A stretch of 64,000 bases of DNA from Desulfobacteraceae bacterium (GTDB taxonomy: Bacteria; Desulfobacterota; DSM-4660; Desulfatiglandales; Desulfatiglandaceae): positions 53,377 to 117,376 of the forward strand of contig JAUWMR010000005.1 in the NCBI GenBank assembly GCA_030613055.1. Direction: 5' to 3'. Both the position numbers and the translations under genes were made by a program. The notes beneath the pieces are model-generated. The model was given only the letters and a program-made list of their open reading frames with translations. It did not search any database and was not told the origin of the DNA. Below are positions 1 to 64,000 of the stretch, piece by piece; within the stretch, counting starts at the first letter, position 1; each line of letters begins with the position of its first letter.

Positions 1-1
1 A

Positions 2-334
2 AAAAAAGTCCCCTCCTATATTCCCATTGCCAACGAAATAGCCAGGCGCATGGCAGAAAAGATTGACGGCCAGCCTATGAGTTCCTGGCCGGAAGTGCTT
101 TTCGACGTCCCGACCACAGCACATATTTTGGGCGGAGCCGTGATGAGCAAAACCCCGGAAAAAGGCGTGGTTGATTTTAAAGGTGAAATCCACGGTTACC
201 CCAATCTGTTCGTTGCGGACGGCTCCAATGTCCCCGTTAATCTTGGCGTGAATCCCAGCCTCACCATTACGGCACTGGCCGAATATATCATGTCCCAGGT
301 GCCTGAGAAATCGAAGGGAGGACATACAACATAG
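2..334 (+). CDS. GMC-family oxidoreductase, C-terminal part (5' end outside window)
   Basis: The reading frame is open from the window edge, so only the last ~110 residues are seen. It carries the GMC C-terminal substrate/active-site segment: a TAHILGG motif, matching the catalytic-His region of cholesterol-oxidase-like GMC enzymes, and, ~40 residues later, NLFVADGSNVPVN and GVNPSLTITALAE, where the Asn matches the partner residue of the His/Asn pair. The family uses FAD to oxidise alcohols to aldehydes or ketones. In an anaerobe it would more likely pass electrons to a carrier than to oxygen (inference). It lies upstream of SCP2-like, aldehyde oxidoreductase and acyl-CoA ligase genes on the same strand. 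The substrate is unknown, and the FAD-binding half cannot be checked here. Confidence 0.85.
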   Translation, partial: KKVPSYIPIANEIARRMAEKIDGQPMSSWPEVLFDVPTTAHILGGAVMSKTPEKGVVDFKGEIHGYPNLFVADGSNVPVNLGVNPSLTITALAEYIMSQVPEKSKGGHTT

Positions 335-421
335 AATCCTTCCGGGGCTGCTGGAAAGGCATGAACCTGGCCGCAGGCCAGTGTGTCTATTGAATGAAAT
401 TTTATATCAGGAGGTTATGTC

Positions 422-994
422 ATGTATAAAGCCGGGACCAAAGAATGGGATGAGAATTATGCCAAACTGGTTGAGGAGAGAAAGAAGTCAGAATCAGAGC
501 CATACATCGTTGGGACTCCGGAATGGGCTTCCGAATTTGAAAAAAAAATACAAGGAGATGACCGATACAAGGCGGCCGCCAAGACATGGGAGGGATCAGT
601 GGTTCTTGTCTTTAAGGCAAATCCTGAAGCCGGATTTGAAGACGATGTCTTTATTTTCATGGATCTATGGCATGGCGAATGCCATTCAACAAAAATCGTC
701 CCTGCTGAAGTTGGAAGAACCGGAGATTATGTGCTTGAAGCGGAATATGAGCGATGGAAAAAGATATTGAGAAAAGAGCTTAATGTGGTTAGAGAGATCG
801 CTACTATGAAATTGAAACTCGTTCCCTTCAACATAAAGAAAGCGGCAAAGCTTGCGGCCGCTACCCAGGCGGCTATCAGGCTTGTGGACCTTGCGGGTGA
901 GGTAGGTGCCAAATTTCCCGACGAATTGGAAGCAGAGGAATTCCAGTCGTTCAAGGCCATGAACAAAGACCTGAAGTCTCAACTTGGAATTTGA
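422..994 (+). CDS. SCP2-like sterol/lipid carrier protein
   Basis: 190-residue protein with an SCP2-type fold in the central part (TWEGSVVLVFKANPEAGFED, then a strand-rich stretch) and a helical C-terminal tail. No signal peptide or membrane segment is visible, so it should be cytoplasmic. SCP2 domains bind sterols, fatty acyl chains or acyl-CoA in a hydrophobic tunnel. The start is supported by the strong ribosome site AGGAGG about 6 nt before ATG. It lies between the GMC oxidoreductase and the aldehyde oxidoreductase, suggesting it presents a hydrophobic substrate to those enzymes (inference). An overlapping plus-strand frame at 381-770 is a shadow. Family assignment is from residue pattern only. 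Confidence 0.7.
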   Translation: MYKAGTKEWDENYAKLVEERKKSESEPYIVGTPEWASEFEKKIQGDDRYKAAAKTWEGSVVLVFKANPEAGFEDDVFIFMDLWHGECHSTKIVPAEVGRTGDYVLEAEYERWKKILRKELNVVREIATMKLKLVPFNIKKAAKLAAATQAAIRLVDLAGEVGAKFPDELEAEEFQSFKAMNKDLKSQLGI

Positions 995-1087
995 GCGCAA
1001 AAGATAATTGTTCAAAATAAAAAAAGGGTAATGAGTGCGGAACAAAGACGTGATGCCACGCACCATGCGATTTACGGAGGTAAGAAC

Positions 1088-2959
1088 ATGTTTGGATTGA
1101 TTGGAAAGATTCTGAGGGTCAATTTAACAGAAGGGAAGGTTAGCGAAGAAGCAATACCCGAAGAGATGGCCAGAAAATTCCTTGGAGGGAGGGGGCTGGG
1201 CAGCAAGTACCTGTTCGATGAACTGAAACCGGGTGTGGATCCCTTAGGTCCTGAAAACAAGCTGATCTTTATGGCCGGTCTTTTAACCGGAACCCCTTCT
1301 CCCAGTGCAGGCCGCTATAGCGTTGTTACAAAATCTCCTTTGACCAATATCTGGACCCAGTCCAATTCAGGTGGTCGGTGGGGAGTTGACCTCAAGCATT
1401 CAGGCTTTGACGGCATCATTTTCGAAGGCGCGTCCGAAAAGCCGGTGTATTTGGTCATTGATGATGGAAAGGCCGAAATTAAGGATGCCTCTGATCTCTG
1501 GGGCAAGAATGTCTCTGAGACCACCGAACTACTCAAAGAAAGGCTGGACCAGAAATTCAATGTAGCGAGCATCGGAATCGCAGGAGAAAATCTGGTCAAA
1601 TATGCTGCCATTATGAATGACCTTCATCGGGCGGCCGGTCGATGCGGTGTGGGCGCTGTCATGGGCGCAAAAAGACTTAAGGCGATTGCCGTAAGAGGGT
1701 CAAAGAAAATCCAGGTCGCGGATCAAAAGGCCTTCACACAAGTGACAAAGAAGCAGTTCGAGCTTCTTGATGAATCTATCTTGGCCGCCGGTTTAAGAGG
1801 TTATGGCACAAATCTGGTCTTGGATATGGTCAACGTCTGCGGGGGCCTTCCGACCAGAAACTGGCAGACCGGGATCTGTTCTTTTGCAGAGGATGTCAAT
1901 GGGGAGGCCTTGAGTGAAAAGGTCCTGATAAAACCCACCGGTTGCTTTGCCTGTCCCATTGAATGTGGCCGGAGTTCTGAAATCAGAGAAGGGCCTTATG
2001 CCGGGAACAAGGGTGAAGGTCCGGAGTATGAGACGGTCGGTGTCTTCGGGCCCATGTGCGATGTCTCGGATTTTGGGGCCATTACTATGGCTGGGTATCT
2101 CTGTAATGATTATGGCCTGGATACGATTTCATGCGGCAGCACCATTGCGTTTGCCATGGAATGTTCTGAAAAAGGCATTTTGACCAAAGAAGATGCAGGG
2201 GACATGGAAATAGCTTTTGGTGATGCCGAAACCATGTTAAAGCTTGTTCACGCAATTGCCAAAAGGGAGGGTGTCGGTGATCTCCTGGCTGAGGGGACTC
2301 GTATTATGGCCAAAAAACTGGGCAAAGACTCGGAAAAATTTGCAATGAATGTCAAGGGCCTTGAGCTGGCATGTTATGATTCAAGGGCGGCAAAGATTAC
2401 CGGCCTTGCCTTTGCCACGGCTAATCGTGGCGGTGACCATGTCACGGCCTATGTCCAGGGCCCAACGTTTCTTGCCAGCCCGTTTCTGGTGGTAGATGAA
2501 AGTGAAATCGAAGATCCTTTAAAGGAGAATCCCGGGGAGGCAAAAGTCGTCAAAGAGATGGAGGATGCCCTGACGGTTTTTGATGCGGCCGGATGTTGTA
2601 AGTTTATGGGATTGACATTGGATGCCAAAGAATGGTCAGACATTATTAAAGCCCTTACAGGATGGGAATTTGGAGTCGAGGAATTTAGAAAAACCGGAGA
2701 AAGAATCTATAATCTGGAAAGGGCCTTTAACATGAGAGAGGGGCAAACCCGGGCGGACGATACTCTACCCAAGAGATTATTGGAAGACCCCCTTCCCGAA
2801 GGTCCGGCTGCGGGTCATGTCAATAATTTAGACATTTTTCTGGACCCTTATTATGAGTTCCGTAACTGGGATAAGGCGACCGGCAAGCCGACGCCGGAGA
2901 AACTAAGAGAATTGGGGCTGGAAGAGGTCATCAGCCAAGTCTGGGGAGGTCAAGGTTAA
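1088..2959 (+). CDS. Tungsten-type aldehyde:ferredoxin oxidoreductase
   Basis: 623-residue member of the AOR family, the usual length. The N-terminus (GKILRVNLTEGKV, then LGGRGLGSKYLFDE) is the AOR N-terminal pterin-binding domain. The Cys ligands of the 4Fe-4S cluster are visible as CFACPIEC in the middle, with a further Cys in DAAGCCKF near the C-terminus. The family oxidises aldehydes to carboxylic acids (or the reverse) with a tungsto-bispterin cofactor and ferredoxin. I chose ATG 1088 over the upstream ATG at 1031 because GGAGG lies 7 nt before it and the domain starts directly after it. The stop codon overlaps the start of the acyl-CoA ligase gene by one base, so the acid product is probably activated by that enzyme. 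Confidence 0.93.
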   Translation: MFGLIGKILRVNLTEGKVSEEAIPEEMARKFLGGRGLGSKYLFDELKPGVDPLGPENKLIFMAGLLTGTPSPSAGRYSVVTKSPLTNIWTQSNSGGRWGVDLKHSGFDGIIFEGASEKPVYLVIDDGKAEIKDASDLWGKNVSETTELLKERLDQKFNVASIGIAGENLVKYAAIMNDLHRAAGRCGVGAVMGAKRLKAIAVRGSKKIQVADQKAFTQVTKKQFELLDESILAAGLRGYGTNLVLDMVNVCGGLPTRNWQTGICSFAEDVNGEALSEKVLIKPTGCFACPIECGRSSEIREGPYAGNKGEGPEYETVGVFGPMCDVSDFGAITMAGYLCNDYGLDTISCGSTIAFAMECSEKGILTKEDAGDMEIAFGDAETMLKLVHAIAKREGVGDLLAEGTRIMAKKLGKDSEKFAMNVKGLELACYDSRAAKITGLAFATANRGGDHVTAYVQGPTFLASPFLVVDESEIEDPLKENPGEAKVVKEMEDALTVFDAAGCCKFMGLTLDAKEWSDIIKALTGWEFGVEEFRKTGERIYNLERAFNMREGQTRADDTLPKRLLEDPLPEGPAAGHVNNLDIFLDPYYEFRNWDKATGKPTPEKLRELGLEEVISQVWGGQG

Positions 2960-4662
2960 TGATGTCTTATGCCGAAAAACCCTGGCTGAAGAGTTATAAG
3001 CTGGGCCCATTTAAACTCAAGCAAACCATTAAGTATCCTGAAAAACCCCTATTCTCCATTTTGGACGAGGCAGCAGAAAAATTTCCTGGCAAGGATGCCT
3101 ATTACTATTTAGGGAACAGAATGAAGTATAGGGAACTAAAACGCCAGGCGGATACATTGGCAAACGCCCTGGTGGATCTTGGCGTCAAAAAGGGGGACAC
3201 TGTCATCGTTTTTCTTCCCACATGCCCTCAGTTTATTATCAGTGATTTTGCTATCCTCAAAACAGGAGCGATCCTTGTTCCGTGCAGCCCCATTTTAAAG
3301 GCACCTGAATTAAGACACCAGGCCCAGGAATCAAAAGCAGAAACGATTATCTGTTTAGACAGGCATCTGGAAATGGTTAACTCGATCAAAAAAGATACAG
3401 GCCTTAAGAATATTATCGTTACCTCCCTCAATGATTACTCACCTTCTGAGAGCGAAGAAATAGATGAAATGCCGGGCACGTATAATTTCAGAAAGCTAAT
3501 TGCGGATTATGAACCTGACCCCCCGGAGGTAGAGATTGATCCCACCGAAGATCTGGCCATCCTGGCCTTTACCGGCGGGTCAACCGGGGTGCCCAAAGGA
3601 GTTATGATAACGCATTTTCAGAGGTTGGCCAATGTGCTTCAAGGTCTCCCCTGGATGATGGCCCCTTTTCCCGCTTACAGGGGGAGTGCCTCTTCTTTAT
3701 TGGCCATCCCCGTTTTTCATGCCATGGGGCATTATTTAATGCAGTCCAGCATGTATTGGGGGCTGAAACTATTTCTGATTCCGGATCCCAGGGATACGGA
3801 TATGATCGTTCAGTTGATGAATGAATATCGTCCTTTTCTATTATTTATGGTCCCTACGCAGCTATTAAAGCTGGCTCAACCGGAAACTGAAATCAGACGA
3901 ATGCCGGTGCTGGTCATGTCAGGAGCGGCCCCGCTCCCCGCAGAAGTTGCTCGAAAACTTGAAGAAAAAACAAAGATGCCCCTCTCGGAAGGCTATGGTC
4001 TCACTGAAACAGGCCCCTGTACCCATATTAATATCTCCGCCTTTTCGAAAGTGACCCGCTTTGCAAAGTCAACCAGGCCTGGTATCGGACTACCCATTCC
4101 CGATACGGATGTAAAACTGGTGGACCCCGAAACTTCAAAAGAAGTCCCTTTTGGCGAGGTTGGGGAGATCTGGTTAAGGGGGCCCCAGGTGATGAAAGGC
4201 TATTGGCCGCATGCAGGTTCGGGTCTTGAAGAAGGGGGCTGGTTGAGAACCGGTGATCTTGCCAACATGGACGAAGATGGTTACTTCCACGTGGTGGATC
4301 GAATCAAGGACATGATCAATATCTCAGGGATGAAAGTCTATTCAATAGAGATCGATGAATTCTTATTTCAACACCCGGCAATAGAAGGTGCTGTAACGAT
4401 CGGCATTCCTGATCCCGAGAGACCAGGGAGTGAAAGGATTAAGGCATTTATCAGACTGAGAAAAGATTTCAAAGGAAAGGTCTCCGAGCAAGAAATCATT
4501 GATTACTGCCGGGAGAAAATGGCGGCTTACGCTGTTCCCAAATTCATTGAATTCAGAGATGACTTGCCTTTAACCGTGACCGAAAAGATATTCAAACGCG
4601 CCTTGAGAGAAGAAGAGATTAAGAAGATGGAGGAAATCGGGATGAACTCCCTATCTGGTTGA
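2959..4662 (+). CDS. AMP-forming acyl-CoA synthetase (fatty-acid-CoA ligase type)
   Basis: 567 residues, typical of ANL-superfamily acyl-CoA ligases. Visible motifs are the phosphate loop FTGGSTGVPKG (about residue 205), GYGLTETG, the hinge GWLRTGDLANMDEDGYFHVVDRIKDMI and the C-terminal catalytic-lysine region, which reads LPLTVTEKIFKR; the usual Gly before the Lys is Glu. The reaction is acid + ATP + CoA to acyl-CoA + AMP + PPi in the cytoplasm. It is translationally coupled to the AOR gene (ATG overlaps the AOR stop), forming an aldehyde-to-acyl-CoA unit. The substrate chain length cannot be read from sequence; the SCP2 neighbour suggests a hydrophobic acid. Confidence 0.92.
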   Translation: MMSYAEKPWLKSYKLGPFKLKQTIKYPEKPLFSILDEAAEKFPGKDAYYYLGNRMKYRELKRQADTLANALVDLGVKKGDTVIVFLPTCPQFIISDFAILKTGAILVPCSPILKAPELRHQAQESKAETIICLDRHLEMVNSIKKDTGLKNIIVTSLNDYSPSESEEIDEMPGTYNFRKLIADYEPDPPEVEIDPTEDLAILAFTGGSTGVPKGVMITHFQRLANVLQGLPWMMAPFPAYRGSASSLLAIPVFHAMGHYLMQSSMYWGLKLFLIPDPRDTDMIVQLMNEYRPFLLFMVPTQLLKLAQPETEIRRMPVLVMSGAAPLPAEVARKLEEKTKMPLSEGYGLTETGPCTHINISAFSKVTRFAKSTRPGIGLPIPDTDVKLVDPETSKEVPFGEVGEIWLRGPQVMKGYWPHAGSGLEEGGWLRTGDLANMDEDGYFHVVDRIKDMINISGMKVYSIEIDEFLFQHPAIEGAVTIGIPDPERPGSERIKAFIRLRKDFKGKVSEQEIIDYCREKMAAYAVPKFIEFRDDLPLTVTEKIFKRALREEEIKKMEEIGMNSLSG

Positions 4663-4719
4663 TGACACGCACTATGTTGCTGCGAGCAGAAGGTGTTTTG
4701 CGTAGAGAAGGAGGAAAAA

Positions 4720-5316
4720 ATGGTCAAGCGTTATTTCGTGTCTTTTTTAGTATGTCTGTCAATGACGGGTTTTATTATGTGCGGGTTCGGCTGTACCGGT
4801 GATGAGCCTGAAGATGTGTCAAAAGAAAGGTCTCTACCTGCTCAGGAAGCCAGGAAGGCCCCGGAGACCAAAATCCCGCCGGTAAAAGAAATCAAAGAGA
4901 TAGCGAAGCCAGAAGAGTCCACGCAGGTAAAAGATATCCAGGAGGCTTCCCTGACAGAAGGCCCTCCAGACGAAATCTTTCTTAAGTCACCTCTGTGGAA
5001 AACATATACAAAACGAGGCGTGAAGCTTACACATGAAAAACATGCCACAAGCTACGAGATCGGATGTGATGAATGCCACCACATTTACTCAGGCGGCAAA
5101 AACACCTGGAAGGAGGGGATTCATGTTGACAGATGCGAGTCGTGTCATGATGAGCCCACGGTAAAAGGCGAAACTAAGCTCCCTCCCGATTTAAAAAAAA
5201 GGAACCTGAAACTTGCGTTTCATAGAAACTGTCAGGGATGCCATAGAAAGTTAAGAAAAGAAAACCCCTCAAGCAAAGCCCCGACTACTTGTAGTAAATG
5301 CCATAAAAAAAGGTAA
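4720..5316 (+). CDS. Tetrahaem c-type cytochrome, predicted lipoprotein (class III-like)
   Basis: 198 residues. The N-terminus has a hydrophobic signal segment followed by a lipobox-like Cys (CGFGC), then a charged Pro/Glu/Lys linker of ~60 residues, then a compact haem domain with four CxxCH motifs: CDECH, CESCH, CQGCH and CSKCH, plus extra His residues for bis-His ligation. This is the pattern of small class III cytochromes that shuttle electrons in the periplasm of sulfate reducers and relatives. ATG 4720 is preceded by GGAGG at good spacing; an upstream alternative (4693) lacks one. The TAA stop lies inside the left end of a palindromic repeat element, so the element supplies the end of this gene. 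Lipid anchoring is inferred. Confidence 0.87.
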   Translation: MVKRYFVSFLVCLSMTGFIMCGFGCTGDEPEDVSKERSLPAQEARKAPETKIPPVKEIKEIAKPEESTQVKDIQEASLTEGPPDEIFLKSPLWKTYTKRGVKLTHEKHATSYEIGCDECHHIYSGGKNTWKEGIHVDRCESCHDEPTVKGETKLPPDLKKRNLKLAFHRNCQGCHRKLRKENPSSKAPTTCSKCHKKR

Positions 5317-5607
5317 CACTTTAGCCCTTTGAAAAAATCGATCACGGATTGTGGGGACATGGGGATCTCTTTTTTAAAAGCCGCATATGCTTACATCATT
5401 ACATGGAACGGCAGTTAGGACCTGAAATTCAAGCAACGGACAGCCACATGTAGAAATTTTCATTATTAAGGCAGCTATCCCTGCCTTTTTCGAGCCTATG
5501 GTCAACGCCCGGGGGGCGTGTTGCTGGCATTGGGTGAATTTGTGATGCGGCTTTTAAAAATGAGATCCCCATGTCCCGGTACTGTTTTCAAAGGGCTAAA
5601 CTATTAC
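5313..5607. repeat. MITE-like inverted-repeat element, family A, long form (295 bp)
   Basis: Ends read GTAACACTTTAGCCCTTTGAAAA and its imperfect inverse (TTTTCAAAGGGCTAAACTATTAC). A second pair of inverted arms lies inside: 5348-5386 (GGGGACATGGGGATCTC ... AAAAGCCGCAT) against 5545-5581. The whole can fold into a long stem. The ~160-bp core has no coding frame and contains a small terminator-like hairpin. Shorter relatives with the same ends occur at 31417-31486 and 57006-57080. Confidence 0.75.
5468..5490 (+). terminator. Terminator-like hairpin inside repeat element
   Basis: AAGGCAG, a 6-nt loop, CTGCCTT and then a short T run: a 7-bp stem followed by U residues. It could terminate the cytochrome transcript, although it lies ~150 nt after the stop codon. 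No other candidate was seen in this gap. Confidence 0.45.
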
Positions 5608-5633
5608 AGAAATAATAAAAGGGGGGAAAACAA

Positions 5634-6137
5634 ATGGACGAATTTGATACCCGGTTGAAGACCAAACATAACTTCCTTGACTATCTTTACTGGACCCTAC
5701 TTATTTCCGTGCCACTCATTGTGGCAGGCATTGCCATTTTTAAAAGCTCCGTTATCTGGCTGGTCCTGTATATCATTCTAACTATCTGCCTTATTATGGT
5801 CGTGTACAGATTTTACTGTACTCATTGTCCTCACTACATTCAGGGTAAAAAGACCACAAAATGCATGTTTTTCTGGGGTGTTCCAAAATTCTTTAAGTCA
5901 AGACAGGGACCTCTGAGCCTGTTTGAAAAGGCCATATCAATCATTGCACCCACAATCTTGATACTGTTTCAGGTTTACTGGCTGATCTTACAGCCGGCCC
6001 TTTTCATTATCTATATCCTGTCCTTTCTCGTATTAGGTGCTACCATAAGAAGGAATGAATGCTGCCGGTGCGTCTATTTTTATTGCCCGCTAAACTGCGT
6101 GCCGGATGAAATAAAGAATCAGCCCGCAGATTTCTAA
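5634..6137 (+). CDS. Cys-rich integral membrane protein of unknown function
   Basis: 167 residues with four strongly hydrophobic segments (about residues 17-38, 40-58, 100-118 and 120-138). Two Cys clusters are conspicuous: YCTHCPHY followed by KCMFFWGVPK after the second segment, and ECCRCVYFYCPLNCVP near the C-terminus. The clusters could hold an Fe-S cluster or zinc or form a redox relay at the membrane face (inference). A purine-rich ribosome site (AAGGGGGG) precedes ATG 5634. I do not recognise a named family. It follows the tetrahaem cytochrome on the same strand across a repeat element, so a link to electron transfer is possible but unproven. Confidence 0.7.
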   Translation: MDEFDTRLKTKHNFLDYLYWTLLISVPLIVAGIAIFKSSVIWLVLYIILTICLIMVVYRFYCTHCPHYIQGKKTTKCMFFWGVPKFFKSRQGPLSLFEKAISIIAPTILILFQVYWLILQPALFIIYILSFLVLGATIRRNECCRCVYFYCPLNCVPDEIKNQPADF

Positions 6138-6227
6138 GCCCTCCGGGGCAAAGGGATAACCTAGGAGGCCTTCTGCGTAGTTAATAAATCTTGACCTGCC
6201 TGCGCATTATTTCCTATAAGAAAATCG

Positions 6228-6872
6228 ATGGGCAAGATTCGTAACAGCTCAATAATTAATTGTTTGAACACCCTTTCAGGGAAGATGCTTTGGCTGCTGT
6301 TTTTTACAACAGTACTGGCATATTCTTTTAGTTACGCCCAAGCATGGGCGGCCGAATTCACCGCTGATTTGGTCCGGAACAGAGGTGATGGTGTAATCAC
6401 GGGCAAGATTTTTTTAAAAGGAACTAACTTCCGTCAGGAAATGGTCAGGGCAGGTCAAAACCAGGTAATGATTTACAGGAAAGACAAAAATCTTGCCTGG
6501 ATACTCATGCCGGACAGCCGAATGTACATGGAAATGCCAGGTCTTGCCCAAAACAAAAAAATACCCCAGATGGATCAAAAAGTAATTGAGGACATGGCAG
6601 ATAAAAAATTTCTCGGTCAGGAAAAGCTAAACGGGTATATATGCGATAAATACCGTTATGACTATCACAACAAGTCTTATGGCAGCATGACCCAGTGGTA
6701 TTCTATAAAGCTCAACATTCCGATTAAGACAATTGTTGAAAACCCTTATGGTCGATTTATAACAGAATATAAAAACATAGAGGAAACGGGTATCCCAAAT
6801 TCATTATTCGAGATACCCGAGGGTTATCAAAAAATGTCCATGCCGGAAATGATGAAGGGCATGGGAAAATAA
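6228..6872 (+). CDS. Exported protein, DUF4412 / LolA-like fold candidate
   Basis: 214 residues with an N-terminal signal peptide (hydrophobic core LWLLFFTTVLAYSFSYAQ, cleavage after AWA). The mature part is strand-rich with the pattern ...FTADLV...G.I..KG..FRQEM...QVMIYRKDKNLAWILMPDSRMYMEMP, typical of the outer-membrane lipoprotein-sorting-like DUF4412 group, and ends in a Met-rich tail (MSMPEMMKGMGK). No strong ribosome site is seen before ATG 6228; ATG 6285 (MLWLLFF) with AGGGAAG close upstream is an alternative that keeps the signal peptide. It is probably periplasmic; the ligand is unknown. It precedes the purD-like gene by 24 nt, so the two may be co-transcribed. Confidence 0.6.
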   Translation: MGKIRNSSIINCLNTLSGKMLWLLFFTTVLAYSFSYAQAWAAEFTADLVRNRGDGVITGKIFLKGTNFRQEMVRAGQNQVMIYRKDKNLAWILMPDSRMYMEMPGLAQNKKIPQMDQKVIEDMADKKFLGQEKLNGYICDKYRYDYHNKSYGSMTQWYSIKLNIPIKTIVENPYGRFITEYKNIEETGIPNSLFEIPEGYQKMSMPEMMKGMGK

Positions 6873-6896
6873 ATTGTTATAGAAGGAAAACAAAAG

Positions 6897-8255
6897 ATGA
6901 AAGTACTTGTTTACGGCTCCGGTGGTAGAGATCACTGTCTTTCCGATAAATACGGTGACAGCCAGCATGTGGATAAGGTTTTTTTTGCCCCTGGCAATCC
7001 GGGAGTATCTTACACGCCAAAAGGTAAAAGGGGTCTTATTGAACGTATTCCCATAAAAGACCTCAATGAGATAGCCGATTTCTGTGTTGACAGGAATATA
7101 GACCTTGTTGACGTAGGCTCTGAAAACCCACTTGAAGAAGGCCTGGTTGATATCCTAAATGAGCGTGGCATACGAACGGTAGGCCCAAAAAAAGAATTTG
7201 TGCGGCTTGAGAGCGATAGAGCCTTTACCGATGATCTCTTGAGAAAGATAGGGGTCCCCAAACCAGAGTATCGTGTATTTGATGATCCTGCAAATGCCAG
7301 TGAATATGTCCGTAACATCGGATACCAGGTAGTAGTCAAGGCCAATGGCCTGGCCGCGGGAAAAGGGGCAATCGTATGTGATGATGTTCCGGATGCCGAA
7401 GCCGCCATTGAAAAAATCATGGTAAAGAAGGTCTTTGGAGAATCAGGAAACCGCGTTGTCATTGAAGAAAGAAAATATGGGACAGAAATCTCCTTTTTTG
7501 CCTACCTGGACGGAATGCATGTCATGCCTCTAAAGACATTCGCGCAGGACTATAAACCTGCTTTCGATCCTGATGACAAGGAATTAATTGACCACTTTGG
7601 AGGAAACCTTAATACCGGGGGTACAGGATGCTATTGTCCGCACAAATTAGTCAGCCCCTGGCTGGTCAACAGGATCATCAAAGAAATTGTGAACCCAACT
7701 GTGAATGCCATTTACAATGATTTAGGCTGGGCCTACAAAGGGGTTATCTACTTTGGCCTTAACCTTGATCCATATGACCGGCTTGATGTGTTTGAAATCA
7801 ATGTCAGGCATGGTGATCCGGAATGGCCGGTGATCGCGCGCAAGTTGAGCACGGACCTCTTCGAGATTGGTATGGCTGTCTGGGACGGGACCCTGGACAG
7901 GATCACCCAGGTATGGAACAAACAGCATTACGTGGATGTGATAGGTATGGAGGGTCGTTCAAAGGCTTCTAAGGGATGGAATAAGGGGTATCCCGGCCGT
8001 TACGGAAAAGGCCATAAGATTCTCGACCTTGATAAGATCGAAAAAGGTGTTGCAATTTTCTTCGCTGGAGTTGACGAAAATCCCGAAAAAGGCCTTGTAA
8101 CCTATGGGGGCAGGGCCCTCCATGTTATTGCGGGAGATTCCACTCTTAAAGGAGCAAGGGACAAGGCATACCGCAATATCGAACTGCTCGCCTTTGAAGA
8201 TCACAATAATAACGGCGCGAATTGCCTGCGCTTCAGAAAGACCATCGGGCTTTGA
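6897..8255 (+). CDS. purD: Phosphoribosylamine-glycine ligase-like ATP-grasp enzyme (divergent PurD)
   Basis: 452 residues, slightly longer than usual PurD (~420-430). Domain order is PurD-like: N-domain (VLVYGSGGRDHCL), ATP-grasp core (VVVKANGLAAGKGAIVCDD, VIEERKYGTEIS) and metal-binding EINVRHGDPE. The family makes glycinamide ribonucleotide from phosphoribosylamine, glycine and ATP in purine synthesis. Several substrate loops differ from the canonical enzyme: GREHAL is GRDHCL, AQDHKR is AQDYKP and GPNTGGMG is NLNTGGTG. It could therefore be a true but divergent PurD or an ATP-grasp ligase with another amine substrate. GAAGGAAA precedes the start. No other purine gene is nearby. Confidence 0.75.
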   Translation: MKVLVYGSGGRDHCLSDKYGDSQHVDKVFFAPGNPGVSYTPKGKRGLIERIPIKDLNEIADFCVDRNIDLVDVGSENPLEEGLVDILNERGIRTVGPKKEFVRLESDRAFTDDLLRKIGVPKPEYRVFDDPANASEYVRNIGYQVVVKANGLAAGKGAIVCDDVPDAEAAIEKIMVKKVFGESGNRVVIEERKYGTEISFFAYLDGMHVMPLKTFAQDYKPAFDPDDKELIDHFGGNLNTGGTGCYCPHKLVSPWLVNRIIKEIVNPTVNAIYNDLGWAYKGVIYFGLNLDPYDRLDVFEINVRHGDPEWPVIARKLSTDLFEIGMAVWDGTLDRITQVWNKQHYVDVIGMEGRSKASKGWNKGYPGRYGKGHKILDLDKIEKGVAIFFAGVDENPEKGLVTYGGRALHVIAGDSTLKGARDKAYRNIELLAFEDHNNNGANCLRFRKTIGL

Positions 8256-8505
8256 TATATAGCCGTTCAGAGAATTTCCAACAAGTTGTTTCCCAGCTCA
8301 ACAAATATAAAAAGCTATTCAGAGATCATTATCGGGATTATTTCTCACGAAAAGGCCGTTTTATCCCCCGTTTTTTGGGTTAAGGGGGAAAGGCTGAGGT
8401 TGATTTCCTGCGGGAAGATCTTGACTTTTTCGCGTAATGTCATGTTTCAAGGGCCTGTCATACGGTATTGCTCTTGCGACTGAACTTTCTTTAAAGGAGG
8501 TGCTC

Positions 8506-9333
8506 ATGGGGGGACTTGTTTGGGTGGCTTCCTATCCCAAATCGGGAAACACCTGGACCCGCACTTTCCTGCATAACCTTCTGCGGGGAGATGTGGAGCT
8601 CAACAAAATGAACCTGCTGACGACATGGGACAGCCGTCAGATATGGTACCGGCCGCTGCTTGACCGTCCACTGAAGGACTGTACCAAGCAAGAAGTTGCC
8701 AAGGTCCGGTTGCGGGCCAATGAGATGATCGCGGAGCAGACAGACGACCTGGTTTTCGTCAAGACCCACAACGCCATGGTGACGGACCTCGGTACGCCGA
8801 TGGTCAACCCCGGGGTGACCGCGGGTGCTGTCTATATCGTGAGGAATCCGCTGGATGTGGCGGTCTCTTACAGCCATCACCTTGATGCGTCCATCGATAA
8901 GACCATCGAACTTATGAATATGGAAGGAATGCAGGTCGGGAACAGGGAGGAAATGGCATACGAAGTTCACGGCGCGTGGTGGGAAAACGTCTATTCCTGG
9001 ACCCACAAGCCCAATCCCGCCCTTTTCGTAATGCGCTACGAGGACATGCTGGAAAATCCTCAGAAAATCTTCGGTGACCTGGCCCGGTTCCTGATGATCA
9101 ATGTGACCGGCGAGCAGGTTGAAGCCGCCATCGAGGCATCGTCATTTGAGAGGCTGAAATCCCAGGAACTGGAAAAGGGCTTTGTGGAAAAACCGAGGGA
9201 GGAGATGAGCTTTTTCCGTGAAGGGCGGGCAAACCAGTGGCAGAAGGTCCTGAGCAAATCGCAGGTTGATGACGTCATCAAGGCCAACCGTATCCAGATG
9301 GCCAGGTTCCACTACCTCCCGTATGGACGTTAG
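8506..9333 (+). CDS. PAPS-dependent sulfotransferase domain protein
   Basis: 275 residues. The 5'-phosphosulfate loop is at the N-terminus (ASYPKSGNTWTRTFL), the 3'-phosphate motif is VRNPLDVAVSYSHHL, and the C-terminal FFREGRANQWQKVL matches the family's conserved end. The reaction transfers sulfate from PAPS to a hydroxyl or amine acceptor, which cannot be deduced. ATG 8506 is chosen because AAAGGAGG lies 5 nt upstream and the PAPS loop follows directly; an upstream in-frame ATG at 8437 has no ribosome site. The gene is visibly richer in GC and in G/C-ending codons than its neighbours and stands alone between unrelated genes, which suggests horizontal acquisition (inference). Confidence 0.87.
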   Translation: MGGLVWVASYPKSGNTWTRTFLHNLLRGDVELNKMNLLTTWDSRQIWYRPLLDRPLKDCTKQEVAKVRLRANEMIAEQTDDLVFVKTHNAMVTDLGTPMVNPGVTAGAVYIVRNPLDVAVSYSHHLDASIDKTIELMNMEGMQVGNREEMAYEVHGAWWENVYSWTHKPNPALFVMRYEDMLENPQKIFGDLARFLMINVTGEQVEAAIEASSFERLKSQELEKGFVEKPREEMSFFREGRANQWQKVLSKSQVDDVIKANRIQMARFHYLPYGR

Positions 9334-9394
9334 CGGTTAAACGCCGGTTTTTTGACTGGTCTTCGGGGATATGCCCGCGATGGGGGTATTAAGA

Positions 9395-10366
9395 TTAAAA
9401 AGAAATCCCTATTTGCACGAATGGCCCATGAAAAAACTGGTCTGCGTTGTTGGTTCCAAAGCTGTTACCCAAAAAGAAACTCGGGTTGGTCTGTGTGTAA
9501 TTAATGTCTTTCCAGTGTTCGCAACGGTACCCGAGGACCACCGAGATATCTCCACCGGATGTCATCTTTCCGATGAAGGCCAGACCCAGTTCCCCTTCCG
9601 TGGAGTAAAAGGTGCGGGAGTCACTGTATAAGGCCTGGTCATAATAATTTGTACCTTCAATCCATTCATCCGTCACGCTCTCCGTTTTACCGAAAAGAAC
9701 AGCACCGCCTGCCGCACCCACCAAGTGCAGGCCGCTGTTAAAAATGGGCAGCTTGAAATTAAGGCCCAGCCGGGGACCGACGCCCCAGGTGTCCACGTTT
9801 CTTCTCTCATTAAAGACATAGGCAAAATACTGAAAGGCCGTGTTGACCTCCTGATTGAAATCCGCATAACGCACGCCCGCGGAAAGGCGTATATCCGACC
9901 CGCCTAACTTGAAGGTGTGTCCGGCCTCAAAATCAATCACCTGGTAAGAGGTCTCCACTTCGGCTGTAGCAGCATTCCAATAATAGCGGTAATTTTTGGA
10001 AAGGAGGTTTAGGGGCCACGGGCTTCCGGTGTAATATGATAACAGGTATGAGTCTTCACCTTTTGATTTGAGGCCGCTGTAGCTTGCAAAGATATCAAAG
10101 GTTTCGGTGAATTGTATGCCGAGCCCGGCCTTGCCGGTCCAGGTATAATCCGGCTCAATTTCGAGGGTACCGGCGCTGTTTCCGTTCCAATCCATTAATT
10201 CCGCATAAGTCTGCGCCTCTCTGTTCATAAAGAGATACCGCCCCTCCACTACCAGTTTAAACCGCTTGGAAAATTTCTCATTCGCAAAGACAAAGGTGGG
10301 TTTGGCGACAGCTAACGCTATTATGATCAACGAGGTAATACCGAATCGCTTTATTAATGAAGCCAT
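9395..10366 (-). CDS. Outer-membrane beta-barrel protein (Legionella MOMP-like)
   Basis: 323 residues. Signal peptide at the N-terminus (hydrophobic IIIALAVAKPTFVFA), then alternating aromatic/hydrophobic strands through the whole length, ending in GPFVQIGISF with the terminal Phe typical of BAM-assembled barrels. The spacing of YNRE/DY-rich loops and phrases such as DFEAGHTFKLGGSDIRLSAGVRYADF resemble the Lpg1974/MOMP-like group common in anaerobic proteobacteria. It is probably a porin or structural barrel in the outer membrane. It is convergent with the sulfotransferase gene. AAGGAAGG lies ~8 nt before the start. Substrate specificity is unknown. Confidence 0.75.
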   Translation of the reverse strand: MASLIKRFGITSLIIIALAVAKPTFVFANEKFSKRFKLVVEGRYLFMNREAQTYAELMDWNGNSAGTLEIEPDYTWTGKAGLGIQFTETFDIFASYSGLKSKGEDSYLLSYYTGSPWPLNLLSKNYRYYWNAATAEVETSYQVIDFEAGHTFKLGGSDIRLSAGVRYADFNQEVNTAFQYFAYVFNERRNVDTWGVGPRLGLNFKLPIFNSGLHLVGAAGGAVLFGKTESVTDEWIEGTNYYDQALYSDSRTFYSTEGELGLAFIGKMTSGGDISVVLGYRCEHWKDINYTQTNPSFFLGNSFGTNNADQFFHGPFVQIGISF

Positions 10367-10449
10367 ATCAATATCCTTCCTTGATTAGTTAATAAAAACA
10401 GCCTTAATAAAAAAAATATAATAAGCAAATTTATATGTCAAGTTTTACA

Positions 10450-10595
10450 GTCTCGCAAAAAGTCTCCATGGCCTTCACTCCCGCGAAGGCGGGAGTCCAG
10501 AACTGGTTGATTTTACTGGATTCCCGCCGTAGTTTATCCCGCACTTGATGCGGGGCGGGAATGACGAAAACGGGTCCTTTCTGACTTTTTACGAG
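10450..10595. repeat. MITE-like repeat family B, copy 1
   Basis: Bounded by TCTCGCAAAAAGTC and GACTTTTTACGAG (imperfect inverted ends, ending near TCATCAAG). The interior holds GC-rich palindromes (CCCGCGAAGGCGGG and related). Nearly the same sequence is found at 17057-17215. Short open frames crossing it are spurious. Confidence 0.8.
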
Positions 10596-10610
10596 TTCAT
10601 CAAGTTTTAT

Positions 10611-10776
10611 GGTCTCGCAAAAAATCGCAATTAACGAATTTGTCATTTCGATTCCGCCAGTGGCGGGAGAGAAATCTTATATTTTCAATTGGTTGCAAGT
10701 TAAAGATTTCTCGCTTCGCCCCGCCTGCCGTCCGGCGGGCAGGTCGAAATGACAAGGGGGCAAGACTTTTTACGAG
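10611..10776. repeat. MITE-like repeat family B, copy 2 (in tandem with copy 1)
   Basis: Same ends (GGTCTCGCAAAAAATC and GACTTTTTACGAG) but a different core that contains TGTCATTTCGA and its inverse TCGAAATGACA. It sits 15 bp after copy 1 in the gap between the barrel gene and the radical SAM gene. Confidence 0.75.
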
Positions 10777-10791
10777 TGCATTACGTTTTTA

Positions 10792-12096
10792 TTATTTTAA
10801 AACGTCCTTTCTTTCCACAGGCTGGTTGAAATAGCCAAGCTCGACATCTGGAAACTCCTGTCTCAGCATATCCACCATTTGCTTTATCCCAATGGCCTCT
10901 GATTTTGGCGCGGGCATTTTTTTCATGTAAAGCTGTGGGTCGATATCCAGGTTTTTCAGGTGAATAAAATTGACCCCTGTTTTTTCAATCAGGTCGCTCA
11001 ACGCCTCAACCTCCTCCTCCTGATCAGTGACCCCCGGAAAAACGAGATAGTTTATCATGGTATACAGCCCCATTTCCCTTGACAGAGAAATGGAGTCTAT
11101 CACATCGGTGAGATCATAGTTTTTTGGCCGGTAATAGGCTTTGTAAAACTCGGGCCGGGCACTATTCAGGCTGATCCTGATGGAGTCCAAACCACTATCT
11201 GCTATCTCTCGAATCCGTTCGGGCCAGCTCCCGTTGGTGTTGAGATTAATGGTCCCTTTTCCCGTCTGCTTCCTGATCTCCCTGATACTGTCGGCAACGA
11301 GCATATAGTCCGTCAGAGGTTCCCCTTCACAGCCCTGCCCGAAACTTACAATAGGCTCCAGGGCATATTCCAGGTGTCTGACGGCCAGAGCGACAATCTC
11401 CGTTTTTGAAGGGGTGAAAGAAATCCTTTCATGGGAGGCCTCGCAGAAAAGATCGAGTTGAAGGGAAAGGCATCCAAGACAGGCAGCATTACAGGTTTGG
11501 CTAACAGGCAGCGGGGCTTCCCACCTTTTCAAAAACAGGTTCTTGGCTGCAAAACAATGGTTATCAGTTGCGCAATGGATGAGATGCTCTACAAGAGGAC
11601 CGGCCTTATACTCTCCCTGATATTTCCGGATCGCGGGAATGAGTTCCCTGTCATCGTAGTTATTAGGGTCCCATTTGTGGTTGTATTCGATCCTGAACCC
11701 GGCAGCCAAATACCCCTCATCCCTGAAGCCCACTGCCGTGTAAGCCCACATGGGCAGGATATAGGATTTCGGGCCATAATCCACGGCCGGAAGGTGGCTT
11801 CGTACCAGTCCCGGTTCTAAGAATGCAGCCACAGCAAAGCATTTGGTCACAATCCCTTCAACCTCGATTTCAGCTACGGTTTTCGATTCGCCGGTTGACG
11901 GGTCTAAACCGATAGGTGGACAATCAGGGATATAGAAGAGCTTGCTGAATTCCGGCATGGGAATGAGGTCTTCATCTGTAATAACAGCGGGAGAAGACCC
12001 GGAAAAACCTGCCATCCGCAAATAGGGATGATCGTAGATTTGACCATCCTTATCCGCATAGAGCATATATGGGAGATTTATATAATCAGAATGCAT
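10792..12096 (-). CDS. Radical SAM protein of unknown substrate
   Basis: 434 residues. An N-terminal ~200-residue region without recognisable motifs precedes the radical SAM core, whose cluster motif is CNAACLGC (CxxxCxxC, about residue 208). Further core features are FGQGCEGEPL, corresponding to the GGEP region, and TINLNTNGSWPERIREIADSGLDSIRISLNS. The enzyme should cleave S-adenosylmethionine with a 4Fe-4S cluster to start a radical reaction. I see no extra C-terminal Cys cluster (SPASM). No convincing ribosome site precedes the start. It is divergent from the histidine kinase gene across 134 bp. The product is unknown; MiaB/MoaA-type functions are not supported. Confidence 0.8.
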   Translation of the reverse strand: MHSDYINLPYMLYADKDGQIYDHPYLRMAGFSGSSPAVITDEDLIPMPEFSKLFYIPDCPPIGLDPSTGESKTVAEIEVEGIVTKCFAVAAFLEPGLVRSHLPAVDYGPKSYILPMWAYTAVGFRDEGYLAAGFRIEYNHKWDPNNYDDRELIPAIRKYQGEYKAGPLVEHLIHCATDNHCFAAKNLFLKRWEAPLPVSQTCNAACLGCLSLQLDLFCEASHERISFTPSKTEIVALAVRHLEYALEPIVSFGQGCEGEPLTDYMLVADSIREIRKQTGKGTINLNTNGSWPERIREIADSGLDSIRISLNSARPEFYKAYYRPKNYDLTDVIDSISLSREMGLYTMINYLVFPGVTDQEEEVEALSDLIEKTGVNFIHLKNLDIDPQLYMKKMPAPKSEAIGIKQMVDMLRQEFPDVELGYFNQPVERKDVLK

Positions 12097-12230
12097 AATA
12101 ATAATTGAATTTCATTGACATTAGCTATAAGGAATTAAATTGGCAAACAAAAAAAGCTGTAGTAGTTTCACTGGAGATATATGCTTGACAGGAGTGAAAT
12201 GATTAAATTATTAGACAGACTGTATTTAAT

Positions 12231-13655
12231 ATGGAACCAACTCACCAAATAGCGCGATCAGAAGGAAGGCAATTCCGATTAGTTAAATTTTTTGCCTACG
12301 CGAGCTTCTTAGTGCTTCTCATATTTAGTTTTCCGTTCTCAGTTGTTATCTCCCAGAACGCGAAAGACACCCTGATGAGAAATTATGAGAACTATGCCCT
12401 TCTGTTAGGCGAAAACCTGAACCATCAGGTCTACCACGGTTTTGTAGTACCGATCACCGAGCAGTTCGGTGGAATAAAGCTAAGAGACCCGTATCAATAT
12501 AATAGAATGGATCGAATCGTAAGAAACACGATTCACAGTTTTAAGATAGACCTGGTCAACATCCATGCTATCGGCCAGGGGGTCATCGCCTACAGCACCG
12601 ATCCCACGCTTCTGGGAAAAAAGGCGACTGCAACCGCGGGATATACAAGGGCGACAAAGGGCGAACATTCTTCAAGATTAGTCTCTGGAAAAGATGACCT
12701 CTGGGGGTTTGGAGAAAAAATACGTGGAGAGAAGAAGCTCAGGACCTATATACCTTTCAGATGGCAAGATCCTCTTACAGGTGCCCAGGGTAAGGTGGGA
12801 GGCGTATTTGAACTGATCCAGGATCTGACCCAGGAATACCAGTCCATCACCAGATTTCAGTATCTGGTGTTTGCCCTTTCCATCCTCATCATGGGGTTGA
12901 TATTCGTCGCCCTTCTTGTGATTGTCCACAAGGCTGAAAGCATCATAGAGGAAAGGGCAAGAGAACAAATGGAACTTGAATCTCAATTGAACCACGCGGA
13001 ACGCTTAGCAGCCTTAGGTCAAATGGTTGCGGGCGTTTCCCATGAGATCAGAAATCCCTTGGGGATCATTCGAAGCACGGCAGAGCTTTTAGGCGGGATG
13101 CATGATTCCGATGAGGCACACAACAGGCTTTCCGCCGTGATTATTGAGGAATCAAGCCGGCTTGATAACATTGTCACGGAATTTTTAGATTTTGCCCGTC
13201 CTTTAAAGCCCAATTTTCAAGATTGTCAGTTAGAAGAAATCATCCATAAAAACCTTCTTTTCTTGCAGCCAGAGCTGGAAAAGGAGAATATTTCGGTGCA
13301 CGATAATTTAAACGGAAAAAAATTTAAAATTAAGGCGGACCCTCAGCTGCTGTACAGGGCTTTTCTAAACATCTTTCTCAATGCCATTCAATCCGGGTTA
13401 AATGGCGGTGCACTGACAGTCAGTATTTCGTATGAAAGGGGCCATTACGTCGTAAGCATTGAAGATACAGGAGGCGGCATCAGCGAGGAAAACCTGAGCA
13501 AGATCTTTAACCCCTTTTTCAGCAGCAAAGAAAAGGGGAGCGGCCTCGGTCTCCCCATAGTCAGAAATATTATCGAAGGGCACAGGGGAACCATATGGAT
13601 AGAGAGCAAGGAAGGTTCAGGAACAAAGGTTTTTGTTAAACTGCCCAGGGGATAG
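12231..13655 (+). CDS. Membrane sensor histidine kinase of an NtrC-type pair
   Basis: 474 residues. Two membrane segments (about residues 20-42 and 207-230) flank a ~160-residue periplasmic sensor region, probably a Cache/PAS-like fold. Then come a dimerisation/phosphoacceptor helix with SHEIRNPLG (His ~271) and a HATPase domain with N-box NIFLNAIQS, G1 DTGGGIS, F-box NPFFSSKEKGSGLGL and G2. The layout matches the ZraS/AtoS group that pairs with sigma54 activators. The response-regulator gene starts 43 nt downstream, so they form one operon. The signal sensed is unknown. No clear ribosome site is seen before ATG 12231. Confidence 0.9.
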   Translation: MEPTHQIARSEGRQFRLVKFFAYASFLVLLIFSFPFSVVISQNAKDTLMRNYENYALLLGENLNHQVYHGFVVPITEQFGGIKLRDPYQYNRMDRIVRNTIHSFKIDLVNIHAIGQGVIAYSTDPTLLGKKATATAGYTRATKGEHSSRLVSGKDDLWGFGEKIRGEKKLRTYIPFRWQDPLTGAQGKVGGVFELIQDLTQEYQSITRFQYLVFALSILIMGLIFVALLVIVHKAESIIEERAREQMELESQLNHAERLAALGQMVAGVSHEIRNPLGIIRSTAELLGGMHDSDEAHNRLSAVIIEESSRLDNIVTEFLDFARPLKPNFQDCQLEEIIHKNLLFLQPELEKENISVHDNLNGKKFKIKADPQLLYRAFLNIFLNAIQSGLNGGALTVSISYERGHYVVSIEDTGGGISEENLSKIFNPFFSSKEKGSGLGLPIVRNIIEGHRGTIWIESKEGSGTKVFVKLPRG

Positions 13656-13698
13656 GAGACAATGAATTAGGAAGTCGGAAGTAGGGGAAAGATAGAAT

Positions 13699-15063
13699 AT
13701 GGAAACGATCCTGATTGTAGATGATGAAAAAAATTACCTGGTTGTGCTTGAGGCCCTGCTTGGGCCGGAAGGATATGAGATTATCACTGCCGATAATGCG
13801 CGTAATGCCCTCCGCCTTGCACGTGAATCGGATGTGGACCTTATCATCACAGACATGAAGATGCCGGGTATGAACGGTATGGAACTTTTGGAAGAATGCC
13901 AAAAAATAAAGCCAGAGCTTCCGGTCATCATGATGACAGCCTTTGGCACGATTGAAATGGCCGTGGAGGCCATGAAAAATAATGCCTATGATTACATCAC
14001 CAAGCCCTTCCAGAACGAACAACTCAAGCTGACGGTCAAAAAGGCGCTTGAGAACTATCGCCTGATCAAAGAAAACAGGTTCCTGAGCGAGGCCCTTTCG
14101 GATCGTTTTAAATTCGGCAATATTATTGGCAAGAGCAAGCCTATGCTCAAGGTCTACGATCTGATCAGAAAAGTTGCTCAATCAAAGGCATCTGTGCTGA
14201 TCACCGGTCCTTCAGGCACAGGTAAAGAACTTATTGCCAAGGCCATCCATTACAACAGCCCGCGGAAGGATCGCCAGTTTGTGTCCATAAATTGCGGCGC
14301 ATTGACAGAGACCCTGCTGGAAAGCGAGCTGTTTGGTCATGAAAAGGGTGCGTTTACAGGGGCCGTGGCCATGAAGAAGGGGCGTTTTGAACTTGCGGAT
14401 AACGGTACGCTTTTCCTGGATGAAGTGGGGGACATGCCGCTCTCCCTTCAGATTAAGCTTCTCAGAGTATTGCAAGAAATGGAATTCGAGCGGGTGGGCG
14501 GGACCAAGACGATAAAGGTGGATGTCCGTATTCTTTCCGCCTCCAATAGGAATATCAAGGAAGATATCGCCAAAGATGTGTTTCGTGAAGACCTTTTTTA
14601 CCGGCTCAATGTCATGGACATTGAGGTGCCGCCCCTAAATGAGCGGGTTGACGATATTCCTTTACTTGTTAAACATTTCATTGAAAAGTACAGCGATGGC
14701 AAGGACAAAGACAATATCGAGTTAGCGCCTGAAGCGTGGAAGGCCCTTTATAGTTATTCATGGCCTGGCAACGTGAGGGAACTGGAAAACGTCATTGAAA
14801 GGGCTATTGTACTCAATTCAGGGGAAAAAATCACACTTGATGATTTGCCTGAAGAACTGACAGGTGAAAAAGCTGAATTGGACGTGGATGGGTTTATCCC
14901 GCTAAATATTTCTCTGCCTAAAGCACTGGAGCAGATTGAGGAAAAACTGATTAGAAGGGCGCTGGCTCAATGCAACAATGTCCAGTCACATGCTGCAAAT
15001 ATGTTGGGAATCAAAAAAAACCTGATCCAACACAAAATGAAAAAATATGACATTGTGGCCTAA
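13699..15063 (+). CDS. NtrC-family sigma54-dependent response regulator
   Basis: 454 residues in three domains. The receiver domain has D8/D9 in the acidic pocket, phosphoacceptor Asp52 in ITDMKMPG, and a conserved Lys in YITKPF. The AAA+ domain has Walker A GPSGTGKE (about residues 169-176), the sigma54-contacting loop GAFTGA (217-222), Walker B GTLFLDEVG and the arginine-finger region. The C-terminal Fis-type helix-turn-helix ends in MLGIKKNLIQHKMKKY. It is therefore a full enhancer-binding protein activated by the upstream kinase. Its stop codon is 2 bp from the first of several GTACAA-type palindromes that precede two sigma54 promoters, so it is the obvious candidate activator of the small RNA cassettes downstream (inference). 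Confidence 0.95.
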   Translation: METILIVDDEKNYLVVLEALLGPEGYEIITADNARNALRLARESDVDLIITDMKMPGMNGMELLEECQKIKPELPVIMMTAFGTIEMAVEAMKNNAYDYITKPFQNEQLKLTVKKALENYRLIKENRFLSEALSDRFKFGNIIGKSKPMLKVYDLIRKVAQSKASVLITGPSGTGKELIAKAIHYNSPRKDRQFVSINCGALTETLLESELFGHEKGAFTGAVAMKKGRFELADNGTLFLDEVGDMPLSLQIKLLRVLQEMEFERVGGTKTIKVDVRILSASNRNIKEDIAKDVFREDLFYRLNVMDIEVPPLNERVDDIPLLVKHFIEKYSDGKDKDNIELAPEAWKALYSYSWPGNVRELENVIERAIVLNSGEKITLDDLPEELTGEKAELDVDGFIPLNISLPKALEQIEEKLIRRALAQCNNVQSHAANMLGIKKNLIQHKMKKYDIVA

Positions 15064-15065
15064 AA

Positions 15066-15219
15066 GTACAATATTTTGTATCTGCAATTTGTTAATAATT
15101 TAAACAGGTTATGCAATACGGCCTCAACCTGGCGATTTCCCGGTACAATATTTTGTACCTGCAATTTGTTAATAATTTAAACAGGTTATGCAATGCGGCC
15201 TCAACTTGGCGATTTCCCG
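15066..15219 (+). repeat. Two tandem 77-bp direct repeats, each starting with a GTACAA palindrome
   Basis: Units 15066-15142 and 15143-15219 differ at only 3 positions. Each begins with GTACAATATTTTGTAC (the first ends in T). A third palindrome begins exactly where a third unit would start (15220), but the sequence after it is different. Confidence 0.92.
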
Positions 15220-15235
15220 GTACAATATTTTGTAC
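15066..15235 (+). promoter_or_regulatory. Array of three enhancer-like palindromes, 77 bp apart
   Basis: GTACAATATTTTGTA(C/T) at 15066, 15143 and 15220, with arms GTACAA/TTGTAC around TATT. The third lies ~116 bp upstream of the -24 element at 15335, a normal distance for sigma54 upstream activator sites. The adjacent gene encodes an NtrC-type DNA-binding activator. Binding is inferred from position and symmetry. Confidence 0.7.
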
Positions 15236-15334
15236 TTTTGTGAATATCCCGCAACAGACAAAAAAAGCCATGCAATTTAAAAAATCGACTATAAACAATT
15301 GGTTATATGATATTTCCAAAAAAATGCCCTCTTT

Positions 15335-15350
15335 TGGCAAGCATATTGCA
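15335..15350 (+). promoter_or_regulatory. Sigma54 (-24/-12) promoter, cassette 1
   Basis: TGGCAAGCATATTGCA fits the consensus TGGCAC-N5-TTGCW at all key bases: GG and GC are separated by exactly 10 bp, and the only deviation is C to A at position 6. The predicted start of transcription, 12 nt after the -12 C, is A at ~15361. Confidence 0.82.
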
Positions 15351-15360
15351 TTATCTATAA

Positions 15361-15424
15361 AGTAACAAAAAAATTACTCTTTCCTCCTAACAAAATAACC
15401 GCCAAGCAGGCGGTTGTTTTTTTT
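15361..15424 (+). ncRNA. Predicted sigma54-dependent small RNA, copy 1 (~64 nt)
   Basis: The predicted transcript begins AGUAAC, forms a 5' hairpin (AGUAA / UUACU around an A-rich loop), leaves CUUUCCUCCUAACAAAAU unpaired and ends in an intrinsic terminator hairpin with eight U. The unpaired stretch contains CCUCCU, a perfect anti-Shine-Dalgarno sequence, typical of sRNAs that block ribosome binding. It holds no open reading frame. A second copy at 15924 is nearly invariant within the RNA while its upstream flank has diverged more, which argues that the RNA itself is under selection. Evidence is promoter, terminator and duplication only; no expression data. Confidence 0.68.
15397..15424 (+). 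terminator. Intrinsic terminator, cassette 1
   Basis: AACCGCC, loop AAGCA, GGCGGTT, one G, then eight T. A 7-bp GC-rich stem. Confidence 0.9.
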
Positions 15425-15427
15425 ATG

Positions 15428-15535
15428 CTACCAATAATCCCGCCGCCTCAACTCCATGGTATCTATGAAACAGTCCTTTTTCCCCTTCCAATACGGACAG
15501 GATAGCGTTGCGGCTGGAGAGTTTTCCAACGCCAT
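15428..15535 (-). CDS. Possible 35-aa peptide or remnant of an era-like 3' end
   Basis: A short minus-strand frame (ATG at 15535) ends in ...IDTMELRRRDYW. Era, convergent with cassette 2, ends in ...RDTRALRRLGY. Both lie directly after the terminator of their cassette, and the two DNA stretches share short blocks (TACC, GGTATCT). So the duplicated unit may include a decayed era tail, or this may be a real two-Cys peptide. No Shine-Dalgarno sequence lies at good distance. Low confidence. Confidence 0.25.
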   Translation of the reverse strand: MALENSPAATLSCPYWKGKKDCFIDTMELRRRDYW

Positions 15536-15783
15536 GTCGGGTCGGCGTTGATCCCCCTGTTATTATATCTGAACAAAACAGTAAAAAGATCTAACAAATA
15601 ATTTTATTGTAATAACAGTAAATTTGCCCCACAACCTTTAGAAAATTTACGATTCTGTTAAAAAAATTTAACAATACTTGCGTTGATATTTGGGAAGGCA
15701 ATTTCTGCTGAAAAATAATATGTCGGGAATTTCAATAAGATAGAGCATCATACGTTATGCAGACTTAACCGCTTGTTTTCCCG

Positions 15784-15799
15784 GTACAATATTTTGTAC
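15784..15799 (+). promoter_or_regulatory. Fourth GTACAA palindrome, cassette 2
   Basis: GTACAATATTTTGTAC, identical to the site at 15220 and 115 bp upstream of the second -24 element. Only one copy is present here, against three for cassette 1, so the two promoters may differ in strength or sensitivity. Confidence 0.7.
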
Positions 15800-15897
15800 T
15801 TTTGTAAATATCCTGCAACAGACAAAAAAGCCATGCAATTTAAAAAATCAATTATAAACAATTGGTTATATGATATATCCAAAAAAATACCCTCTTT

Positions 15898-15913
15898 TGG
15901 CAAGCATATTGCA
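15898..15913 (+). promoter_or_regulatory. Sigma54 (-24/-12) promoter, cassette 2
   Basis: TGGCAAGCATATTGCA, identical to the promoter at 15335. Predicted transcription start is A at ~15924. Confidence 0.82.
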
Positions 15914-15923
15914 ATATCCATAA

Positions 15924-15984
15924 AGTAACAAAAAAATTACTCTTTCCTCCTAATAAAATAACCGCCAAGCAGGCGGTTGTTTTT
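15924..15984 (+). ncRNA. Predicted sigma54-dependent small RNA, copy 2 (~61 nt)
   Basis: Same structure as copy 1: 5' AGUAA/UUACU hairpin, exposed CUUUCCUCCUAA and a terminator hairpin. One base differs in the single-stranded part (C to U after CCUCCUAA), and the U tail is shorter. It is convergent with era, whose stop codon is ~10 bp beyond the U tail, so the hairpin may also lie in the era 3' UTR. Confidence 0.68.
15960..15984 (+). terminator. Intrinsic terminator, cassette 2
   Basis: AACCGCC, loop AAGCA, GGCGGTT, G, five T. The stem is identical to that of cassette 1. Confidence 0.88.
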
Positions 15985-15993
15985 ATTGTACCA

Positions 15994-16878
15994 TCAGTAA
16001 CCCAGACGCCGGAGAGCCCTGGTATCTCTGGTCCAGTTTTTTTCCACCCTCACCGCAAGGTCCAGATAGACCCGCACGCCGAATATCTTTTCCAGGTCCT
16101 GCCTTGCCAGGCGTCCAATAGTCTTGATCATCATTCCTTTATGTCCGATAAGTATTCCTTTCTGGGACTCTGTCTCCACATGGATCCGGGCGTCAATGCT
16201 AAGAAGGTCTCTGGCCATTATTTCCTCCATGTTTTCTACAGTAACAGCGCACGAATATGGCAATTCCTTTCTTGTCAGGCGATAGATCTTTTCCCGTATG
16301 ACTTCAGACGTTAGGGCTGATTCTGACTGGTCCGTGCTCATATTATCAGGGAAAAACTGAGGTCCGGGCCTAAGGTTCGACTTTAATTCATCTAAAAGCA
16401 TGTCCACCCCGTCACCCGTGAGAGCGGAAATAGCGACAATTGCAGTGAATGGATAGAGTCGCCTGTACTCATCAATAATCTTTAACAGCTGTTCCTTCCG
16501 ACCCATATCAATCTTGTTAATAACCAGGATGCAGTTTGTCGTTGTTCCCTTAAGATTTCTCAAGGCCATCGAAATACCAGGATCATCCGGGCGGTTCATC
16601 TCGATCATAAAAAGCAAAATATCCACTTCACAAAAAGCAGCAAGTGCAGATGCTACCATGCTCTTATGGAGGGCGGTTCTGGTTTTATGGATACCCGGCG
16701 TATCCATGAATACCATTTGATAGCCATCTCCATGAAGGATGCCAAGCATGCGGTTTCGGGTGGTTTGCGGCTTAGGGGAAACAATCGCAAGTTTCGTTCC
16801 TAAAATTCTATTTAAAAGCGTGGATTTTCCTACGTTTGGAGGGCCTATTATTGCAATAAAACCGGATCGAAAACTCAT
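15994..16878 (-). CDS. era: GTPase Era (ribosome assembly)
   Basis: 294 residues from the chosen ATG at 16878, the usual Era length. G1 GPPNVGKST, G3 DTPGIH, G4 NKID and the C-terminal KH domain with GHKGMMIKTIGRLARQDLEKIFG are all present. Era binds the 3' end of 16S rRNA during 30S maturation, close to the membrane. The frame is open to 17052, but the extra 58 residues are unlike Era, and a GGGGAG site precedes ATG 16878. It ends in LRRLGY, shorter than some homologues. It is convergent with the second small-RNA cassette; rnc, often its operon partner, lies 1.6 kb away on the same strand. Confidence 0.95.
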   Translation of the reverse strand: MSFRSGFIAIIGPPNVGKSTLLNRILGTKLAIVSPKPQTTRNRMLGILHGDGYQMVFMDTPGIHKTRTALHKSMVASALAAFCEVDILLFMIEMNRPDDPGISMALRNLKGTTTNCILVINKIDMGRKEQLLKIIDEYRRLYPFTAIVAISALTGDGVDMLLDELKSNLRPGPQFFPDNMSTDQSESALTSEVIREKIYRLTRKELPYSCAVTVENMEEIMARDLLSIDARIHVETESQKGILIGHKGMMIKTIGRLARQDLEKIFGVRVYLDLAVRVEKNWTRDTRALRRLGY

Positions 16879-17460
16879 TTCGTAATAGCTCCCCTGAACA
16901 AAAAAGACCTTTGACAGGATAACAGGATAAACAAGATTTTTATGTCCTGTATATCTTATTTTAAATTCTGAGTTACAAAAAAATCCATTCACCAGGACAG
17001 TTCTGGCAGTGGTTAACAAAACTGTTTCAATTCCTGTTTTGCAAACAATCAAAAGTGATGGTCTCGTAAAAAGTCTCCAAGGCCGTCACTCCCGCGAAGG
17101 CGGGAGTCCAGAAGTGGTTGATTTTCCTGGATTCCCGCCGTAGTTTATCCCGCACTTGATGCGGGGCGGGAATGACGAAAACGTGTGATTTTTGACTTTT
17201 TACGAATTTGTCAAAAGTAAATCTTTCCAAAAACGAAAGTTCTCAACAAATTCGGGTAAAATACCTCGTTTTCAACACCCCGCCCACTCGAGTACAGACC
17301 TTACTAACACACCTGACATGCAGCAAACCGACTTATAAACAATATTCCCGTGCTTATTGAGAACATGCTCAAAAACAGGATATGTATTTTGATTTACAAG
17401 ATAAAACTGATCCAGTCTATCCTGTAAGTCCTGTCTAAAAAAAATGTTTGAATTTGAAGT
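16879..17460. other. Intergenic gap with repeats
   Basis: No credible gene. It holds a family B repeat (17057-17215) and flanking short inverted arms of the type GACAGGATAACAGGATAA (16913-16930) and ATCCTGTAAGTCCTGTCT (~17419-17436), a common dispersed motif. A similar ATCCTG-rich tract occurs at 21349-21370 before recC. Confidence 0.6.
17057..17215. repeat. MITE-like repeat family B, copy 3
   Basis: Starts GATGGTCTCGTAAAAAGTC, ends GACTTTTTACGAATTTGTC. Almost identical to the copy at 10450-10595 through the whole core, including the CCCGCGAAGGCGGG palindrome. Confidence 0.85.
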
Positions 17461-18495
17461 TCATATCTTTTCGATTTTCACCCTCCCCGATGGAATAGAA
17501 TCATCAATCTCTACACATGTAACCCTTGCGCCTGTCCTGGCCTCGATACGCGCAAGCCCTTGATTTTTGTATCCCCTGAGCAGGGGAATTTCCCTTTTCG
17601 GGGCATAGATTTTAATCTTTAATGCCTCCCCCGGTCTGGGCAGTTCCGTTTCAATGCCTTTATAATGGATACCGGATCGGACGAGAAATCCGAAAGCCGT
17701 GTGCCAGGGCCCTGCCACGATCTGGCCGTTTTCCAGAAGGGAAGGAGAGCTCATGAGCCCGATCCGGATAACAGGGATATTCTCGGTTTCCAATCTCATA
17801 CAGCTCTCAATACAGATTTTTACTGCCTCATCAAGAGCCATTGGCCTGTATCGGCCTTCTTCATACCACTGGGCAAGTTTTGTCCCCTTAATTACAAGGG
17901 CGGGATACAGCCGGACCATGTCCGGTCGCAACCCTATGATTTTTGTGATGGTTGAACGAATTTTTTTTTGTGAATCGCCTGGCAGGCCCGGCATAAGCTG
18001 AACGCCAACCCGGAATCCTTCTGCTCTCAGCATATGAACCGCACCGATTGTATCCTCAGCCGTATGCCCTCTTTGTGAAAGTACAAGGACCTCTTCGTCC
18101 ATAGATTGAGCACCCAGCTCTATTGTACGTACACCTAAATCCTTCATTGCCTTTAGGTGTTCTTTCCCAAGGGCATCCGGTCGCGTGGACACCCTGATAG
18201 AACGGAAAAATCCCCGGCTTATGAAAGGAGCAACTGCTCGCAGTAATTCTTTTATTCGTCCTAAAGGGAGATTTGTAAACGTGCCTCCATAAAAGGCTAC
18301 TTCCGGTTCTCTTTCAGGATCGAAATACTTTGATTGAATTGCCTGGTAAAGTACCTTTTCAACATGCTCCCTATTGACAGGATAACCTGCTTGCGATGTA
18401 ATTTTTTCCTGCTCGCAGAAAATACACCGGTGAGGACATCCCTGGTTCGGGATGAAAATGGGAACAATCAGAGGTCTGGATCTTCTTTCAGACAA
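17461..18495 (-). CDS. Elp3-like radical SAM protein
   Basis: 344 residues. The radical SAM cluster motif CPHRCIFCEQ (about residue 20) is followed by VAFYGGTFTNLP (the GGT motif), IRVSTRPDAL, IELGAQSMDEEVL and QLMPGLPGD, the pattern of the Elp3-type radical SAM subfamily. No acetyltransferase domain follows, so it is shorter than true Elp3; such proteins are often found beside rnc. The gene overlaps the 3' end of rnc by 28 bp and follows it on the same strand, so it is translationally coupled. A role in tRNA or other RNA modification is plausible from family and context but not shown. Confidence 0.85.
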   Translation of the reverse strand: MSERRSRPLIVPIFIPNQGCPHRCIFCEQEKITSQAGYPVNREHVEKVLYQAIQSKYFDPEREPEVAFYGGTFTNLPLGRIKELLRAVAPFISRGFFRSIRVSTRPDALGKEHLKAMKDLGVRTIELGAQSMDEEVLVLSQRGHTAEDTIGAVHMLRAEGFRVGVQLMPGLPGDSQKKIRSTITKIIGLRPDMVRLYPALVIKGTKLAQWYEEGRYRPMALDEAVKICIESCMRLETENIPVIRIGLMSSPSLLENGQIVAGPWHTAFGFLVRSGIHYKGIETELPRPGEALKIKIYAPKREIPLLRGYKNQGLARIEARTGARVTCVEIDDSIPSGRVKIEKI

Positions 18496-19187
18496 AAAAA
18501 TGCCTCCTTGGCCGCCCTTTGTTCGGCTTCCTTTATGCTTTTTCCCACCCCCTCGGCCAGAATTTTCCCTTCCAGGGTCAACACGACCTCAAAGGTTTTA
18601 TCATGGGCCGGGCCGCTTTCCTCAACAAGTTGATATTTCGGAAGTGCCTTATAGACCTGCTGTGTGTATTCCTGGAGCAGGCTCTTAAAATCTTGGAGAG
18701 TCTCTTCTAATCCAACCCTGTCAAGTGAGGACGAAAACAATCTGCTAATAACTTTCATTGCCTTGCAAAATCCTGCATCAAGATACAGCGCTCCGAGAAC
18801 TGCCTCCACTGCATTTGCAAGTATTGAGGGTTTTTCCCTTCCTCGTCCCTGTTCCTCCCCTTTGCCTAACAGGAGGTAATCGCCTAACTCCAATTTCAGA
18901 GCAGTCTGGTAGAGACCCGTCTCGTCTACAATCATGGCCCTGAATTTTGACAGGTCGCCTTCTTCTGCCTCTTTAAAACGTTCCATAAGGAGATGACCGA
19001 TCGCCAGGTCCAGCACGGCATCTCCTAAGAATTCGAGTCGTTCGTTATCCTCAAGATCTAAACCAGCCTGTTCATTGACATATGAAGAATGCCGGAGTGC
19101 CTGTATCAATAATTCAGGGTTCTTGAAAGTATAGCCCAGTTTCGCGCTTAAATCGTCAAATCTTAAATATTCATTCGCCAAAACCAT
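18468..19187 (-). CDS. rnc: Ribonuclease III
   Basis: 239 residues, standard length. The nuclease domain has the signature NERLEFLGDAVLDLAI and the catalytic E...D pairs; the C-terminal double-stranded-RNA-binding domain spans about residues 160-235 (DFKSLLQEYTQQ ... EQRAAKEAFFCL). RNase III cuts double-stranded RNA, including rRNA precursors and sRNA-mRNA duplexes. It may also be relevant to the predicted anti-SD RNAs nearby (speculation). It is the first gene of a two-gene minus-strand operon and diverges from pyrR. Confidence 0.96.
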   Translation of the reverse strand: MVLANEYLRFDDLSAKLGYTFKNPELLIQALRHSSYVNEQAGLDLEDNERLEFLGDAVLDLAIGHLLMERFKEAEEGDLSKFRAMIVDETGLYQTALKLELGDYLLLGKGEEQGRGREKPSILANAVEAVLGALYLDAGFCKAMKVISRLFSSSLDRVGLEETLQDFKSLLQEYTQQVYKALPKYQLVEESGPAHDKTFEVVLTLEGKILAEGVGKSIKEAEQRAAKEAFFCLKEDPDL

Positions 19188-19309
19188 TATAAAAAAACCT
19201 CTATTATATATTTTGAATAAAAGATACTATAAGAGCTATATATCTTTTTCAAGTCAAGAAAGCCCTGATGCAAATCCCGGTGTCACAATGAGGTTTCCTC
19301 ATAATTGAT

Positions 19310-19338
19310 TTGACATATCCAGGTTATTTTAATAAAAA
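19310..19338 (+). promoter_or_regulatory. Possible sigma70-type promoter for pyrR
   Basis: TTGACA at 19310 and TAAAAA at 19333 with a 17-bp spacer. The -35 is perfect and the -10 is weak. Confidence 0.4.
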
Positions 19339-19415
19339 GAGAATTTTTTTCTGTTGAATTCTCTGACAATAAGAAACTTGGAATTTACAGCCATGTGTTT
19401 TTATAGAGGTCTGGT

Positions 19416-19961
19416 ATGGAAAAAAGGATTATCTTAAAAGAGCAGGATATTTCCGGGCAGATAAATAAAATCTCACAAGAGATCGTTAAAAAGAACAAGC
19501 ACATGCAGGATGTGGTGCTGGTTGGCATTCGTACAGGTGGAGCCTTCCTCGCCAACCGTATTCAGGAGGCTATTGGACGGTTAAATGTACCAGCGCCACC
19601 TATCGGCGTTCTTGATATTACTATGTATCGCGACGACTGGACAAGAATCGGACCCACACCGTTAGTCGGAAAAACCGAATTGCCATTTTCCATTGATGAC
19701 ATGATCATCATCCTTGTTGATGACGTCTTATTTACCGGAAGAACCGTAAGGGCAGCCATGGATGCCCTGATGGATTACGGCCGGCCAAAAAAAATCGAAC
19801 TGGCCATCCTCGTGGACAGGGGAGACAGCTTAAGGGAATTGCCTATCATGGCTAATTACCTTGGCGGTATCTGGGATACCTCAGCGGATGAAACCATTAA
19901 TGTCTACCTGAAAGAGGGGGGCTCCTATGATCATGCGGCCATAGAGGAAAAGGCCCCTTGA
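19416..19961 (+). CDS. pyrR: PyrR-type uracil phosphoribosyltransferase / pyrimidine regulator
   Basis: 181 residues, normal PyrR length. The PRPP-binding loop is ILVDDVLFTGRTVRAAMD, and the N-terminal VLVGIRTGGAFLA and the LAILVDRGDSLRELPI region are typical. PyrR binds pyr mRNA to control attenuation in some bacteria and also converts uracil and PRPP to UMP. No pyr biosynthesis gene or recognisable anti-terminator is seen near it, so the enzymatic role may dominate here (inference). Its stop lies just before the next gene, indicating coupling. Confidence 0.93.
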   Translation: MEKRIILKEQDISGQINKISQEIVKKNKHMQDVVLVGIRTGGAFLANRIQEAIGRLNVPAPPIGVLDITMYRDDWTRIGPTPLVGKTELPFSIDDMIIILVDDVLFTGRTVRAAMDALMDYGRPKKIELAILVDRGDSLRELPIMANYLGGIWDTSADETINVYLKEGGSYDHAAIEEKAP

Positions 19962-19963
19962 GT

Positions 19964-21151
19964 ATGCATCGCAGGAAGAAACCCAAAAAGAAATCACAAC
20001 CTTCCCTATCGCATTCGGAACAAGCTCTTTTAGACTCTATCCTTAAAGACATTCAACATGCCGGTCCTGAAACTATTGTGGCCAGAATCCCGGATTCGCG
20101 TTTTGCCCAGATCCTCATTGATCAATTGCCTCTTAAAGATCAATCTGCCATACCTCTACTTGCCGCACTAAGTGAGAGATTCAATGATAAGCCTGCCCGC
20201 AAGGCAGTAAAAAGAGGCATGTTCAGGCTAATGAAAAAGGGGATCTCCATTGGCGAGCTCCAGAAGGACAAGGAGAGTTCTACCACTATCCTGAAACCGC
20301 CTCTAATAGAAAAACCTGTATGCCATATTGGTCCAATTATGGACATGGCCGGATTTCGCGCGATTCTGATGCTGGTAAGCAGTGGTGGAAAAGGCCAGAG
20401 GGTTGGAATGGGGCTTGTCTCTAATGAAAAGGGGATTAATGACTTCCTTTACGTTACCTCCAGTAAAAAGAAGCTCCAGGAAATCAAGGGTGATATCTCC
20501 CAACAGGCAGGACCATTAGTGGAAACATCCATATCACATGTCGCTACGATTCTTGAAGAGGCATACCAGCAGCATATCAGACTCCATCCAGACGCACCCG
20601 AACATTACCTTGCACTCAGGCCATGGTTGCTGGAAAACGCCCCCCTGCTTGATCGACCGGTTGTCTATAATGTCATGTCAAAGGAATCGGTATCCGATAT
20701 TATCCTGACCGAATCCCTGCTTAATAAACTTTTCCAGCATAAATTCATGGAATTCTGGCTCATTGATTTTGAGCGAATAAAACCCTTCATTGAAAAAATC
20801 CACAACGTTGAAGAAAGCTCAATTATTCTCACTGATGCCCAAAAATCGGAACAGATCAGGCAAATCAAAGAGAAATGCGTTAAAGAACTGTTTCCTGAAC
20901 ACACCACGGCCCGGTTAAAGCGCCGTTTTGAGGAGATGGCCTATGTATTTCATAATCTCAACGAAAATGATTTTTCCAATCTATCTTTAGCTGCGGCCTG
21001 GGGTATGGATGAAAAAAACACTTTATGTAACGTAAATCCTGTAACCGAGTTCCTTTGTAATCGCAGTATAAATTCTTATCTTGCAATGGCCAATAAAGAG
21101 GTTGGTGGATCTGAAAAGGAAGAGAAAACCTCCCGTATTGTGTTAGCTTGA
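19964..21151 (+). CDS. Conserved-type protein of unknown function
   Basis: About 395 residues. I do not recognise the family. The N-terminus is Lys-rich and basic (MHRRKKPKKKSQP), followed by a helical region resembling HEAT-like or armadillo-like segments; the middle and C-terminal parts are mixed, with no Cys cluster, no transmembrane segment and no nucleotide-binding motif. The basic head suggests RNA or ribosome contact (weak inference). ATG 19964 lies 2 bp after the pyrR stop; a TTG at 19958 would overlap pyrR by 4 bp and is also possible. Same strand as pyrR and recC. Confidence 0.7.
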   Translation: MHRRKKPKKKSQPSLSHSEQALLDSILKDIQHAGPETIVARIPDSRFAQILIDQLPLKDQSAIPLLAALSERFNDKPARKAVKRGMFRLMKKGISIGELQKDKESSTTILKPPLIEKPVCHIGPIMDMAGFRAILMLVSSGGKGQRVGMGLVSNEKGINDFLYVTSSKKKLQEIKGDISQQAGPLVETSISHVATILEEAYQQHIRLHPDAPEHYLALRPWLLENAPLLDRPVVYNVMSKESVSDIILTESLLNKLFQHKFMEFWLIDFERIKPFIEKIHNVEESSIILTDAQKSEQIRQIKEKCVKELFPEHTTARLKRRFEEMAYVFHNLNENDFSNLSLAAAWGMDEKNTLCNVNPVTEFLCNRSINSYLAMANKEVGGSEKEEKTSRIVLA

Positions 21152-21311
21152 TATTCCCCGGGCTTACTTGTTCCAGTGTTGTATTTTAAGCCTTCTCAAA
21201 CAATCACAGAGCACAATCAATTTTTCCAGCGAATATATGATTTTGCCCTTATGCAACTCTTTAGTATTGTGGTATAAATACGCCGGGTTTAGTTAGCGAT
21301 CTGCGTCACCC

Positions 21312-21332
21312 TCGACTTTTGCAACGTTAGGG
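21312..21332. repeat. Short repeat, copy 1 (partner at 45292-45312)
   Basis: CGACTTTTGCAACGTTAGGG occurs here ~60 bp before recC and again upstream of acsD (opposite orientation relative to that gene). It could be a fragment of a dispersed element or an operator; it is not a clear palindrome apart from AACGTT. Confidence 0.6.
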
Positions 21333-21388
21333 ATAATACTAATATCCTGACTATCCTGATCATCCTGTCCAATAAAAAGGAGTTGCTC

Positions 21389-24300
21389 TTGCCCGGCCTT
21401 AGGCTTTACACCAGCAATCGGCTGGAAATCCTTGCCGAAAAACTGTCTGAACTTCTTAAGTCACCCCTTTCCTCTCCATTAGACAAAGAGATTATTGTGG
21501 TCCAGAGCAAAGGCATGGAAAGATGGGTTTCCATGCAGCTTGCCAAACGCCACGGTATCTGCGCAAACTGCCGGTTTCCTTTCCCAAACCACTTTGTCCA
21601 TGAGGTATTTCGAAAATCCCTTCCGGATCTCCCTGAACGTTCGCCTTTTGATCCAGGGATTTTGACCTGGAGGATCATGAAGCTGCTTCCGTCCTGCATC
21701 ACAAGGCCGGGCTTTGAGAGTCTTAGGGCATATCTCAGCGATAATCAGGGGGATCTCAAGCGTTTTCAGCTTTCAGAACGTATTGCAGACACCTTTGACC
21801 AGTACCTACTTTTTCGTCCCCAAATGATCATCAACTGGGAAAGGGGGCAAGAGGATCATTGGCAGGCCGTGCTCTGGAGGGAACTTATAAAAGAATGCGG
21901 CAAGGAGCATCGAGCAGCCCTGGGAAAGCATTTTCTCATGGCGCTCAAGGATTCCTCCACCAGCACAGAAGGCCTTCCCGCGCGGATTTCAATATTTGGG
22001 CTCTCCGCACTTCCCCGGTTTTACATGCAAATTCTCTCCGGCCTCGCACGGCTAACCGATGTAAATCTATTTCTCATGAATCCGTGCAGACAATACTGGG
22101 GAGATATTCTCTCTGAATGGGAAATGACAAAGAAGACAGTGAGCCAGCCCGCCGGGGATCTCACACCTGAAGAACTCTACCTGGAAAAAGGAAACAGCCT
22201 TCTCGGGTTCATGGGAACATTGGGCAGGGATTTTTTTGATCTGATAAACGAGTTCGATCTGGAAGAATTTCCGTCTTTCGAGGATCCTGAAGAGGATAAT
22301 CTTCTTTCCTGTATCCAATCCGATATCCTGAATCTACGGGATGCGCAACACAAATCGGGAGAAAAGACGTTCATTCTGCCGAATGACACGTCCATCCAGA
22401 TCCATTCATGTCATAGCCCCATGCGTGAAATGGAGGTCTTATATGACCAACTTCTGAATATATTTGAAAAAGACCCTCACCTCAGGCCAAAAGATATTCT
22501 AATCATGACACCCGATATAGAGACTTATTCCCCATATATCCAGGCCGTATTTGATATGCCGGTCGATGATCCTGGGAGGATTCCTTTCAACATTGCTGAT
22601 CGAAGCATCAGAAAAGAGAGTGATATTATCGATGCTTTTCTCGCCATCCTCGACCTAACTAACAGTCGCTTTGGTGCTTCACAGGTTTTAGCAGTTCTGG
22701 AATCGCACACGGTCCAGCCCAAATTCGGTTTCACGGAAACATATCTTGACCTTATTCACAGATGGGTGGAAGAGACACGGATACGGTGGGGAATCGACGG
22801 AAAAAGCCGCTCTGAGGTTGGTCTCCCTCCCTCCCCGGAAAACACTTGGCGCACTGGCCTTGATAGGCTTTTGTTGGGCTATGCCATGCCGGGGCAGGAC
22901 GAAAAGATGTTCGACGGTGTGCTTCCATACGACCTTGTGGAAGGCGCTGATACTTTGGTTCTGGGAAGGTTTTGCGAATTCGTGGAGCAGCTTTTTTCCC
23001 ATGTCACATCCCTTGGACAGCCGCGCACCCTGGATAAGTGGGCTGCATCCTTGATACGGCTTCTTGAGGACTTTTTTCTGTCTGATGAAGATTCAGAGAG
23101 GGAAATGCAGGTGATACGCCAAACGCTCAATGACCTGGATAACATGTCCGCCTCCAGCGGAGCCGGTTTTGACGAAGAGGTTGACATCAATGTCATCAAG
23201 TGGCACCTGGGTCATGCCCTTGATAAAGAAGGTTTCGGGTTTGGATTCATTACCGGCGGCGTTACATTCTGTGCCATGCTGCCCATGCGAAGCATTCCCT
23301 TCAAAGTCATCTGCCTTGTGGGTATGAACAATGATGCCTATCCGAGGGAGTCCAAGCCACTCGGTTTTGATCTTATGGCAATGCATCCTGAACCGGGCGA
23401 CCGTTCCCGCCGTAATGACGACAGATATCTCTTTTTAGAGGTCATGCTTTCGGTAAGGGAAAAATTGTATATCAGTCATGTAGGCCAAAGCATACAGGAC
23501 AATACCCCAATCCCTCCATCGGTCCTGGTAAGTGAACTTATGGATTACATTGAGCAGGGCTTTGAAATTCCTGGAAAAAATATCCTGAAACATATTTCTA
23601 CAAAACATCGACTCCAGGCCTTCAGCCCGGAATATTTCAAAAAAGACGAGAAACTTTTCAGCTATTCCGGGGGAAATCTCCAGGCCGCCAAAGGCATTCT
23701 AAAACCGCGTAAGTCTCCTGCGCCCTTTATTTCTACAAGGCTTGCTGATCCGCCGGGACCGGAATGGAAAACCATAGATCTTAATGATCTATCCCGGTTT
23801 TTTGGCAACCCGGCACGCTTTCTGCTCGAAAAACGCCTGAGGGTTTACCTTGAGGAAAGGGGGTTAAGACTGGAGGACAGGGAACCCTTTGAACTTGAGG
23901 GGCTGGAAAAGTATCTGCTTGAACAAAGCCTCGTGAAAAGAAAACTTGCAGGAAAAGACCCTGATGATTTCTTGCCTTTGGCCCGGGCTGTGGGTCAGCT
24001 CCCGCACGGGACCGTAGGAGAGTGCATATTTGAAGACATGAGATCGGGGACCGCGCGGTTTTCCGAAAAAATTTCGTCGTACATGGAGGAACCAGAGCTT
24101 GTGCCACTCCATGCGGATATTTGTTTATCCGGTTTCAGGCTGACCGGCCGGATTGATGCCATTTATCCGGAAAGGCTGATCAAATACCGTTACACTCGTA
24201 TCAAGCCGAAAGACCACCTTAATATATGGTTTCAACACTTATTCTTGAATAGCCTTGCGGCTGATCATTACCCCCGGATTAGCATGCTCGCTGGCTTGAG

Positions 24301-24655
24301 CCCTAAGAGCAAGGAGCCCCAGTGGGTGGCCTATGAATATCCACCCGTGGAAAACAGCCAGGAAATTCTTGAAAACCTGATTGAGAAATATTGGGCAGGG
24401 CTGGTAATGCCGCTGCATTTTTTTCCAAGATCCTCATGGGATTACGCACAGTTGGTCTTTGATAAGGGAAAACCCCGGGAGGATGCCCTGGAAAAGGCCC
24501 GCAGCATCTGGATAGGAAGCTATCACACCCCGGGTGAGTGCGAAGACGCCTACTATCAACTGTGTTTTGGGAACACGGACCCCCTGGATTCAGAGTTCCA
24601 GGATATTGCAGACGAGGTCTTCGGGCCGTTACTGGAATACCAGAAAGAGATATAG
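21389..24655 (+). CDS. recC: Exodeoxyribonuclease V gamma subunit (RecC)
   Basis: 1088 residues, as expected for RecC. The N-terminus GLRLYTSNRLEILAEKL, VQSKGMERWVSMQLA and ICANCRFPFPNHFV, and the central MRSIPFKVICLVGMNNDAYPR are hallmarks. RecC is the inactive helicase-fold subunit that splits strands and scans for Chi in the RecBCD complex, acting in recombinational repair and degradation of linear DNA. The start is TTG 21389, chosen because AAAAAGGAG ends 6 nt upstream; a TTG at 21383 is too close to it. recB and recD follow on the same strand, without the ptr gene found between recC and recB in enterics. Confidence 0.93.
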   Translation: MPGLRLYTSNRLEILAEKLSELLKSPLSSPLDKEIIVVQSKGMERWVSMQLAKRHGICANCRFPFPNHFVHEVFRKSLPDLPERSPFDPGILTWRIMKLLPSCITRPGFESLRAYLSDNQGDLKRFQLSERIADTFDQYLLFRPQMIINWERGQEDHWQAVLWRELIKECGKEHRAALGKHFLMALKDSSTSTEGLPARISIFGLSALPRFYMQILSGLARLTDVNLFLMNPCRQYWGDILSEWEMTKKTVSQPAGDLTPEELYLEKGNSLLGFMGTLGRDFFDLINEFDLEEFPSFEDPEEDNLLSCIQSDILNLRDAQHKSGEKTFILPNDTSIQIHSCHSPMREMEVLYDQLLNIFEKDPHLRPKDILIMTPDIETYSPYIQAVFDMPVDDPGRIPFNIADRSIRKESDIIDAFLAILDLTNSRFGASQVLAVLESHTVQPKFGFTETYLDLIHRWVEETRIRWGIDGKSRSEVGLPPSPENTWRTGLDRLLLGYAMPGQDEKMFDGVLPYDLVEGADTLVLGRFCEFVEQLFSHVTSLGQPRTLDKWAASLIRLLEDFFLSDEDSEREMQVIRQTLNDLDNMSASSGAGFDEEVDINVIKWHLGHALDKEGFGFGFITGGVTFCAMLPMRSIPFKVICLVGMNNDAYPRESKPLGFDLMAMHPEPGDRSRRNDDRYLFLEVMLSVREKLYISHVGQSIQDNTPIPPSVLVSELMDYIEQGFEIPGKNILKHISTKHRLQAFSPEYFKKDEKLFSYSGGNLQAAKGILKPRKSPAPFISTRLADPPGPEWKTIDLNDLSRFFGNPARFLLEKRLRVYLEERGLRLEDREPFELEGLEKYLLEQSLVKRKLAGKDPDDFLPLARAVGQLPHGTVGECIFEDMRSGTARFSEKISSYMEEPELVPLHADICLSGFRLTGRIDAIYPERLIKYRYTRIKPKDHLNIWFQHLFLNSLAADHYPRISMLAGLSPKSKEPQWVAYEYPPVENSQEILENLIEKYWAGLVMPLHFFPRSSWDYAQLVFDKGKPREDALEKARSIWIGSYHTPGECEDAYYQLCFGNTDPLDSEFQDIADEVFGPLLEYQKEI

Positions 24656-24750
24656 AAATCCTTGATCTCCGCGGTCTTTGCGTCTCCGCGGTGATGATAC
24701 GCTCATAAAATAAGTAAATTGGACTTAAAACAAACGACGTAGGGACACAA
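24656..24750. other. recC-recB gap with dispersed CTCCGCGGT motif
   Basis: Contains CTCCGCGGTCTTTGCGTCTC, part of a direct repeat of CTCCGCGGT, a sequence type widespread as dispersed repeats. A ribosome site (GTAGGGA) precedes the recB ATG. Confidence 0.5.
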
Positions 24751-27700
24751 ATGACAGGCCCTGAGAATTTTGATCTATTGAATAGCCCCCTTGAAGGGAC
24801 AAGCCTTATAGAGGCAAGCGCCGGTACGGGGAAAACCCATACCATTACAGGGCTGGTTCTCAGGCTGGTTCTTGAGAAGGGTCTCCTTGTCAACGAAATC
24901 CTCGTGGTCACATTTACCGAGGCTGCCACTGAGGAATTGAAGGACAGGATTCGAACAAAGCTGTGGGAGGCCATTGGGGCATTCTCTGGTGGCCGGGATG
25001 ACGATGCCTGGCTGAACGGTCTACTGAGAAAAATAGAGAATCCGAAGACTGCATTGCGACGACTGAATGAAGCACTCCGAAGCTTTGATCAGGCGGCCAT
25101 ATTTACCATACACGGGTTCTGCAGGAGAATGCTTCATGAAAACGCCTTTGAAAGCGGTAGCCTCTTTGATACCGAGCTTGTGACTGACCAGGAGAAACTC
25201 AAGCAGGCGATTGTTGATGATTTCTGGCGAAAACACTTCTACGAGGCCTCACCTCTTTTTGTGAACTATGCGCTGCATAACGATTTCAGCCCGGACAACC
25301 TCCTTTCCTTACTCTCCAACAGGGTCTCCCAGCCATACCTGAAGATTATTCCTGATACTGGAATTCCGGATTCCTCTCAACAGGAGAATGAATTCAGTGT
25401 GTCTTTTAAGGAAACTTCAAAGGCCTGGCAGCCAGCAAGAGAAGAGGTTGAAGAGATCCTTGCCACTTATGAAGGCCTAAACAGGAATAGATATAGAAAA
25501 GCGAATATCCCAATCTTGATCCAGTCTATGGACCACTATGTAAAATCCCGTGGTCATAATCCAATATTATTCAAAGGATTTGAAAAATTTACTGCCAGTG
25601 AACTCGAAATTTCGTTGAAAAAAGATTATGCCCCACCTGTGCATCCGTTTTTTGAATGCTGCGAAAGATTAAAGAAAGCCTTTGACGACCTTGAAGACAT
25701 TTTTAAGAGGCATCTGCTTGGGCTAAAAATAGAATTATTTCATTATGCAAGAAATGAGCTTACAAGGAAAAAAAGGGAGAAAAATATTCAGTCTTTTGAC
25801 GACCTTCTGCTCAAACTGCATAAAGCCCTGGAGGGAAAAAGTGGGGTATATCTTGCAGGGGCAATAAGGGCCAAATTCAAGGCTGCCTTGATAGATGAAT
25901 TCCAGGACACGGACCCGGTCCAGTACGCCATTTTTAAAAAGATTTTCGGAACCGAAGACAGGATACTTTTTTTGATCGGCGATCCCAAGCAGGCCATATA
26001 CGGGTTCCGAGGTGCTGATATCTTTGCCTACATGAAGGCGAAAGGTGACGCGAAATCCCAGTACACTCTAAGGGAAAACTGGCGGTCCGATCCCGACCTG
26101 ATTGCTGCAATAAATGCCGTTTTTACCCAAACAGAACATCCCTTTGTCTATGATGAAATACCATTTCAGCCGGCTGTTCCCGCAGAGAGGAAAGACATCA
26201 CTATTCTCAGGCTGAACGGCGAATCTGAACCGCCTTTTCAACTTTGGTTTGTAGAGGCGGGTAAAATAACCGACTCTGAAAAGTCGATTACTAAGGCTAA
26301 GGCCCGGGTAATGATTTCTCAGGCTGTGGCAGCGGAGATTTCGAGGCTTCTAAGGCGGATGGGTCAGGTCTACACTCTTGACAGTCCATATGAAGAGCGT
26401 AGACCTGACCCCATCAGGTATGTAAGAGAAGGTGACATTGCCGTATTGGTGCGCACGAACGCAGAGGCGCGCCTTATGCAGGAAGCCCTCACAAGCCTTC
26501 ATATCCCGAGCGTTCTTTACAGTACGGGCGACCTTTTTGATACACATGAAGCCATGGAAATGGAGAGGCTTCTTACCGCAATTACAGAACCCGGCAATGA
26601 ACGACTCTTAAGAGCAGGCCTGACGACAGATATAATGGGTGTCAGCGGTGAGAAAATTTGTAGTCTAATGGAGGATGAAACCGGGTGGGAAAACTGGCTT
26701 GTTAAATTCAAGACATTTCACGATCTGTGGAATGAGCGCGGTTTTATCCGCATGTTTAGATATCTGCTAATACAAGAAAAGGTCATGCCCCGCCTCATGT
26801 TTTTGTCCGATGGAGAACGGCGCAATACAAACCTGCTGCACCTCTCGGAAGTCCTCCACCAGAAATCCGTTGAAAAGAAGCTCGGTATGGCAGATCTGCT
26901 CAAATGGCTTTCAGAGCAGAGAGATGGAAGTATGCCCGGGTTCGAAGAACACCCCCTGCGTCTCGAAAGTGATGAGAATGCTGTCAAACTTGTGACTATC
27001 CATAAGAGTAAGGGCCTTGAATATCCTGTTGTTTTTTGCCCCTTTTCGTGGGATGGCTCCAGAATGAAGAAATCAAAAGACCCTTTCATGTTCCACGATG
27101 AAGCCCACAGCATGACCTTAACTCTTGATCTTGGCTCTTCACATATGGATGAAAACCGTCCAATTGCTGAGAAGGAAATCCTGGCGGAGAATCTGAGGCT
27201 CTTTTATGTGGCCCTAACCCGGGCAAAAAACCGCTGCTACTTCATCTGGGGTCGCTTTAATATGGCTGAGACTTCCGCTCCGGCTTACCTTCTTCACTCG
27301 CCTGAATCATGGGAAGAAAGAGATATTGTTGATGCTACCGCCAAAATATTTGCAGGGTTAAGTGATGAAGATGTGCTTTCGGGCCTGAGAATTGCCGTTG
27401 ACAAGGCCGGAGGAAGCATCGGGCTATCTGATATGCCAGAGGCGCAGGGGAGGGCGTATTCTCCTTTACCAGTCCGGGAGGAAACCTTCAGTTGCCTGAA
27501 ATTTTCAGGGACCATAGATCGTCAGTGGCGCATTTCAAGTTTTTCATCTCTTGTATCGGGCCTGCGGCACTCGGATGAATTGCCTGATCGGGATTCCATA
27601 AGTCTTCCTGATGCCTATGATCAAAAAGATCTTCAAGAGTTGGACACCGAAGAACCGGTCTTAGATATTTTTTCCTTTCCAAGAGGCGCAAAGGCCGGGA

Positions 27701-28455
27701 CATTCCTGCACGATGTTCTGGAACACCTGGATTTTGCTGAAGGGGAACCGGCTGTTGTGAAGGCCCTGGTTGCAGATAAACTCAGGGAATACAAATTTGA
27801 ATCCTACTGGCTGGACATTATTTGTGGTACGATCACAACCGTCCTTAATGCGCCACTGGACCCTGGATCAGAAGATCTAAAATTCTCATGCATCCGGAAC
27901 AGAGATCGTTTGAACGAGTTAGAATTCTACTTTCCTTTGAAATCTATTTCCCCGGAGAAACTTGAAAGGTTATTTCAAGCGAACATGGGGCATCTACCCT
28001 TCAACGGTGGATCTTCGAGCACGCATGCGGCTGAGCTTCGATTTCTGGGAGGGCCTCCGGAAACCATCGAGCGACTTCAATTCTCTCCCACCAGGGGATT
28101 TATGAAAGGATTCATGGATCTGGTCTTTCAGTGGCGCGACCGTTTCTATTTAGTGGACTGGAAATCCAATTTCCTTGGGAGCCGAATCGAAGACTATGGC
28201 CAAGCATCCCTAACACTGGCAATGAAAAATGAAGCCTACATTTTACAGTATCACATATACACCCTGGCCTTAGATCAATACTTGCGGATGCGTATGCCCG
28301 GATATAGTTACGAAGATCACTTTGGAGGCGTTTTTTACATATTCCTGCGGGGCATTGACCCTGAAAAAGGAACCAACTTTGGCATTTACAGGGATCTGCC
28401 TTCGCCAGAATTGATAAAGGAATTAAGAGAAGCCCTGATTGAAAAACACTCATAA
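24751..28455 (+). CDS. recB: Exodeoxyribonuclease V beta subunit (RecB)
   Basis: 1234 residues. N-terminal superfamily 1 helicase: Walker A IEASAGTGKTHTITGL, motif Ia VVTFTEAATEELKDRIR, motif II ALIDEFQDTDPVQY, motif III LIGDPKQAIYGFRGAD, motif V VTIHKSKGLEYPVVF and motif VI LFYVALTRAKNR. The C-terminal RecB nuclease has GFMDLVF and YLVDWKSN with the catalytic Asp/Asp-x-Lys. Together with RecC and RecD it resects double-strand breaks. An odd feature is a near-perfect 58-bp palindrome within the coding sequence (26358-26415), read in frame as ~19 residues between motif IV-like regions without breaking the gene. Confidence 0.96.
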   Translation: MTGPENFDLLNSPLEGTSLIEASAGTGKTHTITGLVLRLVLEKGLLVNEILVVTFTEAATEELKDRIRTKLWEAIGAFSGGRDDDAWLNGLLRKIENPKTALRRLNEALRSFDQAAIFTIHGFCRRMLHENAFESGSLFDTELVTDQEKLKQAIVDDFWRKHFYEASPLFVNYALHNDFSPDNLLSLLSNRVSQPYLKIIPDTGIPDSSQQENEFSVSFKETSKAWQPAREEVEEILATYEGLNRNRYRKANIPILIQSMDHYVKSRGHNPILFKGFEKFTASELEISLKKDYAPPVHPFFECCERLKKAFDDLEDIFKRHLLGLKIELFHYARNELTRKKREKNIQSFDDLLLKLHKALEGKSGVYLAGAIRAKFKAALIDEFQDTDPVQYAIFKKIFGTEDRILFLIGDPKQAIYGFRGADIFAYMKAKGDAKSQYTLRENWRSDPDLIAAINAVFTQTEHPFVYDEIPFQPAVPAERKDITILRLNGESEPPFQLWFVEAGKITDSEKSITKAKARVMISQAVAAEISRLLRRMGQVYTLDSPYEERRPDPIRYVREGDIAVLVRTNAEARLMQEALTSLHIPSVLYSTGDLFDTHEAMEMERLLTAITEPGNERLLRAGLTTDIMGVSGEKICSLMEDETGWENWLVKFKTFHDLWNERGFIRMFRYLLIQEKVMPRLMFLSDGERRNTNLLHLSEVLHQKSVEKKLGMADLLKWLSEQRDGSMPGFEEHPLRLESDENAVKLVTIHKSKGLEYPVVFCPFSWDGSRMKKSKDPFMFHDEAHSMTLTLDLGSSHMDENRPIAEKEILAENLRLFYVALTRAKNRCYFIWGRFNMAETSAPAYLLHSPESWEERDIVDATAKIFAGLSDEDVLSGLRIAVDKAGGSIGLSDMPEAQGRAYSPLPVREETFSCLKFSGTIDRQWRISSFSSLVSGLRHSDELPDRDSISLPDAYDQKDLQELDTEEPVLDIFSFPRGAKAGTFLHDVLEHLDFAEGEPAVVKALVADKLREYKFESYWLDIICGTITTVLNAPLDPGSEDLKFSCIRNRDRLNELEFYFPLKSISPEKLERLFQANMGHLPFNGGSSSTHAAELRFLGGPPETIERLQFSPTRGFMKGFMDLVFQWRDRFYLVDWKSNFLGSRIEDYGQASLTLAMKNEAYILQYHIYTLALDQYLRMRMPGYSYEDHFGGVFYIFLRGIDPEKGTNFGIYRDLPSPELIKELREALIEKHS
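26358..26415. repeat. REP-like palindrome inside recB
   Basis: Left arm GATGGGTCAGGTCTAC with inner CTCTT, right arm AAGAG with GTAGACCTGACCCCATC. This is a stem of over 20 bp with one-base imperfections and a ~12-nt loop. The GGTCAGGTCT...AGACCTGACC type resembles REP elements mobilised by IS200-like REP transposases. It sits in frame, encoding residues near MGQVYTLD and RRPDPI. Confidence 0.8.
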
Positions 28456-28586
28456 TTCCACATACATTGAAAGAGTTTTCTCGGGTAAAAGGCTTCCTTT
28501 CCGACATGCCAGATTAAAACATAAGTCAAATAAGTTCATTTTTCACACAATCAGGGATTTTGACACTATCAGGAGCAAACAGGAAG

Positions 28587-30428
28587 ATGACAGATGTAAA
28601 AGACATACAACACCTGATAGAAAAAGGCTGTTTTTCGGAGCTTGATATCCATTTTGCCAAGCTAATGACAAGGCTTTCGGAACATGAGTTGCCCGGGCTT
28701 TTCCTTGCCGCTGCTCTTGTAAGCCGCGCCACATCGGAAGGTCATGTCTGCCTGGACCTTTCCTCGCTGGAAGGGAAACCGCTTATGGATGATGATCCGG
28801 ACCTTCTGTCTATTACCTGCCCGAACCTATCACAATGGAGCGAGATACTTATTTCCAGCAGTGTTGTGGGAAGACCGGGTGATTACAGGCCACTTATCTT
28901 AGATGACAGGTCACGTCTCTACCTGTACCGGTACTGGGATTATGAAAAAAAATTAGCTGATGACCTCAAGGCTCGCTCGGCTGCTGAAGTAAACACACAT
29001 GATTCACAGTTACTTAAAGATAGGCTGTCAAGGCTCTTTTCTGGCGATAGCGCTGACTGGCAGAAAGTGGCTGCCCTTGTATCGGTCATGAAAAGGTTTT
29101 GTGTTATTTCCGGCGGGCCCGGAACAGGAAAAAGCACCGTCATTGCAAAGATTCTTGCCTTGATCATGGAGCAGACGAATGACTGTAATAAAATGCGGGT
29201 AGCCCTCGCCACACCCACCGGCAAGGCCGCTGCCCGCCTGCAAGAGGCCATCAAGAACACCAAAGAAGGCCTTCCCGTGGATAATCAGGTAAAAGAAGCT
29301 ATCGTTCCTGAGGCATCAACCATTCACCGCTTGTTGGGCGCAATTCCGGGTTCACCTTACTTCCGTCATAATGCAGAAAACCTACTCCCTGTCGATCTGG
29401 TCGTTATTGACGAAGCTTCAATGGTAGATCTTGCACTAATGTCAAAACTTGCCTGTGCAATTCCTCCTGATGCCCGGCTGATCCTTCTCGGTGATAAAGA
29501 TCAATTGGCTTCGGTTCAGGCCGGAGCCGTGCTCGGGGACATCTGCAATAGAGGCCGCATGCACGAGTTTTCTCATAAGTTCTCCGAAATACTTGGTAAA
29601 ATCACAGGCAACCGGATCACTATTTCACAGGACGCCAACGGATCGGCGCTTCAGGATTGTGTAGTTCAACTCCAAAAGAGCTATCGTTTTGGAACCCACA
29701 GCGGCATTGGGAAGCTAAGCCGGGCTGTAAACAGAGGCGAGGGCGACCTTGCGTTAAGTCACCTTAAAGATAGCATGTATCAAGACATCGGATGGAAACC
29801 CCTGCCCGAGGCCAACGCCCTGTACTGGCAACTAAGGGAAAAAATTGTTCAGGGCTACAAACCGTATCTAACGGCCGAAGATCCTATTGATATCTTCAAT
29901 CTGCATGAACAGTTCCGCATATTGTGCGCCCTTAGAAAAGGGCCTTATGGCGTGGGAGCCCTTAACCTTCTTGTTGAGAAAATACTTAAGGATGACAACC
30001 TTATTAATCCGAACAGGACCTGGTACAAAGGCAGGCCTGTGTTGATTACACACAATGATTACGAATTAGGGCTTTTTAACGGCGATATCGGCATTATCCT
30101 TCCTGACCCTGCTTCTAATAATGAGCTTCGCGCACTTTTCTTGTCGGCGGACGGGACCTTAAGAAAATTCCTGCCCTTCAGGCTGCCAGAGCATGAAACC
30201 GTATATGCCATGACCGTGCATAAAAGCCAGGGATCAGAGTTTGATAATGCCCTGCTCCTCCTCCCTGACAGGTATGCGCCTGTCCTCACAAGAGAACTTA
30301 TCTATACAGGCATCACACGGGCAAAGCGGAGTATTGAGGTCTGGGCTACAGAACCTGTATTTCTTGAAGGAGTACACCAGCAGACCTTACGGGCATCCGG
30401 CCTGCGCGATGCATTATGGGAAACATAG
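28587..30428 (+). CDS. recD: Exodeoxyribonuclease V alpha subunit (RecD)
   Basis: 613 residues. An N-terminal ~160-residue RecB-interacting region is followed by a superfamily 1B helicase: Walker A ISGGPGTGKSTVIAKIL, DLVVIDEASMVD (motif II), LGDKDQLASVQAGAVLGD (motif III), AMTVHKSQGSEFDNALLLLP and YTGITRAKRSIEVW. RecD is the fast 5'-3' motor of RecBCD. ATG 28587 is preferred (AGGAG 11 nt upstream); the TTG at 28560 is an alternative. It is the last gene of the recC-recB-recD group. Confidence 0.95.
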   Translation: MTDVKDIQHLIEKGCFSELDIHFAKLMTRLSEHELPGLFLAAALVSRATSEGHVCLDLSSLEGKPLMDDDPDLLSITCPNLSQWSEILISSSVVGRPGDYRPLILDDRSRLYLYRYWDYEKKLADDLKARSAAEVNTHDSQLLKDRLSRLFSGDSADWQKVAALVSVMKRFCVISGGPGTGKSTVIAKILALIMEQTNDCNKMRVALATPTGKAAARLQEAIKNTKEGLPVDNQVKEAIVPEASTIHRLLGAIPGSPYFRHNAENLLPVDLVVIDEASMVDLALMSKLACAIPPDARLILLGDKDQLASVQAGAVLGDICNRGRMHEFSHKFSEILGKITGNRITISQDANGSALQDCVVQLQKSYRFGTHSGIGKLSRAVNRGEGDLALSHLKDSMYQDIGWKPLPEANALYWQLREKIVQGYKPYLTAEDPIDIFNLHEQFRILCALRKGPYGVGALNLLVEKILKDDNLINPNRTWYKGRPVLITHNDYELGLFNGDIGIILPDPASNNELRALFLSADGTLRKFLPFRLPEHETVYAMTVHKSQGSEFDNALLLLPDRYAPVLTRELIYTGITRAKRSIEVWATEPVFLEGVHQQTLRASGLRDALWET

Positions 30429-30518
30429 TCTTTTAGAACCGTGATCTTTGAACCTGAAATACTGGTAGTAATAATATAAGAGAATCATCTGGATCCGGTT
30501 CCCTGTCTTAATAAATAT

Positions 30519-31298
30519 TCAGGTGTGCAGAATTTCGGACACGGGTACAAAAGAGATCCCGGAAGGCTCAACCCCGGTTAAAAACAGCCTCATTGCATTA
30601 GCGGTTTCCCTGAAGGGATGCCCGATTCCTATGGCACTCCCATATTTTTGTGCCCGCCTGCTTAACTTCAGGAGTTGCTTATGAACATATGATTCACTCT
30701 GAACATTGTCCAGGAAGATATTCCGGCAGGCAGCAGGCATATGGAATTTTTTAGCGGTCATATAGGCCAGTGAACGATTTGATGTGAGGCTATCCACAAA
30801 AAACAGACCTCTTTTTTCCACAACCCTAAGGGCCTCACTAATCTCCCTCTTGCATGCGGTAAACTTCGATCCCATATGGTTGTTAACCCCTGCCGCAAAA
30901 GGTACACGGGAGATATTTTCTTCCATTATTACTTCAATCCGCTCTGTTTCATCTCCCACGTACAGGGCCCCTGGGCCCGGATCGACTTCCGGATTCCAGG
31001 GCTCCATGGGCTGGTGGAGCATGATTTCATAGCCACGTTCATGTATCTCAAGTGCCAGGTCATAAGAATGAACAAGCCGGGGCAGGATGGAAAACGTAAC
31101 AGGGCAATCCAGTTTCATAAACCGTCTTGCATGGGAAATGCTTTGCCCTATATCATCAATGATCAGGGCGATACGGGGACGCAAAGGGAATTTGTTGTTT
31201 TGCTCGCCATACGCAAGGGCCTTTGAAAAACCATTCAATCCTAAGACACTTCCCGCTAAAAAAAAACTGCTTTTGACCAAAAAACTCCTTCTATCCAT
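30519..31298 (-). CDS. Divergent polysaccharide deacetylase family protein (YibQ-like)
   Basis: 259 residues. The N-terminus MDRRSFLVKSSFFLAGSVLG resembles a Tat-type or lipid-independent export signal with a twin Arg. The catalytic-type segments IALIIDDIGQS, VTFSILP, EIMLHQPMEPW and NNHMGSKFT are those of the divergent polysaccharide deacetylase family (DUF610), whose members lie in the cell envelope, often beside murein or cell-division genes. Substrate is unknown. It is convergent with recD. The next minus-strand gene upstream is a TPR/SPOR protein, consistent with an envelope role. Confidence 0.85.
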   Translation of the reverse strand: MDRRSFLVKSSFFLAGSVLGLNGFSKALAYGEQNNKFPLRPRIALIIDDIGQSISHARRFMKLDCPVTFSILPRLVHSYDLALEIHERGYEIMLHQPMEPWNPEVDPGPGALYVGDETERIEVIMEENISRVPFAAGVNNHMGSKFTACKREISEALRVVEKRGLFFVDSLTSNRSLAYMTAKKFHMPAACRNIFLDNVQSESYVHKQLLKLSRRAQKYGSAIGIGHPFRETANAMRLFLTGVEPSGISFVPVSEILHT

Positions 31299-31416
31299 TA
31301 ATTGCTCCTTGCAAATCGCATGGATTTGTCATCAATCTTACGCCCCCGGATAGATACTTGAACCAAGTCTGCTTTTTTTGCGGAATAAAACTGCACTATA
31401 ATATTTACGTAATATA

Positions 31417-31486
31417 GTAATAGTTTAGCTCTTTGAAAACAGTACCGGGCCATGGGGATCTCTTTTTTAAAGAGTTAAACTGTTAC
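31417..31486. repeat. MITE-like family A, short form (70 bp)
   Basis: GTAATAGTTTAGCTCTTTGAAAA at one end and TTTAAAGAGTTAAACTGTTAC at the other. The first ~46 bp match, with two mismatches, the inverted right end of the 295-bp element at 5313-5607 (including CAGTACCGGG-CATGGGGATCTC), so it looks like an internal-deletion derivative. Confidence 0.8.
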
Positions 31487-31576
31487 GGAATATACAATGT
31501 ATTGAGGTATTAGTCAAGAAAAGATACAATATATAGTATATAGAAAATAAATCCAGAAAGGAATAACGGGAAAACA

Positions 31577-33040
31577 TCAGGGTACATAAAAGGACCGAAC
31601 GCTTGATGTCATTTTTTCTTTTTCAGAAAAGTCGGCGGCGGCCTTTTTTGCCATCTCGAGCGTGGCATACTTGCCAACAAGAACAGTATGCAAAACCCTT
31701 CTCCCGGAGTAGGTCATTGGGATTGAACGGGCCTCATAGCCCTTTTCTTTTAGCCGCGCAGTTAATCTTGCCGCATTTTGACTGGAACTGAAAGCCCCAA
31801 TCTGAACTGAATAGACCTTTACCTGAGATCCTGGGGCCACTGCGGCCCCGGTTAGTGATATTGGTTTCGGTTTCTCCGCTGTAATGTGCTCTTCTTTTGC
31901 GTCCGCCGGGGTGTCTGCACCCGAGATCTGTGCCGCACATATATCATATTCTTCCTCTGCCAGCATATTCCGCCAGGATCTGTGAGCCCTGTAAGACTTC
32001 AGGCGATCAGCAAACCCTGCCATTTGTTCTGTCTTTCTTTCCTGCGTCGCCATGGCGATAGCCTTTTCCTGTGTTGCTGTGGCCTTTTCGAACTTGCCCG
32101 CCTCGGCATAAGCCGCGGCAAGGGTATCGAGGTGATTAACTTCCGGCTTTAGCTCCACTGCTTTTTCTGCAGCTTTTATCGCTTTAATCCCGTCCCTATA
32201 TGTGTCATCTTCACAAACAGTGAGTGTCCAGGCAAGCTGGTTGTATGCCTCTGCGTAATTCGGATCAATATCAAGGGCCTCTGTCGAATCCGCAATCGCC
32301 CGCTCACAGTTTCCCTTATGATGCCAGGCCATAGCCCGATTGTAGTATGCCTCGGCATAGTCAGGATCTATGCGTATGGCAATGGTGTAATCTGCAATGG
32401 CCTCATCATAATTCTCCTTTTTTGCCCAGACAGCGCCTCGTTTGTTATAGGCATCTGCAGATCGTGGGTCTTTCTCCACAGCTTTTGAATAATCGGCAAT
32501 TGCCTTATCAAAATCACCTTTTTTATCCCAGGCGAATCCACGGGCGTTGTATGCCTGGGCATATCCCGGCCTTACTTCCAATGCCTTAGTGTAATCATCA
32601 ATAGCCCTGTCAAGATTGCCTTGTTGGTGCCAGACATAACCTCGATTGTAATATGCTTTTGCATAGCCAGGGCTTAATTCTAACGCCCTGTTAAAATCAA
32701 CCATGGCCTGTTTGTATTCACCCTTTTTTACTAACGCAACTCCCCGGTTGTTGTGGGCCTGGAAATAGTCCGGAAATATTTCCAGGGCCTTGTTGTAATC
32801 CTCAATGGCCCGGTCAAGGTCACCCCTGTATTGCCAGGCCACACCCCGGTTATTGTATCCTTCTGCAATAGCATTTGAAAAGGCCCTGTGTGCCTCATCA
32901 AAGCGTTCGGCCTTTAAGTAACGAATACCTTTTTGAGACCAATCTTCTTGAGTATGACCCAGCACTGGAATAAATACCCATGCGATTAACAAAAATATTA
33001 CTAAACAACACACAGCCCTATTCATCTCATGCAACCTCAT
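31577..33040 (-). CDS. TPR-repeat periplasmic protein with C-terminal SPOR domain
   Basis: 487 residues. N-terminal hydrophobic segment (VCCLVIFLLIAWVFIPVLGHT) serves as signal or anchor. About eight tetratricopeptide repeats follow (for example AYNNRG..W...G..DRAI.DY.KALE), then a Glu/Lys-rich linker, then a SPOR domain (YSVQIGAFSSSQNAARLTARLKEKGYEA ... VLVGKYATLEMAKKAA) at the C-terminus. SPOR domains bind glycan strands without stem peptides at division sites. A GTG at 33070 would add ten residues, but ATG 33040 has AGGA close upstream. It is likely an envelope scaffolding protein; partners are unknown. Confidence 0.85.
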   Translation of the reverse strand: MRLHEMNRAVCCLVIFLLIAWVFIPVLGHTQEDWSQKGIRYLKAERFDEAHRAFSNAIAEGYNNRGVAWQYRGDLDRAIEDYNKALEIFPDYFQAHNNRGVALVKKGEYKQAMVDFNRALELSPGYAKAYYNRGYVWHQQGNLDRAIDDYTKALEVRPGYAQAYNARGFAWDKKGDFDKAIADYSKAVEKDPRSADAYNKRGAVWAKKENYDEAIADYTIAIRIDPDYAEAYYNRAMAWHHKGNCERAIADSTEALDIDPNYAEAYNQLAWTLTVCEDDTYRDGIKAIKAAEKAVELKPEVNHLDTLAAAYAEAGKFEKATATQEKAIAMATQERKTEQMAGFADRLKSYRAHRSWRNMLAEEEYDICAAQISGADTPADAKEEHITAEKPKPISLTGAAVAPGSQVKVYSVQIGAFSSSQNAARLTARLKEKGYEARSIPMTYSGRRVLHTVLVGKYATLEMAKKAAADFSEKEKMTSSVRSFYVP

Positions 33041-33070
33041 GATATCCTGCGTCTTCAGCGGTCTGCTCAC

Positions 33071-33514
33071 GTTAACCGGATAAAACTATTACAAAACATT
33101 TTATCATGTACGTATCGTAATCCAAAGCTTGATAGTCTCGCAAAAACTCGTACTTAGTGAATCTGTCATTTCGATCCCTCCAGCGGCGGGGTTGTGACTT
33201 TTTACGGGTTCATCAAGATCAAACAGCATATATTGACCAGCCTTGAGATCAAGACAATTCTATATTATTTTGGCATTACAAAAAAGATATTTCTACAGAC
33301 TCAAGGAATTTATTCCGTGGGCACAGGCGTCTTCCACTGTTGAATTTGAGGTTCTTTATGAATCACCTGTTTAATCGCCAATCTGCTGTAAGAGCGGCTT
33401 TAACCGCGACCTTGAGAATTGATGTTATTTGAAAATTGAGGATAAATTTGTTCTTACTGGGGACATTGTGAACTGTTAGGGTGGGCTTGGGGCGAGATGA
33501 CTATCTCCAGGATC
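33071..33514. other. Intergenic gap with one repeat, otherwise empty
   Basis: Contains a family B repeat at 33129-33217. I see no gene or regulatory motif in the remaining ~300 bp. Confidence 0.6.
33129..33217. repeat. MITE-like repeat family B, copy 4
   Basis: CTTGATAGTCTCGCAAAAACTC at the left and GTGACTTTTTACGGGTTCATCAAG at the right, an 89-bp short form with CAGCGGCGGGG in the core. Confidence 0.7.
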
Positions 33515-33760
33515 TCAGGTTCGTCCGCAGCAGCTTCCGGGACCCGCGCAGGTAGAAGGGGGCCCTTCAACGCCACAACACCGATCAGCGGCGCTTTCCG
33601 GAAACCCCTTTGTGGAGCTCACGGTTGCGTGTGCTGATAGCAATTTCTTGAGATTTCGACTCCCGCAGTTTCCACAAACAACCAAGTCGGTTTCATTGGA
33701 CTTCATAAGTATTTCTGTTCTATGTGCGCAATCAACACATTCGAATTCATAAATTGGCAT
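33515..33760 (-). CDS. FmdB-type zinc-ribbon small protein
   Basis: 81 residues. N-terminal FmdB zinc ribbon: MPIYEFECVDCAHRTEILM, then VVCGNCGSRNLKKLLS (two CxxC knuckles). The C-terminal tail is unusually Cys/Gly-rich (DRCCGVEGPPSTCAGPGSCC) and could bind metal. ATG 33760 has GGAGG in good position; the longer frame to 33802 lacks it. FmdB proteins are regulators or accessory proteins of unknown exact role. It sits next to two NifX-like proteins and a scaffold, consistent with metallocluster handling (inference). Confidence 0.85.
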   Translation of the reverse strand: MPIYEFECVDCAHRTEILMKSNETDLVVCGNCGSRNLKKLLSAHATVSSTKGFPESAADRCCGVEGPPSTCAGPGSCCGRT

Positions 33761-33900
33761 ACCGGATGCCTCCTCGATCAAAAATGAACTGCCTCGCAGC
33801 AAGCTGCGGGGAATTAACCCTTGTCCGCCTTTGGCGGATTAAACTTTTGGTAACACTTTAGCGTTATTAAAATGGGACATGTAGTTCCACAGGGCCTTAA

Positions 33901-34260
33901 CTACCACTGGCCCTCTGTATTTGCCTCATCGGCTAAGGGTAATTTTCCGTCAATATATGCCTGAACAGCATCCCTCACCGTGCCGCTGGCGTTATTTGCC
34001 ACACTAATGTTCCCTGCCTTAATGGCCTTAAAGGCGTTAGGTCCGCAAAAACCGGTAAGCAGGACCTCGGCTCCGCTATCACTTACCATTCCTGCCGCCT
34101 GAATGCCCGCCCCTTTCAGGGCATTTACATTTTCTTTGTTATCAAGAACCTTAAAATCAAAAGTCTCTGAATCCACAACAAGGAAATAAGGTGCCCTTCC
34201 AAAACGGGGATCCACTTCTGAATCAAGATCCGTACCGGTTGAGGTTACAGCTATTCTCAT
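33901..34260 (-). CDS. NifX/NifB-C-like dinitrogenase cofactor-binding family protein (1)
   Basis: 119 residues, single NifX-type domain (IAVTSTGTDLDSEVDPRFGRAPYFLVVD ... LLTGFCGPNAFKAIKAGNI). The family binds Fe-S or FeMo-cofactor-like clusters. No nitrogenase genes are in the window, so the role is probably in another metallocluster pathway. It overlaps the upstream gene (NifU-like scaffold) by one base, so they are coupled. It ends in DEANTEGQW without the Gly/Cys tail of the paralog at 34903. Confidence 0.88.
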   Translation of the reverse strand: MRIAVTSTGTDLDSEVDPRFGRAPYFLVVDSETFDFKVLDNKENVNALKGAGIQAAGMVSDSGAEVLLTGFCGPNAFKAIKAGNISVANNASGTVRDAVQAYIDGKLPLADEANTEGQW

Positions 34261-34709
34261 TAGTTATTCCCTCCGCTCTCATTTGATACATTTTGTTGAT
34301 CCTTCTGTTCATATTCTTCTAAGGCCTTTTGCAGGGTCTTCAGGGCTAAACGCGCACAATGGATCTTTTTATCAGGCAGTTTCTCAAGGTCCCTATACAA
34401 AACCTCCATATCGATTTTGCTTGCATCCTCTAAGCTCCTGCCCTTGGCAAGTTTTACTACAGCACATCCCGAGGCAACAGCACCGGGGCAGCCAAGCACC
34501 TGTATTTTGGCATCATTTATCTTGCCATCCTCAATACTAAGAGAGATTTTCATGGTATCACCGCAGGGCCCCGTAAGATCCGTAATCTGCTCTGCATCCT
34601 TAATAACGCCAATATTTTCCCTGGCCTGAAAATACTCAATCGCCTTATCTGAATATCCAGACTCGGAAAGCATCGTGTAAACATCATCATTCGTTTGTTT
34701 CTCGTTCAT
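34260..34709 (-). CDS. NifU/IscU-type iron-sulfur scaffold protein
   Basis: 149 residues. The NifU-N/IscU fold is shown by GPCGDTMKISLSIEDGKINDAKIQVLGCPGAVASGCAVVKLAKG and by IHCARLALKTLQKAL near the C-terminus; Cys residues at PCG, LGCPG and HCA occupy the scaffold positions. It would build or carry Fe-S clusters. It starts the two-gene coupled unit with the NifX-like protein. A short N-terminal extension of ~20 residues precedes the fold. No cysteine desulfurase is seen in the window. Confidence 0.85.
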   Translation of the reverse strand: MNEKQTNDDVYTMLSESGYSDKAIEYFQARENIGVIKDAEQITDLTGPCGDTMKISLSIEDGKINDAKIQVLGCPGAVASGCAVVKLAKGRSLEDASKIDMEVLYRDLEKLPDKKIHCARLALKTLQKALEEYEQKDQQNVSNESGGNN

Positions 34710-34745
34710 TTAAACAGACCCTTTCATCTATTCAATACAGTCATC

Positions 34746-34850
34746 GTAACAGTTCACAGGGTGCAGCCTCCGGCCTCGCTTCCAGCCCGTAGGGCTTACA
34801 GGCCGGAGGGTAGGGGCCTACGCCCCGGTGGGGGGCCAGGGAACAGTGAA
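34746..34850. repeat. Palindromic repeat family C, copy 1
   Basis: GTAACAGTTCACAG at the left end, GGGAACAGTGAA at the right, GC-rich core with AGCCCGTAGGGCTTACAGGC. A closely similar sequence lies inverted at 60638-60742 beside parS. Confidence 0.85.
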
Positions 34851-34902
34851 AAACAACGGTCGTCCTTAGGGCTTCTGGGTGAACTGATACCAGTCATCTG
34901 GC

Positions 34903-35292
34903 TTATTGCATAGCCCCGCCGCCTCCGCCACAAACCTGATCATCCCCGATAGCCAGCAATTTTCCGCCAATCAGGTCTTCCACCACGGGTCGTATCTGTG
35001 GTCTCTCCGCGTCATAATAGACATCAATCCCCACCTGGCGAAAACCCATAAGTGGCCGCATGCCGATACCACCAACGATCAATGCCTTTACATTATGCTC
35101 TGCCAGTAGATTCACAGGCACCATGCATCCCCCTTGAACATGGCTCTGATTAGAAACCGTGGTAACCTGTTTGATCTCCCCGTTTTCAACATCCACCATG
35201 GTGAATACGTCACAATGGCCAAAATGACCCGAACGCTCTCCATCCAGACCGCCCGGTCCCATTGACGGCACAGCTATTCTTCCCTCTTGCAT
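34903..35292 (-). CDS. NifX/NifB-C-like family protein (2) with Gly/Cys tail
   Basis: 129 residues, one NifX-type domain (IAVPSMGPGGLDGERSGHFGHCDVFTMVDVENGEI ... ALIVGGIGMRPLMGFRQVGIDVYYD), ending in CGGGGGAMQ. The His/Cys pair in HFGHCD and the tail are typical of the small Fe-S-binding NifX-like proteins of anaerobes. It lies directly downstream of an Mrp-type ATPase gene (70 bp), as is often seen. Probable function: carrier or scaffold for a metal cluster. Confidence 0.88.
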   Translation of the reverse strand: MQEGRIAVPSMGPGGLDGERSGHFGHCDVFTMVDVENGEIKQVTTVSNQSHVQGGCMVPVNLLAEHNVKALIVGGIGMRPLMGFRQVGIDVYYDAERPQIRPVVEDLIGGKLLAIGDDQVCGGGGGAMQ

Positions 35293-35362
35293 TTTAAAAG
35301 TCCTCCTCAGGTGTAACGGTTTAGTTTGTCAAATGGTCGAATGGTTTATTGGTTAAGGCCAT

Positions 35363-36199
35363 TCAACCTTTAACAATCCGGTCTACGATCTTCTTGTATG
35401 CCATGTTTATCTCCAGTTCATCCTTCTCCATCAGGGTGTCTAATCTCCCTTTATCCCCCATTTTAACCATCTCGGTATCCAACGGTATTTCACCAATAAA
35501 AGGAACGTCCATTTGGGCAGCCATTTTTTTACCCCCGCCGCTGCCAAAAATTAAGACCTTCTCTCCACAGCGGGGACAAACAAACCCGTCCATATTTTCG
35601 ACCACACCCATTATTTTCATGTCGACCTGTCGGCAAAAATTGATCGATTTTCTCACATCCGCCAAACTGATCTCCTGCGGTGTGGTCACAATGAGGGCCT
35701 CGGCATCCGGTATGGTCTGGGCAACCGTGAGAGGTTCATCCCCTGTTCCAGGAGGCGAATCAACAATAAGATAGTCCAGATCACCCCAATCTATATCAGA
35801 TATGAACTGCCGGATAGCGCTGATCTTCAAAGGACCCCTCCAGATAACAGCCGCGTCCTTGTCCCCCAAAACCATTTCCAGTGAGACAATGCTCAGATTT
35901 TCAGAAAACCTGTATGGCCTGACAACGCCTTCCTCGGGCATATCAAAACCACCCTGAACATTCATAAGACGGGGAATTGACGGCCCGTGGAGATCCACGT
36001 CCAAAAGCCCAACCTTATAGCCCTTGGCACTCAGAAGCAGCGAAATATAACTGGCAACAGTGCTCTTTCCGACCCCTCCCTTGCCGCTCATGACCAGGAT
36101 TTTTCTTTCCACCCTGGCCAGATTCGCCTCAATCATTTTGTCCTGCTGGTCCCTTTCCAGATCCCCGGGAGTCGCAGCGTTTGTTTTTACCTTACTCAT
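35363..36199 (-). CDS. Mrp/NBP35-type P-loop ATPase (Fe-S cluster carrier)
   Basis: 278 residues. Deviant Walker A MSGKGGVGKSTVASYISL (about residue 37), DVDLHGPSIPRLM, DYLIVDSPPGTGDEPLT and the paired Cys CPRCGEKVLIFGSGGG that bridges a 4Fe-4S cluster between monomers. The family loads Fe-S clusters onto apo-proteins. It sits between the Wood-Ljungdahl genes (which need many clusters) and the NifX-like genes, all on the minus strand. A GAGAGGAAG stretch lies ~11 nt before the start. Confidence 0.93.
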   Translation of the reverse strand: MSKVKTNAATPGDLERDQQDKMIEANLARVERKILVMSGKGGVGKSTVASYISLLLSAKGYKVGLLDVDLHGPSIPRLMNVQGGFDMPEEGVVRPYRFSENLSIVSLEMVLGDKDAAVIWRGPLKISAIRQFISDIDWGDLDYLIVDSPPGTGDEPLTVAQTIPDAEALIVTTPQEISLADVRKSINFCRQVDMKIMGVVENMDGFVCPRCGEKVLIFGSGGGKKMAAQMDVPFIGEIPLDTEMVKMGDKGRLDTLMEKDELEINMAYKKIVDRIVKG

Positions 36200-36478
36200 C
36201 CTTAATAAACTTCCTCTCCCACCATCGAATATCTATCTCTTCACCACAAAAACCTGCATGATTTTCAGTTCTTCAAATAATAGTTTAAGCATCGGCAACT
36301 GATTTTCAAGCCACAGAGGCTATTATCAATCTGCCATGTTCCTGTCTTTGCACAAAAAAGAGGGACCTCCCCAGGATAACCTCCTGTTCCATGGGGAAGC
36401 CCCTCATAATTTTAGATATCCGGCCGTCACCCCGCTCTTGCGCAGTATGGCCTGATAGCATAATAACTTGAAAAGGTA

Positions 36479-37381
36479 TTATATCTCAAGCCAGGAATCC
36501 GAATACAGAGAACGGCCCAAAATGACTCTTGATGTCTTTACATAGTCAATTAATTTCCAGCCATCATTGGGTTCCTCCGGAAGAGACTTATCATCTACCA
36601 CCTCATCATCCATCACCTTGTGGATCAGTTCCACAATATCGGGCCTTTTCCCGCGGGCAAGGGCAATCAACCCCTTATCATACGGGTCCGCAATACAGGA
36701 ATACATGCCCGTCCTCTCCAACATGACCATAAAGGTCTGGTTAAGTATGGGCCGGAGATTGTCCGGAGGGCCGTTAGAAATATTGGAGAGCCCGCACGTG
36801 GATTTTGCCCCTGGCAACATATCCTGGAGCATCTCCTGAAAGGCCATCAGGCTTAAGGCCTGTGGTTGCTGGATGTTAACCGGGGTTACAATCCCGTCAA
36901 AAAACATGTCCTCATTGGGAACTCCCGCCTCATTGGCGGCATAACCTAACTCAACGGCCAGGGCGGCCCTTTCGTTTTCATCCCTTGGGAGGCCTTCCGA
37001 TCCCCACATTAATGCCACCATGGCGGCCTTGTATTTGACCGCAAGGGGTATCATCTTCTCATACCGCTCAGGTCTCACCATAATCGAGTTGATAATGGCC
37101 TTTCCCTTGTGGACCGCCAGGCCCGCTTCCATGGCCTCGATATTTGAGGTATCGAGGCACAGCGAGGGCGTATCCCCGATGGCTTCCTGGACGGTCTTTA
37201 CCACGAATTCCATCAATTCGGGCCCCCCTTTCCTCGCAGGACCTAAATTGATGTCAATCCAGTCCATCCCCGCTTCCTTCTGGCGCTTGGCCTCCTCGAC
37301 AATAGGACCGGGATCCTTTTCCTTATATGCCTTTCCGATCACCGTGCTGATGACATTCAGACTTTCTCCAATTAGTAACAT
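36479..37381 (-). CDS. acsE: Methyltetrahydrofolate:corrinoid/iron-sulfur protein methyltransferase
   Basis: 300 residues. A pterin-binding TIM barrel: MLLIGESLNVIS, GMDWIDINLGPARKGGPELM, PLCLDTSN-type strand (SLCLDTSNIEAME) and TCGLSNISNGPP are characteristic of AcsE/MeTr. It moves the methyl group from methyl-THF to the cobalt of the corrinoid protein encoded by acsC/acsD. ATG 37381 has AAAGGGAG 7 nt upstream; a GTG at 37387 is too close to it. It is the last gene of the acs group, after acsC. Confidence 0.95.
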   Translation of the reverse strand: MLLIGESLNVISTVIGKAYKEKDPGPIVEEAKRQKEAGMDWIDINLGPARKGGPELMEFVVKTVQEAIGDTPSLCLDTSNIEAMEAGLAVHKGKAIINSIMVRPERYEKMIPLAVKYKAAMVALMWGSEGLPRDENERAALAVELGYAANEAGVPNEDMFFDGIVTPVNIQQPQALSLMAFQEMLQDMLPGAKSTCGLSNISNGPPDNLRPILNQTFMVMLERTGMYSCIADPYDKGLIALARGKRPDIVELIHKVMDDEVVDDKSLPEEPNDGWKLIDYVKTSRVILGRSLYSDSWLEI

Positions 37382-37481
37382 GGGCACACTCCCTTTCCAC
37401 TGTGTTGGTCTGTTAATAATAAAAGTCTTAACCTTAGTCTTTGGTCTCTACTCCGCACACACAGGGGAGAACGCGGATTGT

Positions 37482-37541
37482 GAATAACGAATATTGAATG
37501 CTGAATTATAAAGTTTTCTTTTCATTCGCTATTCGGTATTC
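37482..37541. repeat. Hairpin repeat between acsC and acsE
   Basis: GAATAACGAATATTGAATG and the imperfect inverse CATTCGCTATTCGGTATTC with a ~22-nt spacer. It resembles common dispersed palindromes and could stabilise or separate messages. Confidence 0.55.
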
Positions 37542-37633
37542 CTTGTTAAACATTCGATATGCTTTTGTCTAACACCTATCTTGTTGCTGCAAAGACCCGT
37601 CAGACCACAGGTATATTACTCATCCAACAAGAT

Positions 37634-38977
37634 TTAACCCATATCCTTAAGAAACTTGGGTATTAACGACGCATCCCTGGGACCGATCAGGATCTCCCAG
37701 TCCGAAAGTTCCTCTTCCATCTCACCGCTTATGGCCGCTGCATAGCCGGGAATAATGATTTTTTTGTGGGCAACCTTGTCGGCAATACCGCACTTTTTCA
37801 CGAACATGCCCACCACATCGCCTGAAAACTTGCCCGCGGCCCAGGCCGTCATGACGGAAAGACCCTCTGTATCCATAATGAGGAGCCAGCTCGGTACCCT
37901 GCTTCCTTCTATTTCGCCGCCCACAATAAAATAGGTCAAAGAGAAGTTGGTGGTGACCAGCACCGGCGAATTCTCATCCGGCCCTCCGATCTCATAGATC
38001 CCCTCTGTCACGGTCATGGGACGCTGCGGATCAGTGAATATATTCAGCCTTTCCAGCAGCAGGGGAAAAAGACTTTCGCCCTTAAAATCCGAAAGAATCA
38101 CGATACCCGCATATTTGGCAATCAACAGGGAGGCAATAAGCGTCTCAGCATCCAGATTGCTTGCCATTTCACAGGGAAAAGTGATTGTCGGAAAACCCAA
38201 AGATTTGTTCCCCGCCTTGAGAGCGGCCCTGCGGATGGCTACCTGGTCCTCGAAGAGCTGCTTCATCTCTCGAGAGCCTGAATCCAGCACCAGGTCCTTC
38301 AGGCCTATGCCTGTAAGCTTATCACTCAGGCTAATAAGGTCATCTATGGTATCCGCCTTCACGGCCAGGGGCAGGCCGGACTCTTTGGCCAGGTTCCCCA
38401 TGTCCTCGGCATTATCAGCGGTCGCTGCATAAAGGAGGGGCTTTTTGAACGCCGTGGCATCCACGGCAGCCTTGAGCACATCTACTTTGTCACTCATAAG
38501 GACCAAGCCAAATTCACTCTCCTCTGCAATCTTTTTTGCAAGAGCCGCAAAGGCCCCGCTATCACCATTCGCGTCCTTCAGGGCCACTAACTCCGGCCTC
38601 AGATTCAGGCCTACCCTTTCATACTGCAGGGCATTCCACTCCTTCAGTTTCTTGCCCAGGGCATCCGCATCCATGTCCGAGGGGACTATTGCAGCTAAGG
38701 CCGTGGGGTTATAAAAGGTCTTTTCATGTCTGTACATGACGGTTTCGCCGCCTACCTTAAAGGCCCTGGTTCCGGCTCCTATGGCAACCGGCCGGATCGG
38801 GGGCGCTGATGCCTCGGCCAATTGTTCCCTGGCCTCATCAGAGACATAAGGGCAGGCATCCAGTTCCGCCTTTCCCGAGGCCAGGTTCATGGCAAATGCA
38901 AGGCAGGTAGGGACACCGCATTCCCCGCAGTTTGTCTTGGGCAACATCTTAAAAATCTGAATTCCAGTCAATCCCAT
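37634..38977 (-). CDS. acsC: Corrinoid/iron-sulfur protein large subunit
   Basis: 447 residues. N-terminal 4Fe-4S motif NCGECGVPTCLAFAMNLASG...ACPY, then a TIM-barrel-like region and a C-terminal cobalamin-binding part. With AcsD it carries the methyl group as methyl-Co(III) from methyl-THF to acetyl-CoA synthase in the cytoplasm. AGGAGTGAATT precedes ATG 38977. Its partner gene acsD is not adjacent but ~6 kb upstream in the same run of minus-strand genes. The length matches the family (~445). Confidence 0.96.
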   Translation of the reverse strand: MGLTGIQIFKMLPKTNCGECGVPTCLAFAMNLASGKAELDACPYVSDEAREQLAEASAPPIRPVAIGAGTRAFKVGGETVMYRHEKTFYNPTALAAIVPSDMDADALGKKLKEWNALQYERVGLNLRPELVALKDANGDSGAFAALAKKIAEESEFGLVLMSDKVDVLKAAVDATAFKKPLLYAATADNAEDMGNLAKESGLPLAVKADTIDDLISLSDKLTGIGLKDLVLDSGSREMKQLFEDQVAIRRAALKAGNKSLGFPTITFPCEMASNLDAETLIASLLIAKYAGIVILSDFKGESLFPLLLERLNIFTDPQRPMTVTEGIYEIGGPDENSPVLVTTNFSLTYFIVGGEIEGSRVPSWLLIMDTEGLSVMTAWAAGKFSGDVVGMFVKKCGIADKVAHKKIIIPGYAAAISGEMEEELSDWEILIGPRDASLIPKFLKDMG

Positions 38978-39000
38978 AATTCACTCCTAATCATTATAAT

Positions 39001-39069
39001 AGGACGCAGATTTACACAGATACACACAGATTTTTTTACATCGTAATAATCTGCGTTCATCTGCGTCCG
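39001..39069. repeat. Inverted repeat between acsB and acsC
   Basis: GGACGCAGATTTACACAGAT ... ATCTGCGTTCATCTGCGTCC, arms of ~20 bp in the 113-bp gap. A GACGCAGAT-type dispersed palindrome. Confidence 0.6.
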
Positions 39070-39091
39070 AAAATAAAATTCCTTTATTTCT

Positions 39092-41308
39092 CTACCCCAC
39101 AATGGAGTCCATCTTCAGGGCCGGGTGGTCCTTCTCCTTGAGGAAGGCCAAAACCGATTCCTCGTCAGTCCCTACGGTCTCATCGGCTATTTTATCATAC
39201 AGATCCGGTACACCCATCTCTGCCGCCCGCTTATCCAATCGCTCCTTGATCTCTTCCTTCAAGGACTTGGGCATCCAAACCATGCGAAGGAGCCCACCGT
39301 CACCTAATATGAACTTACGCTGGGTAATATTATACTTGCCATGACCCACAAAACCGGGAGAGGACAGTCCACCACCAACGGTACCTGCCAGGGTCGAGAA
39401 CTTCATCCCGCATGGCGTCATACCGCTGTAATCCCTGTGAACCGTCATGACACCGTTACATCCGGGCAGAACCGCTGCGATGGCCTCGCAGCAGCCACAG
39501 GTGGTCATAGGGTCAATGGCAATACTATAAAAATTATAGTGGTCTATAGTCTGCCTGGATGCCTTATATAGAAATTCATTGACACCCTTAAACTGTCCCA
39601 AAACAGGATCGAGGACCTCTCCCTTTTCCACGGGCTGGTTAGGACCTGTTGGGTTAATTTGGAAAGAGGCCTTACAGTCCATCCAGTTGTAGGCCCCGCA
39701 AAGTCCTGTCCTTTCCGGACTTACCACACAGACATGGCTTGGCGCAAAGGACTGGCAGAGTGTACATGAGTAAAATGTATCCGTAGTCTCATCGGTCATA
39801 TTCTCAACACGCTCATCCCTCACCTTGTATTCTTTCCTCGCCCTTTTTGTCAGGTCATCCACGTCTTTTTTATCGGTATACAGGGTTACCTGCACCTTAT
39901 CAAGGATGCTCCCAAAGTCCTGGTGGAGCTTGGCATGCAGAATAGTGCCAATGTCTTTGAGCGTAAAGCCCTTGTCGATAGCATTCTGGCTCACCCTGAT
40001 CCACGAGATATCTCTCTGCCCAATGTGCATGATATACTGGGCATAGTTAATCAAGTGGTGAATCTGCCTTTCCAGGATCGGCTCAAAGTCAACCTGCATC
40101 TCACGGCCGGCCACCTGGACATAGATACCGAGGGGCAGGGTGTCGCCCTTTTTGATATCCTTCACATCCTTACCAATAACCTCCACCTTTCCGTCATCGA
40201 TCTCGTTCATCTCGGCACTCTTGCACAGCTCAGTGCAATTGGTTTTGCTACCGCCCATCTCGAGGTAGAGATCATCCTTTCGGACCCGCTCGCCCTCAAA
40301 TGCCGGGCCATAGGAAAGGGGAATGTCGATCTCGGAGATGGTCACCTTAAGACCCCTGACCTCAATAGATTTCTGGGTGATTTCATCATGAGGTACATTG
40401 GATACAATGTGCTCATATGTACATATTCCGGTGGGCAATATTTCGGGAATATCCGTATCCGCAATGGTCGGAAATCCCCAGTTAATAGCGCCTGCCGCAT
40501 TGGCCGCCCATTCTGCATTCACATCACCTAAGGCAACCACAAAGGCAAAGATACGGTCTTTCTGGTACGCCAACATTTTCTTGTAATCGCCCGGAACGAT
40601 ACCTCCAAAAGACAGTCCCGCGCGATTTGCAAAACCAACGGCAAACACGGCCGCCGAGATATCGGGGCCGAATGAGACCAGACGGGTGTTCCATCCGATC
40701 TGCACTCCTTCCTCTATCAACTGCTCGGCAAAGGTTGTGCCGTTCTGGTTTGCCGCCATGAAAACATATATACTCTTTTGCTGGTATTCCTCTGCAATCT
40801 GTTTTGCCGTTGCAGAATCCGGGGCCGCTCCGACAATGGCCGCAAATCCCGGGGCCGTGCCGTCCACAAACTCCACGCCCCGCTTTCTCATGATCGCGTC
40901 ATCGGCCGCGCCCAACCAGATCTTCCCGTTTTCCACGTCTGGATCTTCTATCTCAGGCTGGTAAAAATCCGGGTCTTCAACGTACCGGATGGCCTCAACA
41001 ATCTCCTCCGCAAAAATCGCGCCCATCCCTGCATCTAAAATTGGACCGAGATACGGAAGATTGCAATCGTTCTTGATATAAGGCGGCAATAGCGCCCGTG
41101 AGAAATCCATGACCTGTTTGGCAGAGTCCAGGTCCGTGACCTTGATTCCGGTCAGCGAATATATTACCGGTAAAAAATAAGCCGTATTGGGAAACTCCAG
41201 TTTCTGTGCCCCCCCGTATTTTTCCAGGGCCTCCTTATATTTTCCTTCTGCCTTGGAAACAATATTATAGGCGCCCTGAACTACTGCAAATGCTACCATC
41301 TTTGACAT
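39092..41308 (-). CDS. acsB: Acetyl-CoA synthase / CODH complex subunit (A-cluster)
   Basis: 738 residues, the length of bacterial AcsB. The A-cluster ligands appear as CTLCQSFAPSHVC and GLCG (from about residue 515) and CGCC further on, matching the Cys set that holds the Ni-Ni-[4Fe-4S] centre. The enzyme joins a methyl group, CO and CoA into acetyl-CoA, or does the reverse when the organism oxidises acetate. GGGAGG precedes ATG 41308. It lies between acsC and cooS in the same orientation, so CO made by CooS can be channelled to it. Confidence 0.97.
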   Translation of the reverse strand: MSKMVAFAVVQGAYNIVSKAEGKYKEALEKYGGAQKLEFPNTAYFLPVIYSLTGIKVTDLDSAKQVMDFSRALLPPYIKNDCNLPYLGPILDAGMGAIFAEEIVEAIRYVEDPDFYQPEIEDPDVENGKIWLGAADDAIMRKRGVEFVDGTAPGFAAIVGAAPDSATAKQIAEEYQQKSIYVFMAANQNGTTFAEQLIEEGVQIGWNTRLVSFGPDISAAVFAVGFANRAGLSFGGIVPGDYKKMLAYQKDRIFAFVVALGDVNAEWAANAAGAINWGFPTIADTDIPEILPTGICTYEHIVSNVPHDEITQKSIEVRGLKVTISEIDIPLSYGPAFEGERVRKDDLYLEMGGSKTNCTELCKSAEMNEIDDGKVEVIGKDVKDIKKGDTLPLGIYVQVAGREMQVDFEPILERQIHHLINYAQYIMHIGQRDISWIRVSQNAIDKGFTLKDIGTILHAKLHQDFGSILDKVQVTLYTDKKDVDDLTKRARKEYKVRDERVENMTDETTDTFYSCTLCQSFAPSHVCVVSPERTGLCGAYNWMDCKASFQINPTGPNQPVEKGEVLDPVLGQFKGVNEFLYKASRQTIDHYNFYSIAIDPMTTCGCCEAIAAVLPGCNGVMTVHRDYSGMTPCGMKFSTLAGTVGGGLSSPGFVGHGKYNITQRKFILGDGGLLRMVWMPKSLKEEIKERLDKRAAEMGVPDLYDKIADETVGTDEESVLAFLKEKDHPALKMDSIVG

Positions 41309-41355
41309 AATCTATGTCCTCCCTTCTTAAGAGGTATTATATTTAGTATTATCAA

Positions 41356-41397
41356 GCGGCGATGCCGCGTTTCATAAAATCGCGTTAAGCGATTTTA
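41356..41397 (-). other. Two hairpins between cooS and acsB
   Basis: Directly after the cooS stop codon: a perfect 9-bp stem TAAAATCGC/GCGATTTTA with a 5-nt loop, then GCGGC/GCCGC with a 3-nt loop. There is no U tract in the direction of the acs message, so they are more likely stabilising or processing hairpins than terminators. Confidence 0.5.
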
Positions 41398-41400
41398 TTT

Positions 41401-43440
41401 TTATGCCGCTTCCAGTTCGCGGCGGTCGCTCATATCCATAAGCACCCTCTCGCGGGCCTTGTCAATGCCAAGGGCCTTACGCTTCTTATCAATGTGCGCA
41501 ATCATCTTTTGCGCATGCTTGATTGGGTCAACTTCCAGATCCCACATTCCCCCATACAAGTCTTCAAGTTTATTGTACAGATAGTCTTCAAATACCGGTG
41601 AACCGCTTACTGGCATGGTAACACCAAATACGGTGTAAACACCTGACACAACAAAGTAATGCCCTATGCTTATTGCCTTTTCACTCATCCACTCAGGCGC
41701 TGATCCGGCAGCAGGAAGATCACTGATATCATTTCCAAGGCCCCCGGCCTTTACGACCTCTGTTGCGGCTAAGAGTATTCGGCTATTATCCACACATGAT
41801 CCCATGTGAAGCACCGGTGGAATACCCACGGTCTCGCAGACTTCTGCTAATCCGGGACCGCAAAAGACCTTTGCAGACTCGGGCGTCAAAAGTCCGGCCT
41901 TGGCGCAGGCAATAGCGTTACATCCTGTGGTTAATACGATTACATCATTTTTGATCAGTTCCTTTACAACGGCTACATGCCCCGCATCCAGCGAGGTCCG
42001 TGCGTTGTTTCACCCAACCACGCCGCCGATACCTCGTATGCGGCCGTTGATGATGTTGTCATTGAGGGTGTAATAGGTGCCTCGGAAGGTGCCGCCCAAG
42101 TGATATTCGACGGCCTCGTAACTGAAACCTGCAATTAAGTCATGCCTTTCATCAGGTATCATGACCTCTTTTTCCCTTTTCGGGAAATTCTCGATTGCGG
42201 TCTTTACAATCTTTTTGGCATCTTCAAACGCGGTATGCTCGTCAAATTCTATATGGATTGTATCGCCCGATGCGATCCTTGCCCGCGGATTCGTGGTAAT
42301 AATCTTGGTATGAAAACACTGGGCCACAGTAGCGATATTTTCCATGATGCATTGTATATCGACCACCATGGCATCCACGGCGCCTGTAATAATGGCTAAT
42401 TCCTGCTGAAGGAAATCCCCGCAAAGCGGAATCCCGTGCCGCATAAGAAGCTCATTGGCCGTACAACAAATGCCGCTCAACTGAATCCCGTTTGCCCCGT
42501 TCTTTTTGGCCAGATCTATCATTTCGGGAAGCTCCGCTGCCTGAACAATCATTTCGCTCAAAAGCGGCTCATGTCCGTGGATAACAATGTTTACATGATC
42601 TTCCTTCATAACCCCCAGGTTGGCCGAGCTTTTCACTGGATAAGGGCAACCAAAAAGCACGTCCTGCAAGTCCGTGGCGATCATTGATCCTCCCCATCCG
42701 TCTCCGATGGCGGCCCTGCTGCACTGTTCCACGAGGTTTTCATAGTGCTGGTCCACGCCGATGTGGGTCCGGTGCATGATCTCCACGATCTCACGGTCGA
42801 TCCCTCTTGGCATGACGCCCAATTTTCTCCAGAGATCAACCCGGGCTTTCGGAGCCCTCAAGGTCGTGCATACTTCGCCGTTTTGCTGGCCAAACTGGGC
42901 AAGGGCATTTTCACCGACTTCCACTGCAATCTCGTCAATATCCCGGTCCAGGATCTCACCATCTTTACCCTCTACCGTGATATCGACACCATAATCAGGA
43001 GCAATCTCAAGGAGTTTTTTGGTATCCTTTATGTGGTAATCGTCCACCTCTTTTCGAGCGGCCGCCAAAAACGCCTCTGCCACGCCCCTACCGTGGTCTG
43101 AATGGGCAGCCGCGCCACCCGCCACCATCCTTGCAAAATTTCTTGCCGCAATAGTATGGGCCGTTGCGCCACAAAGACCCTTTCGCGTATCCTCTCCTTC
43201 AATGCCGCCTTTTGGCAATGGCAGTCTGCACGGCCCCTGGGAGCAATTCTTACAGCATGTTCCCTGGGCGCCTATGTTACAGGGTTTCATGGTCTGGGCC
43301 CGGTCAAAGATGGTCTCAATCTCCATCTCCCTGGATCTTGTGATCATCTGCTGGCTTGCCACATCAAGGGCCAGATCTTCAGGCCTTGGCGGCTCTTTCA
43401 CCTTTTTAGCAACTACTTTCTTGACTTCTTCTGCAGCCAT
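41401..43440 (-). CDS. cooS: Ni-dependent CO dehydrogenase catalytic subunit, predicted selenoprotein (in-frame UGA at codon 477)
   Basis: 679 residues if UGA 42012-42010 is read as selenocysteine. The N-terminus has D- and B-cluster Cys (CNIGAQGTCCKNCSQGPC). The C-cluster region follows: IVIHGHEP (His), SGICCTANELLMRHG, VVDIQC, then TTGCNAIA and MGSCVDNSR after the UGA. The UGA falls exactly where most CODHs have Cys in VGCNN (here IGGVVG-U-NN). The frame stays open on both sides with normal CODH sequence, and no frameshift or second lesion is seen. It oxidises CO to CO2 or reduces CO2 for acetyl-CoA synthase. A typical gene caller would split this into 476-aa and 162-aa pieces. GGAGGAGG precedes the start. 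Confidence 0.88.
41966..42008 (-). promoter_or_regulatory. Candidate bacterial SECIS element
   Basis: Read on the minus strand, directly after UGA: outer stem ACAACG/CGUUGU, an internal loop, inner stem CCUCGC/GCGGGG (41996-41991 with 41985-41980) and a 5-nt apical loop UGGAU. The loop begins 19 nt after the UGA and has G in its second position, both within the published bacterial SECIS rules (16-37 nt; G in the first two loop bases). Folding was done by eye. Confidence 0.7.
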
Positions 43441-43478
43441 TATGAGGTTCCTCCTCCATAATTAAATTTGCGTCTTCA

Positions 43479-43607
43479 TTAGACACGTTTGTGTATACGG
43501 TTCACGTTCATCATCATCTTTTCCACCTGGTTAAGCTGCTTCTCTGCTGGTGTCTTGGGTCTCTTTTTGCCCTTGCGGGTTTTTACCTTAGCTTCTTGCT
43601 CTGTCAT
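43479..43607 (-). CDS. 42-aa protein repeating the AcsD C-terminal motif
   Basis: A short gene between acsD and cooS with an excellent ribosome site (GGAGGAG, 7 nt before ATG 43607). The N-terminal half is Lys/Arg-rich (MTEQEAKVKTRKGKKRPK). The C-terminal half, QLNQVEKMMMNVNRIHKRV, matches the last residues of AcsD (QLNQVEKLMKNLERIHKRI) closely at both protein and DNA level, so one arose by duplication of the other. I know no named family. Its position inside the CODH/ACS operon and the shared motif suggest a docking, assembly or regulatory peptide of the complex (inference). It is below the size cut-off of usual gene callers. Confidence 0.82.
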   Translation of the reverse strand: MTEQEAKVKTRKGKKRPKTPAEKQLNQVEKMMMNVNRIHKRV

Positions 43608-43644
43608 TTCGAGACTCCTCCGCTTTTGCTTTGTTGAATCTCCT

Positions 43645-45201
43645 TTATATACGCTTGTGTATGCGCTCGAGATTCTTCATTAATTTTTCCACCTGGTTGA
43701 GCTGCTGCTTGGCCGCTGTCTTGGGAATCTCTTCTTCTTCAGCGGCCTGCATCCCGGCCTCGTGCTTCTCTCTCTCCAGAGCCCTCTGGTATCTCAGGGC
43801 CTGTAGATCTTCTGTTTCCTTGGCTTTTTCTTCGGCTTTGGCCTTGGCTTCAGCTTCCGCCCTGGCTTTGGCTTCTTCCTCTGCCTTGGCCTTTGCCTCA
43901 GCTTCGGTCTTTGTCTTGGCTTCTGCATCTGCTTTGGCTTCTGCATCTGCTTTGGCTTTTGCCTCTGCCTGTGCCTTGGCCTCTTCTTCGTCCTTGGCTT
44001 TTACAGCAGCTTCGGCCTCTACTTTGGGCTTTGCTTCAACGACCTTCTCTTCCTTCTTTGGCGGAGGCGCCGGCTTTTCCTCTTTCTTCTCAGGCTTGGG
44101 AGCGGCCTCCTTTTTCTCGGGTTTGGCCGCCTTTGGTTTCGGAGCGGCTTCCGGCCCACCAAAATCCAGATTAGGCTCAGGTGAAATGGAAAGCAGGTCT
44201 GCCTCCCGGGCCTCTAAACGCTTTGAGATCTCCTGTACATCACCGGCCGTGCCGCCGTTGATCATCAGATCAATAAATGCCCGCGTCATTCGCACGGTTT
44301 CAGGATGCCTCAGAATGACTACATCAGATCCTGCCATGAGAAAACAGACTGCCGCGACCGCCTCCATGAGAATGGGCCGTTTTTCGGGATCACCCAAGGT
44401 AGGCTCCTCCTCGATACTCTGTCCGGCCTCCTTGCACTTCCAGACCTCGTTTCCTGTATTATTGATCATGGGGACCTGTAGCTTGTCGTCTTCCTGGGTC
44501 AGGGCGGCCATGCTGATACGTTCCATAACGGAATAGCTGTATTCCAGGCCATAACCCAGTCCACCGGTCGTGGGGTCCACTATAATCCTATCGGTCTGAA
44601 CCCCGAGGTTACCCAACAGAATGTTCAACTGCTTTGCCAGATTGACGTCAATTGGTGAAGATGAAATAATGGAGTGACCATAACCAAGTGCGCTGGCACC
44701 CACTCCCTTATGATTTCCTTCTTCAACCGGCCCCAGAGCCAGGTTTTTTCCTTCGCACTTCTCTGAAATAGCCTTAAGGACCACTTCATCTTTCTGGTTG
44801 TCTGCAGTACCCCACAATAATACCGGCACGTCAACCGCATCGACTACCTTTTTAGCCACTTCCGCGGCCTCGTCCGCACCCCTGTCCATGCCGTTTGGGT
44901 CCGTGCTCTTGAGCTGGAGCACGATCATGTCAGCGCCGTATTCATCCACACATTTCTTGGCCCAGGCATCAGGCGATGAAATAACATCCTTGAATGGCTC
45001 GATCGCCGCGGCCGGCCATTCCTCGGAAGGGTCATAATCCCATATTTCCATGGCAATCTTCGGGGGATTGGGCATCTTCCCCTCAAAGAGATGAAATGGG
45101 TATGAATCCTCTCCTCCAAGCTTCACAGCGCTACTGCCCGTTCCAACGGTGGTTACCCCTATTTCTCCGGAATAGGGCTGTCCTGGAATTTCAAAGGCCA
45201 A
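43645..45201 (-). CDS. acsD: Corrinoid/iron-sulfur protein small subunit with long Ala/Lys/Glu tail
   Basis: 518 residues, about 200 more than usual AcsD. Residues 1-~330 form the normal TIM-barrel small subunit (PPKIAMEIWDYDP, GADMIVLQLKSTDPNG, VPVLLWGTADNQKDE, DPTTGGLGYGLEYSYSVMERI). After it comes a Pro/Lys linker (APKPEKKEEKPAPPPKK), a low-complexity AEAKAKAEAEAKA coiled-coil segment of ~100 residues and a final motif QLNQVEK...RIHKRI shared with the 42-aa neighbour. The start is TTG 45201 with GGAGG 8 nt upstream. It is probably the first gene of the acs operon. The tail may tether the corrinoid protein to CODH/ACS (inference). Confidence 0.93.
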   Translation of the reverse strand: MAFEIPGQPYSGEIGVTTVGTGSSAVKLGGEDSYPFHLFEGKMPNPPKIAMEIWDYDPSEEWPAAAIEPFKDVISSPDAWAKKCVDEYGADMIVLQLKSTDPNGMDRGADEAAEVAKKVVDAVDVPVLLWGTADNQKDEVVLKAISEKCEGKNLALGPVEEGNHKGVGASALGYGHSIISSSPIDVNLAKQLNILLGNLGVQTDRIIVDPTTGGLGYGLEYSYSVMERISMAALTQEDDKLQVPMINNTGNEVWKCKEAGQSIEEEPTLGDPEKRPILMEAVAAVCFLMAGSDVVILRHPETVRMTRAFIDLMINGGTAGDVQEISKRLEAREADLLSISPEPNLDFGGPEAAPKPKAAKPEKKEAAPKPEKKEEKPAPPPKKEEKVVEAKPKVEAEAAVKAKDEEEAKAQAEAKAKADAEAKADAEAKTKTEAEAKAKAEEEAKARAEAEAKAKAEEKAKETEDLQALRYQRALEREKHEAGMQAAEEEEIPKTAAKQQLNQVEKLMKNLERIHKRI

Positions 45202-45291
45202 TTTTTCTACCTCCTTCTTGGATTAGTTTTACCCTTTAGTTGCATAAATAAAATGGCAAAATGGGTTTAAAAGCAATAACTATAGACCTTT

Positions 45292-45312
45292 TCGACTTTT
45301 GCAACGTTAGGG
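45292..45312. repeat. Short repeat, copy 2 (partner at 21312-21332)
   Basis: CGACTTTTGCAACGTTAGGG, identical over at least 20 bp to the copy before recC. Confidence 0.6.
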
Positions 45313-45577
45313 TTTACTCTTTTATATTGATTATGAATTTGCGGCAGATAAAGAGACTTCTGCATGCAATAAATCCAGCTAAATCCTGGTCTTCCTTACC
45401 GGGAAAAAAAGCCTTAATGAAAAAATATGTCAAGTTAATTGTAATTGTGAAAAATGGAACAAAGCAAAGCAAAAAAAATTTATGCAATATTTCTTTTGCG
45501 GTGTAAAATAGAAAAACGCGTGTATGTTGTCAAGTAATTTCTATAGTAATTCAAGAGGTTTTTGTATCTTTAATTTT

Positions 45578-45591
45578 TACAATATATTGTA
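45578..45591. promoter_or_regulatory. Perfect 14-bp palindrome TACAATATATTGTA
   Basis: Lies 34 bp beyond the cooC stop codon, upstream of acsD on the far side. It resembles the GTACAATATTTTGTAC sites at 15066-15799 and could be bound by the same or a related regulator. AT-rich palindromes can arise by chance. Confidence 0.35.
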
Positions 45592-45624
45592 TCGGAGATA
45601 AAAAATACACAATATATAGCACTA

Positions 45625-46371
45625 TCAATTGAATATCCTGTCAAAGATTTCATAAGACGCTTTAAGTGCCTTGTTGTCCTTATCAAGTTCCACGGTAGGC
45701 CTTCCGTTCAGGTCAAATTCCTGTAGTTCGGTATCCTCAGGCACGATACCCACAAGATCTAATTCATATTCCTGTATAGACCGGTCTATACCCTCTTTCT
45801 GTCCTTTTTTTTCCTGGTTGATTATTAGCTGCTTACGCCCAATATTCAATCCGAGCTCATCGGTTAATTCAACTATTCTGGCCGCTGCCTGAATTCCCCT
45901 GCGTGTAGGATCGGATATCACAAGAAGTATATCAATATTGTTTGTTGTAAGCCGGCTTATATGTTCCATTCCTGCTTCATTGTCAATAACCATAAAAGCG
46001 TAATTATTCATCAACTTATCGAGGTATATTGTAAGGAGTGCATTTGCGGCACAATAGCATCCTGAACCTTCAGGTCTTCCCATAACTATCAGATCAAACC
46101 CGGATGCTTCTACAATCGCCTCCTGCAACTTCATTTCAATAAATATATCTTTAGTAATTCCACTCGCTACACCCTTTTTCATCTCTTCCCTTGCATCACC
46201 TAAGGTCTCGCTCACCTCAAGTCCCAATACTTCATTCAAATTGGCATTTGCATCAGCGTCAACGGCAAGGACAGGTATCTTATCATTGTCAACAAGATAT
46301 CTAATAAGAAACCCGGCCATTGTTGTTTTTCCTGTACCCCCTTTGCCTGCAAGCGCAATTGAAAAGCTCAT
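45625..46371 (-). CDS. cooC: CooC/AcsF-type ATPase for CODH/ACS nickel insertion
   Basis: 248 residues. A MinD-like ATPase: deviant Walker A AGKGGTGKTTMAGFLI at the N-terminus, VDADANANLNEVLG, and a Cys pair in GSGCYCAANALL that in the family binds nickel or zinc at the dimer interface; AFMVIDNEAGMEHISR follows. It matures the Ni centre of CO dehydrogenase or acetyl-CoA synthase. ATG 46371 is chosen because GGAGG lies 5 nt upstream; a 12-nt earlier in-frame ATG overlaps that site. It is divergent from dnaA and separated from acsD by 423 bp. Confidence 0.94.
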   Translation of the reverse strand: MSFSIALAGKGGTGKTTMAGFLIRYLVDNDKIPVLAVDADANANLNEVLGLEVSETLGDAREEMKKGVASGITKDIFIEMKLQEAIVEASGFDLIVMGRPEGSGCYCAANALLTIYLDKLMNNYAFMVIDNEAGMEHISRLTTNNIDILLVISDPTRRGIQAAARIVELTDELGLNIGRKQLIINQEKKGQKEGIDRSIQEYELDLVGIVPEDTELQEFDLNGRPTVELDKDNKALKASYEIFDRIFN

Positions 46372-46473
46372 TGTTTCCTCCATGATATTATATGTTTTTA
46401 GTTGATATTTATTAACTATTAAAATAATATCTATCTATATATAAAAATTTCCCATTTTTTATAACCTATTATT

Positions 46474-47790
46474 ATGCTTAATAAAAAAGACACATGGAAC
46501 AAAATAAAGACATGTATCAGATCTAATATCTCCGAATCGGAGTTTAATACATGGTTCTCTAATACAACGCTTAAAAAATTTAATCAGGATTTGGCTGTAA
46601 TAGAGGTTCCCAATAAATACGTTGCAAGTTGGTTACACGATAATTACATAAGTCAAATACGGGATTATTTTGTAAATAATTTTTCATTTGTCCCGGAGAT
46701 CCATTTTACTTATAGAATATACAAGGTTAATAATACTGCACAAAAAAACAGGCTCACCCAAGGATCTCAGGTAAGCTTCATTCATGGTCTAAATCCGTCT
46801 TTTAAATTTAAGAACTTCATCAAGGGTAACTTCAACGAGTTTGCCTATTCTTCAGCTTTAGATGTAGCAAAAAATCCGGGCAAAAGCTATAACCCCCTTT
46901 ATATTTTCAGTAAGATGAGTTTAGGTAAAACACACTTAATAAATGCTATCGGAAATTATGTGTTATTTAATAATATTTCTACCAGAATAAGGTATGTTCC
47001 TGCTGATCGTTTTTCTTCTGAGCTGTCGCTCTTTTCGAAAAACGGAAAAATCAACGAGTGGAGGCAAAATTATAGAAAATTAGATTTTCTCATCATCGAT
47101 GATATTCACCGTTTAAGCGGCCGGGAAAAATCACAGGTGGAATTCATCTCTCTTTTCAATACATACCATAAAATGAAAAGACAGATCGTTGTCTCGGCAA
47201 ATCAGCCGCCTGGTCAGATAAAAGAAATCATACCTCAACTTACATCGCGGCTGGAATGGGGCCTCCTTTTGGAAATCCAGATACCGGATCAAAAAACCAA
47301 AATAAAGATTATAAGAGAAAAAACCGTCAATCAAAATATTAGCATCCCGGATGATGTTTCATTCTTCCTTGCAAAAGCAGCAAAAGATCTTAAGACACTA
47401 ACACAGTATCTGGTCACACTTGAAACATATGCCTCCCTTTACCAGCACGAAATTGACATGTCCACTGCAAAATCGATCATAAAGGACAAACGCCACTATG
47501 ACGTAAGTATCAGTGATATACAGACTTTGATCACTGGCTATTTTAATATAACTTTATCCGACCTTCTATCAGACAATAAGAGACGAATGTACTCTTACCC
47601 GAGGCAAATAGCCATGTATCTCTGTAGAAAATTAATAAATCTATCATTTAATGAAATTGGTAAAGCCTTTGGAAATAAAGACCATTCAACGGTAATATAT
47701 GCAGTGAAACGTATTGAAAAAGATATGGATTTTAGAAAAGAGGTATCAGATGATATTAACAGAATACAGAGTTTCTTTCATGAACCTTAA
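46474..47790 (+). CDS. dnaA: Replication initiator DnaA, copy 1 (altered Walker A)
   Basis: 438 residues with all four DnaA domains: N-terminal WNKIKTCI...FNTWFSN, a short linker, AAA+ domain beginning FKFKNFIKGNFNEFAYSSALDVA, and the C-terminal HTH with SYPRQIAMYLCRKLINLSFNEIGKAFGNKDHSTVIYAVKRI. The Walker A reads FSKMSLGKTHL, where DnaA normally has GGVGLGKTHL, so two Gly are replaced by Ser; Walker B LIIDDIHRLSG and SRLEWGL (Arg finger) look intact. The gene is very AT-rich. It heads dnaA-dnaN-gyrB-gyrA on the plus strand and faces cooC. ATP binding may be modified; it is not a pseudogene by frame. Confidence 0.93.
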   Translation: MLNKKDTWNKIKTCIRSNISESEFNTWFSNTTLKKFNQDLAVIEVPNKYVASWLHDNYISQIRDYFVNNFSFVPEIHFTYRIYKVNNTAQKNRLTQGSQVSFIHGLNPSFKFKNFIKGNFNEFAYSSALDVAKNPGKSYNPLYIFSKMSLGKTHLINAIGNYVLFNNISTRIRYVPADRFSSELSLFSKNGKINEWRQNYRKLDFLIIDDIHRLSGREKSQVEFISLFNTYHKMKRQIVVSANQPPGQIKEIIPQLTSRLEWGLLLEIQIPDQKTKIKIIREKTVNQNISIPDDVSFFLAKAAKDLKTLTQYLVTLETYASLYQHEIDMSTAKSIIKDKRHYDVSISDIQTLITGYFNITLSDLLSDNKRRMYSYPRQIAMYLCRKLINLSFNEIGKAFGNKDHSTVIYAVKRIEKDMDFRKEVSDDINRIQSFFHEP

Positions 47791-48022
47791 TTTTCTAATA
47801 AGACTCTAATTCTATCTAATATTTTGTTTAAAACTCATGTAAATATTAACAGCGAGGATTTAATAAAGATATTTCTTAAAACTTTATAAAAATAAATTAA
47901 ATAATTTTCTTTATTATCAGAGGAATACAAGAGTATTTAACAAATCAACATCCCTTATTATTATTATTTATATATATAAAATAAAATAATAAAACTAAAA
48001 ACCCATATTGCCGGAGGAAAAA
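47791..48022. other. AT-rich dnaA-dnaN gap
   Basis: 232 bp, strongly AT-rich, with runs such as TTATTATTATTTATATATA. A possible unwinding element. I did not find consensus TTATNCACA boxes. Confidence 0.4.
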
Positions 48023-51530
<3,508 letters not shown>

Positions 51531-51563
51531 AATTGCGAAGCGATTATATTATGGAGAATCGAA

Positions 51564-53987
51564 ATGATTACGGAACTAACAGCCCGTAGCGTCAACATAG
51601 AAGATGAGATGAAAAAATCTTATCTCGAATACTCCATGAGCGTGATTGTGGGGCGGGCACTGCCCGATATCCGGGATGGACTCAAGCCGGTGCACAGGCG
51701 CGTATTGTTCGGCATGCAGGATCTAAAGAATTATTTTAACCGGTCGTTTAAGAAGTCGGCCAGGGTGGTTGGAGATGTGATTGGGAAATATCATCCGCAC
51801 GGTGACGCCGCGGTATATGACACGATTGTGCGCATGGCCCAGGATTTCTCAATGAGGTATCCATTAGTAGACGGTCAGGGGAATTTCGGGTCCGTGGATG
51901 GGGACCCGCCGGCCGCCATGCGGTACACGGAAGTAAGGATGACACGCCTGGCACAGGATTTCCTTGAGGACATCGACAAAGAGACTGTCGATTTTACACC
52001 AAACTATGACGACTCCCTTTCAGAACCGGTTATACTGCCTACCAGCATACCCAACCTGCTTGTGAACGGTTCTTCGGGAATTGCAGTGGGTATGGCAACC
52101 AACATCCCGCCGCATAACCTGACCGAGATATGTGATGCCATTATAAGGGTGATTGATGAACCTGACATTGATCCGGAAGAACTACTGAGGATTGTTCCCG
52201 GACCGGACTTTCCAACGGCCGGCTTCATCTTGGGGAGAAAGGGAATTGTAGAGGCTTATAAAACCGGAAGGGGTATTATTAAAATCAGGGCCAGGGCCTT
52301 TGTGGAGAAGGTTGGGAAAAACAGGGAACGGGTTGTGGTTTCGGAGTTGCCCTATCAGGTGAATAAGGCCAGGCTCTTGGAGAAAATAGGAGAGCTGGTA
52401 AAGGAGAAGAAGATTGAGGGAATCTCTGACATCCGGGATGAATCGGACCGGGACGGGATGCGGGTCGTGATAGAGGTGAAAAGGGATGGAAAGGCATTGG
52501 TGATCCTCAACCGTTTATACAAGTTTACCCAGATGGAGACCTCCTTCGGGATAATCCTTCTTGCCATTGTGAATGGCCGGCCCCAGGTTCTGACGCTCAA
52601 AGAGATTTTAGGGCATTTTGTGGACCATCGCCGGGACATTATAATAAGGCGAACTATTTATGATCTAAGGAGGGCGGAAGAACGCGCCCATATTCTTGAA
52701 GGCCTCAAAAAAGCCCTCGATTTTTTGGATGATGTGATCGAGCTTATCCGGTCATCGTCTGATCCCAAAGAGGCAAAGGGCAGGCTTATGACGGAGTTTG
52801 ATCTATCGGACCTCCAGGCCCAGGCCATTTTAGATATGAGATTACAAAGGCTGACAGGTCTTGAGAGGGAAAAGCTCAATGCGGAATACCAGGATTTGAT
52901 CAAGAATATAGCCCGGTTCAAGGCGATTCTTGAGAGCAAGACCGTGGTGCTCCAGATTATCAAGGACGAAATGAAGGAGATCCGGGAAAAATACGGAGAT
53001 GATCGGAGGACCGAGATTATTGAAGATCAAGGGGATATAAACTTGGAGGACCTGATTGCCCAGGAAGAAATGGTCGTAACCATCAGCCACCAGGGATATA
53101 TAAAGAGGAGCCCCATCAGCCTGTACCGGGCCCAGCGCCGCGGGGGCAAGGGTATGACCGGTGTGAAACCAAAGGCCGAAGATTTTGTGGAGCATATGTT
53201 TGTGGCCTCTTCACACGACTATTTCCTCTTTTTCACGAACAAGGGACGTGTCTACTGGAAGAAGGTCCACGAGATCCCCGAGGCCGGGCGCACGTCCAAG
53301 GGAAAGGCTATCGTTAACCTCCTGGACCTGAAAAGAGGCGAACGTGTGGCAACAACTCTGTCTATCAAGGATTTTGAGGAGGGCAGGTATGTGGTCATGG
53401 CCTCAAGAAAGGGACTGGTTAAGAAGACAGAATTAGAGTCCTACAGCCATCCGAGAACAGGCGGCATTGTGGCCCTTACAATCAGGGATGAGGACGAACT
53501 GATCAGCGTCAGGGTGTCCAGCGGAGAGCAGGATATATTCCTTGCCACGCGCCAGGGCAAATCCATCCGGTTTAACGAGTCCGATCTAAGGGGTATGGGA
53601 AGGGTGGCCGCAGGCAATATCGGGATCAGGATGGAACCGGGAGATGAAGTGGTGGCGATGGAGATACTTAAGGAAGGCGCCACCATCTTGACGGTCACGG
53701 AAAACGGATACGGTAAAAGGACCAGAGCAGAAGAATACAGGACCCAATCAAGGGGAGGAAAGGGTATTTTCACCATCAAGACGACCGAAAGAAACGGGCC
53801 CGTGGTCCATTCCTACCAGGTAACCGGTCAGGATGAGTTGATGATTATTACCGGGCACGGGAAGATCATACGGATGAGGGTGGTGGATATCTCGGTCATT
53901 GGCCGCAACACCCAGGGGGTCAGGCTGATTAATCTGGGAGAGGGTGAAAAGGTAGTGGGCGTTGCAAGGCTTATGGAAGAGGAATAA
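51564..53987 (+). CDS. gyrA: DNA gyrase subunit A
   Basis: 807 residues. Breakage-reunion domain with [14 protein letters not shown], the quinolone-region [19 protein letters not shown] and the active Tyr in MRYTEVRM. The C-terminal beta-pinwheel has the GyrA box QRRGGKG (in [13 protein letters not shown]), so it is gyrase rather than topoisomerase IV. 33 bp separate it from gyrB, with a ribosome site GGAG before ATG 51564. Confidence 0.98.
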
Positions 53988-54003
53988 TGGAAAGGTACAG
54001 ATC

Positions 54004-55026
54004 GTGACCAAACATGAACTTTCCAAAATTGCTGTTATCGGGGCCGGGAGTTGGGGAACGACCCTTGCCAACCTATTGGCTGGGAAGGGTTTTCATGTAG
54101 ACCTGTGGGTCCGGGAAGAAGAGGTTTTTAACCAGATAAAAAATGAGCGGGTAAACCAGGTCTTCTTGCCCGGCATGGAATTAGTGCCCCGGTTGAACCC
54201 GGTCCGGTCTTATGAAGAAGCGCTGAATGATAAAGAACTGATACTTCTGGTGGCGCCTTCCCATGTCTTCAGGGAGGTGCTTACCAATATGAAGCCCTAT
54301 TTGAAGCCGGGCATGTCGCTTATGGCAGCCACCAAGGGGATTGAAAATAAGACCCTGATGATCATGTCCCAGGTGGCCGCGAGTGTCCTGTCCGATGATT
54401 ATATGGAGCGCTTTGCATGCCTGGCAGGCCCCAGTTTTGCAAAAGAGGTGTACAAAAAGCAACCTACGGCCGTAACCATCGCGTGTCGTGATCTGGCGCA
54501 TGCGGAGAGATTGCAGGAGCTTTTTTACACGGAATACTTCAGGGTCTATGTCAGCGAGGACCTGACCGGCGTACAGATTGCCGGTGCACTAAAAAATGTC
54601 ATTGCCATTGGGGCCGGCGCGGCCGACGGGTTGCAGGTGGGACATAACGCAAGGGCCGCACTGATTACAAGGGGTCTGGCCGAAATTACCCGTTTAGGTG
54701 TGGCCATGGGCGCCAATCCGCTGACCTTCGCGGGACTCGCAGGCATGGGAGATCTTGTGCTGACATGCACCGGGGATCTTAGCAGGAACAGGACCGTGGG
54801 TCTCAAGATGGGTAAAGGCATGAGCATTGAGGAGATTACCGGGAGCATGAACATGGTGGCAGAGGGCATCAAGACGGCAAAGTCTGCCTATGAATTAGGG
54901 GAAAAAATGGAAGTGGAACTACCGATCAGCAACCAGGTGTACAATATTCTCTATGGTGGTAAGGACCCGAAAGAGGCGGTAAAGGAACTTATGACCAGAA
55001 AATTGAAAGTAGAGCTGGAACACTAA
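54004..55026 (+). CDS. gpsA: Glycerol-3-phosphate dehydrogenase (NAD(P)+)
   Basis: 340 residues. Rossmann GxGxxG IAVIGAGSWGTTLANLLA at the N-terminus, the catalytic region NVIAIGAGAADGLQVGHNARAALITRGLAEI, and LSRNRTVGLKMG. It makes sn-glycerol-3-phosphate for phospholipids; plsY, another phospholipid gene, lies 7.6 kb away. The start is GTG 54004 with GGAAAGG 7 nt upstream; earlier in-frame starts lie within gyrA. 16 bp after gyrA, same strand. Confidence 0.94.
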   Translation: MTKHELSKIAVIGAGSWGTTLANLLAGKGFHVDLWVREEEVFNQIKNERVNQVFLPGMELVPRLNPVRSYEEALNDKELILLVAPSHVFREVLTNMKPYLKPGMSLMAATKGIENKTLMIMSQVAASVLSDDYMERFACLAGPSFAKEVYKKQPTAVTIACRDLAHAERLQELFYTEYFRVYVSEDLTGVQIAGALKNVIAIGAGAADGLQVGHNARAALITRGLAEITRLGVAMGANPLTFAGLAGMGDLVLTCTGDLSRNRTVGLKMGKGMSIEEITGSMNMVAEGIKTAKSAYELGEKMEVELPISNQVYNILYGGKDPKEAVKELMTRKLKVELEH

Positions 55027-55113
55027 GATGATTGAAAAGCTGTAGAAATGCCTTTTTTAGAATATCACAGTACTTGATAATAAAATCTATAGAAATGACC
55101 AGGAATTTAATGG

Positions 55114-56790
55114 CTATTTGATACCGGCCACGGCCTGGGCAACATTGTAGCAGAAATCACCTATCTTTTCAAAAGCAGTGAGCATATCAACCAATATCAG
55201 CCCTGGATCAACAGTACAACTTCCACTCTGCAGGCGCATGATATGATTTCCTTTCATTTCGTCTCTCATGCGGTTGATGTTATCCTCAAATTCCTGGGCA
55301 TCCGGCATAATATCAGTGTTTTCCTTTTGGATACCATCGACAACAAGTCTTATGAAATTGCGTGCCTCATCGGATATCAGGTCATAATCGAGGAGACTAC
55401 CTTCAGAAAAGCGCAGGTTTTGTTCAATAAGCTCCTCTCCCAGCTCAGCGATATTTTCTATGGCGTCCCCTGCCCTTTCCAGATTATTGGTCATGCGCAT
55501 TAGAGAGGCTACTTCCCTGGATTCTTCGGGACTGATGGGCCGCTGGATTACGTGAACAAGAAATTGGGTTGTTTCTTTTTGTAGGTTATCTAAGGCGTCT
55601 TCGGTTTTTCGCCATTTGGAAAGCTCTTTAAGGCTTCGGTGTTTAACAGAGGTAATCACATCATCGTACATCAACTGAACTGCTTCACCCATTCTGACAA
55701 TCTCTGCCCTGGCCTGTCCTAAGGCCACTGAAGGGATGTCAATATACTTGGAGTCTAGGTATTTAATGTGGTGAAGCCCTTCAATTGTCTCATCTCCTTT
55801 CTTATGAGGTGTCAGCCAGATAGCTGTCTTTACAAGGTAAGACAGAGAAACAAGGAAAAACAGGGCATTTAATACATTGAATATGGTGTGAGAATTGGCG
55901 ATATATCTTGCAATATTGACCATTTCTCCGGCTACTATAAGATCAGGAGGCCCTATGTGTAAAAAGGAGGAAGTAAGCAATATCACAAGCCGCAAAAACA
56001 GCGGGAAAAATAGAATAATGATGAAAACACCGATTATGTTAAAAAGGGTATGGGCCCTGGCAGTTCGATGTGCGTTAATGCTTGCCCCGATACTTGCAAG
56101 CTCCGCTGTAATAGTAGTTCCGATGTTATCACCGAGAATGATTGCCACGCTGGCCTCGAAGGTGAGGAGGCCCTCCATTGCAAGCGCCATGGTAATACCT
56201 ACTGTGGCACTTGAACTCTGGAGGATCATGGTCAGGACAGTCCCCGCAAGTACGCACAGCAGAATACCGCCCAGGTCATTGGCATTAAATCTTGTAAAAA
56301 ATGAGATAAAGGCAGGATTCTGGTTTAGCGGAGCAAAGCCTGCCTTCATTGTAACAAGGCCAAAAAAGACAAGCCCAAAACCGAGAAATACATCTCCGAT
56401 ATAAACCGATTTACGATGCCCCACAAAAAATTTAAGGATAACCCCTGCAGCTATTGCTGGTAAGGCATATTCCTGTATCTTAAAGGCGATTAACTGGGCA
56501 GTCACCGTTGTCCCGACATTTGCGCCCAAAATGACGCCGATGGCCTGGTTCAGGGTCATGAGGCCGGCATCAACAAAGCTTACAAGCATGACGGTAGTTG
56601 CACTTGAGCTCTGGATAATACTTGTCACAAGGGTTCCAACGGCACACCCGATGAAGCGATTATTAGAAACCAAGGCCAGAATTTGGCGCATTTTTTTTCC
56701 GGCAACTTTCTGGAGACCCTCAGACATGATCTTCATGCCGAAAAGGAACATGCCAAGACCACCGAGAGATTGAAAGAGAATAGATTTCAT
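55114..56790 (-). CDS. Na/Pi cotransporter family protein with PhoU-like domain
   Basis: 558 residues. The N-terminal half has eight or so membrane segments with two repeated QSSSATT-type motifs (TSIIQSSSATTVMLVSF and MILQSSSATVGITMALA), typical of NptA/YjbB sodium-phosphate cotransporters, and GANVGTT/GDNIGTT. The C-terminal ~200 residues form a PhoU-like helical domain (LARMG, NNLERAGDAIENIAELGEELI). It is probably an inner-membrane phosphate transporter or exporter. It converges with gpsA. Confidence 0.92.
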   Translation of the reverse strand: MKSILFQSLGGLGMFLFGMKIMSEGLQKVAGKKMRQILALVSNNRFIGCAVGTLVTSIIQSSSATTVMLVSFVDAGLMTLNQAIGVILGANVGTTVTAQLIAFKIQEYALPAIAAGVILKFFVGHRKSVYIGDVFLGFGLVFFGLVTMKAGFAPLNQNPAFISFFTRFNANDLGGILLCVLAGTVLTMILQSSSATVGITMALAMEGLLTFEASVAIILGDNIGTTITAELASIGASINAHRTARAHTLFNIIGVFIIILFFPLFLRLVILLTSSFLHIGPPDLIVAGEMVNIARYIANSHTIFNVLNALFFLVSLSYLVKTAIWLTPHKKGDETIEGLHHIKYLDSKYIDIPSVALGQARAEIVRMGEAVQLMYDDVITSVKHRSLKELSKWRKTEDALDNLQKETTQFLVHVIQRPISPEESREVASLMRMTNNLERAGDAIENIAELGEELIEQNLRFSEGSLLDYDLISDEARNFIRLVVDGIQKENTDIMPDAQEFEDNINRMRDEMKGNHIMRLQSGSCTVDPGLILVDMLTAFEKIGDFCYNVAQAVAGIK

Positions 56791-57005
56791 AATTTATGCT
56801 TGTTAAGAAATTAAGAGATTACCTAATCCTGAAATTGTAATTGTTTGGTTTTTTTGTTTTGAAAACCTCGTATGTAGTTATGCGTAAAGAAATCTTGTAT
56901 GATGGCAAGGGGATGCAGCACCAGCAAGAACTAAGACAGATAACGGCTTAATACTATTTCAATGTGGGACAATATGACAAGATAGTATAAAGCTCAACCT
57001 TTTTT

Positions 57006-57080
57006 GTAACACTTTAGGTTTTTTAAAAGAACGATCCCCACGACCATTCCAGTCCTATTTTCAAAAAGCTAAAGCGTTAC
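57006..57080. repeat. MITE-like family A, short form, second copy
   Basis: GTAACACTTTAGG at the left, GCTAAAGCGTTAC at the right, with CGATCCCCACGACCATTCC in between. Ends match the 295-bp element at 5313. Confidence 0.75.
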
Positions 57081-57168
57081 CGTTTTTTTTGACATCAACT
57101 GGCTAAAGAGTTGATCAGATATTGCATTGCCCGTATAATGACATGTAAGGATTGTTTTGAGTGTATAC

Positions 57169-57271
57169 AAATTTGATAGTCTCGTAAAAAGTCATCAAAT
57201 CAGACGGCACAGTAAAAAGCGCCAAGATCAAGGCGCGCGAATCTTGGACTTTTTACGAAGCCGTCAAATTT
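57169..57271. repeat. MITE-like repeat family B, copy 5
   Basis: AATTTGATAGTCTCGTAAAAAGTC and GACTTTTTACGAAGCCGTCAAATT, about 103 bp. The core (GCGCCAAGATCAAGGCGCGC) differs from the other copies. Confidence 0.75.
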
Positions 57272-57317
57272 ATTTGGAAAGTAGTGGGAAATAACATTCA
57301 TGAAAGGGAGTGACGAG

Positions 57318-57500
57318 ATGTCAGCAATACAGCCGAAGGGTGAGAAGGTGCGTCAGGCAGTAAGGTGGATTTCAGGGTGCCGTCAGGAAGATGAAAGCAG
57401 ATCAATCGCGTTGTTAGTCCAGAAAGCTGCAGAGAAGTTCAATCTTTCGCCAAAGGACGAGGAATTCCTCAGGTCGTTCTATAAAGATGATTCATATTAA
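57318..57500 (+). CDS. Small protein of unknown function (60 aa)
   Basis: 60 residues from ATG 57318, chosen because AAAGGGAG lies 7 nt upstream; the ATG at 57300 lies before that site. It is a helical, charged protein (KVRQAVRWISGCRQEDESRSIALLVQKAAEKFNLSPKDEEFLRSFYKDD). It belongs to a type of small conserved hypothetical protein often seen in Desulfobacterota (recollection, not checked). No function known. Its 3' end overlaps the end of the convergent membrane-protein gene by 9 bp. Confidence 0.65.
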   Translation: MSAIQPKGEKVRQAVRWISGCRQEDESRSIALLVQKAAEKFNLSPKDEEFLRSFYKDDSY

Positions 57501-57791
57501 AGGGTAAAGAAGGAGGAGTGCTTGCTGAATTTTTAAAATATTTTTTTCTTTAATATTGGTGATGTGCCCGAGGATACTGGTCAGCGTACGGAGTAAAAAC
57601 CAGGATACTGAAACAAAAAGAAATATACCTGCCGTGATGGGAACCCAGAACCCGGATTGGTGGACATATCCGATACCTATCAGGACAGAAAAAAAGGAGA
57701 TAAAGGCAAGGTACGCGGCTATTAGGGAAAAAAGCATAATGAGACACAAGTGTAATATGTTTTTAAAAGGATAGGATGCAGGAAGTATCAT
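57492..57791 (-). CDS. Small membrane protein following the second dnaA
   Basis: 99 residues with about three hydrophobic segments (residues 10-26, 30-45 and 50-70) and a basic C-terminal region. I do not recognise the family. Its ATG overlaps the stop codon of dnaA copy 2 by 4 bp (ATGA type), so the two are translationally coupled. That invites a membrane role linked to this DnaA, but nothing else supports it. Confidence 0.65.
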   Translation of the reverse strand: MILPASYPFKNILHLCLIMLFSLIAAYLAFISFFSVLIGIGYVHQSGFWVPITAGIFLFVSVSWFLLRTLTSILGHITNIKEKNILKIQQALLLLYPLI

Positions 57792-59137
57792 GTTTTCATA
57801 TCCTCTAGTTTTTGGGTAAGAAAATTGATCTGGTAAAGGATTTTTTTATCGGTTTTCATCTGGTGTTCAACAAGTTCTAAGGAATAGAGAACAGTGGAAT
57901 GGCTGCGATTTATGGTTTGGGCAAGGGTTGCAAGGGTTTCATCGGTATGCCTGCGACACAGAAAAACATAAATATTTCGAGGGTGAGCATAGATCTTTTT
58001 TCTGGATCTGGCGCGAAACATATCGGGATCGATCTTGAAATATGTTGAGACAAGCCTTTTGATATGTTCAGGCGTGATGGATGATTGTCCTGAAACAAGG
58101 CAACTAATTACGTCTTTTGCCAGGTCAAGATCAATTCTGGCATTAAGGAATTCGGATTTCGCTTTAAGGTACTTAATAGCACTCTCCATCTGGCGGATAT
58201 CCCTTTTAAGGCGGCTTGCTAAGAAATGGATAATATCATTAGACAGTGATATGTTTTCTTCGGCTGCCTTTTTTGTTAGGATATTTACGCGTGTGTCATG
58301 ATCCGGCTTGGCGATTGTGGCAACAAGGCCAGAAGATAGGCGGGATGAGAGCCCCTTTGACATACGTGGAATATCATTTGGAGCAAGGGAACTGGTGAAT
58401 ATGATTTTTTTGTTGTCATTGGAAAGAGAATCTAATGTATACCCTAACTCGGTCTGAGTTTTTTCTTTTCCTGTTAGGAAATGAATTTCTTCGAGGAGAA
58501 GAACATCGCAGAGGCGACGGTATTTATTTTTAAACTCATCAATACGATTGTTCTTTAGTGAAAAAACCATTTCATTCGTGAAATCTTCTGCTGTAAGATA
58601 AAGAACGCGAGTTTTTGGGTTATGTTTTAGGATTGCGTTTCCTGCCGCATGGGAGAGATGACTCTTGCCCAATCCCGTGCTGGCGAGCATAAGAAGTGAG
58701 TGATAATTCCATGAGTCCCCTTGGGCAAGGGCCTTTGACGCTGAATAGGCAAATTCATTTGAACGCCCTACGACAAATCGATCAAAAGTGTAACCGCCGT
58801 TTAGGCTGATCATACCGTTCCTGGGCTTTACCTGGAGATTGGGGAGAATTAGCTGCCTGGACCCGGGAAGGTAGTGAGAAAGAGATGACTTCCTTTTTGT
58901 GGGGCTGGATCTGAAAATAAGATCTACAGTAGACGCGCCAGACTTTCTAAGTTTGTCGTTCATGAGGTCGAAGTAGTTGTCAATTACCCAGTTTCGTGAG
59001 AATTTATTTGGGCAGCAAAGTGTAACAGAATTGTCGGTTTTCTCTTGAAAGGTGATCGGATCAATCCACAATGAAAAACAATTTTTTGGAAGTTCCGAAC
59101 TAATCTGGCGTTTGATCTCATCCCAGGTGGCATTCAT
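57788..59137 (-). CDS. DnaA-family protein, copy 2 (altered Walker B and HTH)
   Basis: 449 residues with the DnaA layout: domain I (TWDEIKRQISSELPKNCFSLWI), AAA+ region from YTFDRFVVGRSNEFAYSASKALA, and a C-terminal HTH (YAHPRNIYVFLCRRHTDETLATLAQTINRSHSTVLYSLELVE). Walker A is ASTGLGKSHL (usual first Gly replaced by Ala). Walker B is LLLEEIHFLTG, where DnaA has IDDI, so both acidic residues are Glu. The DNA-binding signature DH[ST]TV reads SHSTV. It differs from copy 1 in most positions and probably has a distinct role at the origin. The ATG is followed upstream by a 560-bp AT-rich gap. Confidence 0.88.
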   Translation of the reverse strand: MNATWDEIKRQISSELPKNCFSLWIDPITFQEKTDNSVTLCCPNKFSRNWVIDNYFDLMNDKLRKSGASTVDLIFRSSPTKRKSSLSHYLPGSRQLILPNLQVKPRNGMISLNGGYTFDRFVVGRSNEFAYSASKALAQGDSWNYHSLLMLASTGLGKSHLSHAAGNAILKHNPKTRVLYLTAEDFTNEMVFSLKNNRIDEFKNKYRRLCDVLLLEEIHFLTGKEKTQTELGYTLDSLSNDNKKIIFTSSLAPNDIPRMSKGLSSRLSSGLVATIAKPDHDTRVNILTKKAAEENISLSNDIIHFLASRLKRDIRQMESAIKYLKAKSEFLNARIDLDLAKDVISCLVSGQSSITPEHIKRLVSTYFKIDPDMFRARSRKKIYAHPRNIYVFLCRRHTDETLATLAQTINRSHSTVLYSLELVEHQMKTDKKILYQINFLTQKLEDMKT

Positions 59138-59697
59138 AAAAAACTCCGAAACTGTATGCGGTATAATTAGGATTTAGTATTATTGCAAAAGAGGTAACAA
59201 ATTACATTTGGGTTTTACTTGAAAGTTGAAGGAGTGGTCAAAGTTTATTGGCGGAAGCAATAATTTAGCTGTGATCTTTTTTTTAACACCTGATAACAGT
59301 ATGTACACACAAAGAAATTTTCTTAGGGTTCAGTAACATGCTGAGAAAAAAGAGGTTTTTTTTTACAGGGATTTTGGCATAAATTCAAAGTGTTAAGGAA
59401 GAAAATGTTTTATGTGCAAAGAATATTCAACAATGATGATCTTCGGATTTCTTTGTTTTTTGCCTATTTTTATTGATTTTCATTTTTTTCCATTGATTTT
59501 TTTTCCATGAAAAAGCAGTTGGAGCGAACTGGAAATTAGGCGAGATTTTTGCAGTAGAACCTAACATGCTGATATATAAAAGAAATACGGACGTGACATA
59601 ATATAGTCAAACCGATTTTGATAAGTGTTTCGAAAAAAAACTAAAAAATATTTTTTTAAAATTTCCGAAAATAGGGGGAAATCAGTTGAAAGGCAGA
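59138..59697. other. AT-rich gap, candidate replication origin
   Basis: 560 bp between divergent dnaA copy 2 and ddl. It is rich in A/T runs (TTTTTTTTTACAGG, TTTTTTCCATTGA, AAAATATTTTTTTAAAA), with no gene in either strand. parS and parAB follow within 1.7 kb. No consensus DnaA box was found by eye; the two DnaA proteins may use divergent boxes. Confidence 0.4.
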
Positions 59698-60633
59698 ATG
59701 AAGATCGCATTATTGGCCGGAGGATGGTCAAAAGAAAGAGAGGTTTCAATAAAGAGCGGTAAAGCAGTATACAAGGCGCTTGATAAGGAGAAATACAATG
59801 TACACTTATACGATCCGAGAATTGATCTGCAATTATTGATTGATAAGAAAGAAGAGATCAGACTTGTGTTCAGCCTGTTGCATGGGAAGTTCGGTGAAGA
59901 TGGGTGTATTCAGGGGCTTTTGGAAATCATAGGGATTCCATATGTTGGGTCTGGCGTGTTAGCAAGCGCCATGGCTATGAACAAGAAAATAGCAAAAAGG
60001 ATATTTATAAGTAAGGGCATTAAGGTTGCAAAAGATATGGTTCTAATGCGCGGGAAGGGTTACTCAGTAAAGGAATGTATGAATGTAATTGGATCTAAAA
60101 CTATAGTAAAACCCCTGGCAGAGGGATCAAGCATCGGGATGTCATTATGTGGAACAGAAGAGGAGCTTAGGGCAGGGATTGAAGCGGCATTTAGATATGA
60201 TGAGGAAGTAATGGTCGAGGAATATATTAACGGAAGGGAAATTACTTGTTGTGTCTTGGGAAACAGGGAGCTTCGGACGCTGCCGCTGATTGAGATCAAA
60301 CCCATGGGCAAATACCGGTTATTTGACTATGAAGCAAAGTATAAGAACGGTGCAACTGACGAAATATGCCCTGCAGACATTACTTCTTCGGTGGCCGCGA
60401 AGGTGCAGTCCTATGCGAAAGATGCGCATAAGGCCCTTAAATGCAGTGTATGGAGCAGAGCAGATATGATTTTTAGTGGAGAAAATGTTTTTGTACTTGA
60501 GATAAATACAATACCGGGCATGACTGAGAACAGCCTGTTTCCTTTAGCCGCGCGTTCAGCCGGCATGTCACTATCTGATCTTGTGGATGAGCTGATAGAA
60601 CTCTCTTTAGAAGAAAAAGATTTAAAATGTTAG
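59698..60633 (+). CDS. ddl: D-alanine-D-alanine ligase
   Basis: 311 residues. N-terminal MKIALLAGGWSKEREVSIKSG, LHGKFGEDGCIQGLLEIIGIPYVGSGVLASAMAMNKKIAK, ATP-grasp (VKPLAEGSSIGM, VEEYINGREITCCVLG) and C-terminal VLEINTIPGMTENSLFP with metal ligands. It makes the D-Ala-D-Ala end of peptidoglycan precursors. ATG 59698 with GAAAGG upstream fits the family N-terminus; a TTG at 59686 with GGGGGA is possible and adds four residues. Placed alone, away from the mur cluster. Confidence 0.93.
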   Translation: MKIALLAGGWSKEREVSIKSGKAVYKALDKEKYNVHLYDPRIDLQLLIDKKEEIRLVFSLLHGKFGEDGCIQGLLEIIGIPYVGSGVLASAMAMNKKIAKRIFISKGIKVAKDMVLMRGKGYSVKECMNVIGSKTIVKPLAEGSSIGMSLCGTEEELRAGIEAAFRYDEEVMVEEYINGREITCCVLGNRELRTLPLIEIKPMGKYRLFDYEAKYKNGATDEICPADITSSVAAKVQSYAKDAHKALKCSVWSRADMIFSGENVFVLEINTIPGMTENSLFPLAARSAGMSLSDLVDELIELSLEEKDLKC

Positions 60634-60637
60634 TATT

Positions 60638-60742
60638 TTCCGGTTCCCTGGCCCCCCCACCGGGGCGTAGGCTCCTACCCTCCGGCCTGTAAGCCCTACG
60701 GGCTGGAAGCGAGGACGGAGGCTGACCACTGTGAACTATTAC
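60638..60742. repeat. Palindromic repeat family C, copy 2 (inverted relative to 34746)
   Basis: Begins TTCCGGTTCCCTGGCCCC, ends CCACTGTGAACTATTAC. Closely similar to the reverse of 34746-34850. It lies directly before parS. Confidence 0.85.
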
Positions 60743-60748
60743 CAATAA

Positions 60749-60764
60749 TGTTTCACGTGAAACA
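60749..60764. promoter_or_regulatory. parS centromere site
   Basis: TGTTTCACGTGAAACA, a perfect 16-bp palindrome identical to the widely conserved bacterial parS consensus. It lies 150 bp before parA. ParB loads here and helps segregate the origin region. No second copy was seen in the window. Confidence 0.95.
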
Positions 60765-60913
60765 TTGTTTTGGCTTTTCAAACCCCTGCCATTATGGTAT
60801 CAATCTGCGTAATCGCACTGAATGAGATACACGGGCATTATTGCGGCCTACAGTTTATTTGAGAATTTTCATGTATCCCCTGCGGGTAAAACCCTAAGCA
60901 CCAGGTCTATTGA

Positions 60914-61732
60914 ATGGGACAAGTGATTTCTATTTCAAACCAGAAGGGAGGTGTTGGAAAAACGACTACCGCCGTAAACCTTTCTTCCTGCCTTGCTGCG
61001 GCCGAGAGGTCATGTCTGCTAATTGATTGCGATCCACAGGCGAATGCAACCGCAGGGTTGGGAATCGATCGGAATGGCCTTGATAAAGGCCTCTATGACC
61101 TCCTGGTCGGAGAAGAATCCGGGGTAGATGTGGTGAAAAACACGGGGATTTCAGGGCTGCATCTGATCGCGGCCACCACAGATCTGATTGGAGCAGAGGT
61201 TGAGATGATGGCCATGTCGGAAAAAGAGTTCCGTCTGAAAAAAGGACTCAAAGCACTGAGACAAAGATATGACTATATTTTCATTGACAACCCGCCATCC
61301 TTGGGGTTTTTGACGGTAAATGCCCTGGCTGCGGCGGACTCTGTTCTGGTTCCGTTGCAGTGTGAATATTATGCTTTGGAGGGTTTATCCCAGTTGTTGA
61401 AGACAATTCAGGCAGTCAGAAAGCGGCTCAATCCTGGGCTCGGGTTTGCCGGGATCCTCCTGACTATGTATGACAAACGCAACAATCTTTCACAACAGGT
61501 AGAAGATGAGGTTCGGGCACACTTTAAGGGAAGCGTTTATGAAACGGTTATTCCGCGCAATGTGCGACTGAGCGAGGCTCCGAGCCATGGGAAGCCCATT
61601 ATTCATTATGATATACGTTGCAGAGGCGCTCAAAGCTATTTAGCTCTTGCCAATGAATTCATTAGAAGGGAAACAGAACAGGATGGTAAAAAGGAAAGCC
61701 CTCGGCAGGGGTCTGTCGGCACTAATCCCTGA
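60914..61732 (+). CDS. parA: ParA-type chromosome-partitioning ATPase
   Basis: 272 residues. Deviant Walker A at the N-terminus (SNQKGGVGKTTTAVNLSS), DCDPQANATAGLG, IFIDNPPSLGFLTVNAL. ParA/Soj moves ParB-parS complexes apart and also affects DnaA in several bacteria. It overlaps parB by 50 bp. The ribosome site is weak (CAGG). Confidence 0.96.
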   Translation: MGQVISISNQKGGVGKTTTAVNLSSCLAAAERSCLLIDCDPQANATAGLGIDRNGLDKGLYDLLVGEESGVDVVKNTGISGLHLIAATTDLIGAEVEMMAMSEKEFRLKKGLKALRQRYDYIFIDNPPSLGFLTVNALAAADSVLVPLQCEYYALEGLSQLLKTIQAVRKRLNPGLGFAGILLTMYDKRNNLSQQVEDEVRAHFKGSVYETVIPRNVRLSEAPSHGKPIIHYDIRCRGAQSYLALANEFIRRETEQDGKKESPRQGSVGTNP

Positions 61733-62528
61733 CGCTGATAAGCTGGATAACGGAGGAGAACTGTTCTTCCAGTGTCCTGTAGAGGCGATAGAACCGAATC
61801 CATACCAGCCAAGGCAGGATTTCTCCGAATCTGAGTTAGAGGAAATGGTGGCTTCGGTTCGCGAAAAGGGGATTATCACGCCGCTTTTAGTCAGCAAGAT
61901 TGAATCCGGGTATCAGCTTATTGCTGGAGAGCGGCGGTGGCGCGCTGCACAAAGGGCAGGCCTCGAGCGTGTTCCTGTTGTTGTCAGGGAGGCTACACCC
62001 ACAGAATCATTAGAACTGGCTCTAATTGAAAACATCCACAGAAAGGATCTGAATCCCATTGAAGAGGCCCTTGCCTACAGGAGACTGCTTGAAGAGACAG
62101 GGATCACACAGGAGGTCCTCGCAAAAAGGCTTGGCAGGGATCGCTCTTCTTTAACCAATCTTTTACGCCTTCTGAGGTTGCCTTCCTTTATCCAGAAGGA
62201 CCTGGTTGACGGCAGACTGTCTGTGGGACACGCTCGAGTGGTTGCGGGACTAAAGACAATCGAGGATCAAAAGGCCCTCAGGGATGCGGTGACTAAAAAA
62301 GGTCTCTCGGTCAGGCAGGCAGAGGCGCTCGCCAAAATAATCGGGAAGCAAAGCCCTTCGAGAAAGAAGGGGACGGAATACGATTATTACTTTCAGTCTT
62401 TAGCAGATAATCTAAAGAGATCTCTTGGTACGAAGGTTGATATTAACAAAAGGGGCAGGCAGGGTCGTATCGTGATATATTTTTACTCAGATGATGAGTT
62501 GGATCGGCTCCTCGATTTGCTGGCTTGA
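61683..62528 (+). CDS. parB: ParB-type chromosome-partitioning protein
   Basis: 281 residues. N-terminal KALGRGLSALIPD, ParB/Srx domain (VEAIEPNPYQPRQDFSESELEEMVASVREKGIITPLLV, GERRWRAAQRAGLERVPVVVRE, ENIHRKDLNPIEEA), HTH (LAKRLGRDRSSLTNLLRLLRLPSFIQ) and a C-terminal dimerisation part. It binds parS upstream and slides as a CTP clamp. ATG 61683 fits the family start; longer frames lie inside parA. Confidence 0.96.
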   Translation: MVKRKALGRGLSALIPDADKLDNGGELFFQCPVEAIEPNPYQPRQDFSESELEEMVASVREKGIITPLLVSKIESGYQLIAGERRWRAAQRAGLERVPVVVREATPTESLELALIENIHRKDLNPIEEALAYRRLLEETGITQEVLAKRLGRDRSSLTNLLRLLRLPSFIQKDLVDGRLSVGHARVVAGLKTIEDQKALRDAVTKKGLSVRQAEALAKIIGKQSPSRKKGTEYDYYFQSLADNLKRSLGTKVDINKRGRQGRIVIYFYSDDELDRLLDLLA

Positions 62529-62590
62529 AAAATCCACACCACCGCAAATCCTGCCAGGAAAGGACTCGTCCGTCGGGGATAGAAGTACTT

Positions 62591-63208
62591 CTAACTTTTC
62601 AGATCTTTCCATTTTCGTTCATTGCCATGTGCCAGTCTGAGAATATTTTCCCTGTGTCTTAGACAAATTAGTACGGCTGCCAATAAGGCGCCGATAACAA
62701 AAGGCATTGGCTTGTGAAGCAGCGCCAAAAAAATCGGCATTGCGGCCGCTGCAGTAATGGACCCCAGGGATACGAATTGCCATTTAGAGACGACCAAAAT
62801 GAAGAGCAGAAGTGCAAAAATAGCGGCAAGTGGAGACACCCCCAAACAGACACCCAATGCCGTGCTGACGCCTTTTCCTCCACGAAATTTTAAAAACAGG
62901 GAAAACTGGTGCCCTAAAAGGGCACAAAGGCCCACAGCGGAAAGGCCAATTTCGTATGATAGCTGACCTGCCCTTGAAGAAAAGGAGGCAAACAGAATGA
63001 TTGGAATGAGACCTTTGAGTATATCAAGAACCAGAGTAAGAAGGCCCCACCTGATGCCGATTTCTCTGGCCACATTCGTAGCGCCGATATTTCTGCTGCC
63101 TTTGACTGTTATGTCAATGCCGGCCGTCTTTTGTGAAATGAGTTTTCCAAAAGGCACCGAGCCAAGAAGAAAGGCACCAAGGGCCCAAAAAATCCATTCA
63201 GATTCCAT
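62591..63208 (-). CDS. plsY: Acyl-phosphate:glycerol-3-phosphate acyltransferase
   Basis: 205 residues, integral membrane with about five segments. Motifs: LLGSVPFGKLIS, GSRNIGATNVAR (phosphate-binding), GHQFSLFLKFRGGKGVSTALG and LRHRENILRL. It transfers an acyl group from acyl-phosphate to glycerol-3-phosphate in the inner membrane. Converges with parB. Confidence 0.95.
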   Translation of the reverse strand: MESEWIFWALGAFLLGSVPFGKLISQKTAGIDITVKGSRNIGATNVAREIGIRWGLLTLVLDILKGLIPIILFASFSSRAGQLSYEIGLSAVGLCALLGHQFSLFLKFRGGKGVSTALGVCLGVSPLAAIFALLLFILVVSKWQFVSLGSITAAAAMPIFLALLHKPMPFVIGALLAAVLICLRHRENILRLAHGNERKWKDLKS

Positions 63209-63297
63209 TATATTTCTCTTGTTCTTTGTTTTATCATATATGTATAAGGATATAGGTATTAGCTAAAGGACGCAAATAATTTTTTCAGGGGAAAGCC

Positions 63298-63714
63298 GTG
63301 AGAGTAATGGTGATGGATGGACAGGGGGGTGGCATCGGCGCAACAATAATCAAGGGGCTGAGGGCATCCGTGGGCAATGATCTGGAGATCCTGGCCCTTG
63401 GGACCAACTCGATTGCAACCTCCAGGATGATGAAGGCTGGGGCCAACAAGGGTGGTACGGGTGAGAACGCTATCCTACAAACAAGCAAGAGGGTGGATGT
63501 GATTGTCGGACCCTTAGCCATTTTAATGGCCAATTCAATGATGGGCGAGGTGACGCCGGGAATGACAGTTGCCGTGAGTTCCAGTGAGGCAAAAAAGATC
63601 CTGATACCCCTGACCCAGGAGCAGGTCAGCATTGTAGGGGTTTCCGGCGAGCCATTGCCCCATCTTGTGGGTCAGATCATTGAAATGATTGAGGAGACGT
63701 ATAAAGATGTGTGA
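63298..63714 (+). CDS. DUF3842 family protein
   Basis: 138 residues. Rossmann-like start MRVMVMDGQGGGIGATIIKGL and VDVIVGPLAILMANSMMGEVTPGM are typical of DUF3842, a family of unknown function common in anaerobes. Starts with GTG; GGGGAAA lies 5 nt upstream. Its end overlaps the start of the CooT-like gene by 8 bp, so they are coupled. Confidence 0.85.
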   Translation: MRVMVMDGQGGGIGATIIKGLRASVGNDLEILALGTNSIATSRMMKAGANKGGTGENAILQTSKRVDVIVGPLAILMANSMMGEVTPGMTVAVSSSEAKKILIPLTQEQVSIVGVSGEPLPHLVGQIIEMIEETYKDV

Positions 63715-63895
63715 ATCAACCGCCTATATTTTAAAAGATGGCAAGGAAGAACTGGTCCTTGAGAGTGTTGATGTCTTAGAGAATCAGGAAGGGCAGGTCA
63801 AATTAGTCAGTATGTTCGGGGAGGAGGAGACAATTAAGGCAAGGGTGAAGACCCTTTCTCTTGTGGACCACAAGATTATCCTTGAGCCGCTGTAG
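63707..63895 (+). CDS. CooT-family nickel-binding small protein
   Basis: 62 residues from ATG 63707 (MCESTAYILKDGKEELVLESVDVLENQEGQVKLVSMFGEEETI). The N-terminal Met-Cys and the short barrel-like pattern are those of the CooT family, whose founder takes part in nickel supply for CO dehydrogenase. A link to the CODH genes ~20 kb away is plausible. The frame to 63689 is not needed. Confidence 0.8.
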   Translation: MCESTAYILKDGKEELVLESVDVLENQEGQVKLVSMFGEEETIKARVKTLSLVDHKIILEPL

Positions 63896-64000
63896 GCTGG
63901 ATACTCGATGAAATGTTGGGTGGGTTGGTGCCGCCCCCAGCCCAGCGGGGGGGCGGGGGAACCCCCCCCCACCGCCGTTTTGTGTCCCAGAAATTGCCCC
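63896..64000. other. G/C-homopolymer stretch at the window edge
   Basis: Runs such as GGGGGGGCGGGGG and AACCCCCCCCC occur in the last 100 bp, unlike the rest of the window. It may be a terminator-type hairpin (CCGCCCCC.../...GGGGGCGG), another repeat or poor sequence quality. Confidence 0.4.

What the first reader, a model, noticed from the sequence alone, without database searches (positions are those of the whole stretch)
15064..15990. Twin sigma54-controlled anti-SD small RNAs beside their NtrC-type activator
Two cassettes share a palindromic GTACAATATTTTGTAC site, a -24/-12 promoter (TGGCAAGCATATTGCA) with exact 10-bp GG-GC spacing, and a predicted ~61-64 nt RNA with a 5' hairpin, an exposed CUUUCCUCCUAA and a strong intrinsic terminator. 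Seen: the sequences and duplication. Known: sigma54 promoters need an enhancer-binding protein such as the one encoded immediately upstream; Vibrio Qrr RNAs have a similar LuxO/sigma54 layout. Inferred: the sensor kinase-regulator pair switches on two RNAs that mask Shine-Dalgarno sites (complement TTAGGAGGAAAG).
Basis: partly seen in the sequence, partly recalled or inferred. Interest (0 to 1): 0.93.

Follow-up and report, generated by a model that had tools for sequence, protein, structure and literature searches.

The report
Porin-silencing RNA pair under sigma-54
Two near-identical short RNA genes lie beside a sensor-regulator gene pair that likely switches them on, and each carries an 18-base core exactly complementary to the translation start of three outer-membrane porin genes of the same genome, so the RNAs are predicted to shut those porins off; the same gene set is conserved across related bacterial genera.

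Summary
The window holds two cassettes (15335-15424 and 15898-15984, +), each with an upstream palindrome, a -24/-12 promoter and a 61-64 nt RNA ending in a terminator. Rfam has no such RNA, but a covariance model matches 56 of 61 related genomes. The RNA lies directly downstream of the same NtrC-type regulator in 52 of the 54 genomes that keep it (50 by the model, 2 by eye). A palindrome sits about 115 bp upstream of the promoter at a near-fixed distance.

"SD masking" becomes specific: the core ATTACTCTTTCCTCCTAA is perfectly complementary (18 nt) to the SD plus AU of AUG of three porin genes in this genome. Across 61 genomes, 15 of 16 readable genes with an exact site encode porin-like outer-membrane proteins. 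At up to one mismatch it is 34 of 63, against 0 of 16 with a permuted spacer. Cognate RNA-porin pairs bind better than shuffled ones. RpoN is present; Hfq was not found. Expression and repression are untested; a conserved 5' hairpin is not supported. Most likely: a two-component, sigma54-driven, apparently Hfq-independent porin-repressing sRNA family, new in sequence, known in kind.

The parts
12231..13655 (+). sensor histidine kinase with a predicted PAS/Cache-like periplasmic domain between two membrane helices (inferred from the model)
   Evidence: HisKA + HATPase_c; 31 homologues at 46-72% identity in loci that hold the RNA pattern; AF2 model with mean pLDDT 75, pTM 0.42; by fold the ZraS cytoplasmic domain ranks second and third after a WalK model
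13699..15063 (+). NtrC-type response regulator / sigma54 enhancer-binding protein, likely activator of both RNAs
   Evidence: Response_reg + Sigma54_activat + HTH_8; orthologue at E<=1e-150 in 54 of 61 genomes
15066..15081 (.). fourth, one-base variant of the palindromic site (GTACAATATTTTGTAT)
15143..15158 (.). palindromic site GTACAATATTTTGTAC, second upstream site of cassette 1 (-192 from TGG)
15220..15235 (.). palindromic site GTACAATATTTTGTAC, probable activator site of cassette 1 (-115 from TGG)
15335..15350 (+). -24/-12 (sigma54) promoter TGGCAAGCATATTGCA of RNA 1
   Evidence: same element ahead of homologues
15361..15424 (+). predicted small RNA 1 (64 nt)
15373..15390 (+). 18-nt core ATTACTCTTTCCTCCTAA of RNA 1, exact complement of three porin start regions
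15392..15424 (+). intrinsic terminator of RNA 1
15784..15799 (.). palindromic site GTACAATATTTTGTAC, probable activator site of cassette 2 (-114 from TGG)
15898..15913 (+). -24/-12 (sigma54) promoter TGGCAAGCATATTGCA of RNA 2
15924..15984 (+). predicted small RNA 2 (61 nt)
15936..15953 (+). 18-nt core of RNA 2, identical to that of RNA 1
15955..15984 (+). intrinsic terminator of RNA 2
15994..16872 (-). era GTPase gene, convergent neighbour; conserved landmark, not part of the circuit
   Evidence: NCBIfam GTPase Era above cut-off; convergent at the RNA in 50 of 96 cassettes examined

Best explanation
This is a pair of small-RNA genes likely transcribed by sigma54 polymerase under the NtrC-type regulator encoded next to them, and their RNAs are predicted to pair with the ribosome-binding site and start codon of outer-membrane porin mRNAs and would so block porin translation. 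Steps: (1) the membrane kinase senses an envelope or periplasmic signal (inferred; signal unknown); (2) it phosphorylates the regulator (inferred from family knowledge); (3) the regulator binds the palindrome about 115 bp upstream of each -24 element, probably helped by DNA bending (inferred from near-fixed position and co-conservation); (4) sigma54 transcription makes a ~61-64 nt RNA (predicted); (5) the conserved core ACUCUUU(C/U)CUCCU, with flanking AUU and AA, pairs with UUAGGAGGAAAGAGUAAU of the porin mRNA, covering SD, spacer and the AU of AUG (complementarity shown; pairing in the cell not); (6) porin synthesis falls (inferred). No Hfq was found in the genome, so the long continuous duplex may stand in for a chaperone (inferred).
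For: Promoter, palindrome, RNA fold. Homologues: model R1 matches 56 of 61 genomes at E<=1e-3; two of these (G043, and G042 on C12) are weak and lack the core. Linkage: regulator orthologue in 54 of 61; R1 match within 500 nt downstream on the same contig in 50 of these 54 (coordinates), plus 2 diverged copies seen by eye with palindrome and promoter (G042, G045). GTNCA-N6-TGNAC within 200 nt upstream in 43 of 54 regulator-adjacent cassettes, nearest site always at -112 to -117; of the other 11, 8 have GTTAA/GTTAC-type palindromes and 1 a one-base variant at about the same place. IHF-like site (consensus recalled) with <=1 mismatch in 33 of 54; 100 mononucleotide shuffles: mean 8.4, maximum 14. 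Targets: three own porins with 18 nt perfect complementarity; all 6 start-codon sites of the own genome with <=1 mismatch precede outer-membrane-protein genes (one is read for only 7 residues before the contig ends). In 61 genomes 17 exact non-self sites; 15 of 16 readable ORFs porin-like, 1 CstA. At <=1 mismatch 34 of 63 ORFs of >=100 aa are OMP-like; permuted-spacer control at <=1 mismatch: 0 of 16 such ORFs in the 30 of 50 sites read (Fisher p 3e-5). Own porin: model with about 16 long strands matching DcaP/OmpF-type porins. Cognate duplexes stronger than shuffled partners: -27.3 against -26.1 kcal/mol, 9 of 5000 shuffles as good. The base before ACUC pairs with its partner in the target in 21 of 22 scorable cases (T-A 17, C-G 2, A-T 1, T-G 1; misfit C-T 1). 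Independent case: a Desulfoferrobacter suflitae RNA, 21 nt perfect to a secreted porin-resembling start. RpoN present.
Against: No transcript, binding or repression data. Hfq not found, unlike the well-studied porin-repressing sRNAs of enterobacteria (recalled). At exactly 1 mismatch the picture is mixed: 19 OMP-like against 28 other ORFs >=100 aa. G040 and G012 have such sites before OMP genes though neither RNA nor regulator was found there. Genomes with the U variant of the core (CUUUUCUCC) keep G in the target, a wobble rather than a compensation. In the pairing table 10 of 32 pairs could not be scored by the regex, and G051 among them is a misfit by eye. The shuffle test ignores relatedness. 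G055 has the regulator away from its RNA. Two of the 15 porin-like calls (L230, L305) have no family match and rest on resemblance; several others match only weakly.
Confidence: 0.8

Rival explanations
1. The RNA is a general translation damper: a mimic of the 16S anti-SD that masks any strong AGGAGG, not a porin-specific regulator.
For: The core contains CCUCCU; 28 of 47 ORFs >=100 aa at one-mismatch sites are not OMP-like; CstA in G048 has an exact site; HU-like genes have related sites in two Syntrophobacteraceae-like genomes.
Against: Conservation reaches beyond CCUCCU over CUCUUU and partly AUUA (on loci chosen with a core regex), which pair with the spacer and AU of AUG; letter order differs from the rRNA tail (recalled CCUCCUUUC); exact sites are few per genome and 15 of 16 porin-like; the permuted spacer gives none in the sites read.
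Confidence: 0.1
2. AGGAGGAAAGAG is simply the favourite SD of very highly expressed genes, porins among them, and the match to the RNA is incidental.
For: Porins are usually abundant (recalled); G040 and G012 carry such sites without a detected RNA.
Against: 18-nt exactness in three (paralogous) genes of one genome; cognate pairing better than shuffled; the AUCACUC form of the RNA in G014/G032 goes with GAGUGAU in their porin; the D. suflitae match runs 21 nt into the leader.
Confidence: 0.07
3. The conserved block is a DNA or terminator element between convergent genes (shared terminator with era), not a separately made RNA.
For: Convergent era in 50 of 96 cassettes; the hairpin could end transcription from both sides (inferred).
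Against: A -24/-12 element, a near-fixed palindrome and an unpaired conserved core have no role in a terminator; the first of two tandem cassettes and the Syntrophobacteraceae-type copies are not next to era.
Confidence: 0.03

Closest known systems
Qrr RNAs of Vibrio (LuxO, sigma54)
   Same: Short RNAs with sigma54 promoters under an NtrC-family regulator (PMC10162802, abstract read, for Qrr1, LuxO and SypG); Qrr1-5 as sets (abstract starts in the listing).
   Different: No Rfam match; regulator scores 392.5 against the LuxO cut-off of 800; predicted targets are porins, not quorum regulators; no Hfq found.
ChvR of Caulobacter (ChvGI two-component system)
   Different: Different sequence and host; the activator here is NtrC-type with a sigma54 promoter, encoded immediately upstream; the continuous complementarity is 18 nt and lies on SD plus start codon.
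sigma54-dependent ncRNAs of Desulfovibrio vulgaris (downstream of DVU0679 = Dv_sRNA2, and of DVU0653)
   Same: NtrC-family response regulator whose mapped target is an ncRNA just downstream of its own gene (PMC3333781, section 21 and passages; PMC4641369, passages).
   Different: Function of Dv_sRNA2 unknown there; RNA sequences are not in the passages that I read; orthologues of DVU0653 are said to be limited to a few Desulfovibrio species. Homology with the present RNA was not tested.
QseEF-GlmY
   Same: sRNA gene adjacent to its own two-component pair (PMC8745638, start of the abstract in the listing: glmY-qseE-qseG-qseF operon, QseF sites at glmY).
   Different: GlmY acts on glmS via an adaptor (recalled), not by masking porin starts; no such family in the Rfam scans.

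Membership tests
sigma54-dependent small RNA | -24/-12 promoter with GG-N10-GC spacing | tested here: met
sigma54-dependent small RNA | genome encodes RpoN | tested here: met
   PF04552, 210 bits, E 3.6e-62
sigma54-dependent small RNA | enhancer-binding protein and its upstream site | tested here: met
   regulator domains; palindrome at a near-fixed place, 43 of 54 plus variants. Binding itself not testable
sigma54-dependent small RNA | a transcript that depends on RpoN | not testable with these tools
   no expression data
Qrr family | match to a Qrr covariance model | tested here: not met
   no Rfam family at gathering score; none of the 19 sub-threshold matches is Qrr
Qrr family | control by a LuxO orthologue | tested here: not met
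   LuxO equivalog 392.5 bits, cut-off 800; the AtoC model scores higher, 510.8, also below its cut-off of 714
porin-repressing sRNA | complementarity over the translation start of OMP mRNAs, conserved across species | tested here: met
porin-repressing sRNA | repression of the target by base pairing | not testable with these tools
   needs compensatory mutants
Hfq-dependent sRNA | Hfq present | tested here: not met
   PF17209 not found in the own genome (95.6% complete) while 5 of 14 control genomes rang
Dv_sRNA2 / DVU0653 ncRNA of D. vulgaris | sequence homology of RNA and regulator | not tested
   their sequences were not obtained; only passages of papers read

The most novel reading that the evidence does not exclude
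A phylum-wide, Hfq-free envelope circuit built on one frozen seed: short RNAs with the core CUCUUU(C/U)CUCCU keep masking porin start sites while everything around the seed is replaced - the porin family, the activator's DNA site, and in other clades even the promoter class (sigma54 with no neighbouring regulator homologue in Syntrophobacteraceae, PHO-box-like plus sigma70-like elements in another family) - so that the seed, not the gene, is the conserved unit.
Probability: 0.4. Interest if true: 0.85.

Novelty: new variant of a known kind. Interest (0 to 1): 0.74.

Why it matters
Little is in print on small RNAs of these bacteria: my searches turned up sigma54-driven ncRNAs of D. vulgaris with no known targets in the passages read and a computational ncRNA catalogue of Oleidesulfovibrio (PMC11124144, listing only). 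Here a conserved RNA family comes with its kinase, activator, operator, promoter and a concrete target class, so a full circuit can be tested with a handful of mutants. It offers a case of translational porin control by long RNA pairing without an identifiable Hfq, and a natural experiment on how an RNA seed and its targets evolve together across many genera (38 of the 40 sampled have a model match).

Tried and rejected
Rfam scan at gathering and at permissive thresholds: nothing. Conserved 5' hairpin: dropped after RNAalifold on 55 homologues. Reading the core's reverse strand as an SD of a small gene: no conserved start codon seen by eye (sequences). Other regulon members with the exact palindrome: none in the own genome at <=1 mismatch; a degenerate palindrome search was not run. 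The Legionella_OMP-like gene of the window (9398-10366, -) lacks the target site. C95:2911 carries a promoter-like TGGCAAGAATATTGCA ahead of a coding gene, not an RNA. Weak model hits (26-35 bits) are partly terminators alone or the antisense of porin starts (own C75, C84, C94, C81), so the phylum count (86 of 395 at E<=0.01) overstates the family; matches above 45 bits are in 19 genomes, all of the same order or of family f94 (my count, which used stricter filters). The 96 cassettes come, the window, and loci L045-L124 with duplicates removed; L125-L162 were used only for the kinase. The pattern fixes promoter and core, so those features were judged on loci found by BLAST or by the model; palindrome, regulator and era adjacency were never selected for. 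One search's column counts come from loci picked with a core regex and overstate core invariance: G016, G017, G042 and G045 deviate. Literature: nine searches, of which I saw listings and abstract starts and, for four papers, passages, a section or the abstract, showed no description of this RNA; the library holds open-licence papers only.

Full report
What is in the window. Downstream of a histidine kinase (12231-13655) and an NtrC-type regulator (13699-15063) lie two cassettes that are 87% identical over 225 nt. Each has the palindrome GTACAATATTTTGTAC, a perfect -24/-12 element (TGGCAAGCATATTGCA) and a predicted RNA of 64 or 61 nt ending in an intrinsic terminator. The palindrome occurs four times here (three exact, one with one change) and nowhere else in the genome at 0-1 mismatch. 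The promoter sequence is exact only at these two places. RpoN is encoded elsewhere. Rfam knows no such RNA.

Conservation. A blastn search with the cassette found homologues in many of 60 relatives (its weakest matches, up to E 1, are chance). Aligning 55 cassettes gave a covariance model that matches 56 of 61 genomes and 38 of 40 genera at E<=1e-3; two of the 56, G043 and the C12 hit of G042, are weak and lack the core. The regulator has an orthologue in 54 of 61 genomes. By the coordinates the RNA lies within 500 nt downstream of it in 50 of 54. In G042 and G045 a diverged copy with palindrome and promoter is there too. In G050 the contig ends; in G055 the RNA is elsewhere, beside era. The kinase, with 46-72% identity, was found in 31 RNA-bearing loci; in L087 no kinase was detected upstream although the flank is long enough. 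The convergent gene is era in 50 of 96 cassettes.

Operator. In 43 of 54 regulator-adjacent cassettes GTNCA-N6-TGNAC lies within 200 nt upstream, the nearest one always at -112 to -117 from TGG, some with a second site at about -192. Of the 11 others, L024, L036, L051, L079, L093, L104 and L105 carry GTTAA-type and L073 a GTTAC-type palindrome, and L032 a one-base variant, at about the same distance; L062 and L085 show none. A shift of the site at a near-fixed position is what a diverging DNA-binding domain would leave. Sites resembling the IHF consensus (recalled) lie between operator and promoter in 33 of 54 with at most one mismatch, against a mean of 8.4 and a maximum of 14 in 100 mononucleotide shuffles.

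RNA anatomy. The consensus structure has only the terminator stem, with compensatory changes in 11 of 13 pairs. The 5' leader is A-rich and variable, and the weak hairpin of the window copies is not general. The conserved part is single-stranded: ACTCTTT(C/T)CTCCTAA. It is near-invariant in loci found by BLAST or the model rather than by the pattern, with exceptions in G016, G017, G042 and G045.

Targets. In the own genome AGGAGGAAAGAG occurs at five places other than the RNA genes. Three of them read TTAGGAGGAAAGAGTAATG and begin paralogous porin genes: 18 nt of perfect Watson-Crick complementarity to the RNA (19 for RNA 2 with one of them), covering SD, spacer and AU of AUG. One other is an aroA-like start (by eye; 12 nt) and one lies inside a reading frame without a start there. 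A fourth porin-like start at a contig end (7 residues visible), a further porin and an OmpW-family gene carry weaker versions. The first porin is predicted as a signal peptide plus about 16 long strands and matches DcaP, Omp32 and OmpF-type porins; a 79% identical relative carries the Porin_4 domain.

In 61 genomes the pattern AGGAGRAAAGAGTNATG has 20 exact sites. Three are the reverse strand of RNA genes; of the other 17 one is too short to read. Fifteen of the remaining 16 encode exported porin-like proteins and one encodes CstA. The porin calls rest on Porin_4, LbtU-porin, KdgM, Porin_2 or OMP_b-brl matches, some below the curated cut-off, or on homology, and for L230 and L305 on resemblance alone. 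In the joint alignment of 30 target proteins 13 match Porin_4, and many are under 25% identical to the first. With the spacer permuted there were 3 exact sites and 50 in all; I read 30, of which 16 gave ORFs of 100 aa or more, none porin-like by eye. At exactly one mismatch the real pattern gives 19 OMP-like and 28 other ORFs of that length, plus two short porin fragments, so single-mismatch hits are not trustworthy one by one. Like for like, at up to one mismatch, it is 34 of 63 against 0 of 16 (Fisher p 3e-5).

Co-adaptation. For 32 RNA-porin pairs in 25 genomes the mean duplex energy is -27.3 kcal/mol; with RNAs shuffled among genomes it is -26.1 (sd 0.45), and 9 of 5000 shuffles reach the real value. 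Pairs from G040, G012 and G017 were left out because no RNA was extracted there. Relatedness is not corrected for. The base before ACUC and its partner in the target form a pair, wobble included, in 21 of 22 scorable cases, 17 of them T-A; 10 pairs did not fit the regex and were not scored, G051 among them a misfit by eye. In G014 and G032, two species of one genus, a C in the RNA goes with a G in the porin. In Desulfoferrobacter suflitae, whose RNAs belong to a second subfamily (alignment A2), one RNA is perfectly complementary over 21 nt to the start of a secreted 458-aa protein that resembles a porin but has no Pfam match; the two other RNAs of that genome that I compared match over 13 nt.

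Mechanism. The simplest account is a two-component, sigma54-driven RNA that blocks translation initiation of the major porins when the kinase is active. The kinase's best NCBIfam matches are AtoS and ZraS, both below cut-off, and ZraS also ranks high by fold. It has a predicted PAS/Cache-like periplasmic domain (moderate confidence; my reading of the secondary structure), so an envelope or ligand signal is likely but unknown. No Hfq was found. The Caulobacter RNA ChvR shows that a two-component-controlled, Hfq-independent RNA can silence an outer-membrane protein through long pairing (PMC6237742, passages).

Known or new. Desulfovibrio vulgaris has sigma54-dependent ncRNAs just downstream of their regulators (PMC3333781, PMC4641369; passages and one section read). 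Qrr and GlmY share the layout. None is shown to be homologous. The sequence family, its linkage and its porin targets did not turn up in nine searches, mostly seen as listings. I call it a new variant of a known kind.

Limits. All is sequence inference. The targets were found with patterns, not by whole-genome prediction. Many genomes are metagenome bins. Counts from neighbouring genomes are not independent.

Noticed in passing
L382-L394, L402 (position ~1501); L443, L444, L449, L450, L182, L186, L192: Second subfamily of sigma54 RNAs in Syntrophobacteraceae-like and other families: (A)ACTCTTTCCTCCTC or a close variant plus a terminator whose loop keeps GCCCC; several copies in some genomes, and no close homologue of the regulator just upstream in the fetched flanks of the loci.
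   Followed up: partly
L396, L397, L398, L399, L401, L403, L405, L407, L411 (position ~1501): Third class of RNA candidates with the same seed in Syntrophobacteraceae-like genomes, with sigma70-like promoters (TTGACT/TATAAT-type, by eye), a GGAAAG stretch that can fold onto CUUUCC, and a terminator loop rich in C and U.
   Followed up: no
L432, L433, L434, L436, L437, L184: In another family (f13) RNA candidates with the same seed lack -24/-12 and instead follow tandem TTTTAATCTT repeats resembling a PHO box (recalled) plus TATAGT-like elements.
   Followed up: no
L015, and L045 with L047: Duplicated RNA cassettes also occur in other genomes (G020 in tandem; Tobar14m-G14 on two contigs), so duplication recurs.
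   Followed up: no
window 9398-10366 (-): Legionella_OMP-family outer-membrane protein gene close to the circuit; its start lacks the target site.
   Followed up: partly
L395, L408: HU-like DNA-binding protein genes (by eye) with GAGGAGGAAAGAGTATG at the start in two Syntrophobacteraceae-like genomes, possible further targets of the second subfamily.
   Followed up: no
G000:C43:35559, C69:55812, C71:38607: A related palindrome GCACAATATTTTGTGC occurs three times elsewhere in the genome, perhaps the site of a different regulator.
   Followed up: no
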